Source: Henriciella marina DSM 19595
GTDB lineage: Bacteria > Pseudomonadota > Alphaproteobacteria > Caulobacterales > Hyphomonadaceae
Assembly: GCF_000376805.1 (NCBI RefSeq)
Contig: NZ_AQXT01000002.1
Coordinates: 1,736,001-1,800,000 of the forward strand
Reading direction: 5' to 3'
DNA: 64,000 nt
Shown: positions 1 to 64,000 of the stretch, piece after piece
How the letters are laid out: every line of letters begins with the position of its first letter
Position numbering within the stretch: the stretch's first letter is position 1
The notes under the pieces: generated by a model
What the model was told of the DNA's origin: nothing
What the model saw: only the letters and a program-made list of their open reading frames with translations
Database searches by the model: none
Position numbers and translations under genes: made by a program

Positions 1-645
1 AATACCCACCTGGAAATTGTCTCCACAGGCCGCCCTGATGCCGTCGACGATCTCTCGCGTCAGGCGCGTGCGGTTTTCGACGCTGCCACCATGATCATCC
101 GTACGCTGATTGGTGTCGACTGACATGAATTGCGCAAGGATATAGCCATGCGCGCCATGGATCTCGACACCGTCAAAGCCGGCCGTTTCTGCACGCTTTG
201 CCGCCGCAATAAAGTCATCGCGCACCTGGTCGACCTCTTCGCGCGAAAGGGCCCGCGACCCCGTTTCGGCATGATCTGACGGGCCGACCGGCTCTGCCAC
301 CGCCGTCTTGTCTGCGCGGATACCGGCATGGTGAAGCTGCAGCGAGGACACAGCCCCCTTCGCGCGGATGGCATCGGCGAGCCGCGTCAGCCCCTCAATA
401 TGCTTGTCATCCCAGCAGCCAAGCTGCCCCGGAAAGCCCTGCCCAGCGGCCTGAACGTGCGCGGCCGCCGTCATCACCATGGCAAAGCCGCCATCGGCCC
501 GCATGGTCAGCCAGTGAAACTCTTCGTCGGACAGAACACCATCGGCATGGCTCTGCTGATTGGTCAGCGGCGCCAGCGTCAGCCGGTTCTTCCAGGCGGG
601 TCCACGGGTAAACGTCAGCGGCGCGAACATGTCTTCTACAGCCAA
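1..645 (-). CDS. NADH:flavin oxidoreductase, Old Yellow Enzyme family (3' end cut by window)
   Basis: This is the first 215 codons of an FMN-dependent ene-reductase of the OYE family; the gene runs off the left edge. The N-terminal half shows the family pattern: MFAPLTF, then APLTNQQSHADG, LQLHHAG, a region ending in FIAAAKRAETAGFDGVEIHGAHGY, and FMSVDTNQRTDDHGGSVENR, which line the FMN and substrate pocket in the family. I start it at a TTG at 645 because a clear AGGAGG lies 7 nt upstream; the in-frame ATG at 630 has no spaced site. The physiological substrate cannot be told from sequence. It sits divergently beside a GST, which suits a role in handling electrophiles, but that is inference. 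Confidence 0.85.
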   Translation of the reverse strand, partial: MAVEDMFAPLTFTRGPAWKNRLTLAPLTNQQSHADGVLSDEEFHWLTMRADGGFAMVMTAAAHVQAAGQGFPGQLGCWDDKHIEGLTRLADAIRAKGAVSSLQLHHAGIRADKTAVAEPVGPSDHAETGSRALSREEVDQVRDDFIAAAKRAETAGFDGVEIHGAHGYILAQFMSVDTNQRTDDHGGSVENRTRLTREIVDGIRAACGDNFQVGI

Positions 646-754
646 ATCAGGCCTCCTTTTCTTGCCGGACATACACCCTGCAAGCCCCCTTCACGTCCAG
701 CACTAACTTCGCGTCAGCTTGCCAAAACAGCGACTTCAGGCGAATGCTCAGCGC

Positions 755-1387
755 ATGAAACTCTACACCGTCCCCGTCGCGCCCAATCCCACCAAGGTCA
801 TGCTCTATCTGGCAGAGCGCGCGGAGGCAGGCACTGCCCTCCCCGTCGAACAGAAGATCGTCAACACGCTGAAGGGCCGCCAGCGTGAGCCTGAACACCT
901 CGCCCGCAACCCGTTCGGCACACTCCCCGTCCTCGAGCTCGATGACGGCTCATATCTTCGCGAGTCGCTCGCCATCATCGATTATCTGGAGAGCAAATAT
1001 CCAGATGGCGCGCTCGCGATATCAGACGCCGAAGCGCGCGCCAGGGCCCGCGACCTCGAACGCATCATTGAACTCAAGATCGCCAATCCGCTCGCGATCT
1101 ATGTTCACTACAAGAAGTCGCCGCTTGGCCTGCCGCCCGACCCTCAACAGGCCGCCGCCATTGAAGCGCAGATTCAGGCGCCACTCGACTTTGTTGAAGA
1201 GACACTCGGCGATGGGCGTGAGCTTATTGCAGGCGACAGCGTCTCGACCGCAGACCTGACCCTCGCCTCACACCTGCAATTTGTCCGCTTTATCGGCGTT
1301 GATATCCTCGGCGAGCGCCCGCGCCTTCGCGCCTGGGACACGCGCTACCGCGCCCGCCCGGCCGCGAAAGCCATCCTGCAATGCTGA
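755..1387 (+). CDS. Glutathione S-transferase family protein
   Basis: A 210-residue two-domain GST. Residues 1-80 are the thioredoxin-like domain: it begins MKLYTVPVAPNPTKV, has a cis-Pro in the GTLPVLELDDG strand and the glutathione-binding E-S pair in YLRESLAIIDYLE. The rest is the helical domain with the conserved Asp segment AGDSVSTADLTLAS. The N-terminal catalytic residue is not the usual Tyr/Ser/Cys in an obvious position, so the class is open. The ATG at 755 fits the family start; the open frame extends upstream only through a weak TTG. It converges on the SDR gene downstream, with only 10 nt between the stops. Confidence 0.88.
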   Translation: MKLYTVPVAPNPTKVMLYLAERAEAGTALPVEQKIVNTLKGRQREPEHLARNPFGTLPVLELDDGSYLRESLAIIDYLESKYPDGALAISDAEARARARDLERIIELKIANPLAIYVHYKKSPLGLPPDPQQAAAIEAQIQAPLDFVEETLGDGRELIAGDSVSTADLTLASHLQFVRFIGVDILGERPRLRAWDTRYRARPAAKAILQC

Positions 1388-1397
1388 AGGCGGCTGC

Positions 1398-2171
1398 CTA
1401 ACTGTTCCACCAGGGCTTGTCCTTGAATGGCCTGATATCGATCTCATGGCTCCAGGCAGAGCGATGCTGGTGCGCAATATGCCAATAGGTCTCTGCCAGC
1501 TCGCCCGGCAGGATCAGTTCATCCTTGCCCTCGCTCTTGGCGGCTTTGAGCTCAGCAAATCGCTCCGGCCCGAGCAACCTGCCCAGCGTATCGGGAGCCT
1601 CCACCGGTCCATCGATCAGGATGTGCGCGACATGAATGCCCTTCGGCGCGAACTCGGCGTTCAGCGTCTGACACAGCATGCGCCGGCCGCCCATCGCCGC
1701 CGCGTGTGAATGCTGGCCAGCATTTCCGCGTACCGCCGCCGTCGCAGACGTCACCAGCAGCGTGCCTGACCCGCGCGCCTCCATCTGCGGCAGCAACGTC
1801 TGCGCCAGCCTGAATAGACCGAACGTCGCCATCCGCCAGCCAAGCTCAAACGTCCTGAGCGGCGTATCGCCGAGCGCCCGGTTGCCGATCTGAGCCCCCA
1901 GATTGAACAGCGCGAGCTCAATCGGCCCGATGTCGCGCTCGACCCGAAAGACAAGATCCTCAATCGCGCCCTCTTCGACCGCATTGAGCAGCATGCCGGT
2001 CGCCTCTCCGCCGGTCTCCCGAATACCAGAAACCAGCCGGTCCAGTCCCGCCTCGTCAGAACGCCGGCAGAGCACGGCATGATACCCGCCCGCCGCAAAA
2101 CGCTGGGCGACATGTCCGCCGATCCAAGCCCCCGCCCCAAGAACCAGCACCACCGGTTTACGCTCTGCCAT
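1398..2171 (-). CDS. SDR-family oxidoreductase lacking the Tyr/Lys catalytic pair
   Basis: A 257-residue Rossmann protein with the SDR length and order. The cofactor loop is G12-A-G-A-W-I-G18 and the structural NAG motif appears as NLGAQ. Odd point: after the active-site strand TLLVTSATAAV the usual Tyr-x3-Lys is missing; the equivalent stretch reads HSHAAAMGG, with His/Ser and no Lys. The first catalytic Ser (TSAT) is present. This may be an atypical SDR with altered chemistry or a binding protein. Its ATG is preceded by GGAGG at good spacing. It is divergent from the globin-like gene and convergent with the GST. Confidence 0.8.
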   Translation of the reverse strand: MAERKPVVLVLGAGAWIGGHVAQRFAAGGYHAVLCRRSDEAGLDRLVSGIRETGGEATGMLLNAVEEGAIEDLVFRVERDIGPIELALFNLGAQIGNRALGDTPLRTFELGWRMATFGLFRLAQTLLPQMEARGSGTLLVTSATAAVRGNAGQHSHAAAMGGRRMLCQTLNAEFAPKGIHVAHILIDGPVEAPDTLGRLLGPERFAELKAAKSEGKDELILPGELAETYWHIAHQHRSAWSHEIDIRPFKDKPWWNS

Positions 2172-2287
2172 CTAAACGCCTCCTCCGTATCCTACGTGCA
2201 GCATAGGCACGCCGGTGGTCCGCGTCATCATCGCACGCGCCCGTGATGAGGCTCGCCAGCGCCGACTGCCCTTACTATCATCGCCAG

Positions 2288-2698
2288 ATGGAAGAGAGAG
2301 CCGCCCTCATCGAAGACACGCTCCAGCGCCTCGCAGATACAGTCGGTGACCCGCAGCCGCTGATCTATGCGCGACTTTTCGCGCTGCGCCCTGCTTTCGA
2401 AGCCATGTTCGATCTGGACAGCGACGGCGGTGTGCGCGCCGCCATGCTCGAAACCTGTTTCGACTGCATCCTCGGACAGGCCGCAGGAAGCCCGTCACCC
2501 CGCTTCCACCTCGAAGCCGCTCGCCTACAGCATGACGGCTATGGCCTCACCGCCGAAGATCTCGACCTGATATTCTCGGTAATACGCGATGTCTGCCGCG
2601 ATACGCTGGGCGATGACTGGACCGAAAAAAGGGACGCCGCATGGACGTCCCTTCTCGATGAACTCGCGAGGCTCACCCGCGAGACGGCCGACAGTTGA
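2288..2698 (+). CDS. Globin-like protein
   Basis: A 136-residue, all-helical protein. The opening helix (ALIEDTLQRLADTVGDP), the following YARLFALRPAFEAMFD segment and the late FSVIRDVCRDTLGDDW helix match the spacing of single-domain bacterial globins. A proximal His is not obvious: candidates are the His in RFHLEAARLQHDGYG. The expected role would be heme and O2/NO binding in the cytoplasm, but heme binding is uncertain. The frame opens earlier (GTG 2243, ATG 2246), adding 15 residues that look unlike globin; no start has a strong ribosome-binding site, so 2288 is chosen by homology. Confidence 0.6.
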   Translation: MEERAALIEDTLQRLADTVGDPQPLIYARLFALRPAFEAMFDLDSDGGVRAAMLETCFDCILGQAAGSPSPRFHLEAARLQHDGYGLTAEDLDLIFSVIRDVCRDTLGDDWTEKRDAAWTSLLDELARLTRETADS

Positions 2699-2731
2699 GG
2701 CTGGCAACGCCTTGGAGCAGCCTGCGCCGCC

Positions 2732-5287
2732 CTAAGCAGACACGGCTTCCAGCCGCTGTTTCGCCTTCGCTGTTTCAAAGCCGGAATAGCCGCTCGCGGC
2801 GACCTGGTCGCAGATGATGCGATAGACATCGACGCCTGCCACATACGCCATGAAGGTGCGCGGCTTGCCCGGCACATTTGCGCCAATGTACCAGCTGTTT
2901 GCCTGCGGGAAGAGCGTCTGGTTGGCCATCGCCTCATTGTGCTCGGCCCACTCTTCTTCGGCGGCCTCCGTCGGCTCGATCGTCTCCAGACCGCGCTCAC
3001 GCATCCAGCCGATACAGTCGCTCACCCAGTCCACATGCTGCTCGATGGAGACCATCATATTGGAAAGGACTGACGGGCTGGACGGCCCGGTAATGGTGAA
3101 GAGGTTCGGGAAACCGGCAATCGCGATGCCAAGATAGGTATGCGGCCCGTTCGCCCACTTATCTCTGAGGGCTGCGCCACCCTTGCCGCGAATATCTACC
3201 TTGAGCAACGCGCCGGTCATCGCATCGAAACCGGTCGCAAAGACGATCACATCGAAGTCTTCCTCGCCTGCACTGGTCTTGATGCCTTTCGGCGTGACCT
3301 TCTCCATCGGCGTCTTGCGAAGGTCCACAAGGGTCACATTATCGCGGTTGAACGTCTCATAAAAATTGGTGTCGAGACAGGGCCGCTTCGTGCCGAATGG
3401 ATAGGAATACGGCGTCAGCGTTTCAGCCAGTTCAGCGTCCTTCACCCGCGCCTTGATACGTTCGCGGATGAAGTCGGAGATGATCGCATTGGACTCCTCG
3501 TCCGCCAGAGCGTCGGCAAACTTGGTCGTCAGGCCCGTCAGGCCTTGCGTCCAGCCTTCTTCGAGACGCCGCTGGCGCTCTTCAGCCGGCACCATGGCCG
3601 CCGGCTCCAGCTCCCGTTCCGGCTTGGGGATCCCTGCGAAATTATACTTCTGCTCCTCGCGGAAGTCGCGGTAACGCTCTTTCATCTCGGACACTTCCGA
3701 GTTTGTCAGTGGCCGGTTGCCCGCCGGGAGCGAATAGGCCGGCGTGCGTTGATAGACGGTCAGCTGGCTGGCCTGTTCTGCAATGTGCGGAATGGCCTGA
3801 ATGGCTGAAGAGCCCGTGCCGATGACGGCAACTCTCTTGCCGGTAAAGTCGACACCCTCATGCGGCCAGCGCCCGGTGATATAGGTCGGGCCCTCAAAGC
3901 TTTCGGCGCCCTCGATATCGGGCTCCTTCGGCACTGAAAGACAGCCCGTCGCCATGATGAAATAGGTCGCTGAAATCGCCTCGCCCGTATCGGTATAGAT
4001 CGTCCAGCGCGATGTATCCTCGTCATAGACGGCGCGCGTCACGCGCGTCTCGAAAGTGATGTCCTTGCGAAGGTCATAGCGTTTGGCGACATGCTCGGCA
4101 TAGGACAGGATTTCCGGCTGCGTCGCATAGCGCTCGCTCCAGCTCCAGTCCTGCTCAAGTTCAGGGTCGAAGCCATAGGAATATCCTAGGCTCTCAATGT
4201 CGCAGCGCGCGCCCGGATAGCGGTTCCAGTACCAGGTCCCGCCGACTCCATCGCCCGCCTCGATGACACGTGTCTTGAGGCCCATCTCGCGCAGGCGCTT
4301 GAGCTGGTACATGCCGGCAAAGCCAGCGCCAACGACAACCACGTCTGCCTGCGAATAGCGGCCCAGATGCTGGTCGATCTGGTCGCCGACATAGTCGATG
4401 GCCTTTGCCTGCGCAGGAAGGAGCCCCGGCATGGCGAAGAAATTGTGCATCTGCCGGTCGAACTGTTTGAAGGTGACAGGCACGCCCGCCTTGCGCAGGG
4501 CATCGGCATAGGCCTCGCTCTCCTCGCGCAGGATGTCGTACTCGGCCGTCACCACGACAGCTGGCGGCAGGCCGGAGAGGTCATCTGCGTGCAGCGGCGA
4601 GGCGTCGACGTTCTTCCGGTCGGCCTCGTTCGGAGCGTAATGGTCCCAGAACCACTTCATCATCGGCGTATTGAGCAGCAGCTGGTTGTCCATGTTCGCG
4701 TAAGACGGCCGCGTCATGTCGCAATCGGTCACCGGATAGACCAGCATCTGCAGCGCAATCTTCGGCGCGCCAGCGGCCTTGGCTTTCTGGCAGACGATCG
4801 CGGCCAGATTGCCGCCCGCACTGTCGCCGCCCACCATGATTGGCAGGTCAGCGCCTCCCAGCGTCTTCAGGTTTGCCACCGTCCAGTTCAGCGCATCCCA
4901 GGCATCATTCGCGGCCGTGGGATAGCGATGCTCCGGCGCCTTGCGATAGTCGACCAGCAGCACGGTGCACGCCGTGCGCTCGGCCAGCTGGCGACCGACA
5001 CAGTCATACTGGTCGATATTCGACAGGACCCAGCCGCCGCCATGATAGAAGACCATCACGCCCTTCGGCTTGTCGACCGGGCGATGGATGCGCGCGCGGA
5101 TCTTCGCGCCGTCGCTGGCGGGGATCTGGATGTCGCGGGTCTCGGCCATCTCTGGCCCGTCAGGATAGGCGCTCGCCATGCCCTCGCCGATAAGACGCGC
5201 ATCCTGCGGGCTCATCTCATACATTGGCGGGCCTTCGGCAGACGCCAGCTGCGCGAGAAGAGCGGTGGTCGCGATATCCAGTTTCAT
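2732..5287 (-). CDS. Fused alpha/beta hydrolase (HSL type) and flavin-containing monooxygenase
   Basis: An 851-residue two-enzyme fusion. Residues about 1-310 are a hormone-sensitive-lipase-type esterase: oxyanion motif H82-G-G-G, nucleophile elbow GDSAGG with Ser156, Asp251 (EYDILRE) and His281 (MHNFF). Residues about 314-851 are a class B flavoprotein monooxygenase: FAD site GAGFAG (320-325), ATG box MATGC, and the NADPH site GTGSSA (490-495). Such pairs could oxidise a ketone to an ester and then hydrolyse it. Oddity: the Baeyer-Villiger fingerprint F-x-G-x3-H-x3-W reads FEGPTYITGRW here, with Ile470 in place of His. The ATG at 5287 follows GGGAGA; the 28 codons upstream of it look non-coding. 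An inverted-repeat element lies just upstream. Confidence 0.88.
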   Translation of the reverse strand: MKLDIATTALLAQLASAEGPPMYEMSPQDARLIGEGMASAYPDGPEMAETRDIQIPASDGAKIRARIHRPVDKPKGVMVFYHGGGWVLSNIDQYDCVGRQLAERTACTVLLVDYRKAPEHRYPTAANDAWDALNWTVANLKTLGGADLPIMVGGDSAGGNLAAIVCQKAKAAGAPKIALQMLVYPVTDCDMTRPSYANMDNQLLLNTPMMKWFWDHYAPNEADRKNVDASPLHADDLSGLPPAVVVTAEYDILREESEAYADALRKAGVPVTFKQFDRQMHNFFAMPGLLPAQAKAIDYVGDQIDQHLGRYSQADVVVVGAGFAGMYQLKRLREMGLKTRVIEAGDGVGGTWYWNRYPGARCDIESLGYSYGFDPELEQDWSWSERYATQPEILSYAEHVAKRYDLRKDITFETRVTRAVYDEDTSRWTIYTDTGEAISATYFIMATGCLSVPKEPDIEGAESFEGPTYITGRWPHEGVDFTGKRVAVIGTGSSAIQAIPHIAEQASQLTVYQRTPAYSLPAGNRPLTNSEVSEMKERYRDFREEQKYNFAGIPKPERELEPAAMVPAEERQRRLEEGWTQGLTGLTTKFADALADEESNAIISDFIRERIKARVKDAELAETLTPYSYPFGTKRPCLDTNFYETFNRDNVTLVDLRKTPMEKVTPKGIKTSAGEEDFDVIVFATGFDAMTGALLKVDIRGKGGAALRDKWANGPHTYLGIAIAGFPNLFTITGPSSPSVLSNMMVSIEQHVDWVSDCIGWMRERGLETIEPTEAAEEEWAEHNEAMANQTLFPQANSWYIGANVPGKPRTFMAYVAGVDVYRIICDQVAASGYSGFETAKAKQRLEAVSA

Positions 5288-5383
5288 GGCCTGTTTCTCC
5301 CTTGGTCTTTTGCGGCCATGCTCGCTCTTGGAACGCGCTATGGCAATCGCGAACGCAAGGGAAACCGGCAAGGAGAGTTCAGC

Positions 5384-5561
5384 GTCCAGGTCCTGTACTC
5401 ATAAATTTTGTTGCGGAGGCAATCGGATGAGCAAGACATGCAAGGAAAGCCGCGCAGGGCGGGCCGAGGCCCGTTCAAGCGGCTTGACACGGCGGGGCGC
5501 CGCTCAGCCGGTTGAGGCGTCCCGCCCGCCGCGGCAAAATTTATGAGTACAGGACCTAGAC
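5384..5561. repeat. 178-bp structured element with 27-bp terminal inverted repeats (MITE-like)
   Basis: Arms 5384-5410 and 5535-5561 are complementary over 27 bp with one mismatch (23 bp perfect, 5388-5410 against 5535-5557). Inside, 5450-5463 and 5521-5534 form a second pair (12 of 14 complementary), so the whole unit can fold into one long hairpin. The 124-nt core is GC-rich and carries no gene. The right arm supplies the last Val codon and TAG stop of the neighbouring 661-residue gene. No target-site duplication is obvious. It could be a miniature inverted-repeat transposable element or a strong bidirectional terminator; the long exact arms favour a mobile origin. Confidence 0.75.
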
Positions 5562-7541
5562 CCGGTCGCGGCCCCAGCTTTCCACGATCTTCTGGCGGAC
5601 CGCTTCTATTTCAACCTGGCTGACCGGCGCTTTTTCCAGCTGCTGATCGGCGTCTGTGTGGAAAATATAGAGGCGCGAGGCAAAATCACCGATCGGGACA
5701 GACGACTCCCCATAAAACTCGCCATTGCCCGTCGTCGAGACCAGAATGCCGTTGCCCCAGTCCTGTCCGCTGTCATTGTTCGGATTGAAGAAATAGACGC
5801 GAACGACACCGGACGGGTCACGCGCCACCCGGATAATCGCAATGGCATGCCAGCCGACAAATCGCGCGGCGCTGTCGGTCACCGCAATGCCGGCCGGGCT
5901 TGGATGGATCACGGGCTGGTTGCCATTATGGTCGGGATGGAAGGCGGCATAAAACCGGCGAATGAACCCGTTCGCATCGGTCAGTTTTCCGGTCGGCACA
6001 TCCACAATGATGTTGAAGGTGCGCGCGACCCACCAGCCATGCATCTCCGGATTGATCCACTCATGCGGGTCGCCTGCGCGCTTGGCGCACATCCGGCCCA
6101 TTTCGATATAGATGCGATCCAGATGCGGCGCGAGGATCGCCGAAACCGGGTCGACATCCAGAAGCTCGCCCTGCGCAAGACCGGCAGCGAGGCCTCCAGA
6201 CGAGATCGACTTGCCTTCAAACGGCATGCGCACTTCATTGTCGCGCGCTGCCCAGGTCACCAGCTGCAACAGATAATCCGGATCGGTATAGGACCACATC
6301 GCAATGGCGCGCGCGGCCTGGCAGGTCGGATTATTGCCCTGCCCGACGCCAAGCGGTTGGCCAAGCACGCTGATCACGCCTGCCAGAAGGCGCGTCTCAG
6401 CCGGAACATCCCCGCCATAGGTCGCAACAAGGCGCTGGCTGACAGCCGGCGCGAGCTCAAGACCGATCTGGCGCCAAAGCGCCGGCACCGTAGGCGGCAG
6501 GTGCAGGATGCCCCGCTCGAGCAAAAGGGAAAGGCCATAGATCGCCTGCGCCGTTCCGGGGCAGATCGCCTTTTCGATCAGTGCATGCGTCAGGTCGGCA
6601 TACATCCGGTAACCGAGACGGCCTGCGGCCGTCAGGCCAAGCACATCCGGGATCAGATCGGGGCGGTTTTGCCAGATATGGCGCAGCAGGACCGCATGAT
6701 AGGCCGAAACAAGCCCCGTATCGTGCATTGCCCGCGCCATACCGGCTGCTTCATGTCCAAGCGACTGGTCATCGAGCATCGAAAGCCTGCTCGCATAGGT
6801 CTCGAGGCCGGGGTCTTCGCGGGTTTCATTTGTTGGTGCGAACAGCGAACTGATCAGCCTGTCTGCGCCCCAGCCCGATTGCGCCTGTTCGCCGCCGCCC
6901 TCTTTCATCCAGAGCGACAGCTGCAGGATCATGGACCGGATGCGCCCGGTCTCGATCGGGCGCTGCGCCAGGATGCGCCAGATTTCAGCGATGACCGAAT
7001 CGAAGACCTGTCCATATCCAATGGTCTCGGCAATCTGCTTGAAGAGGCTTTGCAAGGCCGCTGTCCAGGCAGGGTCGGCCATGCGTGCGGCTTCAGTCCC
7101 CGCGCCAAAAAGACGGTCCAGATTGAGGCCGAGCACCCGCGCAAGAAAGTTTTTGGCTTCGTCTGCGGACACGGCCGGGTGCACCATCCGGCCACTGGCG
7201 ATAGCGAGAAAGCGAAGCTCGCTCAGCGTCTCCAGAACCAGCGAGGTCGGGTGACCGGATTCCAGCGTATGACGCACCAGAACGGGCTTTAGCTGCGCCG
7301 GATTATCCCAGTCGGTTCCGGTAAAAATGCCAGCGTCGTCGAGCGCCTCGATACGCTCGAAACACGCATCGATCCCGCCCGGCTGCTTCAGGACTTTCAC
7401 GCATTGCTCAATGGCCGGGCTTTGCTGGCGCAGCTTCATCTTCGCGCTCATCTTGGCAAGCCTGGTGATGGCAGCATCCAGCCGCTTGAGATGTGCAGCA
7501 TCGACGCCACCATCTGACTTGTTCGGATCGGCTCCGTTCAC
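5556..7541 (-). CDS. Large uncharacterised protein with C-terminal Cys-His-Asn (papain-like) signature
   Basis: A 661-residue cytoplasmic protein that I do not recognise as a named family. Residues 1 to about 390 are helical with no motif I know. The C-terminal part has Cys407 (NNPTCQAARAIAMW), His565 (FVGWHAIAIIRV) and Asn586 (VYFFNPNND): the order Cys-His-Asn with 21 residues from His to Asn is that of papain-fold peptidases and transglutaminase-like enzymes. Function as a peptidase or acyl-transferase is inference. A GTG at 7541 is chosen because AAGGGG lies 6 nt upstream; a TTG at 7571 is possible. It follows the ATP-grasp gene on the same strand after 76 nt, suggesting one operon. Confidence 0.72.
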   Translation of the reverse strand: MNGADPNKSDGGVDAAHLKRLDAAITRLAKMSAKMKLRQQSPAIEQCVKVLKQPGGIDACFERIEALDDAGIFTGTDWDNPAQLKPVLVRHTLESGHPTSLVLETLSELRFLAIASGRMVHPAVSADEAKNFLARVLGLNLDRLFGAGTEAARMADPAWTAALQSLFKQIAETIGYGQVFDSVIAEIWRILAQRPIETGRIRSMILQLSLWMKEGGGEQAQSGWGADRLISSLFAPTNETREDPGLETYASRLSMLDDQSLGHEAAGMARAMHDTGLVSAYHAVLLRHIWQNRPDLIPDVLGLTAAGRLGYRMYADLTHALIEKAICPGTAQAIYGLSLLLERGILHLPPTVPALWRQIGLELAPAVSQRLVATYGGDVPAETRLLAGVISVLGQPLGVGQGNNPTCQAARAIAMWSYTDPDYLLQLVTWAARDNEVRMPFEGKSISSGGLAAGLAQGELLDVDPVSAILAPHLDRIYIEMGRMCAKRAGDPHEWINPEMHGWWVARTFNIIVDVPTGKLTDANGFIRRFYAAFHPDHNGNQPVIHPSPAGIAVTDSAARFVGWHAIAIIRVARDPSGVVRVYFFNPNNDSGQDWGNGILVSTTGNGEFYGESSVPIGDFASRLYIFHTDADQQLEKAPVSQVEIEAVRQKIVESWGRDRV

Positions 7542-7617
7542 GGCGCACCCCTTTGATTCGCCTGTTTGCAAGGCGAGCCTAGTAAAGACTGAATTGCATG
7601 ACTACCGGCGCGAACGC

Positions 7618-8844
7618 CTAGACGTAGAAGTCGACGTCTTCCTGCGCGGCTAGAAGGTCACGCATCGTTTCGCCATCCTCGCCGTGGAAGTAGACAAGGC
7701 CCCAATGATTGCCGAAGGCAGAGCGTTTGGCGACCTTGGTTTCCATCGGTTCGCTGAGCTCATGCCAGTCGAAATAGGGGTGATCTTCTGTCTCTTTCGG
7801 GATTTCGAGCCGTGAGACGACCTGGTTGCGCGGATAGACGCCGAAACAGCCAGCATAGCCATCGGCATCCTCGACCGGAGTCGGGAAGAACGCCTCGATC
7901 TCTTCCTCGGTGGTCTTCGGATCGAACATCATGACCATGCCCTGATAGGCATTGAAGCCATAGACCCGCTCAAGCAGCTCGAAAACCTTGAAGCCCGGCG
8001 GACGATACGCGACCTCGCCAAAGTACATGACATCATCCGGCCCGATAAAGTATTCCGGGTGGATAAAGCCGAACTTGATGTCGAACGTCTTGATCAGCTT
8101 CTCGATCTCGGCCGTCACCTTGTCGCGCATGGCTTCGAGCTCGGGGCTCGCTGGCACGAAGACCGAGTAGCCAAGCCGGACATATTCAGAAATGTTCAGG
8201 AAGCGGATCTTGCCGTCATGGATCCAGGCCTCGGCCGCATATTCCCAGCCATCAAGATGGCTTTCCATAAGCACAGGAAAATCGGTGTCGGGGATAAGAT
8301 CGACATCCTCGACATTCCTGACAACCCGGTGGCCCATACAGCCAGCGAGGTCGAACGCCTTGATGTGGATCGGGTCGTTGGCATCGCCTTCCTGCTTCAG
8401 CAGGGTCTGGTTCACACGTTTGAGGAAGCGCTCGACATCACCGCGGTCATGAGCCTCTTCGAAAATCCCGACGCGGATACCGCCAAGCTGGGCCCGGCGC
8501 TTCATCAGCGACTTGTCGCGAAACAGCATGGACTGGCCAAGCAGCCGCGGATTGTCGAGCAGGACAGCGTTGACAGCGCCTGCCCATTCAACCGTCTCCT
8601 CATAAAGCGGGACGGCGACATCGACGCCCTCATCCTTGAGCATCTGCGCGATCTCGAAGGAGTTCTCGTTCAACCGCTCGAAATTCCACGACATGAAGGG
8701 AATATCGTTCTTCTCGGCATAGTCTCTCGCCCAGCTTGGGGCCACCACGATGTAGCGGCGATCAAACTTCTCCATCGCGTCGATCGCGTTGAGGCTCCAG
8801 CCGAGGAGCGCAATATAGCCTTTGTCGGGATTATAATCAGTCAT
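7618..8844 (-). CDS. ATP-grasp family ligase
   Basis: A 408-residue ATP-grasp enzyme. It begins with a short Rossmann-like preATP domain (YIALLGWSLNAID). The middle domain has LGQSMLFRDKSLMKRRA and FPVLMESHLDGWEYAAEAWIHDG, the part that grips ATP. The metal-binding end is FGFIHPEYFIGPDDVMYFGEVAYRPPG, where Glu plus the RPPG loop match the E-x-N-x-RP-G element, with Tyr in place of the usual Asn. Such enzymes join a carboxylate to an amine or thiol via an acyl-phosphate; the substrate is unknown. The ATG at 8844 has GGAGG upstream. It is the first gene of the two-gene unit with the Cys-His-Asn protein. Confidence 0.82.
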   Translation of the reverse strand: MTDYNPDKGYIALLGWSLNAIDAMEKFDRRYIVVAPSWARDYAEKNDIPFMSWNFERLNENSFEIAQMLKDEGVDVAVPLYEETVEWAGAVNAVLLDNPRLLGQSMLFRDKSLMKRRAQLGGIRVGIFEEAHDRGDVERFLKRVNQTLLKQEGDANDPIHIKAFDLAGCMGHRVVRNVEDVDLIPDTDFPVLMESHLDGWEYAAEAWIHDGKIRFLNISEYVRLGYSVFVPASPELEAMRDKVTAEIEKLIKTFDIKFGFIHPEYFIGPDDVMYFGEVAYRPPGFKVFELLERVYGFNAYQGMVMMFDPKTTEEEIEAFFPTPVEDADGYAGCFGVYPRNQVVSRLEIPKETEDHPYFDWHELSEPMETKVAKRSAFGNHWGLVYFHGEDGETMRDLLAAQEDVDFYV

Positions 8845-9146
8845 TGGACCTCCATGGGGTCGTGTCGGCATTGAACGGTTAACTTGAAACTGAACTCAGG
8901 GTCAGGCTGCTTGTTCCGGTCCGGCGCGCTTTGGCGCAGCCAGATACAGGCAAACCGGTCCGGCACGTGTCTCGCGGCCGGGCAGTTCTGAATTCTTCAA
9001 ATGCATGTAGACTTCGAGCTAGGCGGGCAAGGCACCAAGTCAATCGCCAGCCCGCGCTGAAACCGGCTCGTAAGGGGGACTTTTCGGAACCATTGGCCCG
9101 CCCTGCCGCTTACCCTTCAGCAATCACAGACAGTGGACCCCTGACC
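8845..9146. other. 302-bp divergent intergenic region
   Basis: This separates the ATP-grasp gene (minus) from the small membrane peptide (plus). It holds two CCGGTCCGGC copies (near 8916 and 8959) and an EcfG-like promoter at its right end. An open frame on the plus strand runs through part of it but looks non-coding. No RNA gene is seen. Confidence 0.5.
9086..9110 (+). promoter_or_regulatory. EcfG-type general-stress promoter (one mismatch)
   Basis: GGAAC at 9086-9090, 16 bp, then CGCT at 9107-9110, against the alphaproteobacterial EcfG consensus GGAAC-N16/17-CGTT. It lies 36 bp before the ATG of the DUF1328 peptide, a family often stress-induced. Confidence 0.5.
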
Positions 9147-9320
9147 ATGATCAAACTCGCCTTCGTCTTTCTCATCATCGCGCTGATCGCAGGCCTGCTT
9201 GGCCTCACCGGCATTGCCGGCGTCGCCGTCGACATCGCCATGTTCCTCTTTATCGCCGCGCTGGTGATCTTTGCAGTGCTGCTCATCCTCGGCCTCACCG
9301 TCTTCAAGAAGGTGACCTAG
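9147..9320 (+). CDS. DUF1328/UPF0391 small membrane protein
   Basis: A 57-residue peptide with two membrane segments: IKLAFVFLIIALIAGLLGL and, after the loop TGIAGVAVDIA, MFLFIAALVIFAVLLILGL, ending in the short basic tail TVFKKVT. Length and the GxTGIAGxAxxIA loop are those of the YtjA/DUF1328 family of inner-membrane peptides, whose exact job is unknown. The frame stays open far upstream but that part is GC-rich noise, so the ATG at 9147 is used. An EcfG-like promoter precedes it. Its stop TAG shares the CTAG at 9317-9320 with the stop of the opposing nucleotidase gene. Confidence 0.85.
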   Translation: MIKLAFVFLIIALIAGLLGLTGIAGVAVDIAMFLFIAALVIFAVLLILGLTVFKKVT

Positions 9321-10039
9321 CGAGGCGAGAGCGTCTCGATCACACCTTCGAGAAAGCCGGTCAGGTTGCCGGTGACATAGTCGATATGAGCCGCGTCTGC
9401 GTCATCCGGACCAGCTGGACGCGCCCCATCCGGCTCATGGCTCCAGTCCTTGGCTGAGTGGACCAGCACCGTCGCAAACCCCATCGCATGCGCGGGTTTG
9501 AGGTTACGCGCCATGTCCTCAAAGAAGACTGCGCGCGCCGGGTCGACACCATGATGACGGCAGAACGCGTCATAGGCCGCCTGCGTCGGTTTCGGCACGA
9601 AGTCGCTGTCCTCGATCCCGAACAATCCGTCGAAACTGCCGCCGAGCTTCATGTAATCGGTCACCCGCCGCGCATGCTCCCGCGAGCCATTGGTGTAGAC
9701 CAGCTTGCGCCCCGGCAAGGCCGCCACCGCCGCGCAAAGCTCCGGCATGGACGGGATCGGCGAGAGGTCGATATCGTGCACATGATCGAGGAACTCATCC
9801 GGTGCCATGCCATGCATCGCCATCAGGCCCTTCAATGTCGTGCCATGCTCTGCATAGTACGCCTTCTGCAGCCGCCGCGCCTCCTCTCGCTCCATGGAGA
9901 GGTAGCCCGCCACAAATTCCGTCATCCGCACATCGATCTGCGCGAAGAGATCGCACTCGGCCGGGTAGAGCGTATTGTCGAGGTCGAAGACCCAGATGTC
10001 GCGCCCACTGAGCGCCGCCAGTCCGCCATCATGCGCCAT
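9317..10039 (-). CDS. HAD-family pyrimidine 5'-nucleotidase
   Basis: A 240-residue HAD hydrolase of the pyrimidine 5'-nucleotidase group. HAD motif I is VFDLDNTLY with the nucleophile Asp and the Asn typical of this group; motif II is LVYTNGS; motif III Lys is in FVPKPTQAAYD; motif IV is FFEDMARN. It would dephosphorylate UMP/CMP-type nucleotides. In many alphaproteobacteria this gene follows argB, and here it still lies downstream of argB, separated only by the DUF1036 gene. The ATG at 10039 overlaps the upstream TGA (TGATG), indicating translational coupling. It converges on the DUF1328 gene with a shared CTAG. Confidence 0.88.
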   Translation of the reverse strand: MAHDGGLAALSGRDIWVFDLDNTLYPAECDLFAQIDVRMTEFVAGYLSMEREEARRLQKAYYAEHGTTLKGLMAMHGMAPDEFLDHVHDIDLSPIPSMPELCAAVAALPGRKLVYTNGSREHARRVTDYMKLGGSFDGLFGIEDSDFVPKPTQAAYDAFCRHHGVDPARAVFFEDMARNLKPAHAMGFATVLVHSAKDWSHEPDGARPAGPDDADAAHIDYVTGNLTGFLEGVIETLSPR

Positions 10040-11118
10040 CAACCACCGGCCTCCTCAAAGTCGCGTTCAAAGAATTCATAGGTCAACCGCCCGTCTTCGG
10101 CAGGCTTCGTCGCCTTGAAGGACACGGTGCGATAGGCCGACGCCTCACACTCACTACGTCCGGCAATCGCAAACCGACCACGCGACACACAGAAGAGATC
10201 GCTCGCCCCTTTCAGCTCCCGCGCGTTACCCTCATCCTCCATCTCCGCAAAGACGAAATGCGGCGTCGCCAGCAGCGCCTCATCGACGGCGCGCGCACAG
10301 CCGCCAGACTCCAGCTGCCACCAGCCGCGGCTCTCCCAGCCCTCGCCCTTGCGCCGCGCAATCGCTGCCCAGATCCGCTCATGCGTGCGGTTACACAGGG
10401 TCAGCCCCACCTCGCGGCCCTTTTCCCGCGCGATCTGCTCCAGCACATCGACCAGCTCGGCATCGCTCGTCGCACGATCGAGGTCATTCTCGGACAGGAA
10501 CTGCCGGATCGCCGCGCGCGTCCGGCGCCCGATAAACCCGTCAATATTGCCCTCATAGACATTCGCCTCATTCAGCAGACGCTGAACCCCAGCTGCCGCC
10601 GCCGTGCCGAGGTCATAGTCTTCAAGCTCCGTAAACGTCGTCGTCCAGGCGGCCGCATCCTCGACCAGAACAGGCCGGAACCGGCGCGCCGCCAGCCCCA
10701 TGGACGAACAGTCCGCCGGGCTCTCGACCGAAAAGCTCCCCGTCGTGTCGACGCAATAGGACGTGTCCCCGCCCCACACCTTGCGCCCGCCGCGATGGGC
10801 CGATGAGGACCGCGCAAACAGGTAATGCACCCCCGGCTCCAGCGGCGCGGGCAGCGCAACCTCGCAGGCGCCCGGCCGCAGCCGCGTCCACCCCTCGACC
10901 GTCACGCCCTGGCCTTCATAATGGCCGGCCGCCGCCTCGATCACATAGCTTGTGAGATTACAGAGCTGCCAGCCGCCAGGGCTATCCGGCAGCTCTGGGG
11001 CAGGCCGCTGCGCCCCTGCCCCCAATGGGGCCGCGAGTGCCGCCAGCGCAAACACCGCCGCCGCGAAACGCGCCGCCGCGCCCCCGCAAAGCGCGCGAAC
11101 AAACCGCCTAAAGGACAA
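10039..11118 (-). CDS. Exported DUF1036 protein with internal peptidoglycan-binding-like repeat
   Basis: A 359-residue exported protein. An arginine-rich start is followed by a hydrophobic stretch ([20 protein letters not shown]) that looks like a signal peptide cut after GAQ. Two DUF1036-like segments ([20 protein letters not shown] and [20 protein letters not shown]), each with the pattern LCN-T, a WxxLxPG-like strand and later Cys residues, flank a PG_binding_1-like helix bundle ([28 protein letters not shown]). It probably acts in the periplasm near the wall. I start it at TTG 11118, 11 nt inside argB, which gives a clean signal peptide; an ATG at 11163 is also open. Its stop overlaps the nucleotidase start. 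Confidence 0.78.
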
Positions 11119-12007
11119 TCGTCCCGGCCCCGTGTTCGGTGAATAGCTCCATGAGAAGCGCATGTTTCGCACGTCCATCCAGAATGACCGCCCCGCCAAC
11201 GCCATTCTTGACGGCGGCGGCCGCCGTTTCAAGCTTCGGGATCATACCGCCAGACGCGACCCCATCGCGCACCAGCGCCGGCACATCATCGGCCTGAAGC
11301 TCCCGGATGAGCTCCTTCTTGCCGTCCAGCACGCCGGCCACATCGGTCAGCAGCAAGAGACGCATCGCCCCCAGCGCGCTCGCAATCGCCCCCGCCGCCG
11401 TATCGGCGTTCACATTATAGCGCTTGCCATCGGCATCGACGCCGACAGGCGCGATCACCGGGATGAAGTCATGATCATAATTGGTCAGCAGCTTCAGCAC
11501 CGCCACATCGACCGCCTCAGGCTCACCGACATAGCCAAGATCGATCACCTGCTCGACATGGCTGTCAGGATCGCGCGTCGTCCGCGTTGCCCGGCGCACC
11601 CGCATCATGTCAGCGTCAGAACCAGAGAGGCCCACCGCCTTGCCGCCCGCCTTGTTGATCGCCCGCACGATGGATTTGTTGATCGGCCCCGACAGGACCA
11701 TCTCGACCACTTCCATCGTCGCATCATCGGTGACCCGCAGGCCGTCGCGAAACTCCGACTTGATGGAAAGCCGGTCCAGAAGGCTCGCAATCTGCGGCCC
11801 CCCGCCATGCACGATGACCGGGTTCACGCCGAGATGCTTCAGCAGCACGACATCGCGCGCAAACGCTTCAGACAGCGCCTCATCCACCATGGCATGCCCG
11901 CCATATTTGATGACCACGGTCTGGCGGTCATAGCGCTGAATATAAGGCAGCGCCTCAGACAGCGTTTCAGCGGTAAATTGCGCGGGGGTATGGGGGGTAT
12001 CGCTCAT
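11108..12007 (-). CDS. argB: Acetylglutamate kinase
   Basis: A 299-residue amino-acid kinase that phosphorylates N-acetyl-L-glutamate with ATP, the second step of arginine synthesis. Family marks are [11 protein letters not shown] (ATP site Lys and glycines), [10 protein letters not shown] (substrate loop), [31 protein letters not shown] and [14 protein letters not shown]. Length is normal. The ATG at 12007 is standard. The gene would normally sit beside engB in this lineage; here 6.7 kb of other sequence lies between. A degenerate copy of its 5' end is found about 1 kb upstream (12991-13113). The other arginine gene in the window, argG, is far away at 61.7 kb. Confidence 0.96.
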
Positions 12008-12115
12008 GGCGCCGCGTTTAGCGGGTTTTGGGCGGAGGGGGAAGGTTTCGCGCTTGCCTCACTGCGCGCCCTGTCGCAGGCTCCCATCCGGGTACTGCGC
12101 TGGAAGGGGGACATG

Positions 12116-12853
12116 ATGCGGCTTCGGCGCGTTTCAAAACACGTGAAAGACCAGAACTGGGCCGCCGTCGTCCTCGACTTTGCGATTGTCGTCGCTGGCA
12201 TTCTGATCGCGTTCCAGATCACCAGCTGGAGCGAGGCCCGCCAGGATCGCCGCGAGGAGCAGCGCTATCTCGCCGAGCTTGCCACCAATCTCAAGGCCGA
12301 CCTCACCCAGGCCCGCGCTGGACAGCAGGTGTCGCTACAACGCCTGTCTGCCGCTGAAGCCATCCTTGAAGAGGCCGCGCCCGGCTATGACAGGCTGCCC
12401 TTCTTCGCCGCGATCGGGGAAGACTTGCCGCCGCTGGGTATCGTCGCCGATTACCCCTACGCCCACCTCACCTCCTATTACTTCATGATCATTTCGAGCA
12501 GCACGTTCGAGGAGTTGATCCAGACGGGCAATATCGGCGTTCTGTCGAACCGGGATCTGGTGATGGAACTGACCGATTATTACCACCGCCTCGACCGCCA
12601 GCGCGGCGACGATGACCTTATCCTGACCCAGGCCGAAGGCATGCTCGACTGGGCGCGCGAGAACGGCGTCGGCATGGGCGATCGCGCAACGCTGGAAGAG
12701 ACTGTGAGCCGCGCGCTGACCGACGACGAATTCCTCGGCTTCGTAAAGATGGCGGGCTTTCTCGCAAACTGGCAGTATGACAGCCTTGCCGGCATAGAAG
12801 CCGAAGCCGAGGAATTACTCGCGGCCGTGGAGGCGGAATTGAAGGACCGTTGA
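12116..12853 (+). CDS. Uncharacterised single-pass membrane protein (DUF6090-like)
   Basis: A 245-residue protein with a short basic N-terminus, one membrane segment (WAAVVLDFAIVVAGILIAFQI) ending in TSWSEARQDRREEQRYL, then a long helical extracytoplasmic part. The pattern of one helix with FQI-x-W-x-E-x-R followed by EE-x-YL-x-EL-x-NL is what I know from the DUF6090 type of membrane protein; function unknown. GGAAGGGGG lies 5 nt before the ATG at 12116; an ATG at 12113 is too close to it. The gene sits between argB and a direct-repeat copy of the argB 5' end, so it may have been brought in by the event that made that copy. Confidence 0.65.
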   Translation: MRLRRVSKHVKDQNWAAVVLDFAIVVAGILIAFQITSWSEARQDRREEQRYLAELATNLKADLTQARAGQQVSLQRLSAAEAILEEAAPGYDRLPFFAAIGEDLPPLGIVADYPYAHLTSYYFMIISSSTFEELIQTGNIGVLSNRDLVMELTDYYHRLDRQRGDDDLILTQAEGMLDWARENGVGMGDRATLEETVSRALTDDEFLGFVKMAGFLANWQYDSLAGIEAEAEELLAAVEAELKDR

Positions 12854-12990
12854 AATCGCACCGGCCGACGTCCCATCTAGCCAGCGCGCCTGCACCGGCC
12901 TGACGACCACGCCGAAGAGACCGCGCCGCCAACGGTCGAACGGCAATTCTCATACCGGCTGGATGAATAGGCGTCCGGTTAGAGACTAGA
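12854..12990. other. Short gene-free stretch before the argB remnant
   Basis: Nothing recognisable is seen here on either strand. Together with the remnant and the 44 bp after it, it makes a 304-bp gap without a working gene. Confidence 0.4.
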
Positions 12991-13113
12991 TCGACCACGG
13001 CTTAGCTCTGGATACAGGGCAGCGCCTCAGGCAGGGTTTCAGCGGTAAATTGCGCGGTGGAACTGTGGGGCACCGCTCCTGACGCCGCATTTTGCGGGTG
13101 TTTGGGGCGGTGG
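12991..13113 (-). pseudogene. argB: Degenerate copy of the argB 5' end
   Basis: This stretch repeats the first part of argB and its upstream flank (11911-12040) in the same orientation. About four of five bases match by eye, including a 19-base identical core, TTTCAGCGGTAAATTGCGC. The copy has a short deletion and the start codon is lost (CAT on the plus strand has become CCT). It cannot be translated as ArgB. It marks an old duplication or integration next to argB, with the DUF6090-like gene lying between the two copies. Confidence 0.75.
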
Positions 13114-13157
13114 AAAGTGGGCTGTCGAGCAGTTCTACTCAAAGCACGGCTTGGGGG

Positions 13158-14180
13158 TTATCTGACCTTCGGCCTCGCCTCAGTTCTGTATTCTTCGTTG
13201 TCCGCAATCATACGCTCGACCAACTCAAAGTCTTCGCTTGCTGAGATCAGATACCTACAAGAATAGCGGACCTGCAATGCATTCACGTGCTCAACATTCT
13301 CTGAATTTAGGGCGATAACCAATTCACCCTTAGCTGCTCTGATTATATCTTCGGATCCGGCGATAATCTCGCGATATCGTTCGGCGCTCATATCGACTAT
13401 CTTGAGGGCATCGGGTAGCGAAACTCCTGCAGCCGTGTGTTGCAGCACAGCCATTTTAAGTGCGCGCGCTTGCTGTACCTGTTCTCGTCCGATTGATGGA
13501 CAGAAGCATCCCAACATGAGCTCTGGAGAAATCGGGACGTAAATTTGGATCCCTTGGATTGCCCATCCGATATTACCATAGGGCCCGTGGTCTAGATTGT
13601 TATGAAGAACAACCGGATGATCTCCCAACCAAAATTTGGCTTCGTCTGACGCTCGCATGAGCACTAGATCGCGATCAGAAAGCATCGCGCCAAAATCTCT
13701 CACCCTTTCGAACAATCCCGTTAGATAGTTAGCCTTCACTTCATCTTCGGAAGGGTCATCGAAACCTTCGACGTCAGCTATATCTACTCCATGCTTAGCA
13801 AATTCATCCTTGAGCAGTTCGCCAATGTGATCGAATTGGTTTCTAAGAAACTTTGTGCGCAGAAATTGTAGAGCCAAAAACATTCTAATTTTGGCGTCAT
13901 CTTCGATAGATAAGTCCGCTAAACTTTCCTTACGTATGATTTCTTGGATCACAGGATGATAAAGGTTCTCAAGATGGGTCACCGCATCTTCGAATGAGAC
14001 AACCCATTGTTCCATCGCGAATTCGTTGAACCCATTCTCGGCACAAATATTCTTAGGGTTTGTCCAGAATTTTCGGTCTTCGTGTTTGTCAAAAACGCAA
14101 ACTTGCCCCTTATCGTTTCCGCTAAAGTTGGAAATTAAATGTTGCGGAACATAGTGATGAATTCGCGATCTCTTAGTCAT
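13158..14180 (-). CDS. DUF4238 domain protein
   Basis: A 340-residue protein starting MTKRSRIHHYVPQHLISNF, the signature opening of DUF4238 (HHYVPQ-x-L-x-NF), followed by VCVFDKHEDRKFWTNPKNICAENGFNEF and a helical middle ending in LVLMRASDEAKFWLGDHPVV. Function of the family is unknown; members are scattered and often found among accessory genes. Base composition is clearly lower in GC than the neighbours, with many A/T-ending codons, and it lies next to an HNH gene of similar composition, so horizontal transfer is likely. The ATG at 14180 follows GGTGG; the 9 codons upstream are not needed. Confidence 0.82.
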   Translation of the reverse strand: MTKRSRIHHYVPQHLISNFSGNDKGQVCVFDKHEDRKFWTNPKNICAENGFNEFAMEQWVVSFEDAVTHLENLYHPVIQEIIRKESLADLSIEDDAKIRMFLALQFLRTKFLRNQFDHIGELLKDEFAKHGVDIADVEGFDDPSEDEVKANYLTGLFERVRDFGAMLSDRDLVLMRASDEAKFWLGDHPVVLHNNLDHGPYGNIGWAIQGIQIYVPISPELMLGCFCPSIGREQVQQARALKMAVLQHTAAGVSLPDALKIVDMSAERYREIIAGSEDIIRAAKGELVIALNSENVEHVNALQVRYSCRYLISASEDFELVERMIADNEEYRTEARPKVR

Positions 14181-14280
14181 GGAGCCACCTTCGCGGCGGG
14201 GGCACATCCTTTTTTAAAGTGCTCTGCCTCATTGCCAACAATCCCGCCCTTCCCCTTCTCGCGTTGCTTCGCTTGCACCG

Positions 14281-14883
14281 CTAAGCGCCGCTCCGAATGA
14301 GTTTGAGCTCTTTAGTAAAAGAAATCGCATCTGAAGAGTAATGCGCACGCCGGTGACAATTCGGGCAAAGTGCTACTGTATTCGCCGGTGTATCGGCTCC
14401 TCCTGCTCGCAGATGCACTACGTGGTGGACCTCCAAAAACGGGCTTCCATGATTATCGGAAAATGGTGCGGGCAGATGACAAGCCTCACATCTGCCCTTA
14501 GCCCTCGCCCGGGCATATGAAGCGACAAAAGGGTCGCGGTCCGTAACCGACACTGTGCGGGATCTTTTCTTTGGTTTCTCATTACCGCAGGGAGGATTGA
14601 CACGGCCCGCGGCCGCATCTTCGAAATAGCTATTTAGATAACTACCGTGCGGTCCCACAGGGGCGACGTTGAAATCCCGAAGTCCGCTGATAGCATCACT
14701 GGTATTAAACTCCCCGCACTTCTGGTTTCGGTAGAGGCCCCAAATCTGCTTGGCCCCTACCCATTCATCCGTTTCCGGATCCTGCACCATCCACGTTCGC
14801 GCTTTATTATTGCCGGCCCTTTCTCCGTTCCGGTAGCGCCGAAAGGCTTTTATTATTTTGCTTTCTTCCGAACTCACCAGCAT
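14281..14883 (-). CDS. HNH endonuclease domain protein
   Basis: A 200-residue protein with a C-terminal HNH nuclease fold: CEACHLPAPF (first zinc Cys pair), FLEVHHVVHLRAGGAD with the catalytic His pair, NTVALCPNCHRRAHY with the motif Asn and second Cys pair. It resembles McrA-like modification-dependent nucleases. The N-terminal 100 residues have no motif I recognise, though TWMVQDPETDEWVGAKQIWGL could bind DNA. With DUF4238 it forms an AT-rich pair that looks acquired; a role in defence is a guess. GGAGG lies only 2 nt before the ATG at 14883, so the GTG at 14877 may be the real start. Confidence 0.82.
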   Translation of the reverse strand: MLVSSEESKIIKAFRRYRNGERAGNNKARTWMVQDPETDEWVGAKQIWGLYRNQKCGEFNTSDAISGLRDFNVAPVGPHGSYLNSYFEDAAAGRVNPPCGNEKPKKRSRTVSVTDRDPFVASYARARAKGRCEACHLPAPFSDNHGSPFLEVHHVVHLRAGGADTPANTVALCPNCHRRAHYSSDAISFTKELKLIRSGA

Positions 14884-15075
14884 TCCTCCAAATACATGCC
14901 GACATATCCATCTGGCATCTCATTAAAGCTCAACCTTAAGAGATGCTCTACAGCTTACTGCGCGATCAAGCCACAAACCCGGTCTGATGCAGCTTATACA
15001 ATCTGACGCGCCACTAATCCCACCCTCACGCGTTACCCGCTCTCGACACCCAATCCACAAGTCTCGAGAGCCCCG

Positions 15076-15627
15076 ATGCGCAAACTCTATTTCGCCCTTC
15101 CCCTTCTCGCCCTGATCCCGCTGGCGGCGGCCTGCGCGCTCAACCAGCCGGATTACCGCGAAGCCAGCGGAGAGCCCGCCACCGTCGATGAGGTAGACCT
15201 CACCCGCTATGCTGGCACCTGGTATGAGATCGCCCGCTATCCCAACAGGTTCGAGAAGAACTGCATCAACACCACCGCGACCTATGACCTGAATGATGAC
15301 GGCACGGTCAGCGTCGTGAATGAGTGCACCAACAGCGAAACCGGAGAGACAAAGCGCGCCGAGGGCACGGCCCGCATCGTCGACGGCTCGAACAATTCCA
15401 AACTCGAGGTCAAGTTCGCCCCCGACTGGGTGCCGTTCGCCTGGGGCGACTACTGGATCCTCGCGCTGGAGGCCGACTATTCCGCCGCCCTCGTCGGCTC
15501 TCCCGATGGCAAATACCTCTGGATCCTCGCCCGCGAGGAAGAACCAGACCAGGCCGTCATCGACCGCATGCTGAACGCCGCCCGCGAAAAGGGCTTTGCG
15601 ACAGAGCCCCTGGTCTGGCGGCAATAA
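15076..15627 (+). CDS. blc: Lipocalin (Blc type), probable lipoprotein
   Basis: A 183-residue bacterial lipocalin. The signal sequence ends in LIPLAAACALNQ, giving a lipobox-like LAAAC, so an outer-membrane lipoprotein is likely. The mature part has the lipocalin GxW motif (YAGTWYEIARYPNRFEKNC), the strand TATYDLNDDGTVSVVNEC, and YWILALEADYSAALVGSPDGKYLWILAR near the end, all typical of Blc. It probably binds lipids or fatty acids from envelope damage. It stands alone between the AT-rich HNH pair and an array of palindromic repeats. A shadow frame on the other strand covers it but lacks sense. Confidence 0.9.
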   Translation: MRKLYFALPLLALIPLAAACALNQPDYREASGEPATVDEVDLTRYAGTWYEIARYPNRFEKNCINTTATYDLNDDGTVSVVNECTNSETGETKRAEGTARIVDGSNNSKLEVKFAPDWVPFAWGDYWILALEADYSAALVGSPDGKYLWILAREEEPDQAVIDRMLNAAREKGFATEPLVWRQ

Positions 15628-15641
15628 GCATACGTCCGCTC

Positions 15642-16110
15642 ATCCCGGACTTGATCCGGGATCTCGTGAGACAAACTCCGACCTAAAGGCACGCCTTCCC
15701 TCTCCCGATTGCGGGAGAGGGGCTAGGGGTGAGGGCTCTGACGCTTGTGGCTGATGCACCGCCTGAGGCGACCTTAAGCGTTGCAGCCCTCATCCCCGAC
15801 CCTTCTCCCGCATCCGGGAGAAGGGAGCAGGTCAGCATCACCCTTCCAGTCTTCGTCATCCCGGAAGCCCGCAGGGCTATCCGGGACCCAGACATTCGAA
15901 GCGCTGGGTCCCGGACCTGCGCTGGCGCACATTCCGGGATGACGCCGTCTCAGAAGTTACGCGCCACCTACCAACAACGCGTCCCCCTCTCCCGGTGGGA
16001 GAGGGGCCAGGGGTGAGGGCTTCAACGTTTCAGGCCTGATCTAATGTTGCATCACGCACGACCCTCAGAGCCCTCATCCCCGGCCCTTCTCCCGAATCCG
16101 GGAGAAGGGG
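15642..16110. repeat. Array of REP/BIME-like palindromes
   Basis: Seen directly: a short palindrome at 15642-15662; four related units at about 15698-15740, 15787-15824, 15985-16020 and 16071-16110 built on CCCTCTCCCG/CGGGAGAGGG or CCTTCTCCCG/CGGGAGAAGG, each followed (or preceded in the inverted copies) by GGGGTGAGGGC. Orientation alternates plus, minus, plus, minus. In the middle is a nested pair, CGTCATCCCGGAA at 15854-15866 against 15932-15944, enclosing GGGACCCAG/CTGGGTCCC. No gene lies in this stretch. The family type is common in proteobacterial intergenic DNA. Confidence 0.85.
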
Positions 16111-16130
16111 GCGCGCCATCTCCCGCCACG

Positions 16131-16174
16131 CGTCACCCCCGACGGACAAGGTCCGTCTGGGGGTCCATCTCCTG
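16131..16174. repeat. Dispersed palindromic repeat, copy 1
   Basis: CGTCACCCCCGACGGACAAG runs into its complement (GTCCGTCTGGGGGT) and then CCATCTCCTG. A diverged copy lies at 63925-63967 (GCGTCACCCTCGATGG, AGCCATCTGAGGGT, CCATCTTCTG). Confidence 0.65.
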
Positions 16175-16323
16175 CCCTCACCACCAGATGCAGATTTCAA
16201 GGTCAGAAGCTGGACTCTCAGACCGCTGCGCGGTCGAGAGTGACGCTCATTGAGCGCACTGAAACCCCGAGGAAACCCCAATTCCATCCCCATCCCCCGC
16301 ACCTCGCCCTATCCTCAGCGCCG

Positions 16324-16776
16324 ATGCTCGACTGGCCCACCCTTCTGAAATGCCATGCCCATGTGCCTGTCTGGTACTGGCCGGTGCTCTGGCATTACCT
16401 CGCCAGACTGGAGGCCACGGCGCAGATGTGCCGCGAGGAAGGCCGCACCGGGTTTGGCTGGCATCTGGAGCGCAATGGCGTGATCTGGATTTCCATCATG
16501 GGCGACAGCGAGGCCGAACGGCGTGCACGATGTGCCCTGCCGGCGGACTTCGACCGCACGCCCTGGGCACGGCTTGATCCGGATTTGCGTCCGGTCTGGC
16601 AGGTCTTTGAGACGAGCGGAACACGCCGCCTCGCCGAAACACCGCCCAAGCACCATGGCGACACCGCCGGTGCACTGCCGGTACACCGCCCCGCAACCGA
16701 AGCGCGCGCGCCGCCTATAATTAGAACCGATCATCCCCGCGCAGGCGGGGATCTGGTGCAGCAAGTTCTGAGCTAA
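16324..16776 (+). CDS. Hypothetical protein
   Basis: A 150-residue open frame that I do not recognise. Its first 100 residues read like a real compact domain (MLDWPTLLKCHAHVPVWYWP, LARLEATAQMCREEGRTGFG, WIS-IMGDSEAERRA), with many aromatic residues and a codon pattern like its neighbours. The C-terminal 30 residues run into a REP-like palindrome (HPRAGGDLVQQ), so the true protein may have been extended by repeat insertion. No signal peptide or membrane segment is seen. The ATG at 16324 is used because upstream sequence is repeat-derived. It lies between two repeat clusters. Confidence 0.5.
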   Translation: MLDWPTLLKCHAHVPVWYWPVLWHYLARLEATAQMCREEGRTGFGWHLERNGVIWISIMGDSEAERRARCALPADFDRTPWARLDPDLRPVWQVFETSGTRRLAETPPKHHGDTAGALPVHRPATEARAPPIIRTDHPRAGGDLVQQVLS

Positions 16777-16806
16777 ATTGGATGAGACCCCCGCCTGCGC
16801 GGGGGT
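16733..16806. repeat. Paired palindromes (REP pair), copy 1
   Basis: Two hairpins, ATCCCCGC/GCGGGGAT (16733-16752) and ACCCCCGC/GCGGGGGT (16787-16806), are separated by 34 nt and followed by GAGCGG. The same architecture recurs at 63811-63886. It overlaps the end of the hypothetical frame. Confidence 0.7.
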
Positions 16807-16872
16807 GAGCGGAATAAACAAACCAGACCAAAACACCGCCCTGCCCGCCAGCAGCGCGGCCGCACGTGCTGC

Positions 16873-17340
16873 CTAATCCAGCACTTTCACCATGAACACC
16901 GAATTGGGATCGTCCTTGTAATCACCGAACGGCCCGCAGGCGACAAAGCCGTGGCTTTCATAGAGGGCGCGCGCCGGCTGGAAGGCGGGCTGGCTGCCGG
17001 TTTCGAGGTAGACCCTTGAATAATATCGCTCTTCTGCGGTGGACATGATGTGGCGCAGCATCGACTTGCCAAGCCCGCCGCCCCTGAACTGGGCGACCGT
17101 GTGCATCGCCTTGATCTCTCCGGAGCGCCCATCCTTCAGGCGTTTCAGCGCGCCGCAGCCAACCAGCTTGTCGCCGTCGCGCATCTCCCAGACGGTGAGC
17201 TCGGGGGCTTTCATCGCCTCGATCTTCAGCGCATGGGAGCTTTCGGGCGGGGAGGTTTCGAGCATGAGGGATTTATGGGCGCCGATCAGGCCCCTGAAAT
17301 CCTCTGCATTGAGGTCGGCAGGCGCGATGGATACCGTCAT
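16873..17340 (-). CDS. GNAT-family N-acetyltransferase
   Basis: A 155-residue GNAT. The acetyl-CoA loop is AQFRGGGLGKSMLRHIM (Q/R-x2-G-x-G/A pattern), preceded by the strand GEIKAMHTV and followed by YYSRVYLETGS and LYESHGFVACGPFGDY, the usual end of the fold. The SPPESSHALKIEAMK and PNSVFMVKVLD parts resemble YsnE/PaiA-like GNATs. The substrate is unknown. The ATG at 17340 is standard. It diverges from the small lipoprotein gene across 135 bp. Confidence 0.88.
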   Translation of the reverse strand: MTVSIAPADLNAEDFRGLIGAHKSLMLETSPPESSHALKIEAMKAPELTVWEMRDGDKLVGCGALKRLKDGRSGEIKAMHTVAQFRGGGLGKSMLRHIMSTAEERYYSRVYLETGSQPAFQPARALYESHGFVACGPFGDYKDDPNSVFMVKVLD

Positions 17341-17475
17341 GTCGGCCTATTGAATGGCCCGCGCGGCGCAGACTGGCAAGTCAAAAAATTGAGACGGAGG
17401 CGGTGCTCTGGTGCCCGAAACCGGCCTGCGGGCGGCGTCTTGAATTCGTCCTCAAAAACGGTGAGGCTCTTTTCC

Positions 17476-17724
17476 ATGTCATCCAGACCCCGCCTTCGCA
17501 CCTCGCTTGTCTGTCTTCTGACGGCTGCATCCCTTACCGCCTGCGCGAGCCAGGAAGCGGTGCCCTACATGTCCAGCGAGAACGTCGCGAATGCGGCCTA
17601 TACGGCGGGCTATAATGGCTCCGCCTCAGCCAACGGGACACCGCGGGTGAAACCGGCTTCGGTGCCGGCGGCGGAGATTCCGGCTGAACCGGACCCCTCT
17701 GGAGAAGAGCCCTCGCCCTCCTGA
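17476..17724 (+). CDS. Small putative lipoprotein
   Basis: An 82-residue protein with a lipoprotein signal: basic MSSRPRLR, hydrophobic core, then the lipobox LTAC followed by ASQEAVPYMSS. The mature part is short and low in complexity (NAAYTAGYNGSASANG, PAAEIPAEPDPSGEEPSPS), so it is probably an unstructured envelope peptide. I know no named family for it. The ATG at 17476 begins the signal; the long open frame upstream is noise from the opposite GNAT gene. Confidence 0.65.
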   Translation: MSSRPRLRTSLVCLLTAASLTACASQEAVPYMSSENVANAAYTAGYNGSASANGTPRVKPASVPAAEIPAEPDPSGEEPSPS

Positions 17725-17788
17725 CGCGGCATTGGGGGGGAACCTTCCGGTCTGAATACCCATTCATCCTGCAGTCAGCCAGAGCCTG

Positions 17789-17804
17789 TTAGGCTTTGCT
17801 TAAC
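17789..17804 (+). promoter_or_regulatory. CtrA-like box
   Basis: TTAG, 7 bp, TTAAC matches the CtrA consensus TTAA-N7-TTAAC with one mismatch. It lies 31 bp before the ATG of the YG/RD-rich lipoprotein. Biological meaning is inferred from the likely Caulobacterales background. Confidence 0.35.
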
Positions 17805-17834
17805 TGATTGAAGATGACCCGTATTGGAGACGCC

Positions 17835-18692
17835 ATGTCCCGCTCATTCCGCCGCGCCGGCCTGTTTCTCGGCCTTCTGACCGCCGGCCTTCTGGCGACC
17901 GCCTGCACCACCTATGACAGCTATGGCTATTATGATGACGGCTATTACGACGGTGGCAACTATGACAGTTATGGCCCCGGCTACGTCTCCGACGGTTATT
18001 ATGGCAGCGGCTATTACGGCGATGGCTATTATTATTCGGGCAGCTCGATCGTCTATTCGCAGAACGTCTATTATCCGACGCGTGCCGGCTGGCAGAACCG
18101 GCATAACCGCAACTATCGCCACCGCGATGCCCGGCCCTATCAACGCGGCTATCGCGGCAATGATGGCCGGCGCGGCGTACCTCAGCGCTACCGCGACCAG
18201 CGCCCTGACGACGCGCGCGACCAGAGACGCGACCGCGGCCAGCACTCCAACCGCGATCAGCGCCGCGACGGACGTGATGGCGATCGGGGTCGGCGGGGAG
18301 ATCGTGGCAATGTTACCCGCGATCAGCGAACCGGCGCAGCGCTGCAGCGCGGCTCGCATAATGGCTATCGCAACCAGGGCAACCGGGATCAGCGTGGCCG
18401 CATGAATGCCGGGCAGGATAACCGCGTTCAGGGCAACCGCGATCGGGGCGAGCGGGGACGCGGAAACCGTGGACCGCGCAACGACGCCGCAGCCCAGCAG
18501 CGCAACCGCGCCGCTGCCGCGCAGCAAGCCCGCCAGGAACGTCGTGTCTCGCGACGCGAAGCCCTACAGACCCGCGATCGCGCAGAGCGCACCCCAAATA
18601 CGAATAATCAGGCCAATGAAGAGCTTCGGGGCGGACGTGGTCGCCGCGCCATTGAGCGGCGCGACCGTGAACGCGGCGTCGTTATTCCGTAA
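17835..18692 (+). CDS. Low-complexity lipoprotein, Tyr/Gly-rich then Arg/Asp-rich
   Basis: A 285-residue probable lipoprotein. Signal: MSRSFRRAGLFLGLLTAGL followed by LATAC as lipobox. The next 50 residues are dominated by Tyr, Gly and Asp (DSYGYYDDGYYDGG and similar units), then a short SSIVYSQNVYYPTRAGWQNRH bridge, then about 190 residues of Arg/Asp/Gly/Gln/Asn repeats (RDQR, DRG, GNR units). Such tails are disordered and strongly charged; binding to wall or nucleic acid can only be guessed. GGAGA stands before the ATG at 17835. Its 3' end overlaps the opposing engB gene by 11 bp. Confidence 0.75.
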   Translation: MSRSFRRAGLFLGLLTAGLLATACTTYDSYGYYDDGYYDGGNYDSYGPGYVSDGYYGSGYYGDGYYYSGSSIVYSQNVYYPTRAGWQNRHNRNYRHRDARPYQRGYRGNDGRRGVPQRYRDQRPDDARDQRRDRGQHSNRDQRRDGRDGDRGRRGDRGNVTRDQRTGAALQRGSHNGYRNQGNRDQRGRMNAGQDNRVQGNRDRGERGRGNRGPRNDAAAQQRNRAAAAQQARQERRVSRREALQTRDRAERTPNTNNQANEELRGGRGRRAIERRDRERGVVIP

Positions 18693-19329
18693 GCTGGTAA
18701 ATCTCGGCGCGTAGCTCTGGAAGACCCCATCCCTTTTCCGCCGACGTCTGGCGGATCATGGGGTGGACCGCCGGGCGCTTCTTGACGGCTTCAGCGACCT
18801 TTGCGCTGACAGCATCGGCCTCAGTGCGCTTGATCTTGTCAGTCTTGGTAAGGACCAGCTGATAGGTGACAGCCGCTGAATCCAGCATGTCCATCACCTC
18901 ATGATCGGTATCCATCAGGCCGCGGCGAGAATCGATCAGCAGGAAAACCCGGCGAAGATTCACGCGGCCACGAAGGTAACGAAGGGTCAGGCGCTGCCAT
19001 TCCTGCGCCTGTGTCCGCGAAACTTTTGCGTAGCCAAAGCCCGGAAGGTCGACGAGCCAGAGACGGCCTTCACCGAGATCGAAATAGTTCAGCTCCCGCG
19101 TGCGGCCGGGCTCAGACGAGGCCCGGGCGAGGTTCTTGCGCCAGAGCAGACCGTTGATGAGGCTCGACTTGCCGACATTCGAGCGACCAGCGAACGCGAT
19201 CTCAGGCCGGTCCGCTTCGGGCAGCTGCGTCAGAGAGGCCGCGCCAAGCAGGAATGTGCACGGGCCTGAGCAAAGCACGCGCCCAGCTTCAATCGTCTCT
19301 TCGTCGAATTCGGGCGCCTCGTCGCTCAC
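18682..19329 (-). CDS. engB: Ribosome biogenesis GTP-binding protein EngB (YihA/YsxC)
   Basis: A 215-residue TrmE-Era-EngA-EngB-type GTPase needed for 50S subunit assembly. G1 is GRSNVGKSS, the G2/G3 region EPGRTRELNYFDL and VDLPGFGYAKVS, G4 TKTDKIK, and G5-like QTSAEKGWG. The start is GTG at 19329, overlapping the yidC stop in GTGA, so the two are translationally coupled. In related genomes argB follows engB directly; here the gene after it is a convergent lipoprotein, a sign of insertion at this point. Confidence 0.95.
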   Translation of the reverse strand: MSDEAPEFDEETIEAGRVLCSGPCTFLLGAASLTQLPEADRPEIAFAGRSNVGKSSLINGLLWRKNLARASSEPGRTRELNYFDLGEGRLWLVDLPGFGYAKVSRTQAQEWQRLTLRYLRGRVNLRRVFLLIDSRRGLMDTDHEVMDMLDSAAVTYQLVLTKTDKIKRTEADAVSAKVAEAVKKRPAVHPMIRQTSAEKGWGLPELRAEIYQLTE

Positions 19330-21164
19330 GCATCTTCCTTCTTGTGGCCGAGCAGACGGCCAATCAGCTTGTCGAGCTCTGTTTCCACGCCATTGCGGCG
19401 CATGATGAAGTACTGCTGAACCAGCGACAGCACGTTCGACCATACCCAGTAGAGCACAAGGCCAGCGGCAAAGCCGCCAAAGACGAACATGAAGATGAGC
19501 GGCAGGAAGCGCATGATCATCTTCTGCGTCGGATCGGTCGGCGGCGGCGACAGGGCCTGAATGCCGGACATGGTCACACCATAGAGGATCGGCAGTATAC
19601 CGATGCCGATAACGATGCCGATAATCGGGACGGCTTTCACGTCAGCCGCGGCCCATGGCAGGAGACCGAACAGATTGCCGATCGCGGTTGGATCCGGCGC
19701 CGAAAGGTCGCGGATGTAGAGGAAAGGCGCATGGCGCATTTCGATGGTGACGTAGAGCACCTTGTAGAGCGCGAAGAAGACCGGGATCGTCAGGAGGATC
19801 GGAATACAGCCTGCGATCGGGTTCGCCTTTTCGCGCTGGTAGAGCTTCATCACTTCCTGCTGGCGGCGCTGCGGGTCTTCCTTGAAGCGCTCCTGGATCT
19901 CTTTCATCGGCTCGGCGAGATTCTTCATCTTCGCCATCGACTTGTAGGACTGGTTATACAGCGGCACGAGTGGCAGGCGGACAAGAACCGTCAGTGCCAG
20001 AATGGCGAGGCCGAACGTACCAACCATGCCTTCGAGCCAGCGCAGCAGCGAGAAGAGCGGCTTGGTGATGTAATAGAGGATATTGCCCCAGTCGATCGCA
20101 TCCTCAAAGCGCGGCACGCCAGCTTCCTGATAGTTATCAAGAACAGCGAGCTCCTTGGCGCCGGAGAAGATGCGGTTTTCCGAGGTGATCGTTTCGCCGG
20201 GTTCGATTACGCGCCCGGCGCTTGCTACGGTGAGCTGCATGACGGGGCCCGTCTCGCGCGAAAGGCGCTGATAGCGGCCGGCAAATTCATATTGCTGCTC
20301 AGGGATGAGCGAGGTCATCCAGTACTTGTCGGTAAAGCCAAGCCAGCCACCCTCGGACCCGCGGCGAACGCCGATGTCATCGGAGTCCTTGAGGCCCTTG
20401 CCCTGATCCATATTCTTGTAATTGCGCCAGGTCAGGTTGTCATCGAAGACACCGATCAGACCCATATGCGCCATACCGGTGGTCTTGGATGAGCCAGGAT
20501 CGGTCGCGTCGAGGAAATCCTTCCAGTCGCCTTGCCGCCGGATCGAGCCGAGGGGCGCGAGCGTGCGCTGCTCAGACCCGGTGTTCGTAACCGCGTCGGT
20601 ATAGGTGAACATATAATTGTCATCGACGCTGATCGTACGCTCGATGGAAACGCCATTGCCCTCATAGGTGAGCGTGACCGGATTGCCGGTCGAGAGGGTC
20701 GGATTGCCGCTGACCTGCCAGTCGGCCGATGGGCCTGCGACCGGCTGATTTCCGTCAAACCAGTACCAGCTGGCGAAATAGCCATAATCAAAATTGGTAG
20801 GGCGAAGAAGACGCAGCTCATTGATCTTTTCAACGGTGGTAAAGTGATCCTTGAGCTGAAGATCGTCGAGGATCGCACCTCGCAGGCGCACAGAGCCATC
20901 GACGCGGTCCGCGTCCAGTGTAATCCGCGAATTGGAGCTCAGCGCTTCGTCAACGGACTCTGCCGCCGAGATGTTCTGCTCGCCGGTGTCACCCGCCTGC
21001 GGTACGGTAGCTTCCTGCTCGGCTTCCGCCTGCTGTTGCGCTTCGTTGCGCGCTTCCTGCTGTGGCTGGACCACGAAGGTCTGATAGCCAAATACGAAAG
21101 CAATCATCAGCACCATGGCGATGATGAAATTGCGCTGGTCCTGCGGGTCCATCCCGTTGTTCAT
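19326..21164 (-). CDS. yidC: Membrane protein insertase YidC
   Basis: A 612-residue Oxa1/YidC insertase. The N-terminal membrane anchor is IIAMVLMIAFVFGYQTFVV; a charged, Gln/Glu-rich linker leads to the large periplasmic beta domain (about residues 80-370); the conserved five-helix core starts at WGNILYYITKPLFSLLRWL and contains PLVPLYNQSYKSMAKMKNL, GCIPILLTIPVFFALYKVL and FMFVFGGFAAGLVLYWVWSNVLSLVQQYFIMRR. It inserts membrane proteins alone or with Sec. The ATG at 21164 fits the anchor. It lies 40 bp after rnpA with no yidD between, and overlaps engB. Confidence 0.96.
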   Translation of the reverse strand: MNNGMDPQDQRNFIIAMVLMIAFVFGYQTFVVQPQQEARNEAQQQAEAEQEATVPQAGDTGEQNISAAESVDEALSSNSRITLDADRVDGSVRLRGAILDDLQLKDHFTTVEKINELRLLRPTNFDYGYFASWYWFDGNQPVAGPSADWQVSGNPTLSTGNPVTLTYEGNGVSIERTISVDDNYMFTYTDAVTNTGSEQRTLAPLGSIRRQGDWKDFLDATDPGSSKTTGMAHMGLIGVFDDNLTWRNYKNMDQGKGLKDSDDIGVRRGSEGGWLGFTDKYWMTSLIPEQQYEFAGRYQRLSRETGPVMQLTVASAGRVIEPGETITSENRIFSGAKELAVLDNYQEAGVPRFEDAIDWGNILYYITKPLFSLLRWLEGMVGTFGLAILALTVLVRLPLVPLYNQSYKSMAKMKNLAEPMKEIQERFKEDPQRRQQEVMKLYQREKANPIAGCIPILLTIPVFFALYKVLYVTIEMRHAPFLYIRDLSAPDPTAIGNLFGLLPWAAADVKAVPIIGIVIGIGILPILYGVTMSGIQALSPPPTDPTQKMIMRFLPLIFMFVFGGFAAGLVLYWVWSNVLSLVQQYFIMRRNGVETELDKLIGRLLGHKKEDA

Positions 21165-21204
21165 GTACTCAAGTCCGCCGGTTTTCCGAGATAAACAAAA
21201 GGGA

Positions 21205-21597
21205 TCAGGCCGGGCCCGACCCCCCATTCAAGGCTGCGCGGAGGCTTATCAGCGCGCTTTCCATATCGTCAAGCAAACGCTGCCAGCCAATCTCAGCGGT
21301 GTCCATGCGTGCAATGAACACATAATCGGTGCCCGTGACCCCCAACCGCGGCAGAAGGTCCTGAGCGGCCGCCTTGAGGCGCCGGCGCGCGCGGTTGCGC
21401 ACCACGGCGTTGCCAATCTTCTTGGTTGCAGTGAAGCCTTTGCCGACGGTCGGCGAGGCCGCGCGTTCGCCTTTGCGTTCGCGCGCCTGTATCACAAGGC
21501 TCTTGCGGCGCTCGCTGATACCGCCGCGCACAAAAAGAAACTGAGGCCGAACGGTAAGCCGCTCGACCTCAGCATATGTTTCTTCAACTGTCGTCAT
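21205..21597 (-). CDS. rnpA: Ribonuclease P protein component
   Basis: A 130-residue RNase P protein. The hallmark is KKIGNAVVRNRARRRLKAA, the RNR basic helix that contacts the RNA subunit, with the flanking strands PQFLFVRGG and TDYVFIARMDT. It helps mature tRNA 5' ends. The ATG at 21597 follows rpmH by 36 bp in the classic rpmH-rnpA order. In many bacteria yidD comes next; it is absent here. Confidence 0.94.
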   Translation of the reverse strand: MTTVEETYAEVERLTVRPQFLFVRGGISERRKSLVIQARERKGERAASPTVGKGFTATKKIGNAVVRNRARRRLKAAAQDLLPRLGVTGTDYVFIARMDTAEIGWQRLLDDMESALISLRAALNGGSGPA

Positions 21598-21633
21598 GGC
21601 AGCGCTCCAATCGACGGAGCGGCCCGGCGGCCT

Positions 21634-21768
21634 TTAGGCCGACAGACGCTTGCGGCCCTTGGCGCGGCGACGTGCCAGCACCTTGCGGCCGTTCTTGGTG
21701 GCCATGCGTGACCGGAAACCGTGACGGCGGGCGCGCTTCAGACGTGAAGGCTGGAATGTACGTTTCAT
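21634..21768 (-). CDS. rpmH: 50S ribosomal protein L34
   Basis: A 44-residue highly basic protein reading [20 protein letters not shown], then [20 protein letters not shown] and RLSA, the invariant L34 sequence. It is a structural protein of the large ribosomal subunit and heads the rpmH-rnpA-yidC-engB run. It is too short for ordinary gene-length cut-offs and was found by reading the sequence. The ATG at 21768 and TAA at 21634-21636 are clear. Confidence 0.98.
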
Positions 21769-21988
21769 GGGCGTCGAGCCTCAATCAAGTGTTGACCGAA
21801 TTCGGAAAACGCGGCTGTTACAGGTTGCTCCAGCCGAGGTCAAGGCCGTGAGGCCAGTCAGAAGACCGGGCAGGCCGCGAGAAGACACCCTACCCTATCA
21901 GCTGTCGTAGCGAAAGGTCACGGGAGTGTGATCCTGCGCGAGCGCGGTGTGATGTGTAAGTCAGCAAATACCGGCCTATATCCCGGCC

Positions 21989-22777
21989 ATGAGACTTAGA
22001 CATACGCGTTTTATCCGGCGGCTGGCCGCCCTTTTCATGATGGGTTTCACCATGAGCCTGAGCCCCGCCCTGGCACAATCAAGCTTCTCTCACGACACGT
22101 GGGGAGAACTACTGGACACATATGTCTCCGAAGGCCCTGACGGTGTGAACCGCGTCGACTATGGCGCCCTGAAAACCAGCAGCAGCGACCGGGAAAAGCT
22201 CGACACTTATATTGGCAGGTATGCCGGTCTCGATTTCGATGCACTGAGCCGCGAGGAGGCCTTCGCCGCCTGGTCCAACCTCTATAATGCCGTGACTGTC
22301 CGCTATATTATCGAGAAATATCCTACCGACACGATCAAGCCCTGGTACTCCACCGGCCCCTGGAAAAGCATCAAGGTCGAGGCGGGCGGCAACATGGTTT
22401 CGCTGGACGCCATTGAGCACGACATTCTACGCAAACAGTGGAGCGATGATCCGCGTCTGCATTATGCGATCAACTGCGCGTCCTATAGTTGCCCCGACCT
22501 TCGCCGCACGCCGTGGCTGGCCGCGACACTGGACGCAGACCTTGATGATGCCGCTCGCGCCTATGTGAACCATCCGCGCGGTGTCCGCATTGATGATGAC
22601 GAGATTGATGTCTCATCGATCTATAAATGGTTTCGCGAGGATTTCGGTGGCACGGAAGCGGCCGTGATCGATCATCTTCTTCGCTATGCAGACGAAGATC
22701 TGGCGAGCAAGATTCGCGACCGCCGCAAGATCGATGACTATGAGTATGACTGGTCACTCAACGACACGGCAGACTAG
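21989..22777 (+). CDS. DUF547 domain exported protein
   Basis: A 262-residue protein with a signal peptide (basic start, hydrophobic core, SLSPALAQ cleavage). The rest is DUF547: REEAFAAWSNLYNAVTVRYII, SLDAIEHDILRKQW, and LHYAINCASYSCPDLR with the conserved Asn-Cys-x-S-x-S-C-P motif, then a C-terminal part with FREDFGG. The family's role is unknown; the Cys/His set suggests a papain-like fold. It begins 41 bp before a run with the TVP38-like and flavoprotein genes and may share their transcript. The rpmH gene diverges on the other side. Confidence 0.88.
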   Translation: MRLRHTRFIRRLAALFMMGFTMSLSPALAQSSFSHDTWGELLDTYVSEGPDGVNRVDYGALKTSSSDREKLDTYIGRYAGLDFDALSREEAFAAWSNLYNAVTVRYIIEKYPTDTIKPWYSTGPWKSIKVEAGGNMVSLDAIEHDILRKQWSDDPRLHYAINCASYSCPDLRRTPWLAATLDADLDDAARAYVNHPRGVRIDDDEIDVSSIYKWFREDFGGTEAAVIDHLLRYADEDLASKIRDRRKIDDYEYDWSLNDTAD

Positions 22778-22818
22778 AGCGCCGCGCCCTTTTTATCTTC
22801 ACCGAAAGCCTGACGCCT

Positions 22819-23562
22819 ATGTCTGAAGACACCAAGCCTGGCAAATCGATCTGGATCCGCCTGTGGCCGGTCTATGTCATCGTGGCTGGATTGATCGCCG
22901 CCTGGGCGTTCGGCCTGTTCGACTATCTCTCGATCGAAACGCTGCAGCGCCAGAACGCGACGCTGCAGGCCTTTGTCGAAGAGAACCTCATCCTTGCAGT
23001 GGTCGCCTATATTGCGATCTACGCGCTCGCGACCTGCTTCATGCTGCCGGGCGCCTTGTGGATCACGATTGCGGGCGGGCTGCTCTTCGGTCTCTTTGGT
23101 GGCAGCGCTGCGACCGTCATCGGCGCGACGCTCGGTGCCAGCATGCTTTTCCTTGCGGCGAAAACCTCACTCGGCAAGACGCTTCAAGCGCGCACAGGCG
23201 GCTTCGTCAAAAGGATGGAGAAAGGCTTTCAGGAAGATGCCATTTCCTACATGTTTGCGCTGCGCCTTCTGCCGCTCGTTCCCTTTCCCGTCGCCAACAT
23301 CGCGCCTGCCCTCCTGGGGGCGAAATTTCGTGACTATGTGCTGACCACAGCGCTCGGCATTGTCCCCGGCGTCGTCGCCTATACGTGGATAGGTGCAAGC
23401 CTTGGGGCGACATTTGACCAGGGCGAGACGAATTCACTTCTCGACGCGGTTGCCAATTTCGCGCCGGCATTCCTGGCGCTGGCTGTCGTTGCCCTGCTGC
23501 CGGTCGCATACAAGAAGATTTTCCGCCGCAAGGCGGCCCAGATTGAGGAAGCTGCCCAATGA
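22819..23562 (+). CDS. TVP38/TMEM64 (DedA-like) membrane protein
   Basis: A 247-residue inner-membrane protein of the VTT/DedA superfamily. After a short cytoplasmic start there is one helix (VYVIVAGLIAAWAFGLFDYL), then the core GALWITIAGGLLFGLFGG, the re-entrant amphipathic part with ARTGGFVKRMEKGFQED, and RLLPLVPFPVANIAPALLGAK, the conserved R-x-P-x-P motif of the family. It may move lipids or metabolites across the membrane. Its stop overlaps the ATG of the flavoprotein by 4 nt, a pairing often seen with mercuric-reductase-like enzymes. Confidence 0.9.
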   Translation: MSEDTKPGKSIWIRLWPVYVIVAGLIAAWAFGLFDYLSIETLQRQNATLQAFVEENLILAVVAYIAIYALATCFMLPGALWITIAGGLLFGLFGGSAATVIGATLGASMLFLAAKTSLGKTLQARTGGFVKRMEKGFQEDAISYMFALRLLPLVPFPVANIAPALLGAKFRDYVLTTALGIVPGVVAYTWIGASLGATFDQGETNSLLDAVANFAPAFLALAVVALLPVAYKKIFRRKAAQIEEAAQ

Positions 23563-25094
23563 ATGATGACGCTCGCGCCAAACAAAACGCCCGTGCGCCT
23601 ATTCCGGGCAAGCAGGATCCCGAGAACGTGAACAAGGAGCCCGCACCCCATTCGGTTGGCGCGGCACCCCATCGCAAGCTGAAGGCAGACCTTGTTATTA
23701 TTGGCGCAGGATCTGGCGGCCTCTCGGCGGCTGCCGGCGCAGCAATGCTGGGGCTCAAAGTTGTCCTTTTCGAAAAAGGGGAGATGGGCGGCGACTGCCT
23801 CAATTCCGGCTGCGTGCCGTCAAAAGCGCTGATCTCTGCGGCGAAGTACGCCGCTGCCGCCCGCGAAGGCATAGATTACGGCATCACGACCGGAACGCCG
23901 GTGACTGACTGGCAGAAGGTGAAGGCCCATATTCGCAAGGCCATAGATACGATCGCACCCGTCGACAGCCAGGAGCGGTTCGAAGGCCTCGGCGTCACCG
24001 TCATCCGCGAGCATGCCAAATTCTCCGACCAGAATATAATCAATTCTCCCAGCGCCACGGTGAAAGCCCGCCGCGTGGTGATCGCCACAGGCTCTCGCCC
24101 CGCTATTCCGCCGGTGCCGGGCCTCTCGGTTGCTGAATACCTCACCAATGAGACGATTTTCGACATCGAGACGCTGCCGACCCATCTCATCATCCTTGGC
24201 GGCGGGCCGATCGGTATGGAGATGGCGCAGGCTTTCCGGCGGCTCGGCTCTGAGGTCACCGTCATCGAGATGAGCCGCGTGCTGTCCGCCTCCGACGAAG
24301 ACCACGCTGCGGTCGCCGCAGACACGCTGCGCTCAGAAGGCGTGGAGATCCTCGAAGGCTACAAGGCTGCAAGCGTGAGCCAGGATGACGGCACGGTCGT
24401 GCTGGAAGCCGAAGGCGATGACGGCAAGAAGATCGTCCGCGGCAGCCATATCCTGGTCGCGGCAGGCCGCCAGCCAGTTCTCGATGGGCTCGACCTGGAG
24501 GCCGGCAATGTTGCCTATGACAAGACGGGCATCCAGGTCAGCCAGACGCTGCGCTCTGTCTCCAACAAGCATGTCTGGGCACTGGGTGATGTGGCGGGCT
24601 TCGGCCAGTTCACGCACCTTGCGGGCTGGCAGGCGTCGGTGCTGGTGCGCCGGGCTTTCTTCAAACAGGGCTCGAAGTCGAACTCGCTGCCCCTGCCTGC
24701 GGTGACCTATACGGTGCCAGAAGTGGCGCAGGTCGGCATGACGGAAGCTGCCGCGCGCGAGGAATATGGCGACAAGATTGAAACGTCTTCCTTCGCGTTC
24801 GATGAGAATGATCGCGCCATCGCGGAAGGCAAAACGAAGGGCGAATGCAAGCTCATCATTCACAAGGGCAAGCTCGTCGGCGCGTCGATTGTGGGCGAAG
24901 GCGCGGGCGACATAATACAGCTTGCAGGCTATGCCATGTCGAACGGGATGAAGCTCACATCGCTGACCAATTTCATCTCGCCCTATCCAACGCGGACCGA
25001 AGTGGTGAAACGCGCCGCCAGCGCGCATTTCCAGGATGCCGTCTTCGGCAAGCCTGCGCGCACGCTGGTCGGCTTGCTTCAGCGCATTCTCTAG
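23559..25094 (+). CDS. Mercuric-reductase-like FAD/NAD(P) disulfide oxidoreductase
   Basis: A 511-residue class I pyridine nucleotide-disulfide oxidoreductase. After a 40-residue polar extension: FAD site IIGAGSGGLSAAAG, redox-active GGDCLNSGCVPSK (Cys-x4-Cys), NAD(P) site LGGGPIGMEMAQAF, second FAD contact VWALGDVAGFGQFTHLA, and a dimerisation domain with FISPYPTRTE in place of the HAHPTLSE of lipoamide dehydrogenase. It lacks the N-terminal HMA domain and C-terminal Cys pair of true MerA, so the substrate is open. It is translationally coupled to the TVP38-like gene. Confidence 0.9.
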   Translation: MNDDARAKQNARAPIPGKQDPENVNKEPAPHSVGAAPHRKLKADLVIIGAGSGGLSAAAGAAMLGLKVVLFEKGEMGGDCLNSGCVPSKALISAAKYAAAAREGIDYGITTGTPVTDWQKVKAHIRKAIDTIAPVDSQERFEGLGVTVIREHAKFSDQNIINSPSATVKARRVVIATGSRPAIPPVPGLSVAEYLTNETIFDIETLPTHLIILGGGPIGMEMAQAFRRLGSEVTVIEMSRVLSASDEDHAAVAADTLRSEGVEILEGYKAASVSQDDGTVVLEAEGDDGKKIVRGSHILVAAGRQPVLDGLDLEAGNVAYDKTGIQVSQTLRSVSNKHVWALGDVAGFGQFTHLAGWQASVLVRRAFFKQGSKSNSLPLPAVTYTVPEVAQVGMTEAAAREEYGDKIETSSFAFDENDRAIAEGKTKGECKLIIHKGKLVGASIVGEGAGDIIQLAGYAMSNGMKLTSLTNFISPYPTRTEVVKRAASAHFQDAVFGKPARTLVGLLQRIL

Positions 25095-25109
25095 CCTATT
25101 CCCCGCCGG

Positions 25110-26522
25110 GTGCCGGTGAGTGAGACGACTCCTTTTAACAAGACCAGAAGCGGGCTGTTTGACAGCCTGAGCGTGCGGCTTTTTCTCGTAACCATCGGGG
25201 TGATCCTGATGGTCGAGTTTATCGTCTTTCTGCCGAGCGCGGCGAACTACCGCGAAAGCTGGCTCAATGAGCGGGTGCAGGCGGCGCGTATCGCGGCGCT
25301 GTCGCTGGAGGCCGCCCCCAGCCGGATGGTGTCGGAAGAGCTTTCAAACGATCTCCTCATGCGCGCCGAAGTGCTGGCCGTCGCAGAGCTGAGCGCCGAC
25401 ATGCGTGAGCAGATCCTGCCGCCTGCCATGCCCCTGGAAGGCTCGATGAAAGAAATCGACATGATGGACGAGACCTATCTCGGCTCCATCGCTCAGACGC
25501 TGGAAACACTTGGCGCACCGGACGGGCGGATGCTGGTGATCCGCGCCATGGGGTCCGGCGAAGGCCGTGTGCTGGAAGTTATCCTGCCAGAAGCGCCGCT
25601 TAAACATGGGCTGAGGGCCTATGCTGGCCGCATTCTTGTGATTTCGCTTATTGTGTCGTTCAGCGCGGCGATGCTGATCTATCTTCTGCTGATCCTGCTG
25701 GTTGTCCGCCCGATGCAGCGGGTCACGCAAGCGGTGATCCAGTTCAGACAGGATCCGGGCAGCTGGACCCGCAAGATCGGCTCAACCAGCCGCCGCGATG
25801 AAATCGGGCGCGCGCAAAATGCGCTGGCCGACATGGAAGAGGCGGTGTCTGACAGTTTCCGCCAGCGCGAACGCCTCGCCCAGCTTGGCGAAGCGGTGGC
25901 CAAGATCAATCATGATCTGCGCAACACGCTGGCAACCGCGCAGCTTGCGTCCGATGCGCTCTCGACCTCCGATGACCCGCGTGTCCAGCGGGCCGTGCCG
26001 CGGCTGGAGCGGGCGCTGGAGCGGGCCATTGGCCTTGCGACCGATACGCTGAAATATGGCCGCTCATCGACGCCTGTCGCGCGGCTGCAGCCTGTGAACC
26101 TCTCTGAGACCATCGCAGAGGCCGCGCTGGAGGCGGTTGGCGACACGGCGCCAGTCACAGTCGCGAACGAGCTCGTACCGGGCCAGACGGGCTTTTGTGA
26201 CCCTGACCACCTCTACCGGATTGCGGCCAACCTCATCCGGAATGCGGCAGAGGCGATGGGGGAAGATGGCGGGACGATCAGCGTGTCCGGCGGGCCGTCG
26301 GAGATCCACTTTTCGGACACAGGACCCGGCCTGCCGAAGCGGGCACAGGACAATCTGTTCAAGCCGTTTGCCGCATCCTCACGTCAGGACGGGACGGGGC
26401 TTGGCCTTTCGCTTTCGCGCGATCTGGCAAGGGCGATGGGCGGCGATCTGGTGCTGGTCGAGACAGGCGAAGGTGGCACCGTCTTCAGACTGACGCTGCC
26501 CTCTGCCGCCACATCCAAATAA
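25110..26522 (+). CDS. Two-component sensor histidine kinase
   Basis: A 470-residue membrane kinase. Helix 1 covers about residues 22-43, an extracytoplasmic sensor follows (44-170), helix 2 is about 173-199, then a HAMP linker (RPMQRVTQAV, DEIGRAQNALADME). The phospho-acceptor is His268 in AKINHDLRN, and the ATPase part has NLIRNAAEA (N box), FSDTGPGLP (G1) and GTGLGLSLSRDLARAMGG (G2). No response regulator is adjacent. The GTG at 25110 follows the flavoprotein gene by 15 bp and likely belongs to the same operon, so it may sense a redox or envelope signal; that is inference. Confidence 0.9.
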   Translation: MPVSETTPFNKTRSGLFDSLSVRLFLVTIGVILMVEFIVFLPSAANYRESWLNERVQAARIAALSLEAAPSRMVSEELSNDLLMRAEVLAVAELSADMREQILPPAMPLEGSMKEIDMMDETYLGSIAQTLETLGAPDGRMLVIRAMGSGEGRVLEVILPEAPLKHGLRAYAGRILVISLIVSFSAAMLIYLLLILLVVRPMQRVTQAVIQFRQDPGSWTRKIGSTSRRDEIGRAQNALADMEEAVSDSFRQRERLAQLGEAVAKINHDLRNTLATAQLASDALSTSDDPRVQRAVPRLERALERAIGLATDTLKYGRSSTPVARLQPVNLSETIAEAALEAVGDTAPVTVANELVPGQTGFCDPDHLYRIAANLIRNAAEAMGEDGGTISVSGGPSEIHFSDTGPGLPKRAQDNLFKPFAASSRQDGTGLGLSLSRDLARAMGGDLVLVETGEGGTVFRLTLPSAATSK

Positions 26523-26527
26523 CCCGC

Positions 26528-28309
26528 CTAGTCGAGCGCGATCGCGACGCCTTCGCGGCGCGGGTCGGCGCCGCCTTCGAGGCCGTCTTCACGCACCACG
26601 ATGACATGCAGGCCTGAATTTTCCCCGGTGCGTTCCTCAACACTATATCCGGCTTCAGACAGCGCATCCGCCCAGGCCTGGCCCCGTTCAACGTCCACTT
26701 CGACGCCGACAGACGGGCCGCGTGCGATGACATTGGGCAGGTTGATCGCTTCCTGCGCGGTCATATCCCAGTTGAGCACGCCGAGGATCGTCTTCGAGAC
26801 ATAGGCGACGATTGAATTGCCGCCCGGTGACCCTGTTACCATGAAGAGGCCGCCATCCTTGTCGAACACCATTGTGGGCGACATGGACGAGCGCGGACGC
26901 TTGCCGCCCGCGGGGGCATTTGCCACCGGCAAATTGTTGATCCTCGGCTGGCGCGAGAAATCGGTCAGCTCATTGTTGAGAAGATACCCGTTCACCATGC
27001 GCGAATTGCCAAAGGCCGACTCGACCGTTGCGGTCATGGACACGGCGTTGCCATAGCGGTCGATGATGGAAATGTGGGTGGTGCCGGGCGTTTCCTCGGT
27101 AAGGTCCCTGCCCCACATGCCGATCATCGAGCCGCGGCCGAGAACTTCGCCCGGATCACCCGGCGGGGGACCCGCATCCGGTGCAGAGGCATCGCCTGCC
27201 CGTGCATCGAGATATCGTGGATCGATGAGGTCAGCTGTCGGCACCTGAACATAGTCGACATCGGCGACATAATGGTCGCGGTCGGCATAAGCGAGACGCT
27301 GGGCGTCGACCCAAATTGCAAGCTTCTGATCGCTGTAGCCAGTCTCAACAGCGTCGCCGATCATCCGCTCATAAAGACCATAAATCATGTTCTGCGTGAC
27401 AGCGCCCGAGCTTGGCGGGGGCGCCGAACAGATCCGCACGGTATCATGCTCACCGCAAACGGCAGGGCGCACCTTCACGCTGTAAGACGCAATATCTTCC
27501 AGGGTCATCGCACCTGGAAGGGGTTCCTGCGCCAGCGCGTCAACGATCGCCTGCGCATTCTCACCCGCATAAAAGGCCGATGGCCCTTCAGTTGCGACGG
27601 CGTCCAGGAGCACGGCATAGTCGGGATTTGCCCGAAGTGTGCCAGCAGTAAGCGGCGCGCCTTCCGGAAAGAAATAGGCAGAAGCGGCCTCATCCTCATC
27701 AAGGCGCATTGACCCGCGCAGCCCCTCATTGGCGAGAAGACCCGCGAGGCGCGGCGACACTTTAAAGCCATCACGCGCGAGTTCGATCGCAGGCTGGAAG
27801 AGCGAGGCCCAGTCGGCTTCGCCCTCTGCCTCATGTGCTTCCTTGTAAAGCGCAATCATGCCCGGCACGCCTGCCGAGCGTCCAGATTGCCAGGCCGGAA
27901 CATAGTCGAGAACCTCGCCATCAACGACAAAGAGGTTTTCATCCGCCGCCATCGGGGCAGTTTCCCGTCCGTCAAAAACCGTGAGTGCATCATCTTCATA
28001 GTCGTAATAGACCATGAAAGCGCCGCCCCCGAGGCCAGAGCTTTGCGGCTCAACCAGTCCCAGAACGGCATGAACGGCAATTGCCGCATCTATCGCTGTG
28101 CCACCCTGGCGCAGAATTTTGACCCCGGCATCGACCGCGCGTGGATCGGCAGCCGCAACCATTGCGCCCTTTTCCCACACGCGGAGCGGCGGGGCCTGCT
28201 CGGTCTCTTCCAGTGTCGGACGGTCTGGAACCGTGGTCTCGGTCTGCGGCTGACAACCTGCCAGAATGAACAGGCTGGCTGCTGGAATAAACAAGGTGGC
28301 AGAATTCAT
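26528..28309 (-). CDS. ggt: Gamma-glutamyltransferase (lipoprotein)
   Basis: A 593-residue Ntn hydrolase that removes the gamma-glutamyl group from glutathione and related peptides. The signal ends in ILAGC (lipobox), so it is probably anchored to the periplasmic or outer-membrane face. Conserved parts: GGTAIDAAIAVHAVLGLVEP, SSGLGGGAFMVYYD, the self-cleavage/nucleophile Thr410 in PGTTHISIID, and the NNELTDFS and SSMSPTMVFDKDGG binding loops. It overlaps the stop of a small exported-protein gene upstream (TGATG), so the two are coupled. The converging neighbour is the histidine kinase. Confidence 0.94.
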   Translation of the reverse strand: MNSATLFIPAASLFILAGCQPQTETTVPDRPTLEETEQAPPLRVWEKGAMVAAADPRAVDAGVKILRQGGTAIDAAIAVHAVLGLVEPQSSGLGGGAFMVYYDYEDDALTVFDGRETAPMAADENLFVVDGEVLDYVPAWQSGRSAGVPGMIALYKEAHEAEGEADWASLFQPAIELARDGFKVSPRLAGLLANEGLRGSMRLDEDEAASAYFFPEGAPLTAGTLRANPDYAVLLDAVATEGPSAFYAGENAQAIVDALAQEPLPGAMTLEDIASYSVKVRPAVCGEHDTVRICSAPPPSSGAVTQNMIYGLYERMIGDAVETGYSDQKLAIWVDAQRLAYADRDHYVADVDYVQVPTADLIDPRYLDARAGDASAPDAGPPPGDPGEVLGRGSMIGMWGRDLTEETPGTTHISIIDRYGNAVSMTATVESAFGNSRMVNGYLLNNELTDFSRQPRINNLPVANAPAGGKRPRSSMSPTMVFDKDGGLFMVTGSPGGNSIVAYVSKTILGVLNWDMTAQEAINLPNVIARGPSVGVEVDVERGQAWADALSEAGYSVEERTGENSGLHVIVVREDGLEGGADPRREGVAIALD

Positions 28310-28608
28310 CAGGACTCCTTTTCGGTGTCTCCTTCGGCGGTCGCACCGGTCGTGTCGTTCCCTGCCGGATAGGACGTTTCGCCGCCCGCATCCATAGGCA
28401 CGTCCGGCATTGCGGCGCGGACTTCGCCCAGATTGGTACTGATACAGGCATCAAGCTCGGCCTGCGTGGCCTCACCGTCTGCGCCCGCACGCTCAATGCA
28501 ATGGCTGAGGTTCGGGACCTCGGTTGAATAGGTTTCGGCTTCCTGCGCAGCGGCTGTGAAGGCGGCGGCCGAGATAGCGGCGGTTACGATTGCAAATTTG
28601 AATTTCAT
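28309..28608 (-). CDS. Small exported hypothetical protein coupled to ggt
   Basis: A 99-residue protein with a signal peptide (MKFKFAIVTAAISAAAFTAAAQ). The mature 77 residues contain one Cys pair (HCIERAG, DACISTN) that could form a disulfide, then an acidic, Ser/Thr-rich tail. I do not recognise a family. AGGGGA precedes the ATG at 28608. Its TGA overlaps the ggt ATG, so it is made together with the transferase and might be an accessory factor; no direct evidence supports that. Confidence 0.65.
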   Translation of the reverse strand: MKFKFAIVTAAISAAAFTAAAQEAETYSTEVPNLSHCIERAGADGEATQAELDACISTNLGEVRAAMPDVPMDAGGETSYPAGNDTTGATAEGDTEKES

Positions 28609-28855
28609 GTTCTGGTCCCCTGACAAATCTGATCCTTACCCCTTGGGGCTGCCGGCGCAATGAATGAATCGGCCGGCTAAGCGCTATGCAAGCATATTCC
28701 ATGCCGACCGCGCGCTGCCGCCTTCCGCGAAAAATCCTGTCCGAGCCGCCGATATTGTACCCGGCCACAGCGACATGTAGGAATGACACCCAGACCGGAC
28801 GCGGCAACTCCGCCACCCCCCCGGAAAATAGCACGCCATCAGAGTTAGAGTTCAT

Positions 28856-29848
28856 ATGTCCCGACCCGGTCCGAAAAATCTCATCACCGATGTTCCCGGC
28901 ATCGAGGTCGGCAATTCTGAAAACAGAACCGTCCTGACCGGCACGACAGTGATCGTCGCGGATGAGCCTGCGACAGCCGCCTGCGCGGTTGCTGGCGGCG
29001 GCCCGGGCACCCGTGAGACCGATCTCTTGCGCGCCGACACAATGGTCGAGCAGGTCGATGCGATCGTCCTGTCTGGCGGCAGTGCCTACGGACTTGGCGC
29101 GGCTGACGGTGTAACGGCAAAGCTTGGCGCGATGGGCCGAGGCTATGGCCTCAAGGACCTGCCCGGTGTGCCGAAGACCCCGATCGTACCGTCGGCGATC
29201 CTCTATGATCTCGCCAATGGCGGCGACAAGAACTGGGGCGAGACACCGCCCTATCGCGAGCTTGGAGAGGAAGCGTTCGAAAACCGCGCAAAGTCATTCC
29301 CGCTCGGCAATGTGGGTTGCGGGCTTGGTGCAAACGCAGGCGCGCATGCAGGCGGGCTCGGCTCTGCCTCATTGCGCACAAGCGACGGCATCACGATCGG
29401 CGCGCTGGCGGGCGTCAACTGTTTCGGATCGGTCTTCATGCCAGGCACCACCTGTTTCTGGGCATGGCCCTATGAGCTTGAGGGTGAGTTCGGCCATCAT
29501 CGACCGGACGATAATTACAACCGCGACCCCGAAGAGTGGGGCGACGCGAAAATGAACCCCCAGCCCGGCCAGAACACCACCATCGCCTGTATCGCGACAG
29601 ATGCGGCGCTGACCCCGGCGCAGGCCCAGCGGGTGGCGCAAATGGCCCTGTCAGGCTTCGCCCGCGCGATCCGGCCCGTCTTCGCGCCGTTCGATGGAGA
29701 CGCGCTCTTTGTACTCTCTACGGGCCGCCTGCCGCTGGAAGATCCTGCGCCAATTTCACTGACACGGCTGGGAGAACTTGCCGCATCGACCCTTGCCCGG
29801 GCCATTGCCCGCGGGGTATATGAGGCCGATCAGAAAGGTGCAGCATAA
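28856..29848 (+). CDS. P1-family (DmpA/NylC-like) N-terminal nucleophile hydrolase
   Basis: A 330-residue member of the P1/S58 family. It has ITDVPGIEVGN at the start, VDAIVLSGGSAYGLGAADGV, GLGANAGAHAGGLGSAS and ITIGALAGVNCFGS. The self-cleavage point is Asn240-Thr241 in PGQNTTIACIATDA, as in the nylon-oligomer hydrolase NylC, rather than Gly-Ser as in DmpA. The mature enzyme would be a two-chain amidase or aminopeptidase with Thr241 as nucleophile. There is no signal peptide, so it is cytoplasmic. The tRNA-Arg gene follows 50 bp later. Confidence 0.9.
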   Translation: MSRPGPKNLITDVPGIEVGNSENRTVLTGTTVIVADEPATAACAVAGGGPGTRETDLLRADTMVEQVDAIVLSGGSAYGLGAADGVTAKLGAMGRGYGLKDLPGVPKTPIVPSAILYDLANGGDKNWGETPPYRELGEEAFENRAKSFPLGNVGCGLGANAGAHAGGLGSASLRTSDGITIGALAGVNCFGSVFMPGTTCFWAWPYELEGEFGHHRPDDNYNRDPEEWGDAKMNPQPGQNTTIACIATDAALTPAQAQRVAQMALSGFARAIRPVFAPFDGDALFVLSTGRLPLEDPAPISLTRLGELAASTLARAIARGVYEADQKGAA

Positions 29849-29852
29849 GCGC

Positions 29853-29881
29853 TTGCATCGGGGACGGCACGCAGTTATGTG
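29853..29881 (+). promoter_or_regulatory. Possible promoter of tRNA-Arg
   Basis: TTGCAT at 29853-29858, 17 bp, TATGTG at 29876-29881, 18 bp before the tRNA. The -10 match is weak; the call rests on position. Confidence 0.35.
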
Positions 29882-29898
29882 TCCGCCCTCTCAACGGA

Positions 29899-29975
29899 GC
29901 ACCCGTAGCTCAGCTGGATAGAGCACCAGACTACGAATCTGGGGGTCAGAGGTTCGAATCCTCTCGGGTGTGCCA
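29899..29975 (+). tRNA. tRNA-Arg (anticodon ACG)
   Basis: A 77-nt cloverleaf: acceptor GCACCCG pairs with CGGGTGT (one G-U), D arm AGCTCAGCTGGATAGAGC, anticodon stem CCAGA/TCTGG with loop CTACGAA (anticodon ACG, read as inosine in tRNA-Arg), T arm AGAGG-TTCGAAT-CCTCT, and an encoded CCA. A short run of T follows. Confidence 0.97.
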
Positions 29976-30050
29976 TTTTTCCAGAACAATCAGGACGCGA
30001 CGCGGAATTTGCCGCCGAGGCGACTGACCAATTCTCACTTTTAACGAAAC

Positions 30051-30539
30051 CTAGATGTCGTCGCCGGGGGTTACCTGGCTGATGACGTGCCGGATCGTCA
30101 TGAAAAGCCGCACCACGGTCGCCGTCAGCAGCGCGCACACAAAGACCGTCAGGCCAAAAATCACCTCATACATGATCATGTACCAGCCGTCGGGCATCTT
30201 ATCGAACTCGCCCACGGGCAGGACAAGCATCAGGAGGAGGATGACCGCACTGACGAGGCTGACCGTGGAGAGCCATGCCACCTGAGAAATGCCCTTGTAG
30301 ACATCGATGTCGAAATCGGTCTTTGTCTGATTGGTAAGGCCGAGAAGGGTCAACATCAGGGCAAGCGTTGTGGCGGACGCGCCCGCGATTGCAGAGCCGA
30401 GATAGAGCCCGGTCTGCGTCAGGGCCTGAATGAGGTTTGTGGCTTCGGCCTCGCTATAGACATTGCCAATGGCAAAGCGGGCGCCAATACCGATCAGGAT
30501 GACCAGCCCGGTGGTCAGGATCACAGCAATATGCTTCAT
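30051..30539 (-). CDS. Hypothetical four-helix membrane protein
   Basis: A 162-residue integral membrane protein with helices at about residues 5-24, 42-66, 90-110 and 122-145 (first MKHIAVILTTGLVILIGIGA; last MIMYEVIFGLTVFVCALLTATVV). The loop between helices 2 and 3 is polar (NQTKTDFDIDVYKG). I know no named family with certainty. No partner gene is coupled: tRNA-Arg precedes it on the other strand and the next gene diverges. The ATG at 30539 starts directly on helix 1. Confidence 0.7.
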   Translation of the reverse strand: MKHIAVILTTGLVILIGIGARFAIGNVYSEAEATNLIQALTQTGLYLGSAIAGASATTLALMLTLLGLTNQTKTDFDIDVYKGISQVAWLSTVSLVSAVILLLMLVLPVGEFDKMPDGWYMIMYEVIFGLTVFVCALLTATVVRLFMTIRHVISQVTPGDDI

Positions 30540-30650
30540 GATGGGGTCTACCTCGCCTCCCTACGAAAACGTAATGCAAAGCCACATCGTACGTTCCGCC
30601 AGCCAGGTGACCAAAAGAAACCGCGCCCGCTGTGACGCGTTTCATCTGGC

Positions 30651-31346
30651 GTGACCGAATGCCTCTTAACCCCCGATGATATCTGGCCTGATGGATTGCC
30701 AGAGAGCGATGCTGTGATCCGGCAGCTTCGCACACGAGTATTTTCGAGAGGCATATGCGGTGAAGATTTCCGCATCCTTGTTGATCGCGGACCGCCCGCA
30801 TTCCAGCTTGTCTTTGGCGAAAACACGCTTGTAAAGATCGAGTTCGATGTGGCCCGCTTCGGCGAGCACTCGCATCTTGTTCATGTCCCCGAACTCGGCC
30901 GCCCGCCGCAGATCATCACCGCTTATCCTGAAGATGGCGAGCTTCGCGTTCTTGGCCCGGTCCACTGGAAAGAAAGCGTGCATTCGCCATTGCGCAGGCC
31001 GCGGGGCGCCCAGCGGGTCGGCATGATCGCGACCGGCTTTGGCGCTGACAAGTGGCGTCGCATCACCGTTCTGGCGCGCGCGATCGACGAAGCCCGCCTC
31101 AACTATAATTTCCTGTTCCAGAACTCGAACTCCGTCGTCGCGACCCTGGCGGACGCTGCAGACACCGGCTTTGTTGACCTGCCGGGCGGCGGGTTCAATC
31201 TCGGCGCAGGCAATCTGCTCTATGATGAGCTGATGGGCGGGCCCCAGGTCCCGCGCTTTCTTATCCGGGGTGGCACCTCCCATTCGGCGAGCTCTGAGAG
31301 CGATGTGCCTCGCAACGTGCCGCAATCATCAAATACCGACGGGTAG
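30651..31346 (+). CDS. Hypothetical protein
   Basis: A 231-residue cytoplasmic protein I do not recognise. Seen in it: a mixed strand/helix N-terminal half (VFSRGICGEDFRILVDRGPP, FGEHSHLVHVPELG), then ARAIDEARLNYNFLFQNSNSVVATLADAADTGFVDLPGG, where the NSNS-x-V segment resembles loops in hydrolases that take part in catalysis. The end is Ser-rich and probably disordered; it also overlaps the promoter of the next gene. The GTG at 30651 has no strong ribosome-binding site. It lies 62 bp before the baeRF-like gene. Confidence 0.55.
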   Translation: MTECLLTPDDIWPDGLPESDAVIRQLRTRVFSRGICGEDFRILVDRGPPAFQLVFGENTLVKIEFDVARFGEHSHLVHVPELGRPPQIITAYPEDGELRVLGPVHWKESVHSPLRRPRGAQRVGMIATGFGADKWRRITVLARAIDEARLNYNFLFQNSNSVVATLADAADTGFVDLPGGGFNLGAGNLLYDELMGGPQVPRFLIRGGTSHSASSESDVPRNVPQSSNTDG

Positions 31347-31348
31347 CT

Positions 31349-31373
31349 GGAACGCGGCCCTCTCCGATCCGTT
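31349..31373 (+). promoter_or_regulatory. Consensus EcfG general-stress promoter
   Basis: GGAAC (31349-31353), exactly 16 bp, CGTT (31370-31373): a full match to the alphaproteobacterial EcfG consensus, 35 bp before the ATG of the baeRF-like gene. Confidence 0.7.
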
Positions 31374-31407
31374 GGTTTTACAATCAGATACATCCAAGGA
31401 GACGACC

Positions 31408-32493
31408 ATGTCAGACCAGACATCGCTCGACACGTTCCGTCAGGCATTCGCCAACTTTTCCGAAAAGACGACCAGCGTCTATGTGCCCCGCCCCGCCATC
31501 GAGATCGGCGGCGAGAAATGGCGCATCCTGCGCAAGAATGTCGTGGATGCCGTTGGAAAGCATTCCCCGGATGCAAAGTTCATTCTGGACCGGCTCGAGA
31601 ATTTTGAGCTCGCCGATTTCCGCGCCAATGGCATTGCCCTTTTCGAGGACAAGGACAATCAGCGGATGGCGCACCTGAACTCGCGTCCTGTCGCGTCGAT
31701 CACAACGGGCGAGCCGCCTTTCATCCTGCCGCTACTGGCTGATTTCCAGAGCCGCGAGACCCATTGGGTTCTCTTCGTTGCACGCGATGAGCCGAAGCTG
31801 TTTCTCCATCAGGGCGGCAATGTCAAAGACATGACCGACCGTCTGGATGCGCCGAAATATCGCTCTGTCGAGGCCCGCCGCCACGTTCAGGACGATGTGT
31901 TCTTCCATGCGGGCTCACGCGGCTCGGCCAGAGATTCCGATGGCCGTTCGGTCCACCACGCGCTTGGCAGCGGCCAGGACGAAGAACGCGACAAGACGGA
32001 TCTCGCCTTTTATGAAGACGTCGCGAACGCCGCAGATGATGCCCTGCCACCGCAGACCAGGACGTTGCATGTGATTGGCGAGGAAAGCACGGTCGGCCAT
32101 TTTGCCAAAGTGATGGAAAAAGGCCGCTTTGATGTGGTGCAGCACCATGCCGGCGGCGTGAACGAGGTTGAGGCCCACATCAAGGAAGCCTTCAGCAACG
32201 AGCCTGTCGGCGACGGACAGCTGCCGGAAGGCAAGAGTCTGCCAGACCTCAAGGATGCGGCGAAGGCTGGCCAGCTTGGTACGCTTTACCTGCCGATCGA
32301 ATGCGCGCTTCTGGAAGAGATGCACGACCAGGCGGACGAGCATGTGAAGTTCCGGGAATTTGCCCATGACAGCGATGAAGCCGAACAAAACCGCACGACC
32401 GTGCTGGCGCTCGCAAATGGCGCCGACATCAACTGGTATGAGGCCCATGCGCATGGCGCCGTTGCCGAAATTCGCGCTGATTTGCGCTGGTAA
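31408..32493 (+). CDS. Bacterial archaeo-eukaryotic release factor-like (baeRF) protein
   Basis: A 361-residue protein resembling the bacterial eRF1-like families. The central domain begins PLLADFQSRETHWVLFVARDEPKLFLHQGG, the eRF1 domain 2-like strand pattern, then a polar loop rich in His/Asp/Arg (RHVQDDVFFHAGSRGSARDSD), helix DLAFYEDVANAADDAL and the domain 3-like TLHVIGEESTVGHFAKVM through LGTLYLPIECAL. Proteins of this type are thought to act on stalled ribosomes or in stress. AAGGAG precedes the ATG at 31408. A full EcfG promoter directly upstream supports stress induction. The GGQ motif of true eRF1 is not visible. Confidence 0.7.
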   Translation: MSDQTSLDTFRQAFANFSEKTTSVYVPRPAIEIGGEKWRILRKNVVDAVGKHSPDAKFILDRLENFELADFRANGIALFEDKDNQRMAHLNSRPVASITTGEPPFILPLLADFQSRETHWVLFVARDEPKLFLHQGGNVKDMTDRLDAPKYRSVEARRHVQDDVFFHAGSRGSARDSDGRSVHHALGSGQDEERDKTDLAFYEDVANAADDALPPQTRTLHVIGEESTVGHFAKVMEKGRFDVVQHHAGGVNEVEAHIKEAFSNEPVGDGQLPEGKSLPDLKDAAKAGQLGTLYLPIECALLEEMHDQADEHVKFREFAHDSDEAEQNRTTVLALANGADINWYEAHAHGAVAEIRADLRW

Positions 32494-32518
32494 CATACCG
32501 TCTCTCGCGCAATTGCGC

Positions 32519-32549
32519 CGCGTCAGCCCTTGGAGAGCGGGCTGACGCG
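32519..32549. terminator. Strong intergenic hairpin (11-bp stem)
   Basis: CGCGTCAGCCC (32519-32529) pairs perfectly with GGGCTGACGCG (32539-32549) over a 9-nt loop. No run of T follows, so it may be an RNA-stabilising or Rho-related 3' structure between the baeRF and VWA genes. Confidence 0.55.
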
Positions 32550-32589
32550 CGCTACTGTCTTCTCAACGAGACTGGAGAGATAAGCGCCC

Positions 32590-33771
32590 ATGTTCCTCAA
32601 CTTCTTCAATGAGCTGCGTTCAGCCAAGGTGCCTGTCACGCTGAAGGAATATCTTCTTCTGCTGGAAGCGATGGACAAGGACGTGATCGATATGGAGGTC
32701 CTGGACTTCTATTATCTTTCGCGCGCCGCGCTTGTGAAGGATGAACGGAACCTCGACAAGTTCGACCGCGTGTTCAGCCATGTCTTCAAGGGCCTGGACA
32801 CAATGGAAGACGCCGTCAATGTTCAGGACCTGCCTGAAGAATGGCTGCGCAAGATGTCGGAAAAATTCCTCACCAAGGAGGAAATGGACGAGATCGAGGC
32901 GCTGGGCGGCTTTGAAAAGCTCATGGAGACGCTGAAACAGCGGCTCGAAGAGCAGAAGAAGCGCCATGAAGGCGGCAATAAGTGGATCGGCACAGGCGGC
33001 ACCTCGCCGTTTGGCGCTGATGGCTACAACCCCGAAGGCGTCCGCATCGGTCAGGAAAAGTCTCGCCACCGCCGGGCCGTAAAGGTCTGGGACAAGCGCG
33101 ACTTCAAGAATTACGATGACAGCGTCGAGATCGGCACGCGCAACATCAAGGTCGCGATGAAGCGGCTGCGCAAATGGGCCCGCAGCGGCGCCGACGAAGA
33201 ACTCGACCTCGACAATACCATCCGCAAGACAGCCAAACAGGGCTATCTCGACATCGAGATGCGGCCTGAAAAGCGCAACACGGTCTCTGTTCTGTTGCTG
33301 ATGGACGTTGGCGGGTCGATGGACCCGCATGTGCGCGTCATGGAGGAGCTGTTCTCGGCGGCCCGCTCCGAGATCAAGAATCTTGAATACTTCTACTTCC
33401 ACAACTGCCCCTATGAGGGCCTCTGGAAGGACAATCGTCGCCGCATGAATGAGCGCATCCCGACGTGGGACGTGCTCCACAAGTATCCGTCCGAGTACAA
33501 GGTTATCGTGGTCGGCGACGCGACGATGAGCCCGTATGAGATCACCTATGCGGGCGGCTCTGTCGAGCACTGGAACGAGGAGGCCGGCGGCCTCTGGATC
33601 CAGCGCTTTGTAGACCAGTTTCCGAATTTCGTCTGGCTAAACCCAGTCAAGGCTGGGGCATGGGAGTACACAGGCTCCATCAAGCTCATCAACGAACTGA
33701 TCGGCCCCGGCCGCATGTTCGAGCTGACCCTTCAGGGCCTCGAAGACGCGATGAAAGAGCTTAGCCGATAG
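32590..33771 (+). CDS. VWA (CoxE-like) protein
   Basis: A 393-residue cytoplasmic protein of the CoxE/YehP-type VWA group. It begins MFLNFFNELRSAKVPVTLKEYLLLLEAM, the family's fixed N-terminus, has a charged linker (KQRLEEQKKRHEGG), and a C-terminal VWA domain with a modified metal site: LLLMDVGGSMDPHV (Asp-x-Gly-x-Ser instead of Asp-x-Ser-x-Ser). HNCPYEGLWKDN and VVGDATMSPYEI follow. These proteins usually work with a MoxR-type AAA ATPase encoded alongside; none is adjacent here. A Rho-independent terminator lies 29 bp after the stop. Confidence 0.88.
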   Translation: MFLNFFNELRSAKVPVTLKEYLLLLEAMDKDVIDMEVLDFYYLSRAALVKDERNLDKFDRVFSHVFKGLDTMEDAVNVQDLPEEWLRKMSEKFLTKEEMDEIEALGGFEKLMETLKQRLEEQKKRHEGGNKWIGTGGTSPFGADGYNPEGVRIGQEKSRHRRAVKVWDKRDFKNYDDSVEIGTRNIKVAMKRLRKWARSGADEELDLDNTIRKTAKQGYLDIEMRPEKRNTVSVLLLMDVGGSMDPHVRVMEELFSAARSEIKNLEYFYFHNCPYEGLWKDNRRRMNERIPTWDVLHKYPSEYKVIVVGDATMSPYEITYAGGSVEHWNEEAGGLWIQRFVDQFPNFVWLNPVKAGAWEYTGSIKLINELIGPGRMFELTLQGLEDAMKELSR

Positions 33772-33800
33772 CTTTCTATTCGCTGGCGTAGAACAAAAGC

Positions 33801-33840
33801 GCCCGCATGGTTCGACTGCGCTCACCATGCGGGCTTTTTT
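33801..33840 (+). terminator. Rho-independent terminator
   Basis: GCCCGCATGG (33801-33810) and CCATGCGGGC (33825-33834) form a perfect 10-bp stem with a 14-nt loop, followed by TTTTTT. It ends the VWA transcript. Confidence 0.9.
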
Positions 33841-33881
33841 GTATCCTTTCGACATTCTGCTTGGTGAGCGAAGTCGAACCA
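33808..33881. repeat. 20-bp inverted repeat around the terminator, copy 1
   Basis: TGGTTCGACTGCGCTCACCA (33808-33827) is inverted at 33862-33881 with one mismatch. The same word and layout recur at 63705-63777, so this is a dispersed family. Confidence 0.7.
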
Positions 33882-33962
33882 TTGGCGCTCGCAGCGCCTT
33901 TACAGCCCTCGCGGCAACCCTTCTAAATCTCATAAAACAAACCAGAGTGAGGAGACGCGCCC

Positions 33963-34865
33963 ATGCCACGTATCAAGGCCAACGGCATCGAGATCGAGTA
34001 TCGCGAAATCGGCAATCCGGACGACCCGATGCTGCTTCTGGTGTCGGGTTTCTCGACCCAGATGATCTCCTGGCCTGAGAGTTATCTTGAAGGGCTGGCC
34101 GCCGCCGGGCGCCGCGTCGTCATTTTCGACAATCGCGATATTGGCCTGTCGACGGAGTTTACCAATGAAATCCCCCCTGCCCCGGGCGACATCATCAAGG
34201 GCCTTTCAGAGGGCAAGGACATGTCGAAGGAGGTGCCGTACATCCTCAACGACATGGCCGCCGATGCGGCCGCGCTGATCACCGCGCTTGGGGCCGACAA
34301 GGCCGACGTCATGGGCAATTCCATGGGCGGCATGATCGTGCAGCTGATTGCGCTCAATCATCCCGAAAAAGTCCGCACGTTGATCCCCGTCATGACGACG
34401 TCGGGCGAGCCGAGCCTGCCTCGCGCCACACCGGAAGCCCAACAGGCCCTCACCGCGCAGCCGGAGATGCGCACCGCCGATGCCGTAGCCGAGATTTCCA
34501 TGCAATCGCGCCGCGTCATCGGCTCGGCTGACGGTGTTCGCAATAGTGATGAAGAGACCGCGCAGAGCGCCCGCGACAGCTTCAACCGCTCAGACCGGCC
34601 GATGGGTGTTGCCCGGCAATATGCCGCCATCCTGGCACAGCCGCGCTGGCATGATCGGCTCTCCAGCATCAGCGTGCCAACGCTTGTCCTGCACGGCGCC
34701 ATCGACCCGCTGATCCAGCCAGCCTGCGGCGAGGATATCGCCAAACGCGTGCCCGGCGCGAAGCTCGAGCTGATCGACAAATGGGGCCATGACATGCCGA
34801 AAGCGATGGTCCAGCCGCTGCTGGAGAAGATTGTGCCCTTCCTGAAAGCCAACGACCCGGACTGA
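33963..34865 (+). CDS. Alpha/beta hydrolase
   Basis: A 300-residue cytoplasmic alpha/beta hydrolase. The nucleophile elbow is GNSMGG, the oxyanion region LLLVSGFSTQMISWPE, the acid is in VLHGAIDPLI and the His in DKWGHDMP. FDNRDIGLSTEF and the 30-residue cap after LIPVMTTSGEPSLP resemble the RdmC/haloperoxidase-like esterases that annotate as alpha/beta fold hydrolases. The substrate is unknown. AGTGAGGAG stands before the ATG at 33963. The crotonase gene follows after 5 bp, so the two form an operon, possibly acting on acyl-CoA or ester intermediates. Confidence 0.9.
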   Translation: MPRIKANGIEIEYREIGNPDDPMLLLVSGFSTQMISWPESYLEGLAAAGRRVVIFDNRDIGLSTEFTNEIPPAPGDIIKGLSEGKDMSKEVPYILNDMAADAAALITALGADKADVMGNSMGGMIVQLIALNHPEKVRTLIPVMTTSGEPSLPRATPEAQQALTAQPEMRTADAVAEISMQSRRVIGSADGVRNSDEETAQSARDSFNRSDRPMGVARQYAAILAQPRWHDRLSSISVPTLVLHGAIDPLIQPACGEDIAKRVPGAKLELIDKWGHDMPKAMVQPLLEKIVPFLKANDPD

Positions 34866-34870
34866 AGTCG

Positions 34871-35647
34871 ATGAGCGTGACCCCAACCGTCCTGACCGCC
34901 CATGACGGCGATATTCTTACCGTTACCATCAACCGGCCCGGCGCCCGCAATGCGGTCGACCGAGACACGGCGCAGGCGCTTTATGAGGCCTTCAAGGCGT
35001 TCGATGCCGATGAGGCGCTATCGGTCGCCATCCTGACCGGCGCAGAACATAATTTCTGCGCGGGCGCGGACCTGAAAGCGGTGTCCGAAGGGCGCGGCAA
35101 TGTAACGAAGGTAGACGGCGACCTTGGCCCGATGGGGCCGACGCGGCTAAGCCTCACCAAACCCGTCATCGCTGCAGTTGAAGGCTACGCCGTGGCGGGC
35201 GGGCTGGAGCTTGCGCTCTGGTGTGATCTGCGCGTCGCGAGCGAGACCGCTCGCTTTGGTGTCTTCTGCAGGCGCTTTGGCGTCCCCTTGATCGATGGCG
35301 GGACAGTCCGCCTGCCGCGTCTCATCGGTCAGTCCCGCGCCATGGATATGGTGCTGACCGGGCGCGAAGTTGGCGTCGGCGAGGCGCTGGATATCGGTCT
35401 CGCCAATCGCCACGCGGCGGCCGGTGACGCGCTTGAGGCGGCAAAGGTTCTGGCACGAGAGATCGCCGCCTTTCCGCAGGCCTGTATGCGTGCCGACCGC
35501 GCGTCCACGCTGGCCCAGTGGAGCCTCTCTGAAGCCGAAGCCCTCCGCGCGGAAATCAGCGGCGGGATGGATGTGATCAGCTCGGGTGAAACGCAGGCCG
35601 GTGCCACGCGCTTCAAGTCCGGCACGGGGCGCCACGGCAAGTTCTGA
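34871..35647 (+). CDS. Enoyl-CoA hydratase/isomerase (crotonase) family protein
   Basis: A 258-residue crotonase. The CoA-binding strand is NRPGARNAVD, the first oxyanion loop HNFCAGADLKAVSEG, and the second VIAAVEGYAVAGGLELALWCDLRVAS. FGVFCRRFGVPLIDGGTVRLPRLIG is the usual dimer part. Hydratase-type Glu residues are not both clear, as the second loop reads RRFGVPLIDGG where hydratases often carry Glu, so isomerase or other activity is possible. It shares an operon with the alpha/beta hydrolase and converges on the DUF2207 gene. Confidence 0.9.
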   Translation: MSVTPTVLTAHDGDILTVTINRPGARNAVDRDTAQALYEAFKAFDADEALSVAILTGAEHNFCAGADLKAVSEGRGNVTKVDGDLGPMGPTRLSLTKPVIAAVEGYAVAGGLELALWCDLRVASETARFGVFCRRFGVPLIDGGTVRLPRLIGQSRAMDMVLTGREVGVGEALDIGLANRHAAAGDALEAAKVLAREIAAFPQACMRADRASTLAQWSLSEAEALRAEISGGMDVISSGETQAGATRFKSGTGRHGKF

Positions 35648-35657
35648 ACCTCTCGGC

Positions 35658-37358
35658 CTACCAGCCGCCCCCACCGCCGCCACCGCCGCCGCCGCCAGAA
35701 AAACCGCCGCCGCCAGAACCTGAGGATGAGGAGCTTTGCGGCATGGAGGCAGCCACGGCTGCGGCAACATTCGTTGTGATGGCGCGGTTCATCCCGGAGA
35801 GTGAATGCCCGGACATATGTCCGGCATACCAGCCCGGATTGTAAGCGGCCGCTTCCTGCGGCAGCACGGTTTCGAAATGCTCGGTCCACGGCTTCTCGAC
35901 GCCGAGCGCGATGGCATAGGGAAGGAAGGTTTCGTACCGGTCCCTGGTCATGGGCGGGGGCTGACTGCCGTCGACCTTGGCGGCGTTGAGCTGGAGCTTT
36001 TCAGCCGTCTCGAGATAAAGCCTGAAGCCCTTGATCTTTGTGCGGACATCCTCACCCTTCTGGGTGGCCGCCGGCATCAGATACATGAAAAGCCCGTTCA
36101 CCAGCGCAATTGCGATAACGAGCCCGGTCAGCCAGTTATTCCAGTTCGTGGCATGGATGATGGCGAAGATGATGGCGATGCCAGAGAGCGCAATCGCGGC
36201 GAACGTATAGCCGAGATTCCAGCGGAAATAGTCAGACCCGAACTTCTCTGACACCTTCTTGCGAAAGGCCTGATAGGCGGCAGTGAAGTCCTTGTTGTAG
36301 CTCTTGCCGAGCGTCACGGCATTTGTGTCCGGGAAGAGCTTGCGCTGCAGGGTCCATTCCTCGGACGGCAATCGCCCACTTCCCATTTCACGCTTGGGCG
36401 TCAGCACGGTTTCCTTCTTGTCGGCCGCGTCGATATCGAGCCGCCCCTTGATGCCGAGATTGACCAGGGTGGAAATCAGCGCGTCATGATCATTGAACCC
36501 GCGATGATAGATGTGATGGACGGCGGCAGGCGAGAAACCGGCAGGCGGTTCATAGAGCGGGAAGACAGGCCCGCGTGCCGGGTCACGGCCGACCCTGTTC
36601 CATGAACGATAGAGAAAGACGAAAACACCGATGAGTGAGGCCAGCAGCACAGCAAGCGATCCATGGCGCTGCCACCAGAGTGCCCGCTTGTCGCCCGCCG
36701 AGGGCGGGTCGATCACGCCTTTCTCCACCGCCAGCGCGACAGTCAGCCCCTCATACGGGCCGAGCGAGGTGGTCGTCTCAAATACATGGGCGTCGCCCTC
36801 GCGGCGATAGGTGTAGTCGCTCGCTGTCGCGCCTTGTGGGCCTGTATAGGCGCTTTGCCGCAGGATGCCCGCCCCGTCCGGAAAGATGATGCGGGCGGTG
36901 GCTTCACCGATGGGGAACGTCCACCCAGTACCGGTCACATTCCAGTAGAGCTCATCGGCGCCCTCCTGGTAGCGGATCTGGTTCTTTACCCGATAGGTGA
37001 TCTCATAGACATGCTCGCCGCGCTCGATGCGTACATCCGGGTCGCCGATCCGCACCGTATAGCCATTGCCATCGGCATCGGTTTCATACTTTTCGCGCGC
37101 GCCATCCCGGCGGACAGAGACAATGTCATAATCAAAGCGCAGCCGCTCTCCGTCGAGCAGGTAATAGCGTGGCAGCGTCCGGAAGATGCCGCGATTGATC
37201 TGATCATGCTCGGCGACGATCTCGATCGTCTCAGCGACCAGAATATCGCCGCTTTGCTGGACATCAACATCGACGGCGAACCGGTTGATGACTTCTTCTG
37301 CCTTAGCAGGCAGCACGGCCAGAATTGCCATGCAGAGGCATGTCAGAAGATTTCTCAT
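35658..37358 (-). CDS. DUF2207 membrane protein (YciQ-like)
   Basis: A 566-residue exported membrane protein. Signal peptide MRNLLTCLCMAILAVLPAKA; a beta-rich extracytoplasmic domain (INRFAVDVDVQQSGDILVAETIEI through LVAL near 220) typical of DUF2207; a first helix HGSLAVLLASLIGVFVFLY; a cytoplasmic part with RDPARGPVFPLYEPPAGFSPA; two more helices near 380-430; and a C-terminal tail ending in Ser and then an almost pure Gly run before Trp. Such tails are typical of this family. It is coupled by TGATG to the lemA gene upstream, the common LemA-DUF2207 pair. Confidence 0.92.
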   Translation of the reverse strand: MRNLLTCLCMAILAVLPAKAEEVINRFAVDVDVQQSGDILVAETIEIVAEHDQINRGIFRTLPRYYLLDGERLRFDYDIVSVRRDGAREKYETDADGNGYTVRIGDPDVRIERGEHVYEITYRVKNQIRYQEGADELYWNVTGTGWTFPIGEATARIIFPDGAGILRQSAYTGPQGATASDYTYRREGDAHVFETTTSLGPYEGLTVALAVEKGVIDPPSAGDKRALWWQRHGSLAVLLASLIGVFVFLYRSWNRVGRDPARGPVFPLYEPPAGFSPAAVHHIYHRGFNDHDALISTLVNLGIKGRLDIDAADKKETVLTPKREMGSGRLPSEEWTLQRKLFPDTNAVTLGKSYNKDFTAAYQAFRKKVSEKFGSDYFRWNLGYTFAAIALSGIAIIFAIIHATNWNNWLTGLVIAIALVNGLFMYLMPAATQKGEDVRTKIKGFRLYLETAEKLQLNAAKVDGSQPPPMTRDRYETFLPYAIALGVEKPWTEHFETVLPQEAAAYNPGWYAGHMSGHSLSGMNRAITTNVAAAVAASMPQSSSSSGSGGGGFSGGGGGGGGGGGW

Positions 37359-37924
37359 CAGCCCTGCCCCCCGAAGTTGACCTCCGGCAGCGCTCGGTCG
37401 GCGGTCTGGATCTCGAAATAAGCCGCCTTGTGAAAGCCGAAAGGGCCCGCGATCATACTGGACGGGAAGGTCTCGACGGCCGTGTTCAGTTCGCGCACAG
37501 CGCCATTATAGAAGCGCCGCGCCATCTCGATCTTGTTCTCGGTGTCGGCGAGGTCATCCTGCAGACCCTTGAAGTTCGCACTGGCTTTGAGTTCGGGATA
37601 GTCCTCACCGACCGCGATCAGGCGGCCCAGGGGACGAGAGAGTTCGCTTTCGGCAGCGCCCCGGGCCACGGCATCATCACCTGCCGCGTTCGCCTGATTG
37701 CGCTTTTCCACCACGTCTTCGAACAGCTGACGCTCATGGCTGGCATAGCCTTTGACCGTCGCGACCAGCGCCGGGATAAGGTCGGCGCGCCGCTTCAGCT
37801 GAACATCGATATCTGCCCAGCCATTGTTCACCATTTGCCGTTTTGCGACGAGCCTGTTGTAGAGCACGATTGTCAGAACGAGCGCTGCGGCGAGCACGCC
37901 AATCACGATGAACAGAACCGTCAT
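37358..37924 (-). CDS. lemA: LemA family protein
   Basis: A 188-residue LemA protein: one N-terminal membrane helix (MTVLFIVIGVLAAALVLTIV), then YNRLVAKRQMVNNGWADIDVQLKRRADLIPALVATVKGYASHE, the family signature, followed by helical segments with GRLIAVGEDYPELKASANF and ENKIEMARRFYNGAVRELN. Role unknown but usually coupled with a DUF2207/TPM protein in envelope functions. GGGAGGA stands before the ATG at 37924. Its stop overlaps the DUF2207 start. Confidence 0.95.
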   Translation of the reverse strand: MTVLFIVIGVLAAALVLTIVLYNRLVAKRQMVNNGWADIDVQLKRRADLIPALVATVKGYASHERQLFEDVVEKRNQANAAGDDAVARGAAESELSRPLGRLIAVGEDYPELKASANFKGLQDDLADTENKIEMARRFYNGAVRELNTAVETFPSSMIAGPFGFHKAAYFEIQTADRALPEVNFGGQG

Positions 37925-38134
37925 GCAGGCGTCCTCCCTTGAGACTGATCTGGCGACCGGTCCGGCGACTATCTGCCAAACCGGCCGGTCTGTTAAGGGC
38001 AAAACGGGAATAGGCGGCCTGCCACCGCCTCATCAATGGGCACCCGCCGCCTCTCCCTTTTAGGCGGCCCGCTTTGAGTTGACAGCATCTGGTCCGTGGG
38101 CGCACCCAAAGCGCAATCAATCAGAGGAATGGAT

Positions 38135-40144
38135 ATGAAAATAGCGCTTCTCGCCGCCCTTGGCTCCTCCCTGCTGGCGCTGCCCGCGCTTGCGCAGGAC
38201 GCCGAACCAGCAACCGAAACGGCCTCTCACGAAGCTTCACATGGCGGTGAAAAAGGCCCGGACATGTCGCTCGAAGCGATGACGCCGGAAGATGAAGTGG
38301 TGAATGTCGGCCTTGCAGGCCAGGATCCGTCCAATATTGCGCGCTACCTTCTGGCGAGCGGCGCGGGCGGCACCTCTCTTTCGCCAGATGGTGAGACCCT
38401 CGCCATGAGCTGGGACATCACCGGCGAGCCGCAGCTCTGGACGTTTCCGGCCAGCGGCGGCCAGCCCCAGCAGCTGACCTTTGGCAATGGCATCACTTTT
38501 TTCTCCTGGGCCCCTGACAGCGAGACGCTGATCTATGGCGCCGATAATGACGGCAATGAGCAGGAATCCTATTATCGTATCAGCGCGGACGGCCTGTCGG
38601 AAGCGCTGGTGCTGCCAGCGGTCGATGGTGGCTTTCGTGCATTCGGTGACTTTGGGGCAGACGGCAAGACGATCGCTTTTGCGTCGACAGAGCGCAATGG
38701 CGAGGATTTTGATATCTACACGGCCGACCTTTCCAGTGGAGAGACGACACGCCTCTATGAAGGGACCTTCGGTTTCTTCGCGCACGATATGTCACCCGAT
38801 GGAGGCAAGCTCATCGTGACGGAGACTGTCGGTGAGGATTCCGACAATCTCTACCTCCTGGACATTGAAAGCCGCGAGATGACGACGCTCGCCAGGCCCG
38901 ACCCGCGCGCCAATCATACGGGCGGCGGTTTTGCCTGGCTGCCGGACTCCTCGGGCTTCTATTTCTCGACCAATGAGGGCCGCGAGTTTTCCGCCATCAC
39001 CCGTTATGACGTCGAGAGCGGCGAGATGACGACCGTCAAGGAAGCCGACTATGACCTTGGCGGGATCGACCTCTGCGGTGAGGGCGGTCAGTTCATGGTC
39101 TCTACCGAGAATGTCGATGGTTTCGAGACGCTTCATATCGACAAGGACGGCGAGGCCGCCGGTCTCGACCTCAGCTTCCTGCCGGAAGGCCAGTACGCAA
39201 CAAGCTGCTCGATGGAGACCTCAAAGGTCGCGATCCGCGCTGGCGGCTGGCGTACGCCCGGCGATGTCTATGTTGTCGACCTTGAGAGCGGCGCGCATAC
39301 GCAGGTCTTTGCCTCCAACTATGCAGGGCTCGATCCTGACCGTCTCATCCGGCCCGAAAGCGTCCGCATGATGGCGCGCGACGGGGTTGAGCTCCAGGGG
39401 CTCCTCTACCTGCCGGACGACAGCTCACGCCAGAGCGACAGCGCCCCGCCTGTCATTTTCTTCGTTCATGGCGGACCAACAGGCCAGTCCGTCGCAAGCT
39501 TTGACGCGGTGGTGCAATACCATCTCGATCGCGGTCTTGCCGTCTTCGAGCCAAACGTGCGCGGCTCCACCGGGTTCGGGCGGACCTATGTCACGCTCGA
39601 TGACCAGAAGAAGCGCCGCGACAGTGTGCGTGACCTGATCGACATGCTGGCGGCGCTGGAACAAGACGGCCGCGTCGACACCAGCCGCGCGGCCGTCGTC
39701 GGCGGCTCCTATGGCGGCTATATGGTGAACGCCGTTCTGGCGCTTTATCCGGAGGCCTTCGATGCAGGCGCGTCGCTCTTCGGTGTCGGCAACTGGGTAA
39801 CGGCGCTCCAGATCGCCTCGCCGGGCCTCAAGGCGTCTGACCGGATCGAATATGGCGACATCCGTGAGCAGGAATGGGTGGACTACTACACTGAAAACTC
39901 GCCGGTCTCGCTGGCCGACAATATCGAGGTGCCGGTGCTCTACTCCCACGGCGTCATGGACCCGCGGATCGACATCTACGAGACCGAGATCATGGTGAAG
40001 ACGCTGCGCGAGAACGGCATCGAAGCGCCTTATGTCCGCATTCCGGACGAGGGCCATGGCTGGCGCAAGCTGAAGAACCAGCTCTACTATTTCCGCCGTC
40101 AGGCCGAGTTCCTTGAAGAGCAGCTGGCAGACACCGACGAATAA
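38135..40144 (+). CDS. Exported S9 (prolyl oligopeptidase) family peptidase
   Basis: A 669-residue serine peptidase. Signal peptide MKIALLAALGSSLLALPALAQ. Residues about 60-400 form a WD40/TolB-like beta-propeller (SLSPDGETLAMSWD, FFSWAPDSETLIYG, DMSPDGGKLIV). The hydrolase domain has FFVHGGPTGQS, the nucleophile in GGSYGGYMVNAV, Asp in LYSHGVMDPRID, and His in IPDEGHGW. It likely degrades peptides in the periplasm. The ATG at 38135 is 6 nt after AGAGGA. It is one of two S9 peptidases in the window (the other at 46440); they are only distantly alike. Confidence 0.93.
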   Translation: MKIALLAALGSSLLALPALAQDAEPATETASHEASHGGEKGPDMSLEAMTPEDEVVNVGLAGQDPSNIARYLLASGAGGTSLSPDGETLAMSWDITGEPQLWTFPASGGQPQQLTFGNGITFFSWAPDSETLIYGADNDGNEQESYYRISADGLSEALVLPAVDGGFRAFGDFGADGKTIAFASTERNGEDFDIYTADLSSGETTRLYEGTFGFFAHDMSPDGGKLIVTETVGEDSDNLYLLDIESREMTTLARPDPRANHTGGGFAWLPDSSGFYFSTNEGREFSAITRYDVESGEMTTVKEADYDLGGIDLCGEGGQFMVSTENVDGFETLHIDKDGEAAGLDLSFLPEGQYATSCSMETSKVAIRAGGWRTPGDVYVVDLESGAHTQVFASNYAGLDPDRLIRPESVRMMARDGVELQGLLYLPDDSSRQSDSAPPVIFFVHGGPTGQSVASFDAVVQYHLDRGLAVFEPNVRGSTGFGRTYVTLDDQKKRRDSVRDLIDMLAALEQDGRVDTSRAAVVGGSYGGYMVNAVLALYPEAFDAGASLFGVGNWVTALQIASPGLKASDRIEYGDIREQEWVDYYTENSPVSLADNIEVPVLYSHGVMDPRIDIYETEIMVKTLRENGIEAPYVRIPDEGHGWRKLKNQLYYFRRQAEFLEEQLADTDE

Positions 40145-40172
40145 GGCCTGCGAACCAGATACTCTGGCCATA

Positions 40173-40197
40173 CGCCCCGGTTTCAGGCATCGGGGCG
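40173..40197 (+). promoter_or_regulatory. GC hairpin directly before the EamA start
   Basis: CGCCCCG (40173-40179) pairs with CGGGGCG (40191-40197), ending 1 nt before the ATG at 40199. There is no T run. It could hamper translation initiation or end the upstream message. Confidence 0.4.
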
Positions 40198-40198
40198 C

Positions 40199-41056
40199 AT
40201 GATGCCTTCCGTCCTTCGCCTTTTCCTGATCACCGCGCTCGCCATGACGGCCTTTGCCGCCAATTCGGTTCTGGCGCGGCTTGCCATGGCGACAGGCGAG
40301 GCAGGGGCGTGGACCTTTACCCTCATCCGTATCCTTTCGGGTGCGCTTGTTCTGGCGCTGATCGTGTCGCCTGGCCGCGCGATGAAAGCAGGCAGCTGGG
40401 CCTCCGGCGGCGCGCTTCTTCTTTATGCCGCCGCCTTCTCGCTCGCTTATCTGACGCTGGCGACGGGCACCGGCGCGCTGATCCTCTTTGCGCTCGTGCA
40501 GATTACGATGATCGGCTGGGGGCTCGCCCAAGGAGAGCGCCTCAGTGCGCCGCGATGGGGCGGGCTGATACTGGCACTTCTTGGCCTCGTCTGGCTGCTC
40601 CTGCCCGGCATCGAAGCGCCGCCTCTGGCTGGCGCGCTTCTCATGTCGGCGGCAGGCGTCGGCTGGGGCATCTATTCGCTGCGCGGGCGCGGCGCCAGCC
40701 AGCCAACCCTGCTGACCGCTGGCAACTTTGCGCGGGCAAGCTTCCTGGCTCTTCTGGTTGCTTTTCCGGCGCTCTTTCTCTCTGGCGAAGCAGCCCCATC
40801 GCTCGAAGGGACAGCCTATGCGCTGGCGTCAGGGGCGATCACTTCGGCGCTCGGCTATGCCATCTGGTATGCGGCCCTGCGGCACTTGAGCGCCAGCCTT
40901 GCCGCCATCGCCCAGCTTACTGTCCCGGCCATCGCCGCGTTCGGCGGCATGATCTTCCTCGATGAACCACTGACCGTACGCTTCCTGATTGCCACCGCGC
41001 TTATCCTTAGCGGCGTCGCGCTTGCCAGTTTGGCCCGGCGACGGGCGACATCGTAA
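40199..41056 (+). CDS. EamA/DMT-family transporter
   Basis: A 285-residue, ten-helix transporter of the drug/metabolite superfamily. The two EamA halves are visible: LFLITALAMTAFAANSVLARLAM with helices up to about 140, and the second half beginning GALLMSAAGVGWGIYSLRGRG, ending in LAAIAQLTVPAIAAFGGMIFLDEPLTVRFLIATALILSGVALA. The P-x-x-A-x-x-x-x-x-FL-x-E pattern near the end is a family mark. The substrate is unknown. A strong hairpin covers the region of its start. Confidence 0.9.
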   Translation: MMPSVLRLFLITALAMTAFAANSVLARLAMATGEAGAWTFTLIRILSGALVLALIVSPGRAMKAGSWASGGALLLYAAAFSLAYLTLATGTGALILFALVQITMIGWGLAQGERLSAPRWGGLILALLGLVWLLLPGIEAPPLAGALLMSAAGVGWGIYSLRGRGASQPTLLTAGNFARASFLALLVAFPALFLSGEAAPSLEGTAYALASGAITSALGYAIWYAALRHLSASLAAIAQLTVPAIAAFGGMIFLDEPLTVRFLIATALILSGVALASLARRRATS

Positions 41057-41097
41057 GCGATTGACGCCGCCTGGTTTCCCGGTCATTGCCTTGCGCC

Positions 41098-42357
41098 ATG
41101 ACCGAGGCCCCTGCCATCCGAAAACACGGGAAGAATGCTTTCCTGTTCGTCATCGTCTGCGTGGCGATAGATATGATGGGGTTTGGCATCATCATTCCCG
41201 TCCTACCGTCGCTGCTTGAGGAGCTAACGGGCAATCCAGCGTCTGAGACGATCGTCATCGGCGGCTATCTGATGGCAACCTATGGCATCCTCAACTTCGT
41301 CGCCATGCCGACCATTGGCAGCCTGTCCGACCGGTTCGGCAGGCGGCCCGTCCTTCTGGTCTCAATCGCGACACTCGGCATGGACTTCATCATCATGGGG
41401 CTGGCAGACTCGGTCTGGCTGCTCTTTGTCGGCCGCGCCCTTACCGGCATTTCCTCGGCGACATTCTCTACCGCGAACGCCTATATCGCCGATGTCACGG
41501 ACCCCGGAGAACGCGGCAAGGCCTTCGGCATGATCGGCGCGGCCTTTGGCATCGGCTTCATTCTGGGCCCGGCCATTGGCGGCCTGCTCGGCTCCATCGA
41601 TACGCGCCTGCCCTTTTTCGGGGCAGCGGCGCTTTCGATCCTGAACTTTCTCTATGGCTTCTTCGTTCTGCCGGAATCGCTGGCAAAGGAAGACAGGCGG
41701 GCCTTCGACGCCAAACGCGCCAATCCGTTCGGCGCGGTCAAACACTTCTCAAAGATCCCCAAGGTTGGCTGGTTTATCGTCGCTTTCGGCATTTTCCAGT
41801 TTGCCCACAGCGTCTTCCCGTCGACCTGGAATTTCTATTCCGACATTCGCTATGACTGGTCGGAGACGCAGATCGGCCTGTCGCTTGCGGCGGTCGGGCT
41901 TGGCTCTGCGCTGACGCAGGTGCTGCTCATTGGCCCCTCGATCAGCCGGTTCGGCCCGGTCCGCACCGCGCTCGGCGGCATCGGTATCATGGTGGTTGCG
42001 CTTGGCCTTTTTGCCGGGGCATTCCAGGGCTGGATGGTCTACGCGATCATACCACTCAGCGCGCTTGGCGGGGTTTTCGGCCCATCCATCAACCAGATCA
42101 TGTCGGGCCTCACCCCGCGCAACGCGCAGGGCGAATTGCAAGGCGCCACGGCCAGCCTCAATGCCTTCTCGATCATCTTCGCGCCGCTCCTGATGACGCA
42201 GACGCTTCATGCTTTCTCCTCCGATGATGCGCCGGTCTATTTCCCGGGTGCGGCCTTCCTTCTGGCCTCCGTTCTGACCGCCCTGGTCTTCATCCCCTTC
42301 ATGATGGGTGTGCGTGCCAATCGCGAGGCGGTCGCGACGCTCGCGGCCGCCGAGTGA
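41098..42357 (+). CDS. MFS transporter, TetA-like
   Basis: A 419-residue twelve-helix major facilitator. It starts with FLFVIVCVAIDMMGFGIIIPVLPSLLEEL, the TetA(DHA1)-type helix 1, and carries the family loop GSLSDRFGRRPVLL between helices 2 and 3. Motif C-like GAAFGIGFILGPAIGGLLG is in helix 5, marking an antiporter. It probably exports a drug or metabolite; tetracycline itself is only one possibility. The ATG at 41098 is used as it gives the usual N-terminus. It lies 41 bp after the EamA gene on the same strand. Confidence 0.92.
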   Translation: MTEAPAIRKHGKNAFLFVIVCVAIDMMGFGIIIPVLPSLLEELTGNPASETIVIGGYLMATYGILNFVAMPTIGSLSDRFGRRPVLLVSIATLGMDFIIMGLADSVWLLFVGRALTGISSATFSTANAYIADVTDPGERGKAFGMIGAAFGIGFILGPAIGGLLGSIDTRLPFFGAAALSILNFLYGFFVLPESLAKEDRRAFDAKRANPFGAVKHFSKIPKVGWFIVAFGIFQFAHSVFPSTWNFYSDIRYDWSETQIGLSLAAVGLGSALTQVLLIGPSISRFGPVRTALGGIGIMVVALGLFAGAFQGWMVYAIIPLSALGGVFGPSINQIMSGLTPRNAQGELQGATASLNAFSIIFAPLLMTQTLHAFSSDDAPVYFPGAAFLLASVLTALVFIPFMMGVRANREAVATLAAAE

Positions 42358-42421
42358 CGCAAGGAAGGCGTGCGCACCTTGCATCTGGTCCCGCCACGCC
42401 CCTTCGCCTAGAAACAAGCCC

Positions 42422-42952
42422 ATGTCCGAACGACGCCCTGCCCTCTTTCTGGACCGTGACGGCGTCCTCAATGTCGATCGCGGTTATGTCAGCCGTATCG
42501 AGGACTTCGAGTGGGTCGACGGCGCCAGAGAGTGCGTGGCGACTTTCAACCGCCGCGGCTGGTATGTCTTCGTCGTGACGAACCAGTCCGGCATCGCTCG
42601 CGGCCTCTATACCGAAGCCGACATGCTGGCCCTGCACGCGCATATGGAAACCGAGCTTGAAGCCGCTGGGGCAAAGATTGACCGCTTCTATCACGCCCCC
42701 TGGCATGAGGAAGGCGAGGTTGCGCGCTATCGGAAAGCCAGCATCGACCGCAAGCCAGGCCCGGGAATGTTGCTGCAGGCCATGGCCGATTTCAACGTCA
42801 ACCGGGAACAGAGCTTCCTGATCGGCGACAAGGAAACCGATATGGACGCGGCGCGCGCCGCGGGCGTCGGGGCATTCCTGTTCAGGGGCGGCAACATTGC
42901 AACTTTCGCCGAATGGGCACTGGCCAGCTTTGAGGACGGGGTCCGCGGATAA
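42422..42952 (+). CDS. HAD-IIIA phosphatase, heptose-bisphosphate phosphatase-like
   Basis: A 176-residue HAD-IIIA enzyme. Motif I FLDRDGVLNVDRGYVSRIEDFEW with its two Asp residues, motif II VVTNQSGIARG, the Lys in RKPGPGMLLQAM, motif IV LIGDKETDMDAARAAG. It resembles GmhB, which takes the 7-phosphate from D-glycero-manno-heptose 1,7-bisphosphate in LPS core synthesis, but the HYCP-type zinc Cys cluster of GmhB is not seen; FYHAPWHEEGEV stands there. A different sugar or histidinol phosphate is therefore possible. It is followed by the racemase gene with only 2 bp between. Confidence 0.85.
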   Translation: MSERRPALFLDRDGVLNVDRGYVSRIEDFEWVDGARECVATFNRRGWYVFVVTNQSGIARGLYTEADMLALHAHMETELEAAGAKIDRFYHAPWHEEGEVARYRKASIDRKPGPGMLLQAMADFNVNREQSFLIGDKETDMDAARAAGVGAFLFRGGNIATFAEWALASFEDGVRG

Positions 42953-42954
42953 TA

Positions 42955-43647
42955 ATGAAGAAGATCGGTATTCTTGGCGGGATGAGCCCGGAAAGCACCA
43001 TCATCTATTATCGTGAGCTCAATGCTGGCGCCCGCGCGGCGCTCGGCCCGCTTGAGAGCGCGGACTGCCTCATCGCGTCGATGAATTTCGGTGACATACA
43101 GAGGATGCAGAAAGCGGGCGACTGGGAGGGCGCTGGCGCCCTGCTCAGCCGGGCGGCAAAGGGCCTGCAGGATGCCGGTGCGGATTTTGTTCTCCTGGCG
43201 ACAAACACGATGCACAAATGCGCAGACGCCATCGAAGCCGCGATCCGTGTGCCCTACCTGCATATTGCTGACGCCACCGGCATGAAGCTTAGATCAGACG
43301 GGCGCACCCGCCCGTTGTTGCTTGGCACGGCCTACACAATGGAACAGGATTTCTACAAAGGCCGGCTGAAACAGACGCACGGGCTGGAGGTCGTCATTCC
43401 AGATGAAGACGACCGCGCGCGAATTCACAGGATCATCTTTGATGAACTCGTGAACGGCATCATCAAGGACGATAGCCGCGCGGCCTATCTCGATATCGTC
43501 ACCCGGCACGCCGCCGCCGGGGCAGACAGCGTCATCCTTGGCTGCACGGAAATCGGCATGCTGCTCAACGACACCAATTCGCCGCTGCCGGTCTACGATA
43601 CAGCGCTTATCCACTGTGAGGTCGCGCTGGAAATGGCCCTCACCTAG
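42955..43647 (+). CDS. Aspartate/glutamate racemase family protein
   Basis: A 230-residue cofactor-independent racemase. Substrate loop GILGGMSPESTIIYY; first catalytic loop LATNTMHK with Thr83; second GCTEI with Cys197. The Thr83/Cys197 pair, in place of two Cys, is the same as in the E. coli YgeA-type racemase (L-Asp/Glu-preferring). It would make or remove D-amino acids in the cytoplasm. It follows the HAD phosphatase in an operon-like arrangement. Its stop TAG overlaps that of the opposing EVE gene in CTAG (43644-43647). Confidence 0.9.
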   Translation: MKKIGILGGMSPESTIIYYRELNAGARAALGPLESADCLIASMNFGDIQRMQKAGDWEGAGALLSRAAKGLQDAGADFVLLATNTMHKCADAIEAAIRVPYLHIADATGMKLRSDGRTRPLLLGTAYTMEQDFYKGRLKQTHGLEVVIPDEDDRARIHRIIFDELVNGIIKDDSRAAYLDIVTRHAAAGADSVILGCTEIGMLLNDTNSPLPVYDTALIHCEVALEMALT

Positions 43648-44081
43648 AGTGACTTCAGCGTCTTTCCGTTCAGACCGCCCATTCGGCAGACTTCCATCCA
43701 TTCATCTGCCTTAACTGGCTGCACGGACAGGCGGAAGGAGGTGACCAGCGCCATGTCTTCCAGCTTTTCATTTGCCTTGACGGCTTTAAGCGTCACCGGC
43801 TTTGGCATGTCGCAGATGGCCTTCAGGTCAACGCAGTCCCAGCGCTCATCATCGGTCGTCTGATCCTGTGCGCTCTCGGCAGACACCTCGACGATCCCAA
43901 CGACCTCAAGGCCCTTATTGGAGTGGTAGAAGAAGCCTTTATCGCCCACTTTCATGTCGCGCATGAAGTTGCGCGCCTGATAGTTGCGGATGCCGGTCCA
44001 CTGAGTGCCATTTTCCCCGGCCTCCTTCTGGTCGTCCCAGCCCCATTTGAACGGCTCTGATTTGAACAGCCAGTATGCCAT
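43644..44081 (-). CDS. EVE domain protein
   Basis: A 145-residue EVE (PUA-like) domain protein: MAYWLFKSEPFKWGWDDQ, TQWTGIRNYQARNFMRDMKVGDKGFFYHSN, VVGIVEVSAESAQDQTTDDERWDCVDLKAI and LSVQPVKADEWMEVCRMGG. The family binds modified bases in nucleic acids through an aromatic cage (Trp-Ser-Glu-Pro type start here KSEPFKW). AAGGAG lies 7 nt before the ATG at 44081. It shares its stop with the racemase gene and has 67 bp to the DUF3445 gene upstream on the same strand. Confidence 0.93.
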   Translation of the reverse strand: MAYWLFKSEPFKWGWDDQKEAGENGTQWTGIRNYQARNFMRDMKVGDKGFFYHSNKGLEVVGIVEVSAESAQDQTTDDERWDCVDLKAICDMPKPVTLKAVKANEKLEDMALVTSFRLSVQPVKADEWMEVCRMGGLNGKTLKSL

Positions 44082-44148
44082 CGAAAACTCCTTCAGTTCA
44101 GCCACCGCGCAGACATAGAACGGATTCGCCTGAAATCGAGAGGAGCAG

Positions 44149-44961
44149 TCAGCCGGTCGCGGCAGACTGGAGGCACGCTTCGCGCACAAGCATTTCCATC
44201 TCGTCCCAGCCCTTATAGGCCCGCAGGGCGCGGTCTGCGCCGATCCAGGCATCTTCAAAGCTTTCGCGCAGGTCATCATCCACGAGGATAGGCAGGAGTG
44301 GATCGAGACAGATCCGAATGGTGAAGCAGATAACACCTGTTTCAGGCAGCTTGCGGATGGTCTGGCGCTCTACCCGCAGGAACAGGTCTTCTGGTTCGGC
44401 GCCGAGCGCGACTGGACGTTCCGGCGTATAGCGCGCGCCACCCGGCTGGACCGTCCAGTTGAAGCGCTCCAGCACGCGGCCGGGCACAAGGCCGTTGAAG
44501 ACGCGGTTTATGCGGGTGGCAAGCTCAGAACTTCCGCCCGGCACGGGCGAATGCAACTCATCGAGCGTGCCGCCGACCATCTCTTCCAGCGACCAGTAAG
44601 TCGGCGCAGTGACTGCCCCTGCGATGAGGCGCCAGTCGCCACACTCATCGCGCTCCAGCAGGCAGAGATCATCTGAAACCAGCGTCGCGGCGCGGCCGAG
44701 CGCACTGTCGGCGGGGCTCTGTGAGGAGACGTTCACCGCCTCGCCGATCATCGCCAGCAGCTCGCGGGCAGGCGCTGAATCGATCTCGCCCAGCAGGGTC
44801 TCATCGCTCTGTTCCTCCAGCAGCATGAGACGCTCAAGTTCGCAGGCATCCATCTCCGTGTCCGGTATGAGCCAGCGGCGTTCAGGGATGGGCTTCAGGG
44901 CGGGGGTGACCCGCGGCGGGCCGTGAAGGAAAGGAAGGTAGGGCGGCGTTCTAGGCGGCAC
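44149..44961 (-). CDS. DUF3445 protein (heme-dependent oxidative N-demethylase-like)
   Basis: A 270-residue DUF3445 protein. It opens with TPPYLPFLHGPPRVTPALKPI and has the family blocks LVSDDLCLLERDECGDWRLIAGAVTAPTYWSLEEMVG, LDELHSPVPG, INRVFNGLVPGRVLERFNWTVQ and LFLRVERQTIRKLPETGVICFTIR. The His-Ser-Pro-Val-Pro element and RxNW are typical. In related enzymes this domain binds heme and demethylates amines. The GTG at 44961 overlaps the methyltransferase stop by 11 bp, so the two are coupled. Demethylase activity is inferred only from family resemblance. Confidence 0.82.
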   Translation of the reverse strand: MPPRTPPYLPFLHGPPRVTPALKPIPERRWLIPDTEMDACELERLMLLEEQSDETLLGEIDSAPARELLAMIGEAVNVSSQSPADSALGRAATLVSDDLCLLERDECGDWRLIAGAVTAPTYWSLEEMVGGTLDELHSPVPGGSSELATRINRVFNGLVPGRVLERFNWTVQPGGARYTPERPVALGAEPEDLFLRVERQTIRKLPETGVICFTIRICLDPLLPILVDDDLRESFEDAWIGADRALRAYKGWDEMEMLVREACLQSAATG

Positions 44962-45577
44962 GCGCCTGACCCCAGCTGACGAAGCCTGCGATTTTTGGTG
45001 TGCTTGGAAGATACATCGTATGCACGTCTTCCAGGACGAAGCCGCTATCACGAAGCATCGCCGTCGCGTCGCGCGTCAGATGACAGCCCCCCGCCAGCGG
45101 CTTCCAGATACGCTCCACGCGGCGCTGCCACTGGGCGACACCCTGATCAGGCGACAGACCGTGTTCGGAGAACAGAACCTTGCCGCCTGGCTTCAGCACG
45201 CGGCGGACTTCTGAAAGCGCGCCCGCCCAGTCGGGGATGGTGCAGAGCACGAAGGTGATGATGACCGTGTCGATCGTGGCGTCTTCAAGCGGCACGTTTT
45301 CTGCGCCGGTTTCAAGAAACTCGATCCGTTCCGACCAGCCAAGCTCGCTGGCTTCGCTTTTGGCCCGCTTCATCATTTCCGGCGACGGCTCAAGCGCATA
45401 GAGCCGCTCAATCTTCGAGGCGTCGTAGAACTGGAAATTCGTGCCCGATCCGCAGCCAAGCTCAAGCACCCGGCCTGTGGCCAGCGGCACCACTTTTTCG
45501 CGCTGCTTCATGATCGGCTTGGTTGCGCACGCACAGGAGATAAGCGGCGGAACGACGAATTTATCCCAGAGACCCAT
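44951..45577 (-). CDS. Class I SAM-dependent methyltransferase
   Basis: A 208-residue methyltransferase of the UbiE/Methyltransf_11 type. SAM site VLELGCGSGTNFQFYD, then YALEPSPEMMKRAKSEA (ribose acid), TGAENVPLEDATIDTVIITFVLCTI, and VLKPGGKVLFSEHGLSPD. The Cys-rich start (LISCACATKPIMKQREKVVP) is like bacterial METTL7-type enzymes, and the ending has no extension. The substrate may be a small thiol or lipid. It follows the membrane-protein gene by 3 bp and overlaps the DUF3445 gene: a three-gene operon. Confidence 0.9.
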   Translation of the reverse strand: MGLWDKFVVPPLISCACATKPIMKQREKVVPLATGRVLELGCGSGTNFQFYDASKIERLYALEPSPEMMKRAKSEASELGWSERIEFLETGAENVPLEDATIDTVIITFVLCTIPDWAGALSEVRRVLKPGGKVLFSEHGLSPDQGVAQWQRRVERIWKPLAGGCHLTRDATAMLRDSGFVLEDVHTMYLPSTPKIAGFVSWGQARAA

Positions 45578-45580
45578 ATC

Positions 45581-46282
45581 CTATTGCTCCGCGTTGAGCC
45601 GCATGCGCGTGGCGGCATTCGCTGGTTCCACCGTCAGCGCTTGCTGGGTGATGATGATATCGTAGGCCAGGCCATCCTCCATCGGTGCATAGACAGCAGA
45701 TCCGAACTGGTTGCCTTTGACGCCAACCCGGTTGCCCTGCTCACGCGCCAGAGCGAAGACATCAAGACCCGGATTGTCGGACAGGGCCAGGCCATTGCTG
45801 GTCGCTTCGGAAACGCTGGAGGTGTTATAACGACGGTTCATGCGCCCTTCGATGTATTCAAGGCGGTAGACACTGTCATAGCCAAGCATGTTCGCCATTG
45901 GTTCAAAGGTGATGACACGTGCGCCGAGGGAAAACTCGTCGCCACTGAGGATACAGGGCTCGCCTTCGTCGCCCGGGTCGAAACAGGTGATTGTCTCGCC
46001 GCCAGCAAGGTCGACATCGACGCGGAAGGCATTCTCTTCATCTGCGACCGCATCAAAGCTGATCCGCGCGACCGGGCGTTCATAGGTCAGGCGCTCATAG
46101 GTCTGCAGGTTCAGGCCGAAGAAGGTGCCGATCCCCGCCATGCCGAGAAAACCAATACCGAACAGGAACCGGAGGCCGCCTGCGACCACGCGCAACTTGA
46201 AGAGGCGCCCAAGACCCGCAAATGTCAGCATGAGCCCGACGAGGCCAGCAAGAGCCGGTAAAATCCACCAGAGCAGTCCCAT
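45581..46282 (-). CDS. Uncharacterised membrane protein
   Basis: A 233-residue protein with two N-terminal helices (LLWWILPALAGLVGLMLTFAGLG and the following LRFLFGIGFLGMAGIGTFFGL) and a beta-rich outer domain (YERPVARISFDAVADEENAFRVDV, FDPGDEGEPCILSGDEFSLGARV, YDSVYRLEYIEG). The QTYERLTYERPVA pattern occurs in conserved alphaproteobacterial proteins sometimes labelled efflux-related, but I see no sign of a pump. AGGACA stands before the ATG at 46282. It heads the operon with the methyltransferase and DUF3445 genes. Confidence 0.75.
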   Translation of the reverse strand: MGLLWWILPALAGLVGLMLTFAGLGRLFKLRVVAGGLRFLFGIGFLGMAGIGTFFGLNLQTYERLTYERPVARISFDAVADEENAFRVDVDLAGGETITCFDPGDEGEPCILSGDEFSLGARVITFEPMANMLGYDSVYRLEYIEGRMNRRYNTSSVSEATSNGLALSDNPGLDVFALAREQGNRVGVKGNQFGSAVYAPMEDGLAYDIIITQQALTVEPANAATRMRLNAEQ

Positions 46283-46407
46283 CTTGTCCTCTCTTGCGCA
46301 GATACGCGCCGCGTCCCTTCCGGACCCTAGCGTAACATTACAGCCTGTCACCACAATAAACGGCCCGTTCACCCTGTCATATTCGCGGCAGGACATGTTA
46401 CACCGAT

Positions 46408-46421
46408 TGCATCTTGATGCA
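46408..46421. promoter_or_regulatory. Perfect palindrome TGCATC-TT-GATGCA (possible operator)
   Basis: The two halves are exact inverted repeats. It lies 19 bp before the S9 peptidase start in the divergent gap. A binding protein is not known; it may be chance. Confidence 0.35.
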
Positions 46422-46439
46422 GCGTGGAGATGATTTGTG

Positions 46440-48524
46440 ATGATGAGAATACTTCTGGCGGGCCTATGCCTGCTCGGCCTTGGTACGGGTTCCGCGCTCG
46501 CCCAGGATACAGGCGAGGAGGACACCTCCCGCAGCTTCACCGCAGACCGTGTCTTCGATATCGAATATGCGACCTCGCCGCAGATCTCGCCGGATGGGTC
46601 GAAGATTGTCTATGTCCGGCACTCGATGGACCGCCTCAAGGATCAGGACCGCGGCGACCTCTGGATCATCGATGTCGCGTCAGGCGAGCAGCGCCCGCTT
46701 GTGACCGGCGGGGCCTCAGCCAGCAGCCCTGTCTGGTCGCCTGATGGCACGAAACTTCTCTACTCCACCGCGTCTGATGACGGTAAACCTGAGCTGCGGC
46801 TGCTTTATCTCGACAGCGGCCAGAGCTTCTCCCTTGCCCAGCTGCAATACGGCGCGTCCGGCCCGAAATGGTCGCCCGACGGCTCGATGATCGCTTTCTC
46901 GATGTTTGTCGACGGTGAGGCGGCGAGCTTTGCGAGCGCCCCGGAAAAGCGCGAGGGCGCAGAGTGGAACGAGCCTGTCCGCGTCATCGACGATCTGACC
47001 TTCCGTTTCGATGGTCAGGGCTATCTGAAGGAAGGCTCCACCCAGACGTTCGTTCTTTCTGCCAGCGGCGGCTCCCCGCGCCAGATCACCGATGGCGAAG
47101 CAGACCTTACGAGCCCGGTCTGGCTGGGCAATGATACGCTTCTGGTTAGCGGCAATACTGCCGAGGACCGCGACCTCGACCCGATCGAGAGCGAGATCTA
47201 TGCCATTGATCTTTCTGACAAGTCGATGCGCGCGCTGACCAGCCGCGACGGGCCTGACTACGGCCCGGTTGTCTCACCGAATGGCCGTATGATTGCCTTC
47301 AGGGGCCATGATGACAACGTCCTCGCCTATGAGCAGGATAATCTCTACCTGATGAATGCCGATGGCTCGAACGTCCGCGAGATTGCCGCCGATTTCGACA
47401 AGTCGTTCGGACAGATTGTCTGGGCGGCGGATGGCGACAGCCTCTACGCGCTGATCGAAAATGCCGGCGAGATCGACCTTTATGAGGTCACCACAGGGGG
47501 CCAGACCTCCGTTGCGGTCTCCGGCCTCGGCGGCACGTCCATCGGCCGGCCTTATGCGGGCGCAGACTTCTCTGTCTCCAGAACCTCGCGCCCGGTCATT
47601 GCCTACACGGCTGGCTCTCCCGACAAGCCGGCAGACGTGGCCGTCTCCGGGCCGTCAGTGAATGACCGCGTTCTGACGGCGCTTAATGACGACGTCCTTC
47701 CCTATCTCGACATGGCAAGCGTCGAGGAGATCAAGGTCTCCTCCAGCGCCGATGGCCGCGAGATCGAGGCCTGGGTCGCCCTGCCGCATGGCTTTGAGGC
47801 CGATGGCAGTTATCCGATGATCCTGGAAATCCATGGCGGACCGTTCTCCATGTACGGGCCATTCTTCGCCAGCGAGATCCAGCGCTATGCCGCTGAAGGC
47901 TATGTCACGGTCTGGGCCAATCCGCGCGGCTCGACCGGATACGGCGAGGAATTCGCCCAGCTGATCGACCAGGCCTATCCCGGCAATGATCATGACGACC
48001 TGATGAGCGTCGTCGATGAACTGGTCGCCCGCGACTATGTCGACCCGGAGCGGCTTTTCATTACCGGTGGCTCCGGCGGCGGCGTGCTGACCGCATGGGC
48101 CGTCGGCAAGACCGACCGGTTTGCAGCCGCGGCCACGATCAAACCCGTGATCAACTGGTTCAGCATGGCGCTGTCGGCCGATATCGCATCCTTCGTCTGG
48201 CGCCACTGGATTCGCGAGGACCCGTGGGAAAATCCGCAAGCCTATTTCGAGCGCTCGCCGATTTCGCTGGTTGGAAACGTCACGACGCCAACCCTCGTCA
48301 TGGTCGGCGAGGAAGACTGGCGGACGCCTGCCTGGGAAGCTGAGCAGTTCTACACCGCGCTTAAATTCCGCGGCGTCGATACCGCCCTCATCCGCGTTCC
48401 GGGCTCACCGCACTATATCGCGTCACGCCCCAGCCGGCTGATCGCCAAGACGGACAATATCATGGGCTGGTTCGCGAAATACGATCCTGCCAAGCAGGAC
48501 GACGCCGAAGAGAGCGAGGACTAG
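46440..48524 (+). CDS. Exported S9 (dipeptidyl/acylaminoacyl) peptidase
   Basis: A 694-residue serine peptidase. Signal peptide MMRILLAGLCLLGLGTGSALAQ. Residues about 35-410 are a TolB-like propeller (ISPDGSKIVYVRHSMDR, WSPDGTKLLYST, WSPDGSMIAFS). The hydrolase domain has LEIHGGPFSMYG, nucleophile in FITGGSGGGVLTAW (GGSGGG where relatives have GxSYGG), Asp in VGEEDWRTP, and His in GSPHYIA. It would trim peptides in the periplasm. GGAGA precedes the start; a GTG 3 nt earlier is possible. It lies 10 bp before the purine deaminase gene. Confidence 0.93.
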   Translation: MMRILLAGLCLLGLGTGSALAQDTGEEDTSRSFTADRVFDIEYATSPQISPDGSKIVYVRHSMDRLKDQDRGDLWIIDVASGEQRPLVTGGASASSPVWSPDGTKLLYSTASDDGKPELRLLYLDSGQSFSLAQLQYGASGPKWSPDGSMIAFSMFVDGEAASFASAPEKREGAEWNEPVRVIDDLTFRFDGQGYLKEGSTQTFVLSASGGSPRQITDGEADLTSPVWLGNDTLLVSGNTAEDRDLDPIESEIYAIDLSDKSMRALTSRDGPDYGPVVSPNGRMIAFRGHDDNVLAYEQDNLYLMNADGSNVREIAADFDKSFGQIVWAADGDSLYALIENAGEIDLYEVTTGGQTSVAVSGLGGTSIGRPYAGADFSVSRTSRPVIAYTAGSPDKPADVAVSGPSVNDRVLTALNDDVLPYLDMASVEEIKVSSSADGREIEAWVALPHGFEADGSYPMILEIHGGPFSMYGPFFASEIQRYAAEGYVTVWANPRGSTGYGEEFAQLIDQAYPGNDHDDLMSVVDELVARDYVDPERLFITGGSGGGVLTAWAVGKTDRFAAAATIKPVINWFSMALSADIASFVWRHWIREDPWENPQAYFERSPISLVGNVTTPTLVMVGEEDWRTPAWEAEQFYTALKFRGVDTALIRVPGSPHYIASRPSRLIAKTDNIMGWFAKYDPAKQDDAEESED

Positions 48525-48534
48525 AGAACCGACA

Positions 48535-49548
48535 ATGTCGAACATCAACGCCCTGATCGAGGCCCTGCCCAAGGCAGAGCTTCACCTTCATATCGAAGGC
48601 AGCCTTGAGCCTGAACAGCTCCTCGAATTTGCTGACCGCAACAAGGTCGACCTGCCCTTCAAGACGCTGGAGGAGGTTCGCGCGGCCTATGAGTTCTCCA
48701 ACCTGCAGGACTTTCTGGATATCTATTATCAGGGCATGTCCGTGCTCCAGACCGAGGATGATTTCCACGATCTGACCGACGCCTATCTGAAGCGCGTGGC
48801 GGCGGATAATGTCCGCCATGTCGAGATATTCTTCGACCCGCAGGGCCATACAGAGCGCGGCATTCCCTTCGACGTGCCGATCACCGGCATCCTGAAGGCG
48901 CTGGACGCGGCGCAGGAGCGCTATGGCATCAGCTACCGGCTCATCATGTGCTTCCTGCGCCATCTTTCAGAAGAAGATGCCTTCAAGACATGGGAAGAGG
49001 CAAAGCCCTGGCTGGCCCGCATTCATGGCATCGGCCTCGACAGTTCAGAGAATGGCCACCCGCCGTCGAAATTCACGCGGATCTATGAAGCGGCGCGCGA
49101 GGCTGGCCTCAAACTCGTCGCCCATGCCGGCGAGGAAGGCCCGCCCGCCTATGTCTACGAAGCGCTGGATGAGCTGAAAATTGACCGCATCGACCATGGT
49201 AATCGCTCGCTGGAGGATGACGCCCTCATCGCGCGCATTCGCGATGCTGGCATCACGCTGACAGTGTGCCCGCTGTCGAACCTTTCGCTCTGTGTGGTCG
49301 ATGACCTCAAAGACCATCCATTGAAAAAGATGCTGGCGCTTGGCCTGAAAGCCACCGTCAATTCGGACGACCCGGCCTATTTCGGCGGTTATGTGAACCA
49401 GAACTACCGCGAAACGGCTGAAGCCGTCGGCCTGACACACGATGACATCATCACGCTCGCGAAGAACAGCTTCACCGGGTCATTTCTGTCTGCCGAAGAA
49501 CAGGCACCGCACCTGGAAGCGATTGATCGCATAGCGGCGGCGCACTGA
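48535..49548 (+). CDS. Adenine deaminase (adenosine/adenine deaminase superfamily)
   Basis: A 337-residue zinc deaminase. Zinc ligands: HLHIEGSLEP (two His), KLVAHAGEEGPP (His) and VNSDDPAYFGGY (Asp pair); proton-shuttle Glu in HAGEEG. The EIFFDPQGHTERGIPF stretch is that of the fungal Aah1/bacterial adenine deaminase branch, so adenine to hypoxanthine is more likely than adenosine to inosine. It works in purine salvage in the cytoplasm. It is 10 bp after the S9 peptidase and 12 bp before the DUF1622 gene, all on one strand. Confidence 0.92.
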   Translation: MSNINALIEALPKAELHLHIEGSLEPEQLLEFADRNKVDLPFKTLEEVRAAYEFSNLQDFLDIYYQGMSVLQTEDDFHDLTDAYLKRVAADNVRHVEIFFDPQGHTERGIPFDVPITGILKALDAAQERYGISYRLIMCFLRHLSEEDAFKTWEEAKPWLARIHGIGLDSSENGHPPSKFTRIYEAAREAGLKLVAHAGEEGPPAYVYEALDELKIDRIDHGNRSLEDDALIARIRDAGITLTVCPLSNLSLCVVDDLKDHPLKKMLALGLKATVNSDDPAYFGGYVNQNYRETAEAVGLTHDDIITLAKNSFTGSFLSAEEQAPHLEAIDRIAAAH

Positions 49549-49560
49549 CGGGAGGAATGG

Positions 49561-49965
49561 ATGGGAACCGGTGCAGGTGCGCAGCTGGAATACATTCTGG
49601 AAACGCTGTCCTTCGGGATCGAGCTTGTTTCCGCGCTGATCCTTGTGGCCGGTTCGCTGGTATTTCTCTGGACACTTGGCAGCGGCCTTCTCACCCCATC
49701 TGTCAGTGTGACAACCGCCCTGCAGCGCGGGCGGTTGAAGCTGGGCACCTATATTCTTGCCGCGCTCGAATTCCTGATCGTCGCCGATATCCTTTTTACC
49801 ATCGTTCATCGGACACTGGATGATGTCATCGTGCTTGCCATCGTGGCGGGCGTACGCACCGTGGTCAGCTATTTCCTGGGAAAGGAGATCGAAGCGCTCA
49901 GTCAGGAAGAAAGCGAGGCGCTCGGCCTGCGCCGGCGCTCGGACGCTGGCCCGTCCATCTCTTGA
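49561..49965 (+). CDS. DUF1622 membrane protein
   Basis: A 134-residue membrane protein with three helices: ILETLSFGIELVSALILVAGSLVFLW, then after RGRLKLGTYILAALEFLIVADILFTIVHRT a third segment VIVLAIVAGVRTVVSYFLG. The GRLKLGTYIL-x-ALEFLIVADI-x-xT core is the DUF1622 mark; function unknown. GGGAGGAATGG places the ATG at 49561. The last 68 bp overlap the end of the opposing AraC gene. Confidence 0.9.
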   Translation: MGTGAGAQLEYILETLSFGIELVSALILVAGSLVFLWTLGSGLLTPSVSVTTALQRGRLKLGTYILAALEFLIVADILFTIVHRTLDDVIVLAIVAGVRTVVSYFLGKEIEALSQEESEALGLRRRSDAGPSIS

Positions 49966-50932
49966 AGGCGCGCGAGAAGGCGCTTGGATCGGAAAAACCG
50001 ACCAGATAGGCGGTCTCATTGACCGAGACTTTTTCGCCTTCGAGATAATCAATCGCCAGGCGATGGCGCAACTGGTCAAGCAGCTCGTCAAAACTCGTGC
50101 CTTCCTGCTTTAGCTGCCGGTACAGCGTCTGGCGGCTCACGCCCATCTGCGAGGCCATCGTCTTCATGCTGATTTTGCCCGTATGCAGATCCGCCATCAT
50201 GCGTCGCTCCACCTCGGAGGCGACCGTATCGGACGCTTCAAGCCTCTTCAGGAGGGCCTCGGCCTGCTCGCTCAGTATGCCGAAAACATAGCCGGGCGAG
50301 TTCGATATCGTCATCGTGAAATAGGCCGGGTCGATCTCCATCGTGTTCCGTTCCCGGCCAAACTGGACCGGCACACCCAGATGTTCCTCATACAGGTCGC
50401 CATAGTCGGGCCGTGCGTGCGTGACCTCGGCAGACAAATAGAGCGGCACTGTCGGAAAGATCCGGCTAAACCCGCAGATGAACCGGCCAAGCGTCGATTC
50501 CGTCAGTTCCGGGAAACTGTTGGGATTGGCCCGCTTGTCGACGATGTAAGTGCGCCCGCCTTGTTCTTCGACGACAAAGCGGTCCTCGCGCCCCACGCCC
50601 TCTACCTCGATCACCAGCCGACCATACCGGTTCATCTGCCGGAAGGCCTCGTCCATGGTCGGCGCCGCGAAACAGATCAGGCCCACGATGGACAACACGT
50701 TGAACCTGATATCGGTGCCAAAGTGCAGCGCGAGTGCAGGGTCTCCGGAAAGCCGCTTGCCTTCGCGCATCAGGCGCTTGAACCGCTCGAACGGAACACG
50801 CGCCTCACTCTGTTTGAGATCGCTGGCATTTAGCCCGGCCGCAGACAGCAATTGAGCGCGGTCAGCGCCGCGGCTGACGGCAAGGTCAAGCAGAGCTTTC
50901 GTATAACCAGCTGATACCGTGGCTCCCGCCAT
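49898..50932 (-). CDS. AraC-family transcriptional regulator
   Basis: A 344-residue regulator. The N-terminal 190 residues are an arabinose-binding-like (AraC_binding_2 type) domain: AGLNASDLKQSEARVPFERFKRLM, ALHFGTDIRFNVLSIVGLICF. The C-terminal part is the two-helix-turn-helix AraC domain: ISMKTMASQMGVSRQTLYRQLKQEGTSF and VNETAYLVGFSDPSAFSRAFKRWTGQRP. It may control the divergent DUF2306 gene. AGGGGGG precedes two ATG codons (50935, 50932). Its end overlaps DUF1622 by 68 bp, an unusually long convergent overlap. Confidence 0.92.
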   Translation of the reverse strand: MAGATVSAGYTKALLDLAVSRGADRAQLLSAAGLNASDLKQSEARVPFERFKRLMREGKRLSGDPALALHFGTDIRFNVLSIVGLICFAAPTMDEAFRQMNRYGRLVIEVEGVGREDRFVVEEQGGRTYIVDKRANPNSFPELTESTLGRFICGFSRIFPTVPLYLSAEVTHARPDYGDLYEEHLGVPVQFGRERNTMEIDPAYFTMTISNSPGYVFGILSEQAEALLKRLEASDTVASEVERRMMADLHTGKISMKTMASQMGVSRQTLYRQLKQEGTSFDELLDQLRHRLAIDYLEGEKVSVNETAYLVGFSDPSAFSRAFKRWTGQRPSAGAGRAPRFLPD

Positions 50933-51062
50933 CATCCCCCCTCTCGAGCGTTGCGCCCCGTCCTATTGTTACCACAGGTCATGAAATTGGAACCCGCTGT
51001 CATGGGGTAAGCCGCGCCGTCCCGATAATCTTCGGCAAAATATCAATAAGAAGACAAAAAAC

Positions 51063-51890
51063 ATGACAACGCTCACCTCCCGCCCCGCAATCCTCCCGCA
51101 GCTCGATGCGTTGCGCGTCCTGAAACTATCAGGCGCGCTCTGGTTCGTCATCGCCGTGATCGGGCAGGCAGCCTTTGCGGCCTATATCCTCGGCTTTTAC
51201 GGCGTCTCGACCGCCCAAGGTGATTTCGAGCGTATGGATGGCCGCGTCTTTCACGGCTTCATCGACGGAGACCTGCTGGGCAATAGTCTGTTCCTGAGCC
51301 ATGTACTGCTGGCCTTCATCATCACGTTCGGCGCTCCGTTCCAGCTCATCCCGCAAATCCGGAACCGCTTCCGTACCTTCCACCGTTGGAATGGCCGCCT
51401 GTTCCTCATCGTGGCCGTGGTGATCAGCACCGGCGCCCTTATCCTCGTCTATCATCGCGGCGTTATCGGCGGCGCCTTCGTCGCGACCGGCAACACGATC
51501 AATGCGGTCTGCATTCTCGTATTTGCTGTCATGACGCTGAGATTTGCGCTCAAGCGTCGGTTCGCAGATCACCATCGCTGGGCGATGCGGCTTTTCATTG
51601 CGGCGAGCGGTGTCTGGTTCTTCCGGCTCGGCTTCGGCTTCTGGGCCGGTATCACGGGGGGCACAATGCCCGGTAGCGCCATGGGCCTGACCGGGCCGTT
51701 CGACCGGTTCCTCGGCATCGGACACGCCATCATTCCCTTGCTTGTCCTGGAACTTTACCTCCTCGCCCGCGACAGAGGCTCATCCACGGCGCGCTACGCC
51801 ATGGCAGGTGGAATGGTTGCGGCCAGCGCGGCGACAGCACTCGGCATCTTCATGGCCGCGCAGATCTTCTGGCTACCGGCCTTACACTAG
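51063..51890 (+). CDS. DUF2306 membrane protein
   Basis: A 275-residue membrane protein with six to seven helices. DUF2306 features: HVLLAFIITFGAPFQLIPQIRNRFRTFHRWNGRLFLIVAVVISTGALILV, GNTINAVCILVFAVMTLRFAL and HHRWAMRLFIAASGVWFFRLGFGFW. The repeated His residues could hold heme as in related b-type proteins, but that is unproven. The ATG at 51063 begins a polar 20-residue lead. It is divergent from the AraC regulator across 130 bp, a typical regulator-target pairing. Confidence 0.85.
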   Translation: MTTLTSRPAILPQLDALRVLKLSGALWFVIAVIGQAAFAAYILGFYGVSTAQGDFERMDGRVFHGFIDGDLLGNSLFLSHVLLAFIITFGAPFQLIPQIRNRFRTFHRWNGRLFLIVAVVISTGALILVYHRGVIGGAFVATGNTINAVCILVFAVMTLRFALKRRFADHHRWAMRLFIAASGVWFFRLGFGFWAGITGGTMPGSAMGLTGPFDRFLGIGHAIIPLLVLELYLLARDRGSSTARYAMAGGMVAASAATALGIFMAAQIFWLPALH

Positions 51891-51921
51891 ACCGGCGAAT
51901 AGGTATCAACACGCAGACGCT

Positions 51922-52371
51922 CTAGGGCCCGTTCAGCCTGACTTGTCCGGGCCGCCCTCCCGGCGCATCGACTTTTTCGGTCCAGCCCATCGCCATATAG
52001 GCCTTCATCGCGCTTTCATTCTGCGTATCGACGTCCAGCGAGAGCGGCGCGCGGGCAAGGTCACGCGCAACATCAAGCAGGCCAGCGCCAATTCCGCAGA
52101 ACCGCCAGTCCAGCGCCACGAAGAGATGCGGCACATAGGCCTTTTCGCGCTCCAGCGTCAGGAACCCCACGACACCGGCATTCGGTTCTTCCGCAACGAT
52201 GCAGCGCGTTGTCCTGATGGCCTGCCGGAGCCGGATAAGCTCTTCCGCAGGCCCGCCGCGCCAGGGGAAGGCATCAAGGCAGTCGAGAAATAGCGTCTCA
52301 AGATCAACATCATCGTCCCGCCTGTAAGAGCGGATCTTCCAGCCAGCAGCAGGATGGATCATGAGCGCCAT
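51922..52371 (-). CDS. GNAT-family N-acetyltransferase
   Basis: A 149-residue GNAT with WKIRSYRRDDDVDLETLF, VGFLTLEREKAYVPHLFVALDWRFCGIGAGLLDVAR (the acetyl-CoA loop is in WRFCGIGAGLL) and LSLDVDTQNESAMKAYMAMGWTE, the classic end of the fold. The target is unknown. The open frame runs 73 codons further upstream but that part lacks sense; ATG 52371 or 52362 can serve as start. It diverges from the SRPBCC-like gene. Confidence 0.85.
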   Translation of the reverse strand: MALMIHPAAGWKIRSYRRDDDVDLETLFLDCLDAFPWRGGPAEELIRLRQAIRTTRCIVAEEPNAGVVGFLTLEREKAYVPHLFVALDWRFCGIGAGLLDVARDLARAPLSLDVDTQNESAMKAYMAMGWTEKVDAPGGRPGQVRLNGP

Positions 52372-52531
52372 GGGAATGAGCCTAGCTTTCACACGAGATT
52401 TTCGGAAGAGGGATATGACGCTTGGATGACATTGCACTGTCGTTTCACGCCCGCGCGGTGCAAACGCGCCACAGCTTGCAAACGGCAATCTCTCGCGGAA
52501 TAGTCTGCGATGGAAACCGGGGGATGAAAAC

Positions 52532-53050
52532 GTGAAGCCTCTTTGCCTGATCGCAGCTTGCCTCGCCGGGCTGCCTGCCTCTGCCGACATTGTCTCGGCA
52601 AAGTCAGATCATTATTCCTTGCGCCATGAGGCCATGTCCGAGCTTGAGCCGAAGCTTCTCTGGCAGCGGCTCGTTCAGCCGTGCGCGTGGTGGCATCCGG
52701 ACCATACCTATTCAGGCAATGCCGACCATCTGACTCTGGATCTGGCGGCAGGCGGCATCTGGATGGAAAACTGGCATGTGAACTCCGTCGCGCATGGCAC
52801 CGTACTGGCAGTTCTGGAGAACGAAATGCTGCGCCTCGACGCGCCCTTTGGGCCTCTACAGGGCATGGGCGTAAACGTCGTCTGGACCATCACGCTTGCG
52901 CCAGACGCAGAAACCGGCGGCACGCGCATAGTATTCGAAGAGGTTGCGAACGGATCCAGTGAGAGCGGTCTTGACCAGATCGCGGCAGCTGTGGACCGGG
53001 TCAAACAACAGGCGATCATGCGCCTCGCTGATCCGGCCCTGACAAATTAG
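52532..53050 (+). CDS. Exported SRPBCC-like protein
   Basis: A 172-residue protein with a signal peptide (KPLCLIAACLAGLPASADI). The mature part has the strand/helix order of the START/SRPBCC fold: ELEPKLLWQRLVQPCAWWHPDHTYSGNADHLTLDL, GGIWMENW, HGTVLAVLENEMLRLDAPFGPLQ, GTRIVFEEVANG and a final helix VDRVKQQAIMRL. It resembles AHSA1-type proteins, which is unusual in that this one appears exported. It may bind a hydrophobic ligand. The GTG at 52532 follows GGGGGATG. Confidence 0.75.
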   Translation: MKPLCLIAACLAGLPASADIVSAKSDHYSLRHEAMSELEPKLLWQRLVQPCAWWHPDHTYSGNADHLTLDLAAGGIWMENWHVNSVAHGTVLAVLENEMLRLDAPFGPLQGMGVNVVWTITLAPDAETGGTRIVFEEVANGSSESGLDQIAAAVDRVKQQAIMRLADPALTN

Positions 53051-53053
53051 ACC

Positions 53054-54103
53054 TCAGTCACTCGACGTCACAAAACAGAGCCGTAATCTGCGCCCGCCAT
53101 CGTCAGTTTTCAGAACCTCGACGCCCGCCTGCCGGGCGAGCGTATCGATCAGCTTGCTGGCGTGCAGCGGATCGCCGGTGGCCGGCACATCCTGCCACTG
53201 GCCGTCATCGACAACATCGAGACAGGGCTGGTCATCGTCCGAGCGGGTCAAAAGCGTAATCACTGCCTCGGCCCCCCCAGCCGGACCTGTAACGAAGATA
53301 CGCGTCAGCGTTTCATAAATAATCAGCGCCAGCGGGGTCACCTGCGGCACAGAAACGGTGAAGCGGCCATCAAGCCGGAGCGAAATGCGCCGTTCCACGG
53401 GGAGGGTTTCGGAGATCTGCGCGGCGACCTTTTCGACAAGGTCTGAAATCTCGACCCCGGCCTCACCGCTCCGATAGGTGAGGTCGAGCCCCGCCGACAT
53501 CGCCCGAAGCCTGCCGATCGCATGCTCGATGAAATCGCGCACGCCCTGATTATCGGTGATACGGGCCGAGCGGCGCAACAGCGAAATCTGGAGCTGAAGA
53601 TTATTGTTCACACGGTGATGAAGCTCGCGCGTGAGCAGCCGGTTGATCTCGAGCGAATCCTCGGCGGCCTTCTGCGCGATCCGGCGGGCGCGGACTTCAC
53701 TGTCGAGCTCTGCAATCTGGAGGCTGAGCGCGGCGAACGTATTGTTGTCGGACGAGGGAATGCGAAGGGTAAAATGCACGCCCCTTGCCGATTTGCGAAG
53801 GCGTTTGCCGACAGCTTTCAGCGTGTAAGGCGGATCGTCGCCGTGCCGGACTGACAATGTGAAGGGCATCGCCTGCGACCCGCCGCGCAGCCGTGACACG
53901 ATGGTCTCGATGCCAGCCTCGCCGCCCGCGACAAAGGCCCCCAGATTGTCGCCCGTCCTGCAGCCGTCAAAGACCTTTTTGGCCGCCGGGTTCAACGCCA
54001 GAACATTCCCTCTATCATCGATCAGGAGCACCGCATCCGGAACAATGTCGAATGCGTCTGCCCAGTCTGAGAACGCCGATGGGTCAGTCGCCAAAATATT
54101 CAC
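53054..54103 (-). CDS. HWE/HisKA_2-type sensor histidine kinase with PAS domain
   Basis: A 349-residue soluble kinase. Residues 10-125 are a PAS domain ([27 protein letters not shown]). A coiled linker ([26 protein letters not shown]) leads to [25 protein letters not shown] with the phospho-acceptor His, as in HisKA_2 kinases. The ATPase part is short and degenerate: ETLTRIF stands at the N box and VVDDGQ at the G1 box. It overlaps the output-domain gene upstream by 20 bp, so the two are made together as a likely sensory pair. No response regulator is adjacent. Confidence 0.85.
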
Positions 54104-54605
54104 GCCCCTCAGGCGCCTCGTCCGGCTGGACCAGGTTTACAACGACCTTGCAACCAGTATCGCCGCGCGCAATGGCTTTTTCGATAACGACGTTTGCATA
54201 GCCAAGATTATTGGCCGCGATCGTCCCGAACACGTTCGACGTCATCATGCAGAGAGACGGGCGCCCCTCCACATATTCGCCGAAAGGGCAGGCATTATTG
54301 CCGAGCACGATCTTCGTATCATCGGCCTCGATGATATAGAAATCACCCTCGATCCTGCGCTTGAGATCAACCAGCACGTCGGCGACATCGTCGCGAGACA
54401 GTTTGTCGACATTGATCTCGGACTTGTAGGCACTGTCAATCTGCCGTCCGATCGAGGCGCCGACGACAGAAATATAGCCGGACGCATCTTGCAGCCCCAC
54501 CACGTCTTCCAGCGTCCCTGCAAGCTCTCGCAGGAGGGATCGCAGGAAGGTGTCGCGATTCAGTGGAACGTCCGCCTGCGTAAGCGGGCCCTCGGTAGCA
54601 GCCAT
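54084..54605 (-). CDS. Metanogen output domain 1-like sensory protein
   Basis: A 173-residue soluble protein. It has [35 protein letters not shown], a [20 protein letters not shown] strand and the Cys-bearing core [38 protein letters not shown], ending [17 protein letters not shown]. This matches what I know as the metanogen output domain (V4R/heme-NO-like fold) whose three Cys may bind metal or a ligand. It lies directly before, and overlaps, the PAS histidine kinase. The ATG at 54605 is inside a leader that can pair over the ribosome-binding site. Confidence 0.75.
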
Positions 54606-54607
54606 GA

Positions 54608-54675
54608 AAATTCCCTCTCTACTCCATAACATAAGTTACGAACGGTCATTTCGATCCCTGTAGAGAGGGAAATTT
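54608..54675 (-). promoter_or_regulatory. Leader inverted repeat covering the ribosome-binding site
   Basis: On the minus strand, AAATTTCCCTCTCTA (from 54675) is followed 39 nt later by TAGAGAGGGAATTT ending at 54608, just before the ATG at 54605. Eleven pairs are perfect and three more follow a one-base bulge. The right side contains the GAGGGA ribosome-binding site. Confidence 0.55.
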
Positions 54676-54692
54676 GCAGTCGTCAAATTCGA

Positions 54693-56525
54693 TTAGGCGT
54701 TCGAGGATGATTTCGCGGCCCGTTTGCGCACATTCGGATCGAGATGGATCTTGCGCAGACGGATCGATTGCGGCGTCACTTCAACCAGTTCGTCGTCAGC
54801 GATATAGGCCAGCGAACGTTCCAGCGTCATCTGCAGGGGCGGCGTGAGGCGCACAGCTTCGTCCGTGCCAGAGGCCCGGACATTGGTGAGCTTCTTGCCC
54901 TTCATGACGTTCACTTCGAGGTCATTGTCGCGGTTGTGCTCGCCGATGATCATGCCCTGATAGACCTTGTCGCCAGGGTGGATCATCATCGGGCCACGGT
55001 CTTCCAGGTTCCACAGCGCGAAAGCCACGGCCTCGCCCTGCTCCATCGAAATGAGAACGCCGGTGTGACGGCCCTTGATCGCGCCCTTGTAAGGCGCGTA
55101 TTCCAGAAAGACCCGGTTCATGATTGCCGTGCCGCGCGTATCGGACAGGAGCTCGCCCTGATAACCGATCAGGCCGCGCGTTGGCGCATGGAAGACCATG
55201 CGCGTGCGGCCTGCACCAGACGGCTTCATTTCCGTCATGTCGGCTTTGCGCTCATTCATCTTCTGGACGATGATGCCGGTATGCTCATCATCGACGTCGA
55301 TGACGACTTCCTCGATGGGCTCGAGCTTCTCACCCGTCGTCTCATCTTCCTTCATCACGACCTTTGGCCGCATCACGCCAAGCTCGAAGCCTTCGCGGCG
55401 CATGGTCTCGATGAGCACGGCAAGCTGAAGCTCGCCCCGGCCGGAAACGGTAAAGGCTTCGGCTTCGGTCGAGCGCTCGACCTTGAGCGCGACATTGCCT
55501 TCGGCCTCTTTCAGGAGACGGTCCCAGATCAGGCGTGACGTGACCTTCTTGCCTTCGGTGCCTGCCAGCGGGCTGTCATTGACGCGGAAGGTCATGGACA
55601 GGGTTGGCGGATCGATTGGCTGGGCTTCGATCGGCTCGGAAATCGATGGATCGACGAATGTGTCAGCGACGTTCGCCTTGGTCAGGCCGGACAGGGAAAC
55701 AATGTCCCCCGCAACGCCTTCATCGATTGGCTCGCGCGACAGGCCGCGGAAGGCCAGCACCTTGGAAACACGGCCCTGCTCGACCAGCGAACCATCGCGT
55801 GCGAGCACTTTGACGGTCTGGTTCGGTTTGACCGTGCCGGCGGAAATCCGGCCCGTCAGGATGCGCCCAAGGAAGTTGTCTGCAGAGATCGTCGTCGCCA
55901 GCATCCGGAACGCGCCCTCTTCGACGGTCGGCTGAGGCACGTGTTTGACGACCATGTCGAACAGCGCATCCATGCTGTCGGTGACATTTTCAGGGTCCGT
56001 CGACATCCAGCCATTCTTGGCCGACCCATAAAGGATCGGGAAGTCGAGCTGGTCGTCATCGGCGCCAAGGTCAGCGAAGAGGTCGAAGACTTCATTGATG
56101 ACATAGTCAGGACGGCTGTCGGACTTGTCGATCTTGTTGACACAAACGATCGGGCGAAGACCGACCTTCAGCGCCTTGGAGACCACGAACTTGGTCTGCG
56201 GCATCGGGCCTTCGGCCGCATCGACCAGAACGATTGCGCCATCGACCATCTGCAGGATACGCTCAACCTCACCGCCGAAGTCGGCGTGGCCTGGCGTGTC
56301 GACGATGTTCACCCGCGTATCGCCCCAGACGACCGAGGTCGTCTTGGCGAGAATGGTGATGCCGCGCTCACGCTCCAGATCGTTGGAGTCCATCATACGG
56401 TCAGCGGTCTCCTCGTTCTCACGGAAGGTGCCGGACTGTTTGAGGAGGCAATCGACGAGGGTCGTCTTGCCATGGTCGACGTGTGCGATGATCGCAATAT
56501 TGCGAAGCGAAGTAGGCTCGGTCAT
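54693..56525 (-). CDS. typA: Translational GTPase TypA/BipA
   Basis: A 610-residue ribosome-associated GTPase. G1 AHVDHGKTTLVD, G2 ERERGITI, G3 DTPGHADFGGE, G4 NKIDKSDSRPD, then the EF-Tu-like domain 2, two EF-G-like domains (SGRGELQLAVLIETMRREGFELGV; PTRGLIGYQGELLSDTRGTAIMN) and the BipA C-terminal domain (RASGTDEAVRLTPPLQMTLERSLAYIADDELVEVTPQSIRLRK). It aids 50S assembly and stress or cold adaptation. The ATG at 56525 is standard. It diverges from the PH-domain gene. Confidence 0.97.
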   Translation of the reverse strand: MTEPTSLRNIAIIAHVDHGKTTLVDCLLKQSGTFRENEETADRMMDSNDLERERGITILAKTTSVVWGDTRVNIVDTPGHADFGGEVERILQMVDGAIVLVDAAEGPMPQTKFVVSKALKVGLRPIVCVNKIDKSDSRPDYVINEVFDLFADLGADDDQLDFPILYGSAKNGWMSTDPENVTDSMDALFDMVVKHVPQPTVEEGAFRMLATTISADNFLGRILTGRISAGTVKPNQTVKVLARDGSLVEQGRVSKVLAFRGLSREPIDEGVAGDIVSLSGLTKANVADTFVDPSISEPIEAQPIDPPTLSMTFRVNDSPLAGTEGKKVTSRLIWDRLLKEAEGNVALKVERSTEAEAFTVSGRGELQLAVLIETMRREGFELGVMRPKVVMKEDETTGEKLEPIEEVVIDVDDEHTGIIVQKMNERKADMTEMKPSGAGRTRMVFHAPTRGLIGYQGELLSDTRGTAIMNRVFLEYAPYKGAIKGRHTGVLISMEQGEAVAFALWNLEDRGPMMIHPGDKVYQGMIIGEHNRDNDLEVNVMKGKKLTNVRASGTDEAVRLTPPLQMTLERSLAYIADDELVEVTPQSIRLRKIHLDPNVRKRAAKSSSNA

Positions 56526-56691
56526 GGGAGGAAAAGGCTTTCAGGGCTTGTATGGGCGGGGCTTTACACGGCTTGGCGCACAAAAGCGAGAGGCAGGCGA
56601 CAGAGGAGTGGCGGGGCCAGACCAGCGCGGCGGAACGCAGAGGGCCCCGGCCCGTTAGCTTCAAGGGCCATCGCCCCGGGGAACAGCTGAC

Positions 56692-57153
56692 ATGTCATAT
56701 ATCGAGAAACATCTGAATGATGGCGAAGAGATCCTGCTGAACGGGCGGTTTCACTGGCTCTGGTATGCGCGCGCCTGGGCGGCGCTCATCCTGTTCGGCT
56801 GGCTGATCGTCGGCCTCATCTACTTCATCTATGAAATGATCCGCCTCGCCACGACCGAGTTCGCGGTCACTGACCGGCGTCTCGTCAAGAAGACCGGCTT
56901 TATCGCAACCAATGTCGATCAGATGTCGCTGGAGGCCATTGAAGGCGCCAGCATGAAACAGGGCGTCCTCGGCCGCATCTTCGGCTTCGGCAATCTGGAT
57001 ATAGAAGGCCGGGGCGAGGGCGAGGTGGACTTTCCGACCATGGCGGCGCCCGCAGATTTTCTCAAAGCAGTGAACAACGCCCGGGGGCGCGCAGAACGTG
57101 CCTCCATCGACCGGCTCGCCGAAGATCTGGAAGATCACCAGAAAACGTCCTGA
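56692..57153 (+). CDS. PH domain (YdbS/bPH2-like) membrane protein
   Basis: A 153-residue protein with a short polar lead (MSYIEKHLNDGEEIL), two close membrane helices (YARAWAALILFGWLIVGLIYFIYEMI) and a bacterial PH domain: TEFAVTDRRLVKKTGFIATNVDQMSLEAIEGASMKQGVLGRIFGFGNLDIEG. The R-x-x-x-K-T-G and E-x-I-E-x-x-x-x-x-Q-x-x-x-GR-I-x-x-x-G marks are typical. A C-terminal helix with acidic charge ends it. Function unknown, at the inner membrane. It is followed by an EcfG promoter for the next gene. Confidence 0.9.
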   Translation: MSYIEKHLNDGEEILLNGRFHWLWYARAWAALILFGWLIVGLIYFIYEMIRLATTEFAVTDRRLVKKTGFIATNVDQMSLEAIEGASMKQGVLGRIFGFGNLDIEGRGEGEVDFPTMAAPADFLKAVNNARGRAERASIDRLAEDLEDHQKTS

Positions 57154-57182
57154 CCCTGCGACATTAAAACAGCAACGCCGCT

Positions 57183-57208
57183 GGAACGACCGGCCCCGCA
57201 TCGCCGTT
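57183..57208 (+). promoter_or_regulatory. Consensus EcfG general-stress promoter
   Basis: GGAAC (57183-57187), 17 bp, CGTT (57205-57208): a full consensus match, 59 bp before the ATG of the DJ-1/PfpI gene. Confidence 0.7.
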
Positions 57209-57267
57209 GTTTACGCATGCAGCCAGAACGGCTGTCCCAGAAACAGAAATTTTCAGGAGACACATAT

Positions 57268-57843
57268 ATGTCCAAGAGAGCTGAAGGTAAAACCGTCGCT
57301 ATCCTCGCCGCTGATGGCTTTGAGGAAGTAGAGCTGACGTCCCCGAAAGAAGCACTGGAAAACGCAGGTGCCAAGACTGTCATCGTGTCGCTGGAACATG
57401 GTGAAATCCAGGCCAACCAGCACCGCGAGCATGGCATCAAGGTGAAGGTCGACAAGACGCTGGATGAAGTGAAGGCAGACGATTTCGACGCCATTCTCAT
57501 CCCGGGCGGTCTGTTCAATCCAGATACCCTTCGTCAGAGCGACAAGGTGCTGGACTTCACATCGCAATTCTTTGCGCAGGCCAAACCGGTCTTCTCGATC
57601 TGCCACGGCCCGCAGGTCCTCATCTCGGCGAACCTCGTCAATGGTCGCAAGATGACTGGCTTTGCCGCCATCCAGCAGGACCTCAAGAATGCTGGCGCCA
57701 TCGTGAGCGACGAAGAAGTCGTCGTCGACAAGGGTCTCGTCACGTCGCGCAACCCCGACGACCTTCCAGCCTTCAACGACAAGATCGTCGAAGAGCTCTG
57801 CGAAGGTAAGCACGAAGCCCAGAAGAAGTCGGTCGCAGCATAA
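57268..57843 (+). CDS. DJ-1/PfpI family protein (type 1 glutamine amidotransferase-like)
   Basis: A 191-residue DJ-1/PfpI protein. GKTVAILAADGFEEVELTSPKEALENAG carries the family Glu, and the nucleophile elbow is FSICHGPQVL (Cys-His). RKMTGFAAIQQDLKNAGA and LVTSRNPDDLPAFNDKI complete the pattern of the YhbO/PfpI group, linked with repair of glycated products or stress survival. CAGGAGA stands before the ATG at 57268. A perfect EcfG promoter precedes it and a strong terminator ends it, so it is a single-gene stress unit. Confidence 0.93.
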   Translation: MSKRAEGKTVAILAADGFEEVELTSPKEALENAGAKTVIVSLEHGEIQANQHREHGIKVKVDKTLDEVKADDFDAILIPGGLFNPDTLRQSDKVLDFTSQFFAQAKPVFSICHGPQVLISANLVNGRKMTGFAAIQQDLKNAGAIVSDEEVVVDKGLVTSRNPDDLPAFNDKIVEELCEGKHEAQKKSVAA

Positions 57844-57873
57844 CGCTTCCCCTCGCTATCTCGACCCGACAGA

Positions 57874-57902
57874 AGCGCCTCCCTCGCGGGGGGCGCTTTT
57901 TT
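57874..57902 (+). terminator. Rho-independent terminator
   Basis: AGCGCCTCCC (57874-57883) and GGGGGGCGCT (57888-57897) form a 10-bp stem with loop TCGC, running into TTTTTT. Confidence 0.92.
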
Positions 57903-57909
57903 ATGGGCG

Positions 57910-58353
57910 CTACTCGTCCTCCTGGGTCAGGCGCCAGTGATGGTCCATCACATCCTGCCAGATCGTGTAGATGAAAGTTGCCGACCACGTAATTACCATG
58001 AAGCCGCCAAGCGCCTGCATCATGGCCACCATGCGGATCGCCCCGTCCGTAGAAACCTGCGCATAGCCAAGCGTCGCGAAATTGATCCCGGAAAAATAGA
58101 TCAGGTCATAGAAACTGCCGTCGAAGTCGCCGGTCAAAGAGCCCCACCACGCAGCGTCGATCATTATCTTGTAAGCTGCAGCATAGGCGATGATCTCAAT
58201 CGTGTGCACGAGCAGAAGCCCGAGAAACGCGGTCAGGATGCCGCGATGCTTCTGTTCGCCCAGATGCGGTGTGAAAAGCCGAATAAAGAGAATGGCGAAG
58301 TGATGAAAAACGCCGAGGGTAGCCGCCAGCAGGAAGCCCGTAAGAAGCGCCAT
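57910..58353 (-). CDS. Ion-channel-like (Ion_trans_2) membrane protein
   Basis: A 147-residue protein with a helix at the start (LLTGFLLAATLGVFHHFAILFI), a second helix LTAFLGLLLVHTIEIIAYAAA, then a pore-like loop FYDLIYFSGINFATLGYAQVSTDG and a last helix MMQALGGFMVITWSATFIY. This is the layout of two-helix potassium channels, but the filter reads TLGYA rather than TVGYG, so selectivity and even conduction are in doubt. GGAGG precedes the ATG at 58353. It converges on the DJ-1 gene behind a shared terminator and diverges from sdpR. Confidence 0.82.
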   Translation of the reverse strand: MALLTGFLLAATLGVFHHFAILFIRLFTPHLGEQKHRGILTAFLGLLLVHTIEIIAYAAAYKIMIDAAWWGSLTGDFDGSFYDLIYFSGINFATLGYAQVSTDGAIRMVAMMQALGGFMVITWSATFIYTIWQDVMDHHWRLTQEDE

Positions 58354-58428
58354 GTTCGCCTCCTTTCCAGTCAGTAACTTGCCCCGCACGTGCGAAGGGC
58401 ACCGCGTACAATCAACAGGCCCACCCAT

Positions 58429-58470
58429 ATTAGCTTGACCGCTAATTAGCATTTGTGTTAATTAGCACTT
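58429..58470 (+). promoter_or_regulatory. sdpR promoter with three 16-bp-spaced ATTAGC operators
   Basis: ATTAGC occurs at 58429, 58445 and 58461, exactly 16 bp apart; two are within GCTAATTAGCA and GTTAATTAGCA. TTGACC (58435-58440), 17 bp and TTAATT (58458-58463) form a sigma70-type promoter whose start would fall at or next to the ATG at 58471. No ribosome-binding site is visible. Confidence 0.6.
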
Positions 58471-58767
58471 ATGACAAATAACGTCTTCAGCGCGCTGGGG
58501 CACCCGCTCCGCCGGCAGGTGATGGACCTTCTGCGCAAGGGCCCGCGCACGTCCGGTGAGCTTGCCGAGGCGTTCGAGGCCAGCTGGCCAACGGTCAGCC
58601 GCCATCTCGCCGTGCTGAAAGACGCCGATCTCATCACCGCAGAACGCCAGGGCACCAGCATCATCTACCGCGCCAATACCAGCGTGATCGAGGATGCCGC
58701 TGCCGCACTTCTGGCGATGATCGGCAGGGACACGGGCGACGACGATTTGAAGGAGGCAGCAGAATGA
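58471..58767 (+). CDS. ArsR/SdpR-type winged-helix repressor
   Basis: A 98-residue ArsR-family regulator: NNVFSALGHPLRRQVMDLLRKGPRTSGELAEAFEASWPTVSRHLAVLKDADLITAERQGTSIIYRANTSVI. There are no metal-binding Cys/His motifs of the arsenic or zinc kinds, so it is closer to SdpR, the autorepressor of sdpRI. It probably binds the three ATTAGC repeats just upstream, controlling itself and the next gene. It overlaps the sdpI-like ATG by 4 nt (ATGA). Confidence 0.9.
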   Translation: MTNNVFSALGHPLRRQVMDLLRKGPRTSGELAEAFEASWPTVSRHLAVLKDADLITAERQGTSIIYRANTSVIEDAAAALLAMIGRDTGDDDLKEAAE

Positions 58768-59468
58768 TCAGGACAGGTTTGATATGGTCGGGAGCGGCGA
58801 TCGCCGCCATGCTTGGAACCCTTGCCTGGGCCTGGAGCGCCCTGCCCGCGGGCGTCGACATTCCCGTTCATTGGGGCCCGAGCGGTGAGGCAGACGGCTT
58901 TGCGACACGCGGCAAGGCCCTGCTGATCCTCGCCATTCTGCCCGTGAGCGCAATTTTCACATCCATCGCGCTGGCCGCCGCGCCCTATCTCGACCCATTC
59001 AAGGAGAATTTGCGCCGAAGCCGTCAGGCCTATACCGCGATCTGGGCAGGCACCATGGTGCTGCTGGCCGCGCTCACCGCAGGTATCGCCGTGATGATGA
59101 TCCGCGGCGCCAATGGTGCGACCGATTCCAATGAGTTTGTCCGCTTCATCATGGCAGCCTGCGGCGTGCTCTTCGTGATCATCGGCAATTACCTGCCCAA
59201 GACACGCAAATCCTTCTTCCTTGGCATCCGCACCCCCTGGACGCTGACCAGCGACTATACCTGGGAAAAGACCCACCGCCTTGTCGGCCCGCTCTACATA
59301 ATTGCCGGCATACTGGGCATCGTCTTTGCCTTCACACTGAGCGGCATCTGGCTGGTCGTCGCCTTCGTCTCCAGCGTCATGAGCGTCAGCCTGTTCGGCG
59401 TCGCCTACTCCTGGTGGGTCTGGCGCAAAGCCGAAGACCGCAATGAGGGCGCAGACTATGTGGTGTAA
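58764..59468 (+). CDS. SdpI-family membrane protein
   Basis: A 234-residue, six-helix protein of the SdpI/DUF1648 type. DUF1648 part: WAWSALPAGVDIPVHWGPSGEADGFATRGKALL; later the SdpI core VIIGNYLPKTRKSFFLGIRTPWTLTSDYTWEKTHRLVGPLYIIAGIL. In Bacillus, SdpI gives immunity to the SDP toxin and acts with SdpR in signalling. No sdpC-like toxin gene is present here, so the stimulus is unknown. It is translationally coupled to the repressor gene. Confidence 0.92.
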   Translation: MIRTGLIWSGAAIAAMLGTLAWAWSALPAGVDIPVHWGPSGEADGFATRGKALLILAILPVSAIFTSIALAAAPYLDPFKENLRRSRQAYTAIWAGTMVLLAALTAGIAVMMIRGANGATDSNEFVRFIMAACGVLFVIIGNYLPKTRKSFFLGIRTPWTLTSDYTWEKTHRLVGPLYIIAGILGIVFAFTLSGIWLVVAFVSSVMSVSLFGVAYSWWVWRKAEDRNEGADYVV

Positions 59469-59743
59469 GAGGGTCCGGGCCACCTCTCCATCCGTCCGCA
59501 CGGCATGACAAAGCTGGCTTTCTTCGGGCAATCCAGACGCTGATCCTGACGGCGATCCTCGTGCCGCTCATCCTGCTGGCCATCGGCCCAGCCGCAGCGC
59601 GTCGTGCCCGGAATATGTTTCCCGCCCCATCCGCCGCGCCTGTATCCGGGCAGGACTGAAGGTCCGCTAGGGTTTTGAAAACATCGCTTGGCGGCGCCTT
59701 GAACACCGCCTAGCAAGGACGTGTGGCGTGGGGACGTACAAAC

Positions 59744-60277
59744 ATGATTTCAGGAATATACCGGCTGTCGGCCATCTTTTTGCTGGCCGCTTCGGCCGTT
59801 TCATCATTTGGCGCGGCAGGTCAGGGCAGCCTGATCGATGTCGCGCAGTCGTCCGACAAGCTCGACTACGTCACGCGCGTCACCGCCCCGCTCCACTGGA
59901 TGTGCGAGGTTGGCGACCTGCCCGCGGCGGACAGCGGGTTTACCATCACCATGATGCCTTATGACGGCTATCGCTCGGTCGCGCGGCTCACCACGTCTCG
60001 CACGATAGATGGCACCGCGTATTCGCAGAACGTTTCCCTCAGCGTGACCGGCTATACCGGCTTTCAGGGCGCCGCCTTCCTCGACATGGAGGGCATCAGC
60101 GTCATCAAAGAAGACACCTTGCCAGACGGCGCCGCGTGGACCAGCGCCGACAACCTGCACCTCACCTTCGACATCGTCGACGATACGGTCTCGAAAACCC
60201 CGAAACGGTTCATGCTGAAGGCGAAAGGCAAGAGCGATGCGGCGGATCCAGAGGTCGCCTGCATCATCGCAAGCTGA
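59744..60277 (+). CDS. Hypothetical exported protein
   Basis: A 177-residue protein with a signal peptide (ISGIYRLSAIFLLAASAVSSFGAAG). The mature part is beta-rich (LDYVTRVTAPLHWMCEVGDLP, FTITMMPYDGYRSVARLTTSR, YSQNVSLSVTGYTGFQGAAFLDMEG) and has two Cys residues, in MCEVG and near the C-terminus (VACIIAS), which could form a disulfide. I do not recognise a family. The ATG at 59744 starts the signal; the 275 bp before it hold no supported gene. Confidence 0.6.
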   Translation: MISGIYRLSAIFLLAASAVSSFGAAGQGSLIDVAQSSDKLDYVTRVTAPLHWMCEVGDLPAADSGFTITMMPYDGYRSVARLTTSRTIDGTAYSQNVSLSVTGYTGFQGAAFLDMEGISVIKEDTLPDGAAWTSADNLHLTFDIVDDTVSKTPKRFMLKAKGKSDAADPEVACIIAS

Positions 60278-60309
60278 AGCCTGCCGATAAGGCCCCCCCC
60301 AAAACGAAA

Positions 60310-60341
60310 CGCCCCCGCTCACTGGAAAGCAAACGGGGGCG
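60310..60341 (-). terminator. Terminator hairpin of the VWA lipoprotein gene
   Basis: CGCCCCCG (60310-60317) pairs with CGGGGGCG (60334-60341). On the minus strand it is followed by TTTCGTTTT, so it ends the VWA gene; it may also serve the converging gene. Confidence 0.65.
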
Positions 60342-60375
60342 AAGCGATTTATCGTATGTGAGATAAAGAGCGACC

Positions 60376-61140
60376 TCAGTTGCCGTCGCGGTCTTTCACT
60401 TCGGCTTCATTGGCGATCGCCCGGTCTTCTGCATCGAACTCGACGCTGGGGGCCGCGCCGCTACCATATGAGCGGGACTTGCGCGCCAGACGGCTCATCG
60501 ATTCCTGCATCTGGCCCTTGCCGACCGCCATGGTCTGCGAGGCTGAAACGCCAACCGCTTCGGCGTCATCGAACTTGCCGAAATCAGCGCCGAGGAAGAT
60601 CACTTCCCAGCCCTTCGCCTCGACCCGGTCAAGCGCGGCGCGCGCGCCTTCATGAGTGATCTCACGCGAGGAGTTTTCGAGCCCGTCAGTCATGATGACG
60701 ATGACGGCCTTTTCCGGATTGTCGCTTTCGGCGGTCGAGATGATCCGGCCAATCGCGTCATAGAGCGGCGTCATTCCGCGCGGAGCGACCTCATCGGAGG
60801 TCACGGCCTTCCACTTTCCGGGCGTCACGCTATTGCGCAACACGTCATACTGAAGCCCGTCCTGGGCATCGAACACTGCCAGCGTCACTGAGGTTTCGAG
60901 CGGCGCGGTCTCGTCTTCATCAGCCTCCCCTACGGCGGCGGCATAGGTGTTCACCGATGTCAGTGCCTCATCCCAGAGGTTCGACATGGAGCCTGTCCGG
61001 TCCAGCAGAATGTAGGAATGGATGGCTTTGGCCTCGAAGGGCTCCGGGTCGGCGTCCGGCGCGGGCGCAGGTCTCGCCGCGCAGGCGCTGAATGCAAAAC
61101 CGGCGATAAGGGCCGCGCTCAACAGGGTCTTCCTGAACAT
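60376..61140 (-). CDS. VWA-domain lipoprotein
   Basis: A 254-residue probable lipoprotein: signal MFRKTLLSAALIAGFAFSAC with Cys20 as lipid site (FSAC). The VWA domain starts SYILLDRTGSMSNLWDEAL, in which Asp-Arg-Thr-Gly-Ser keeps the D-x-(S/T)-x-S metal site, and continues with RGMTPLYDAIGRI and VIVIMTDGLENSSREITHEGA. The C-terminal 60 residues are Ser/Ala/Glu-rich. It faces the periplasm and probably binds a protein partner. AGGAGA precedes the ATG at 61140. It diverges from the GlsB/YeaQ-like gene. Confidence 0.9.
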   Translation of the reverse strand: MFRKTLLSAALIAGFAFSACAARPAPAPDADPEPFEAKAIHSYILLDRTGSMSNLWDEALTSVNTYAAAVGEADEDETAPLETSVTLAVFDAQDGLQYDVLRNSVTPGKWKAVTSDEVAPRGMTPLYDAIGRIISTAESDNPEKAVIVIMTDGLENSSREITHEGARAALDRVEAKGWEVIFLGADFGKFDDAEAVGVSASQTMAVGKGQMQESMSRLARKSRSYGSGAAPSVEFDAEDRAIANEAEVKDRDGN

Positions 61141-61286
61141 GTCTGATCTCCTCCAGTGTCCTGGACCCCACCCGGAGCCCGGTGATGATGAAGCTCGCCT
61201 GCAAATGCGGCCACGGCTGGGCCGTTTCGCGGTCATCGGGAGGTGATCTTCGGGCACGCCGTCTTCGAACCGCCATCGGAAAATCC

Positions 61287-61312
61287 GGAACCGGTGCCCC
61301 CTTCACCGTGTT
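61287..61312 (+). promoter_or_regulatory. EcfG-like promoter (one mismatch)
   Basis: GGAAC (61287-61291), 17 bp, TGTT (61309-61312), 34 bp before the ATG of the GlsB/YeaQ-like gene, a family often stress-induced. Confidence 0.45.
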
Positions 61313-61346
61313 GTTCATGAAGATTCAGCAAGGAAGGATACGCAAA

Positions 61347-61598
61347 ATGGATCCCGTAGGCATTATTATCTGGCTCATTATCGGTGCAGTCGCAGGTTGG
61401 CTCGCCGGACAGGTCATGCGCGGCGCAGGCTTTGGTCTCGTCGGCAACATCATTGTCGGCATCATCGGCGCGGTTCTTGGCGGCGTCATCTTCGGCGCGC
61501 TCGGCATCACCTTTGGTGGCATTCTCGGCAGCATTCTCGGCGCCTTCCTCGGTGCGTGTATCCTGCTCTTCCTGATCAGCCTCGTAAAACGCGCCTGA
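61347..61598 (+). CDS. GlsB/YeaQ/YmgE family membrane peptide
   Basis: An 83-residue membrane protein with three helices: VGIIIWLIIGAVAGWLAGQVM, GLVGNIIVGIIGAVLGGVIFGAL and GILGSILGAFLGACILLFLISLV. The G-W-L-A-G-x-V and GxxGNIxVGIIGAxLGG pattern is the transglycosylase-associated (Tag/GlsB) family, small stress-response proteins of unknown mechanism. AAGGAAGG lies before the ATG at 61347. A near-consensus EcfG promoter is upstream and a terminator downstream. Confidence 0.93.
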   Translation: MDPVGIIIWLIIGAVAGWLAGQVMRGAGFGLVGNIIVGIIGAVLGGVIFGALGITFGGILGSILGAFLGACILLFLISLVKRA

Positions 61599-61627
61599 TC
61601 CGGCAGGACTGCAAAACCCAAGACGAC

Positions 61628-61656
61628 AAAGCCCTGGCCCAGCGCCGGGGCTTTTT
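61628..61656 (+). terminator. Rho-independent terminator
   Basis: AAAGCCCTGGC (61628-61638) pairs with GCCGGGGCTTT (61644-61654, one G-U), followed by TT and CTTT. Confidence 0.85.
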
Positions 61657-61745
61657 CTTTGGGCATCCAATCCCACTTGCCCCGCGCCTGCACATGAATA
61701 TGGTGCGCGCCAACACGCCCCCTGCCCCGATGGAGTCCCTCTGCC

Positions 61746-62984
61746 ATGGCCACCAAACACGCACCGAAGAAAGTCGTCCTTGCCTATTCCGGCGGCCTCG
61801 ACACCTCGATCATCCTGAAATGGCTGCAGACAGAGTTCGGCGCAGAGGTCGTGACCTTCACCGCAGACCTTGGCCAGGGCGAAGAGCTCGAGCCGGCCCG
61901 CGAGAAGGCCCTCAAAATGGGCATCAAGCCGGAAAACATTTTCATCGAAGACCTGCGCGAGGATTTCGTGCGCGACTATGTCTTCCCGATGTTCCGCGCC
62001 AATGCCGTCTATGAAGGCGTCTACCTGCTCGGCACGTCCATTGCCCGGCCGCTCATCGCCAAGCGCCAGATCGAGATCGCAGACCTCACCGGCGCCGACG
62101 CCGTCTGTCATGGCGCGACCGGCAAGGGCAATGACCAGGTCCGCTTCGAGCTTGGCTATTACGGCCTCAACCCCGACATCAAGGTGATCGCCCCGTGGCG
62201 CGACTGGGACTTCAAGTCCCGCAGCGACCTGATCAAATTTGCCGAAGAGCACGATATCCCGATCGCCACCGACAAGCGCGGCGAGGCGCCTTTCTCGGTC
62301 GACGCAAACCTCCTGCACACCTCATCGGAGGGCAAGGCGCTGGAAGACCCGGCCGTCGAGACCCCGGATTTCGTCTATCAGCGCACGGTCAGCCCGGAAG
62401 ACGCACCAGACCAGCCAGAATACATCACCGTCCAGTTCGAGAAGGGCGACCCCGTCGCCATCAATGGCGACGCGATGAGCCCGGCGACGATCCTGACCGC
62501 CCTCAATGAATATGGCCGCAAGCACGGCATTGGCCGGCTCGACCTTCTGGAGAACCGCTTTGTCGGCATGAAGTCGCGCGGCATGTACGAAACCCCTGGC
62601 GGCACCATCCTGCTGACCGCCCATCGCGGCATCGAACAGGCCTGCCTCGACAAGGGCTCGGCTCACCTCAAGGATGAGCTGATGCCGAAATATGCAGAGC
62701 TCATCTATAATGGCTTCTGGTGGAGCCCGGAGCGCGAAATGCTGCAGGCCGCCATCGACCATTCCCAGCGCTATGTCGAAGGCGAGGTTCGCCTCAAGCT
62801 CTACAAGGGCAATGTCATCCTCGTCGGCCGCTCATCGCCCTACTCGCTCTATTCCGAAAAGATCGTCACCTTCGAAGATGACCATGGCGCCTACGACCAG
62901 AAAGACGCCGAAGGCTTCATCAAACTGAACGCGCTGCGCTTGAGGTTGATCGCCGGGCGGGACCGGAAGGCTGGGAAGAATTAG
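61746..62984 (+). CDS. argG: Argininosuccinate synthase
   Basis: A 412-residue enzyme joining citrulline and aspartate with ATP, the penultimate step of arginine synthesis. N-type ATP PPi-synthase start [18 protein letters not shown] (P-loop SGGLDTS), then [49 protein letters not shown] and [18 protein letters not shown], and [19 protein letters not shown] near the end. Length is normal. The ATG at 61746 is standard. It stands alone, 50 kb from argB. Confidence 0.97.
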
Positions 62985-63031
62985 TTTTGCCTTGGGTTTC
63001 GAAGCCACCTTCTTCCGAAGTTCAGGAACAG

Positions 63032-63499
63032 GTGAATATCTTCAATCTGTTCAGAGGTGGCTTTTTAGCGAGCTTTGCTCAAATCGAATTCACAGTAGGA
63101 AGAATGCTTTCGCGATTTAACCAGACCCCTCCATTTGTTGGATGCGTCGACGATGTGAAGTTTCGATTCGAAAGTCGAGTTGAGGCCTTTGAGGTCCTGT
63201 TTAAGTCACGCTCGGAACTCTCAGAATATTCGGATCAGTGCGAGAAGATATGTGAGCGATTACGGCAGACCTATGATCTGCGAAACTATCTGGCGCATGG
63301 AATTGCGAGATACGATGTCGCAACGGAGGTTTTTACTGTCCGCCGTATCTTGCCGACGAAAGAAGACCCATGGAATGAAGTGGCACTAGATATTCCAGCT
63401 GCTGCGACCATTCCAGAAACTTCGAAGATGAGTCTATTCTGCCAAGAATTCATGCACTTTGCGCGAGATATTAGCGAACGCTTTGAACTTGAATTTTAG
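63032..63499 (+). CDS. Hypothetical AT-rich protein with R-x4-H (HEPN-like) motif
   Basis: A 155-residue, mostly helical cytoplasmic protein I do not recognise as a named family. The last strong helix reads CEKICERLRQTYDLRNYLAHGI: Arg84 and His89 give the R-x4-H motif of HEPN domains, with the Asn after Arg and helix context also fitting. HEPN proteins are often RNases in toxin or defence systems; that use is inference. Codon use is AT-rich compared with argG 50 bp upstream, suggesting transfer. GTG 63032 is chosen for AGGA 4 nt upstream; a TTG at 62987 would add 15 residues. Confidence 0.55.
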   Translation: MNIFNLFRGGFLASFAQIEFTVGRMLSRFNQTPPFVGCVDDVKFRFESRVEAFEVLFKSRSELSEYSDQCEKICERLRQTYDLRNYLAHGIARYDVATEVFTVRRILPTKEDPWNEVALDIPAAATIPETSKMSLFCQEFMHFARDISERFELEF

Positions 63500-63576
63500 C
63501 GATGGCGAGGATGCTGCCTCTGCGTACTGTCTAACAATCCATAGTTTCGGTCCTGCACCGATATCTTCTGAGCCGA

Positions 63577-63595
63577 ATGGCAAATTTTGCCATTT
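63577..63595. terminator. 19-bp palindrome (possible end of the AT-rich gene)
   Basis: AATGGCAAA and TTTGCCATT are perfect inverted halves around one T. It may close the transcript of the HEPN-like gene; there is no T run. Confidence 0.4.
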
Positions 63596-63614
63596 GGCCA
63601 TAGCCAGCCTGTTT

Positions 63615-63685
63615 CGATCTTCTTTTTCCAGTCAAGGGTGTAATCCTCCGGACGCGAAGCGCCCTTGACTGGGAAAAGAAGATCG
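63615..63685. repeat. 24-bp inverted repeat
   Basis: 63615-63638 and 63662-63685 are inverted copies with a single mismatch and a 23-nt spacer (left arm begins CGATCTTCTTTTTCC). No such copy was seen elsewhere in the window. Confidence 0.75.
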
Positions 63686-63698
63686 GACACCGCACAAC

Positions 63699-63737
63699 GC
63701 CCGATGGTTCGACTTCGCTCACCATGCGGGCTTTTTT
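63699..63737 (+). terminator. Terminator-like hairpin
   Basis: GCCCG-ATGG pairs with CCAT-GCGGGC (63723-63731 side, one bulge), followed by TTTTTT. It closely resembles the terminator at 33801. Confidence 0.75.
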
Positions 63738-63777
63738 CCAGCGATGCGGTATGCCCCATGGTGAGCGAAGTCGACCC
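63705..63777. repeat. 20-bp inverted repeat around terminator, copy 2
   Basis: TGGTTCGACTTCGCTCACCA (63705-63724) faces TGGTGAGCGAAGTCGA downstream (from 63760). Same family and layout as 33808-33881. Confidence 0.7.
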
Positions 63778-63810
63778 CCGCGGCGTCTAACACCTCCCCA
63801 CAATCCGATC

Positions 63811-63886
63811 ACCCCGGCGAGAGGCCGGGGTCTCAGCCAGTTGGAGCGCCGCGCCTGATGCATGAGATCCCCGCTTTCGCGGGGAT
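63811..63886. repeat. Paired palindromes (REP pair), copy 2
   Basis: ACCCCGGC/GCCGGGGT (63811-63831) and ATCCCCGC/GCGGGGAT (63867-63886), then GAGCGG. Same architecture as 16733-16806. Confidence 0.7.
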
Positions 63887-63924
63887 GAGCGGACAACGGA
63901 TATGGGCGCCGACCTCCCAGACTG

Positions 63925-63967
63925 GCGTCACCCTCGATGGCAGAGCCATCTGAGGGTCCATCTTCTG
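63925..63967. repeat. Dispersed palindromic repeat, copy 2
   Basis: GCGTCACCCTCGATGG faces CCATCTGAGGGT, then CCATCTTCTG. Diverged copy of the repeat at 16131-16174. Confidence 0.65.
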
Positions 63968-64000
63968 AGGTGGCGGGTAATGACGACACGGAGCGGCTGA

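Follow-up and report, generated by a model that had tools for sequence, protein, structure and literature searches.

The window analysed here, a 64,000-nucleotide stretch of the Henriciella marina DSM 19595 genome (contig NZ_AQXT01000002.1), carries a tandem of two genes on its reverse strand. The first gene of the unit (7618..8844, −) encodes an ATP-grasp ligase of 408 amino acids and starts with an ATG at 8844, while the second (5556..7541, −) encodes a putative papain-like Cys-His-Asn protein of 661 amino acids, hereafter the Cys protein, and starts with a GTG at 7541-7539. Purine-rich ribosome-binding sequences lie 5′ of both starts, GGAGGT for the ligase and AAAGGGG for the Cys gene, and alternative longer frames extend to 8871 (ATG) and 7571 (TTG) respectively. 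A spacer of 76 nt (7542..7617, −) separates the genes; these coordinates and the spacing match the initial annotation of the locus as a tandem of genes 76 nt apart. Crude scans detected no terminator-like site in the spacer and no sigma-70-like promoter in positions 5380-9150.

Sequence and predicted structure of the two proteins

The window ligase scored 14.5 bits against PF13535, below the cut-off of 27, and 13 of 13 diverse members of the ligase family matched this model at E ≤ 1 with a best E of 3.4e-6. The best PDB match of the family profile was 4dim (E 1.7e-4), labelled as a phosphoribosylglycinamide synthetase, and the profile also matched the L-amino acid ligases 3vot (E 0.0013) and 4wd3 (E 0.0054); E277 and R281 align with Glu and Arg of all three structures. 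On these profile comparisons the protein belongs to the ATP-grasp fold as a distant relative of L-amino acid ligases, and the matches together with the two aligned residues make it most likely a carboxylate-amine ligase. Orthologues in eight other congeners are 85-98 % identical, and mean identity is 74-84 % across classes and phyla.

Within the second gene the codons bear out the initial assignment of Cys407, His565 and Asn586, with 21 residues from His to Asn (586 − 565 = 21). In AlphaFold2 models the candidate nucleophile Cys407 (6321..6323, −) falls at the start of a helix comprising residues 407-419, His565 (5847..5849, −) within strand 562-574 and Asn586 (5784..5786, −) just past strand 580-585. 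Gln401 (6339..6341, −), a candidate oxyanion-hole residue, lies six residues ahead of Cys407, a spacing equal to that of Gln19 and Cys25 in papain. Cys407, His565 and Asn586 are invariant in eight of eight rows from one genus, the window included, and all 102 rows of an alignment share Q401, C407, H565, N586, N588 and D590; that alignment reaches down to 43-45 % identity, contains several rows that are one gene fetched twice and leaves out a single gene split across two contigs of one genome (L009/L010 in G004). Seventy-nine columns of this alignment are invariant apart from gaps, 57 of them in residues 376-661 and 22 in residues 1-375. Q401, C407, H565 and N586 are likewise retained in all 14 additional copies from the surroundings of Halomonadaceae loci, ten of which lie in stretches that have no ligase. 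Because the residues are invariant in 8/8, 102/102 and 14/14 rows, the Cys-His-Asn set is, to judge from conservation, not the product of chance.

Helices predicted by AlphaFold2 span residues 15 to 394 (6360..7499, −), consistent with the helical front part of about 390 residues described previously, and are followed by a predicted papain-like domain at residues about 396-632 (5646..6356, −). The all-alpha part gave only partial VIA matches to HEAT/ARM proteins, mostly in residues 65-235 and of low significance. Two AlphaFold2 models agree in placing the Cys by a helix start, the His on a strand and the Asn after the next strand, with the helix start differing by two residues between them; pLDDT falls below 50 in segments 398-405 and 555-562, which flank Cys407 and His565. 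The predicted fold matches solved papain-like members, and the structural matches listed by VIA are mostly peptidases. Models and matches thereby support an alpha-helical part followed by a papain-like domain that bears a Gln-Cys-His-Asn set, in line with the papain order proposed at the outset. No signal sequence was seen by eye.

The protein had also been read as a peptidase or transglutaminase-like enzyme. The peptidase side of this reading is favoured by the structural matches, and the transglutaminase side has no Pfam match in the window protein or among 40 family members; a Gln-Cys-His-Asn set speaks for an amidase or peptidase rather than for a transglutaminase, and would do so here. 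Acyltransferases nevertheless exist among papain-like folds, and phytochelatin synthase (6th5) appears among the VIA matches, so that the pair could be biosynthetic, with the Cys protein acting as a condensing acyltransferase that uses the ligase product in the way that BtrH follows BtrJ. Our analysis leaves this reading doubtful, as peptidases prevail among the listed matches and the third residue is Asn, as found in C1, C2 and C47 peptidases, where transferases usually have Asp.

Searches against Pfam and NCBIfam returned no family at E ≤ 1 for the window Cys protein and no above-cut-off score for any named papain-like family, and the 40 members scanned singly against Pfam gave stray weak matches only. 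PDB searches by sequence and by profile likewise yielded weak, unrelated matches for the Cys protein. Neither of the two proteins matched a PADLOC model of anti-phage defence at E ≤ 1.

Co-inheritance and genomic setting of the pair

A scan of bacterial species genomes in GTDB confirmed at least 569 relatives of the Cys protein from at least 596 pattern matches, and the best 80 of these at least 569 were used for a survey of loci. They include Henriciella, Rhodospirillales, Halomonadaceae, Marinobacter, Wenzhouxiangella, Alcanivorax and Ectothiorhodospiraceae as well as Pseudonocardia, Rhodococcus, Williamsia, Hoyosella, Streptomyces and others. The closest named locus among the matches listed is that of Henriciella barbarensis, with a Cys protein identity of 96 %. 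Seven of eight actinobacterial rows cluster in a tree beside the main gammaproteobacterial group, and one long-branched row (Hoyosella) stands apart. No match to the Cys protein was found in phages, and eight pattern stretches from IMG/VR contained no confirmed relative, while a single plasmid record, from Halomonas, carries the Cys protein together with the ligase; these searches speak against a system carried by phages or plasmids.

The initial annotation had proposed the pair as a unit, and the survey found an ATP-grasp gene directly upstream on the same strand in 78 of the 80 loci, counting three in which the ligase is cut by a contig end (L027, L052 and L067). In the remaining two (L041 and L087) the ligase lies elsewhere in the genome. 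Both proteins occur in the identical nine genomes among 101 relatives, all of the genus of the window, where presence is patchy (9 of at least 29 genomes), and in the identical four, the genome of the window included, among 385 genomes of its class. Among 101 genomes from the family of Halomonas beimenensis (Halomonadaceae) the Cys protein is present in 60 and the ligase in those same 60, although in one (G494) it is in two pieces with stops; by listed coordinates 57 of the 60 pairs lie within 400 nt, and in the other three (G543, G565 and G581) the genes are on different contigs or more than 1 Mb apart. Matching genomes numbered 8 of 274 in a sample of Gammaproteobacteria and 3 of 296 in one of the actinobacterial phylum, centre genomes included. 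Among the 12 loci from these two samples one gene lies between the pair in L118, the pair is convergent in L119, and L117, a second Cys copy in its genome (G756), has no ligase nearby. The identity matrices of the two families correlate with r 0.90 over 76 loci, a value reached in none of 999 permutations. The two genes are thus inherited together and nearly always adjacent. No homologue lacking the catalytic-type residues was seen, while the ligase neighbour, which the initial annotation had expected homologues to share, is absent in L117 and L137-L146.

Lone copies of either gene do exist, as they would if the genes were linked by history only and acted in different processes. We consider this very unlikely given the joint presence and absence in the sets of 101, 385 and 101 genomes and the retention of both genes where they are unlinked (L041, L087, G543, G565 and G581). 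Thirteen of the 60 Halomonadaceae genomes hold two or three Cys copies, some of which are followed by a ligase of a second type (L134 and L135) while others stand alone; the Cys-to-ligase tandem order also occurs in another halomonad (L108).

Ligases and papain-like peptidases are both found in clusters for ribosomal-peptide maturation, in which a small precursor gene would be expected. ORFs of 20-100 amino acids from both strands of 78 loci, lying in the gap between the two genes or up to 600 nt away, formed 109 similarity clusters. None of these extends beyond two of 25 taxon labels, and where two are reached (22 clusters) the labels belong to near relatives; such a search would overlook a precursor located farther off or diverged past the reach of BLAST. 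The earlier remark that no small precursor peptide is obvious holds in the sense that none is common to more than two taxon labels, and with 0 of 109 clusters passing that mark a role of the pair in maturing the product of a small precursor gene appears highly improbable. Seventeen ligase-centred loci contained no riboswitch at the Rfam gathering threshold, only SRP RNA and tRNA.

Crude ORF calling over all 80 loci gave a widest neighbour cluster covering six of 25 taxon labels, which on inspection comprised ABC-transporter ATPases, and a next widest covering four. A third partner gene was sought by recurrence and rejected, the recurring neighbours being taken as common genes such as these ATPases. 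Nor does any acceptor-making gene recur near the pair in the 80 loci, a further point against the acyltransferase reading, whereas the tight pairing of the Cys gene with the ligase and the transporters that adjoin some lone copies would be compatible with it. The gene between the pair in L118 encodes an amidohydrolase of the histone-deacetylase type (PF00850). In L116 and L098 relatives of it directly follow the Cys gene, and in five loci of Halomonadaceae weaker relatives are found several kilobases from the pair.

The context of lone copies was viewed in 20 Halomonadaceae stretches among the matches listed. Two lone second ligases (L127 and L129) lie near a BCCT transporter and a third (L128) near genes which by eye resemble those of betaine catabolism. 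Five lone Cys copies (L139, L142, L144, L145 and L146) are divergent from an OpuAC-type transporter set with MmgE/PrpD and a carbon-nitrogen hydrolase; these five share synteny, amounting to about one event, and the gene families were verified in L144 alone. FAD oxidoreductases, a gene of a Na+/H+ antiporter family and a PF00850 protein lie near L141, and similar genes near L143. Two labels given to neighbouring genes were dropped: NCBIfam placed these oxidoreductases, supposed to be gamma-glutamylputrescine oxidases, nearest to L-pipecolate oxidase and an aminophosphonate oxidoreductase, below cut-off, and a supposed putrescine importer nearest to BcaP. As clues to the substrate the neighbours of lone copies and the PF00850 genes are weak hints only, because they are small in number and belong in part to a single block of shared synteny, and because betaine transporters are common in Halomonadaceae genomes.

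The high conservation of the ligase would be expected if it bound a fixed macromolecule, and the weak resemblance of the helical part to HEAT/ARM scaffolds would suit a protein-tagging cycle in which a host protein receives an amino acid from the ligase and loses it again through the Cys protein, whose helical part would act as the guide. Such a cycle seems unlikely, since two of the three best PDB matches of the ligase (3vot and 4wd3) act on free amino acids, no fixed protein neighbour is found in the 80 loci, and the patchy presence within the genus argues against a core protein target.

A putative amide-bond module compared with known systems

We put the chances about evenly that the pair is a stand-alone two-enzyme amide-bond module, and the two proteins probably form one small undescribed system for making and breaking amides. 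The ligase would activate a carboxylate, of an amino acid or similar compound, with ATP as an acyl phosphate and join the acyl group to an amine, yielding a compound of the dipeptide or amino acid-amine type. Through a thioester at Cys407 the Cys protein may then attack the amide of this product and either hydrolyse it or transfer its acyl moiety to another acceptor, with the helical part probably docking the substrate or the ligase. The likeliest substrate would be a small metabolite, perhaps a conjugate of an amine or of a compatible solute. Genomes with a single ligase and several Cys copies are consistent with one product that two or more partners read or remove. That genera such as Halomonas, Marinobacter, Rhodococcus and Pseudonocardia carry the Cys protein points to a so far unrecognised metabolite or modification in bacteria that are amenable to cultivation and study, and as the unit comprises only two genes it is directly testable.

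No description of the pair was found in the literature searched, as judged by titles and the starts of abstracts, and the ligase and Cys protein pair is absent from the family libraries searched (Pfam, NCBIfam and PADLOC). The L-amino acid ligases BL00235 (3vot) and 4wd3 match the profile of the ligase family over the C-terminal ATP-grasp part at a distant level of relationship, and such ligases are not known to need a papain-like partner. The calpain core (C2), staphopain (C47) and papain family (C1) peptidases showed no sequence similarity to the Cys protein in the Pfam and PDB searches, and the Cys protein differs from them in its helical N-terminal part and its ATP-grasp partner. Iyer et al. 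(2009) are said to have described clusters of ATP-grasp amidoligases with transglutaminase or Alpha-E partners, which share the concept of a ligase, a thiol enzyme and a helical part, although neither protein of the pair matched the Pfam domains for Alpha-E or the transglutaminase core. In butirosin synthesis the ATP-grasp ligase BtrJ and the papain-like acyltransferase BtrH work with a carrier protein within a large cluster; no carrier protein was noticed at the pair. The papain-like fold of BtrH is recorded in PMC2922099.

Tubulin tyrosine ligase is an ATP-grasp writer for which vasohibin serves as the papain-like eraser. This eukaryotic system modifies protein and uses Cys-His-Ser, whereas the window protein has Cys-His-Asn; that the pair is a bacterial write-and-erase system, placing an amino acid or small amine on a specific cell protein and evolved independently of tubulin tyrosine ligase and vasohibin, we hold to be decidedly unlikely. 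PMC10318531 lists vasohibin as papain-like with a CHS triad, and the family of the Cys protein is absent by name from the newly identified families named in its section on such families. In outline the proposed module resembles glutathionylspermidine synthetase/amidase, which combines an ATP-grasp amide ligase and a papain-like amidase in one fused protein with CHAP and GSP_synth domains; neither domain was found in Pfam scans of both proteins, and the window pair consists of two separate proteins. Each of the folds is known already, as are ligase-amidase pairs, from glutathionylspermidine and from tubulin tyrosination; the Cys protein represents a family with at least 569 members that matches no Pfam or NCBIfam model, preserves all of the papain-type catalytic residues and is linked to a single ligase.

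Genes adjoining the unit

Downstream of the papain-like Cys gene, the window carries a minus-strand gene (2732-5371) that encodes a fusion of an alpha/beta-hydrolase (PF07859) with a flavin monooxygenase-like portion (PF13738, PF00743), the latter of which we read as being of the Baeyer-Villiger type. A PF00850 amidohydrolase gene separates the Cys and ATP-grasp genes in a gammaproteobacterial genome (L118:393-3836), and relatives of this amidohydrolase directly follow the Cys gene at two further loci (L116 and L098). Just upstream of the unit in Halomonas beimenensis lies a minus-strand signal recognition particle RNA gene (L104:1154-1250), and similar sequence is present in 36 of the 80 loci that carry the best 80 of at least 569 confirmed relatives, all 36 from Halomonadaceae.

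Lone Cys paralogues in related halomonads, encoded without a ligase in the same stretch, have as divergent neighbours in five loci (L139, L142, L144, L145 and L146; neighbour families checked in L144) an OpuAC-type transporter set together with genes of the MmgE/PrpD and carbon-nitrogen hydrolase families.

A small repeat element at the Cys gene end

The TAG stop of the Cys gene is overlapped by a 178-bp element (window 5385-5562) that abuts the gene's end. Elsewhere this genome holds two more copies, which are longer at about 290 bp each (G000:C2, 3094014-3094303 and 3266698-3266984). Given its inverted ends and these further copies, the 178-bp element appears to be a small, non-autonomous transposable element.

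Probable assembly contamination and possible gene decay

The ligase gene of one Halomonadaceae genome (G494:C10:753427-754592) appears as two pieces that contain in-frame stops, next to a Cys gene free of stops, and this would reflect either decay or sequencing error. The pair on a contig labelled Phormidium willei (L034) groups with that of a Rhodospirillaceae MAG in the tree (support 100/99), and is thus probably contamination in the Phormidium willei assembly.
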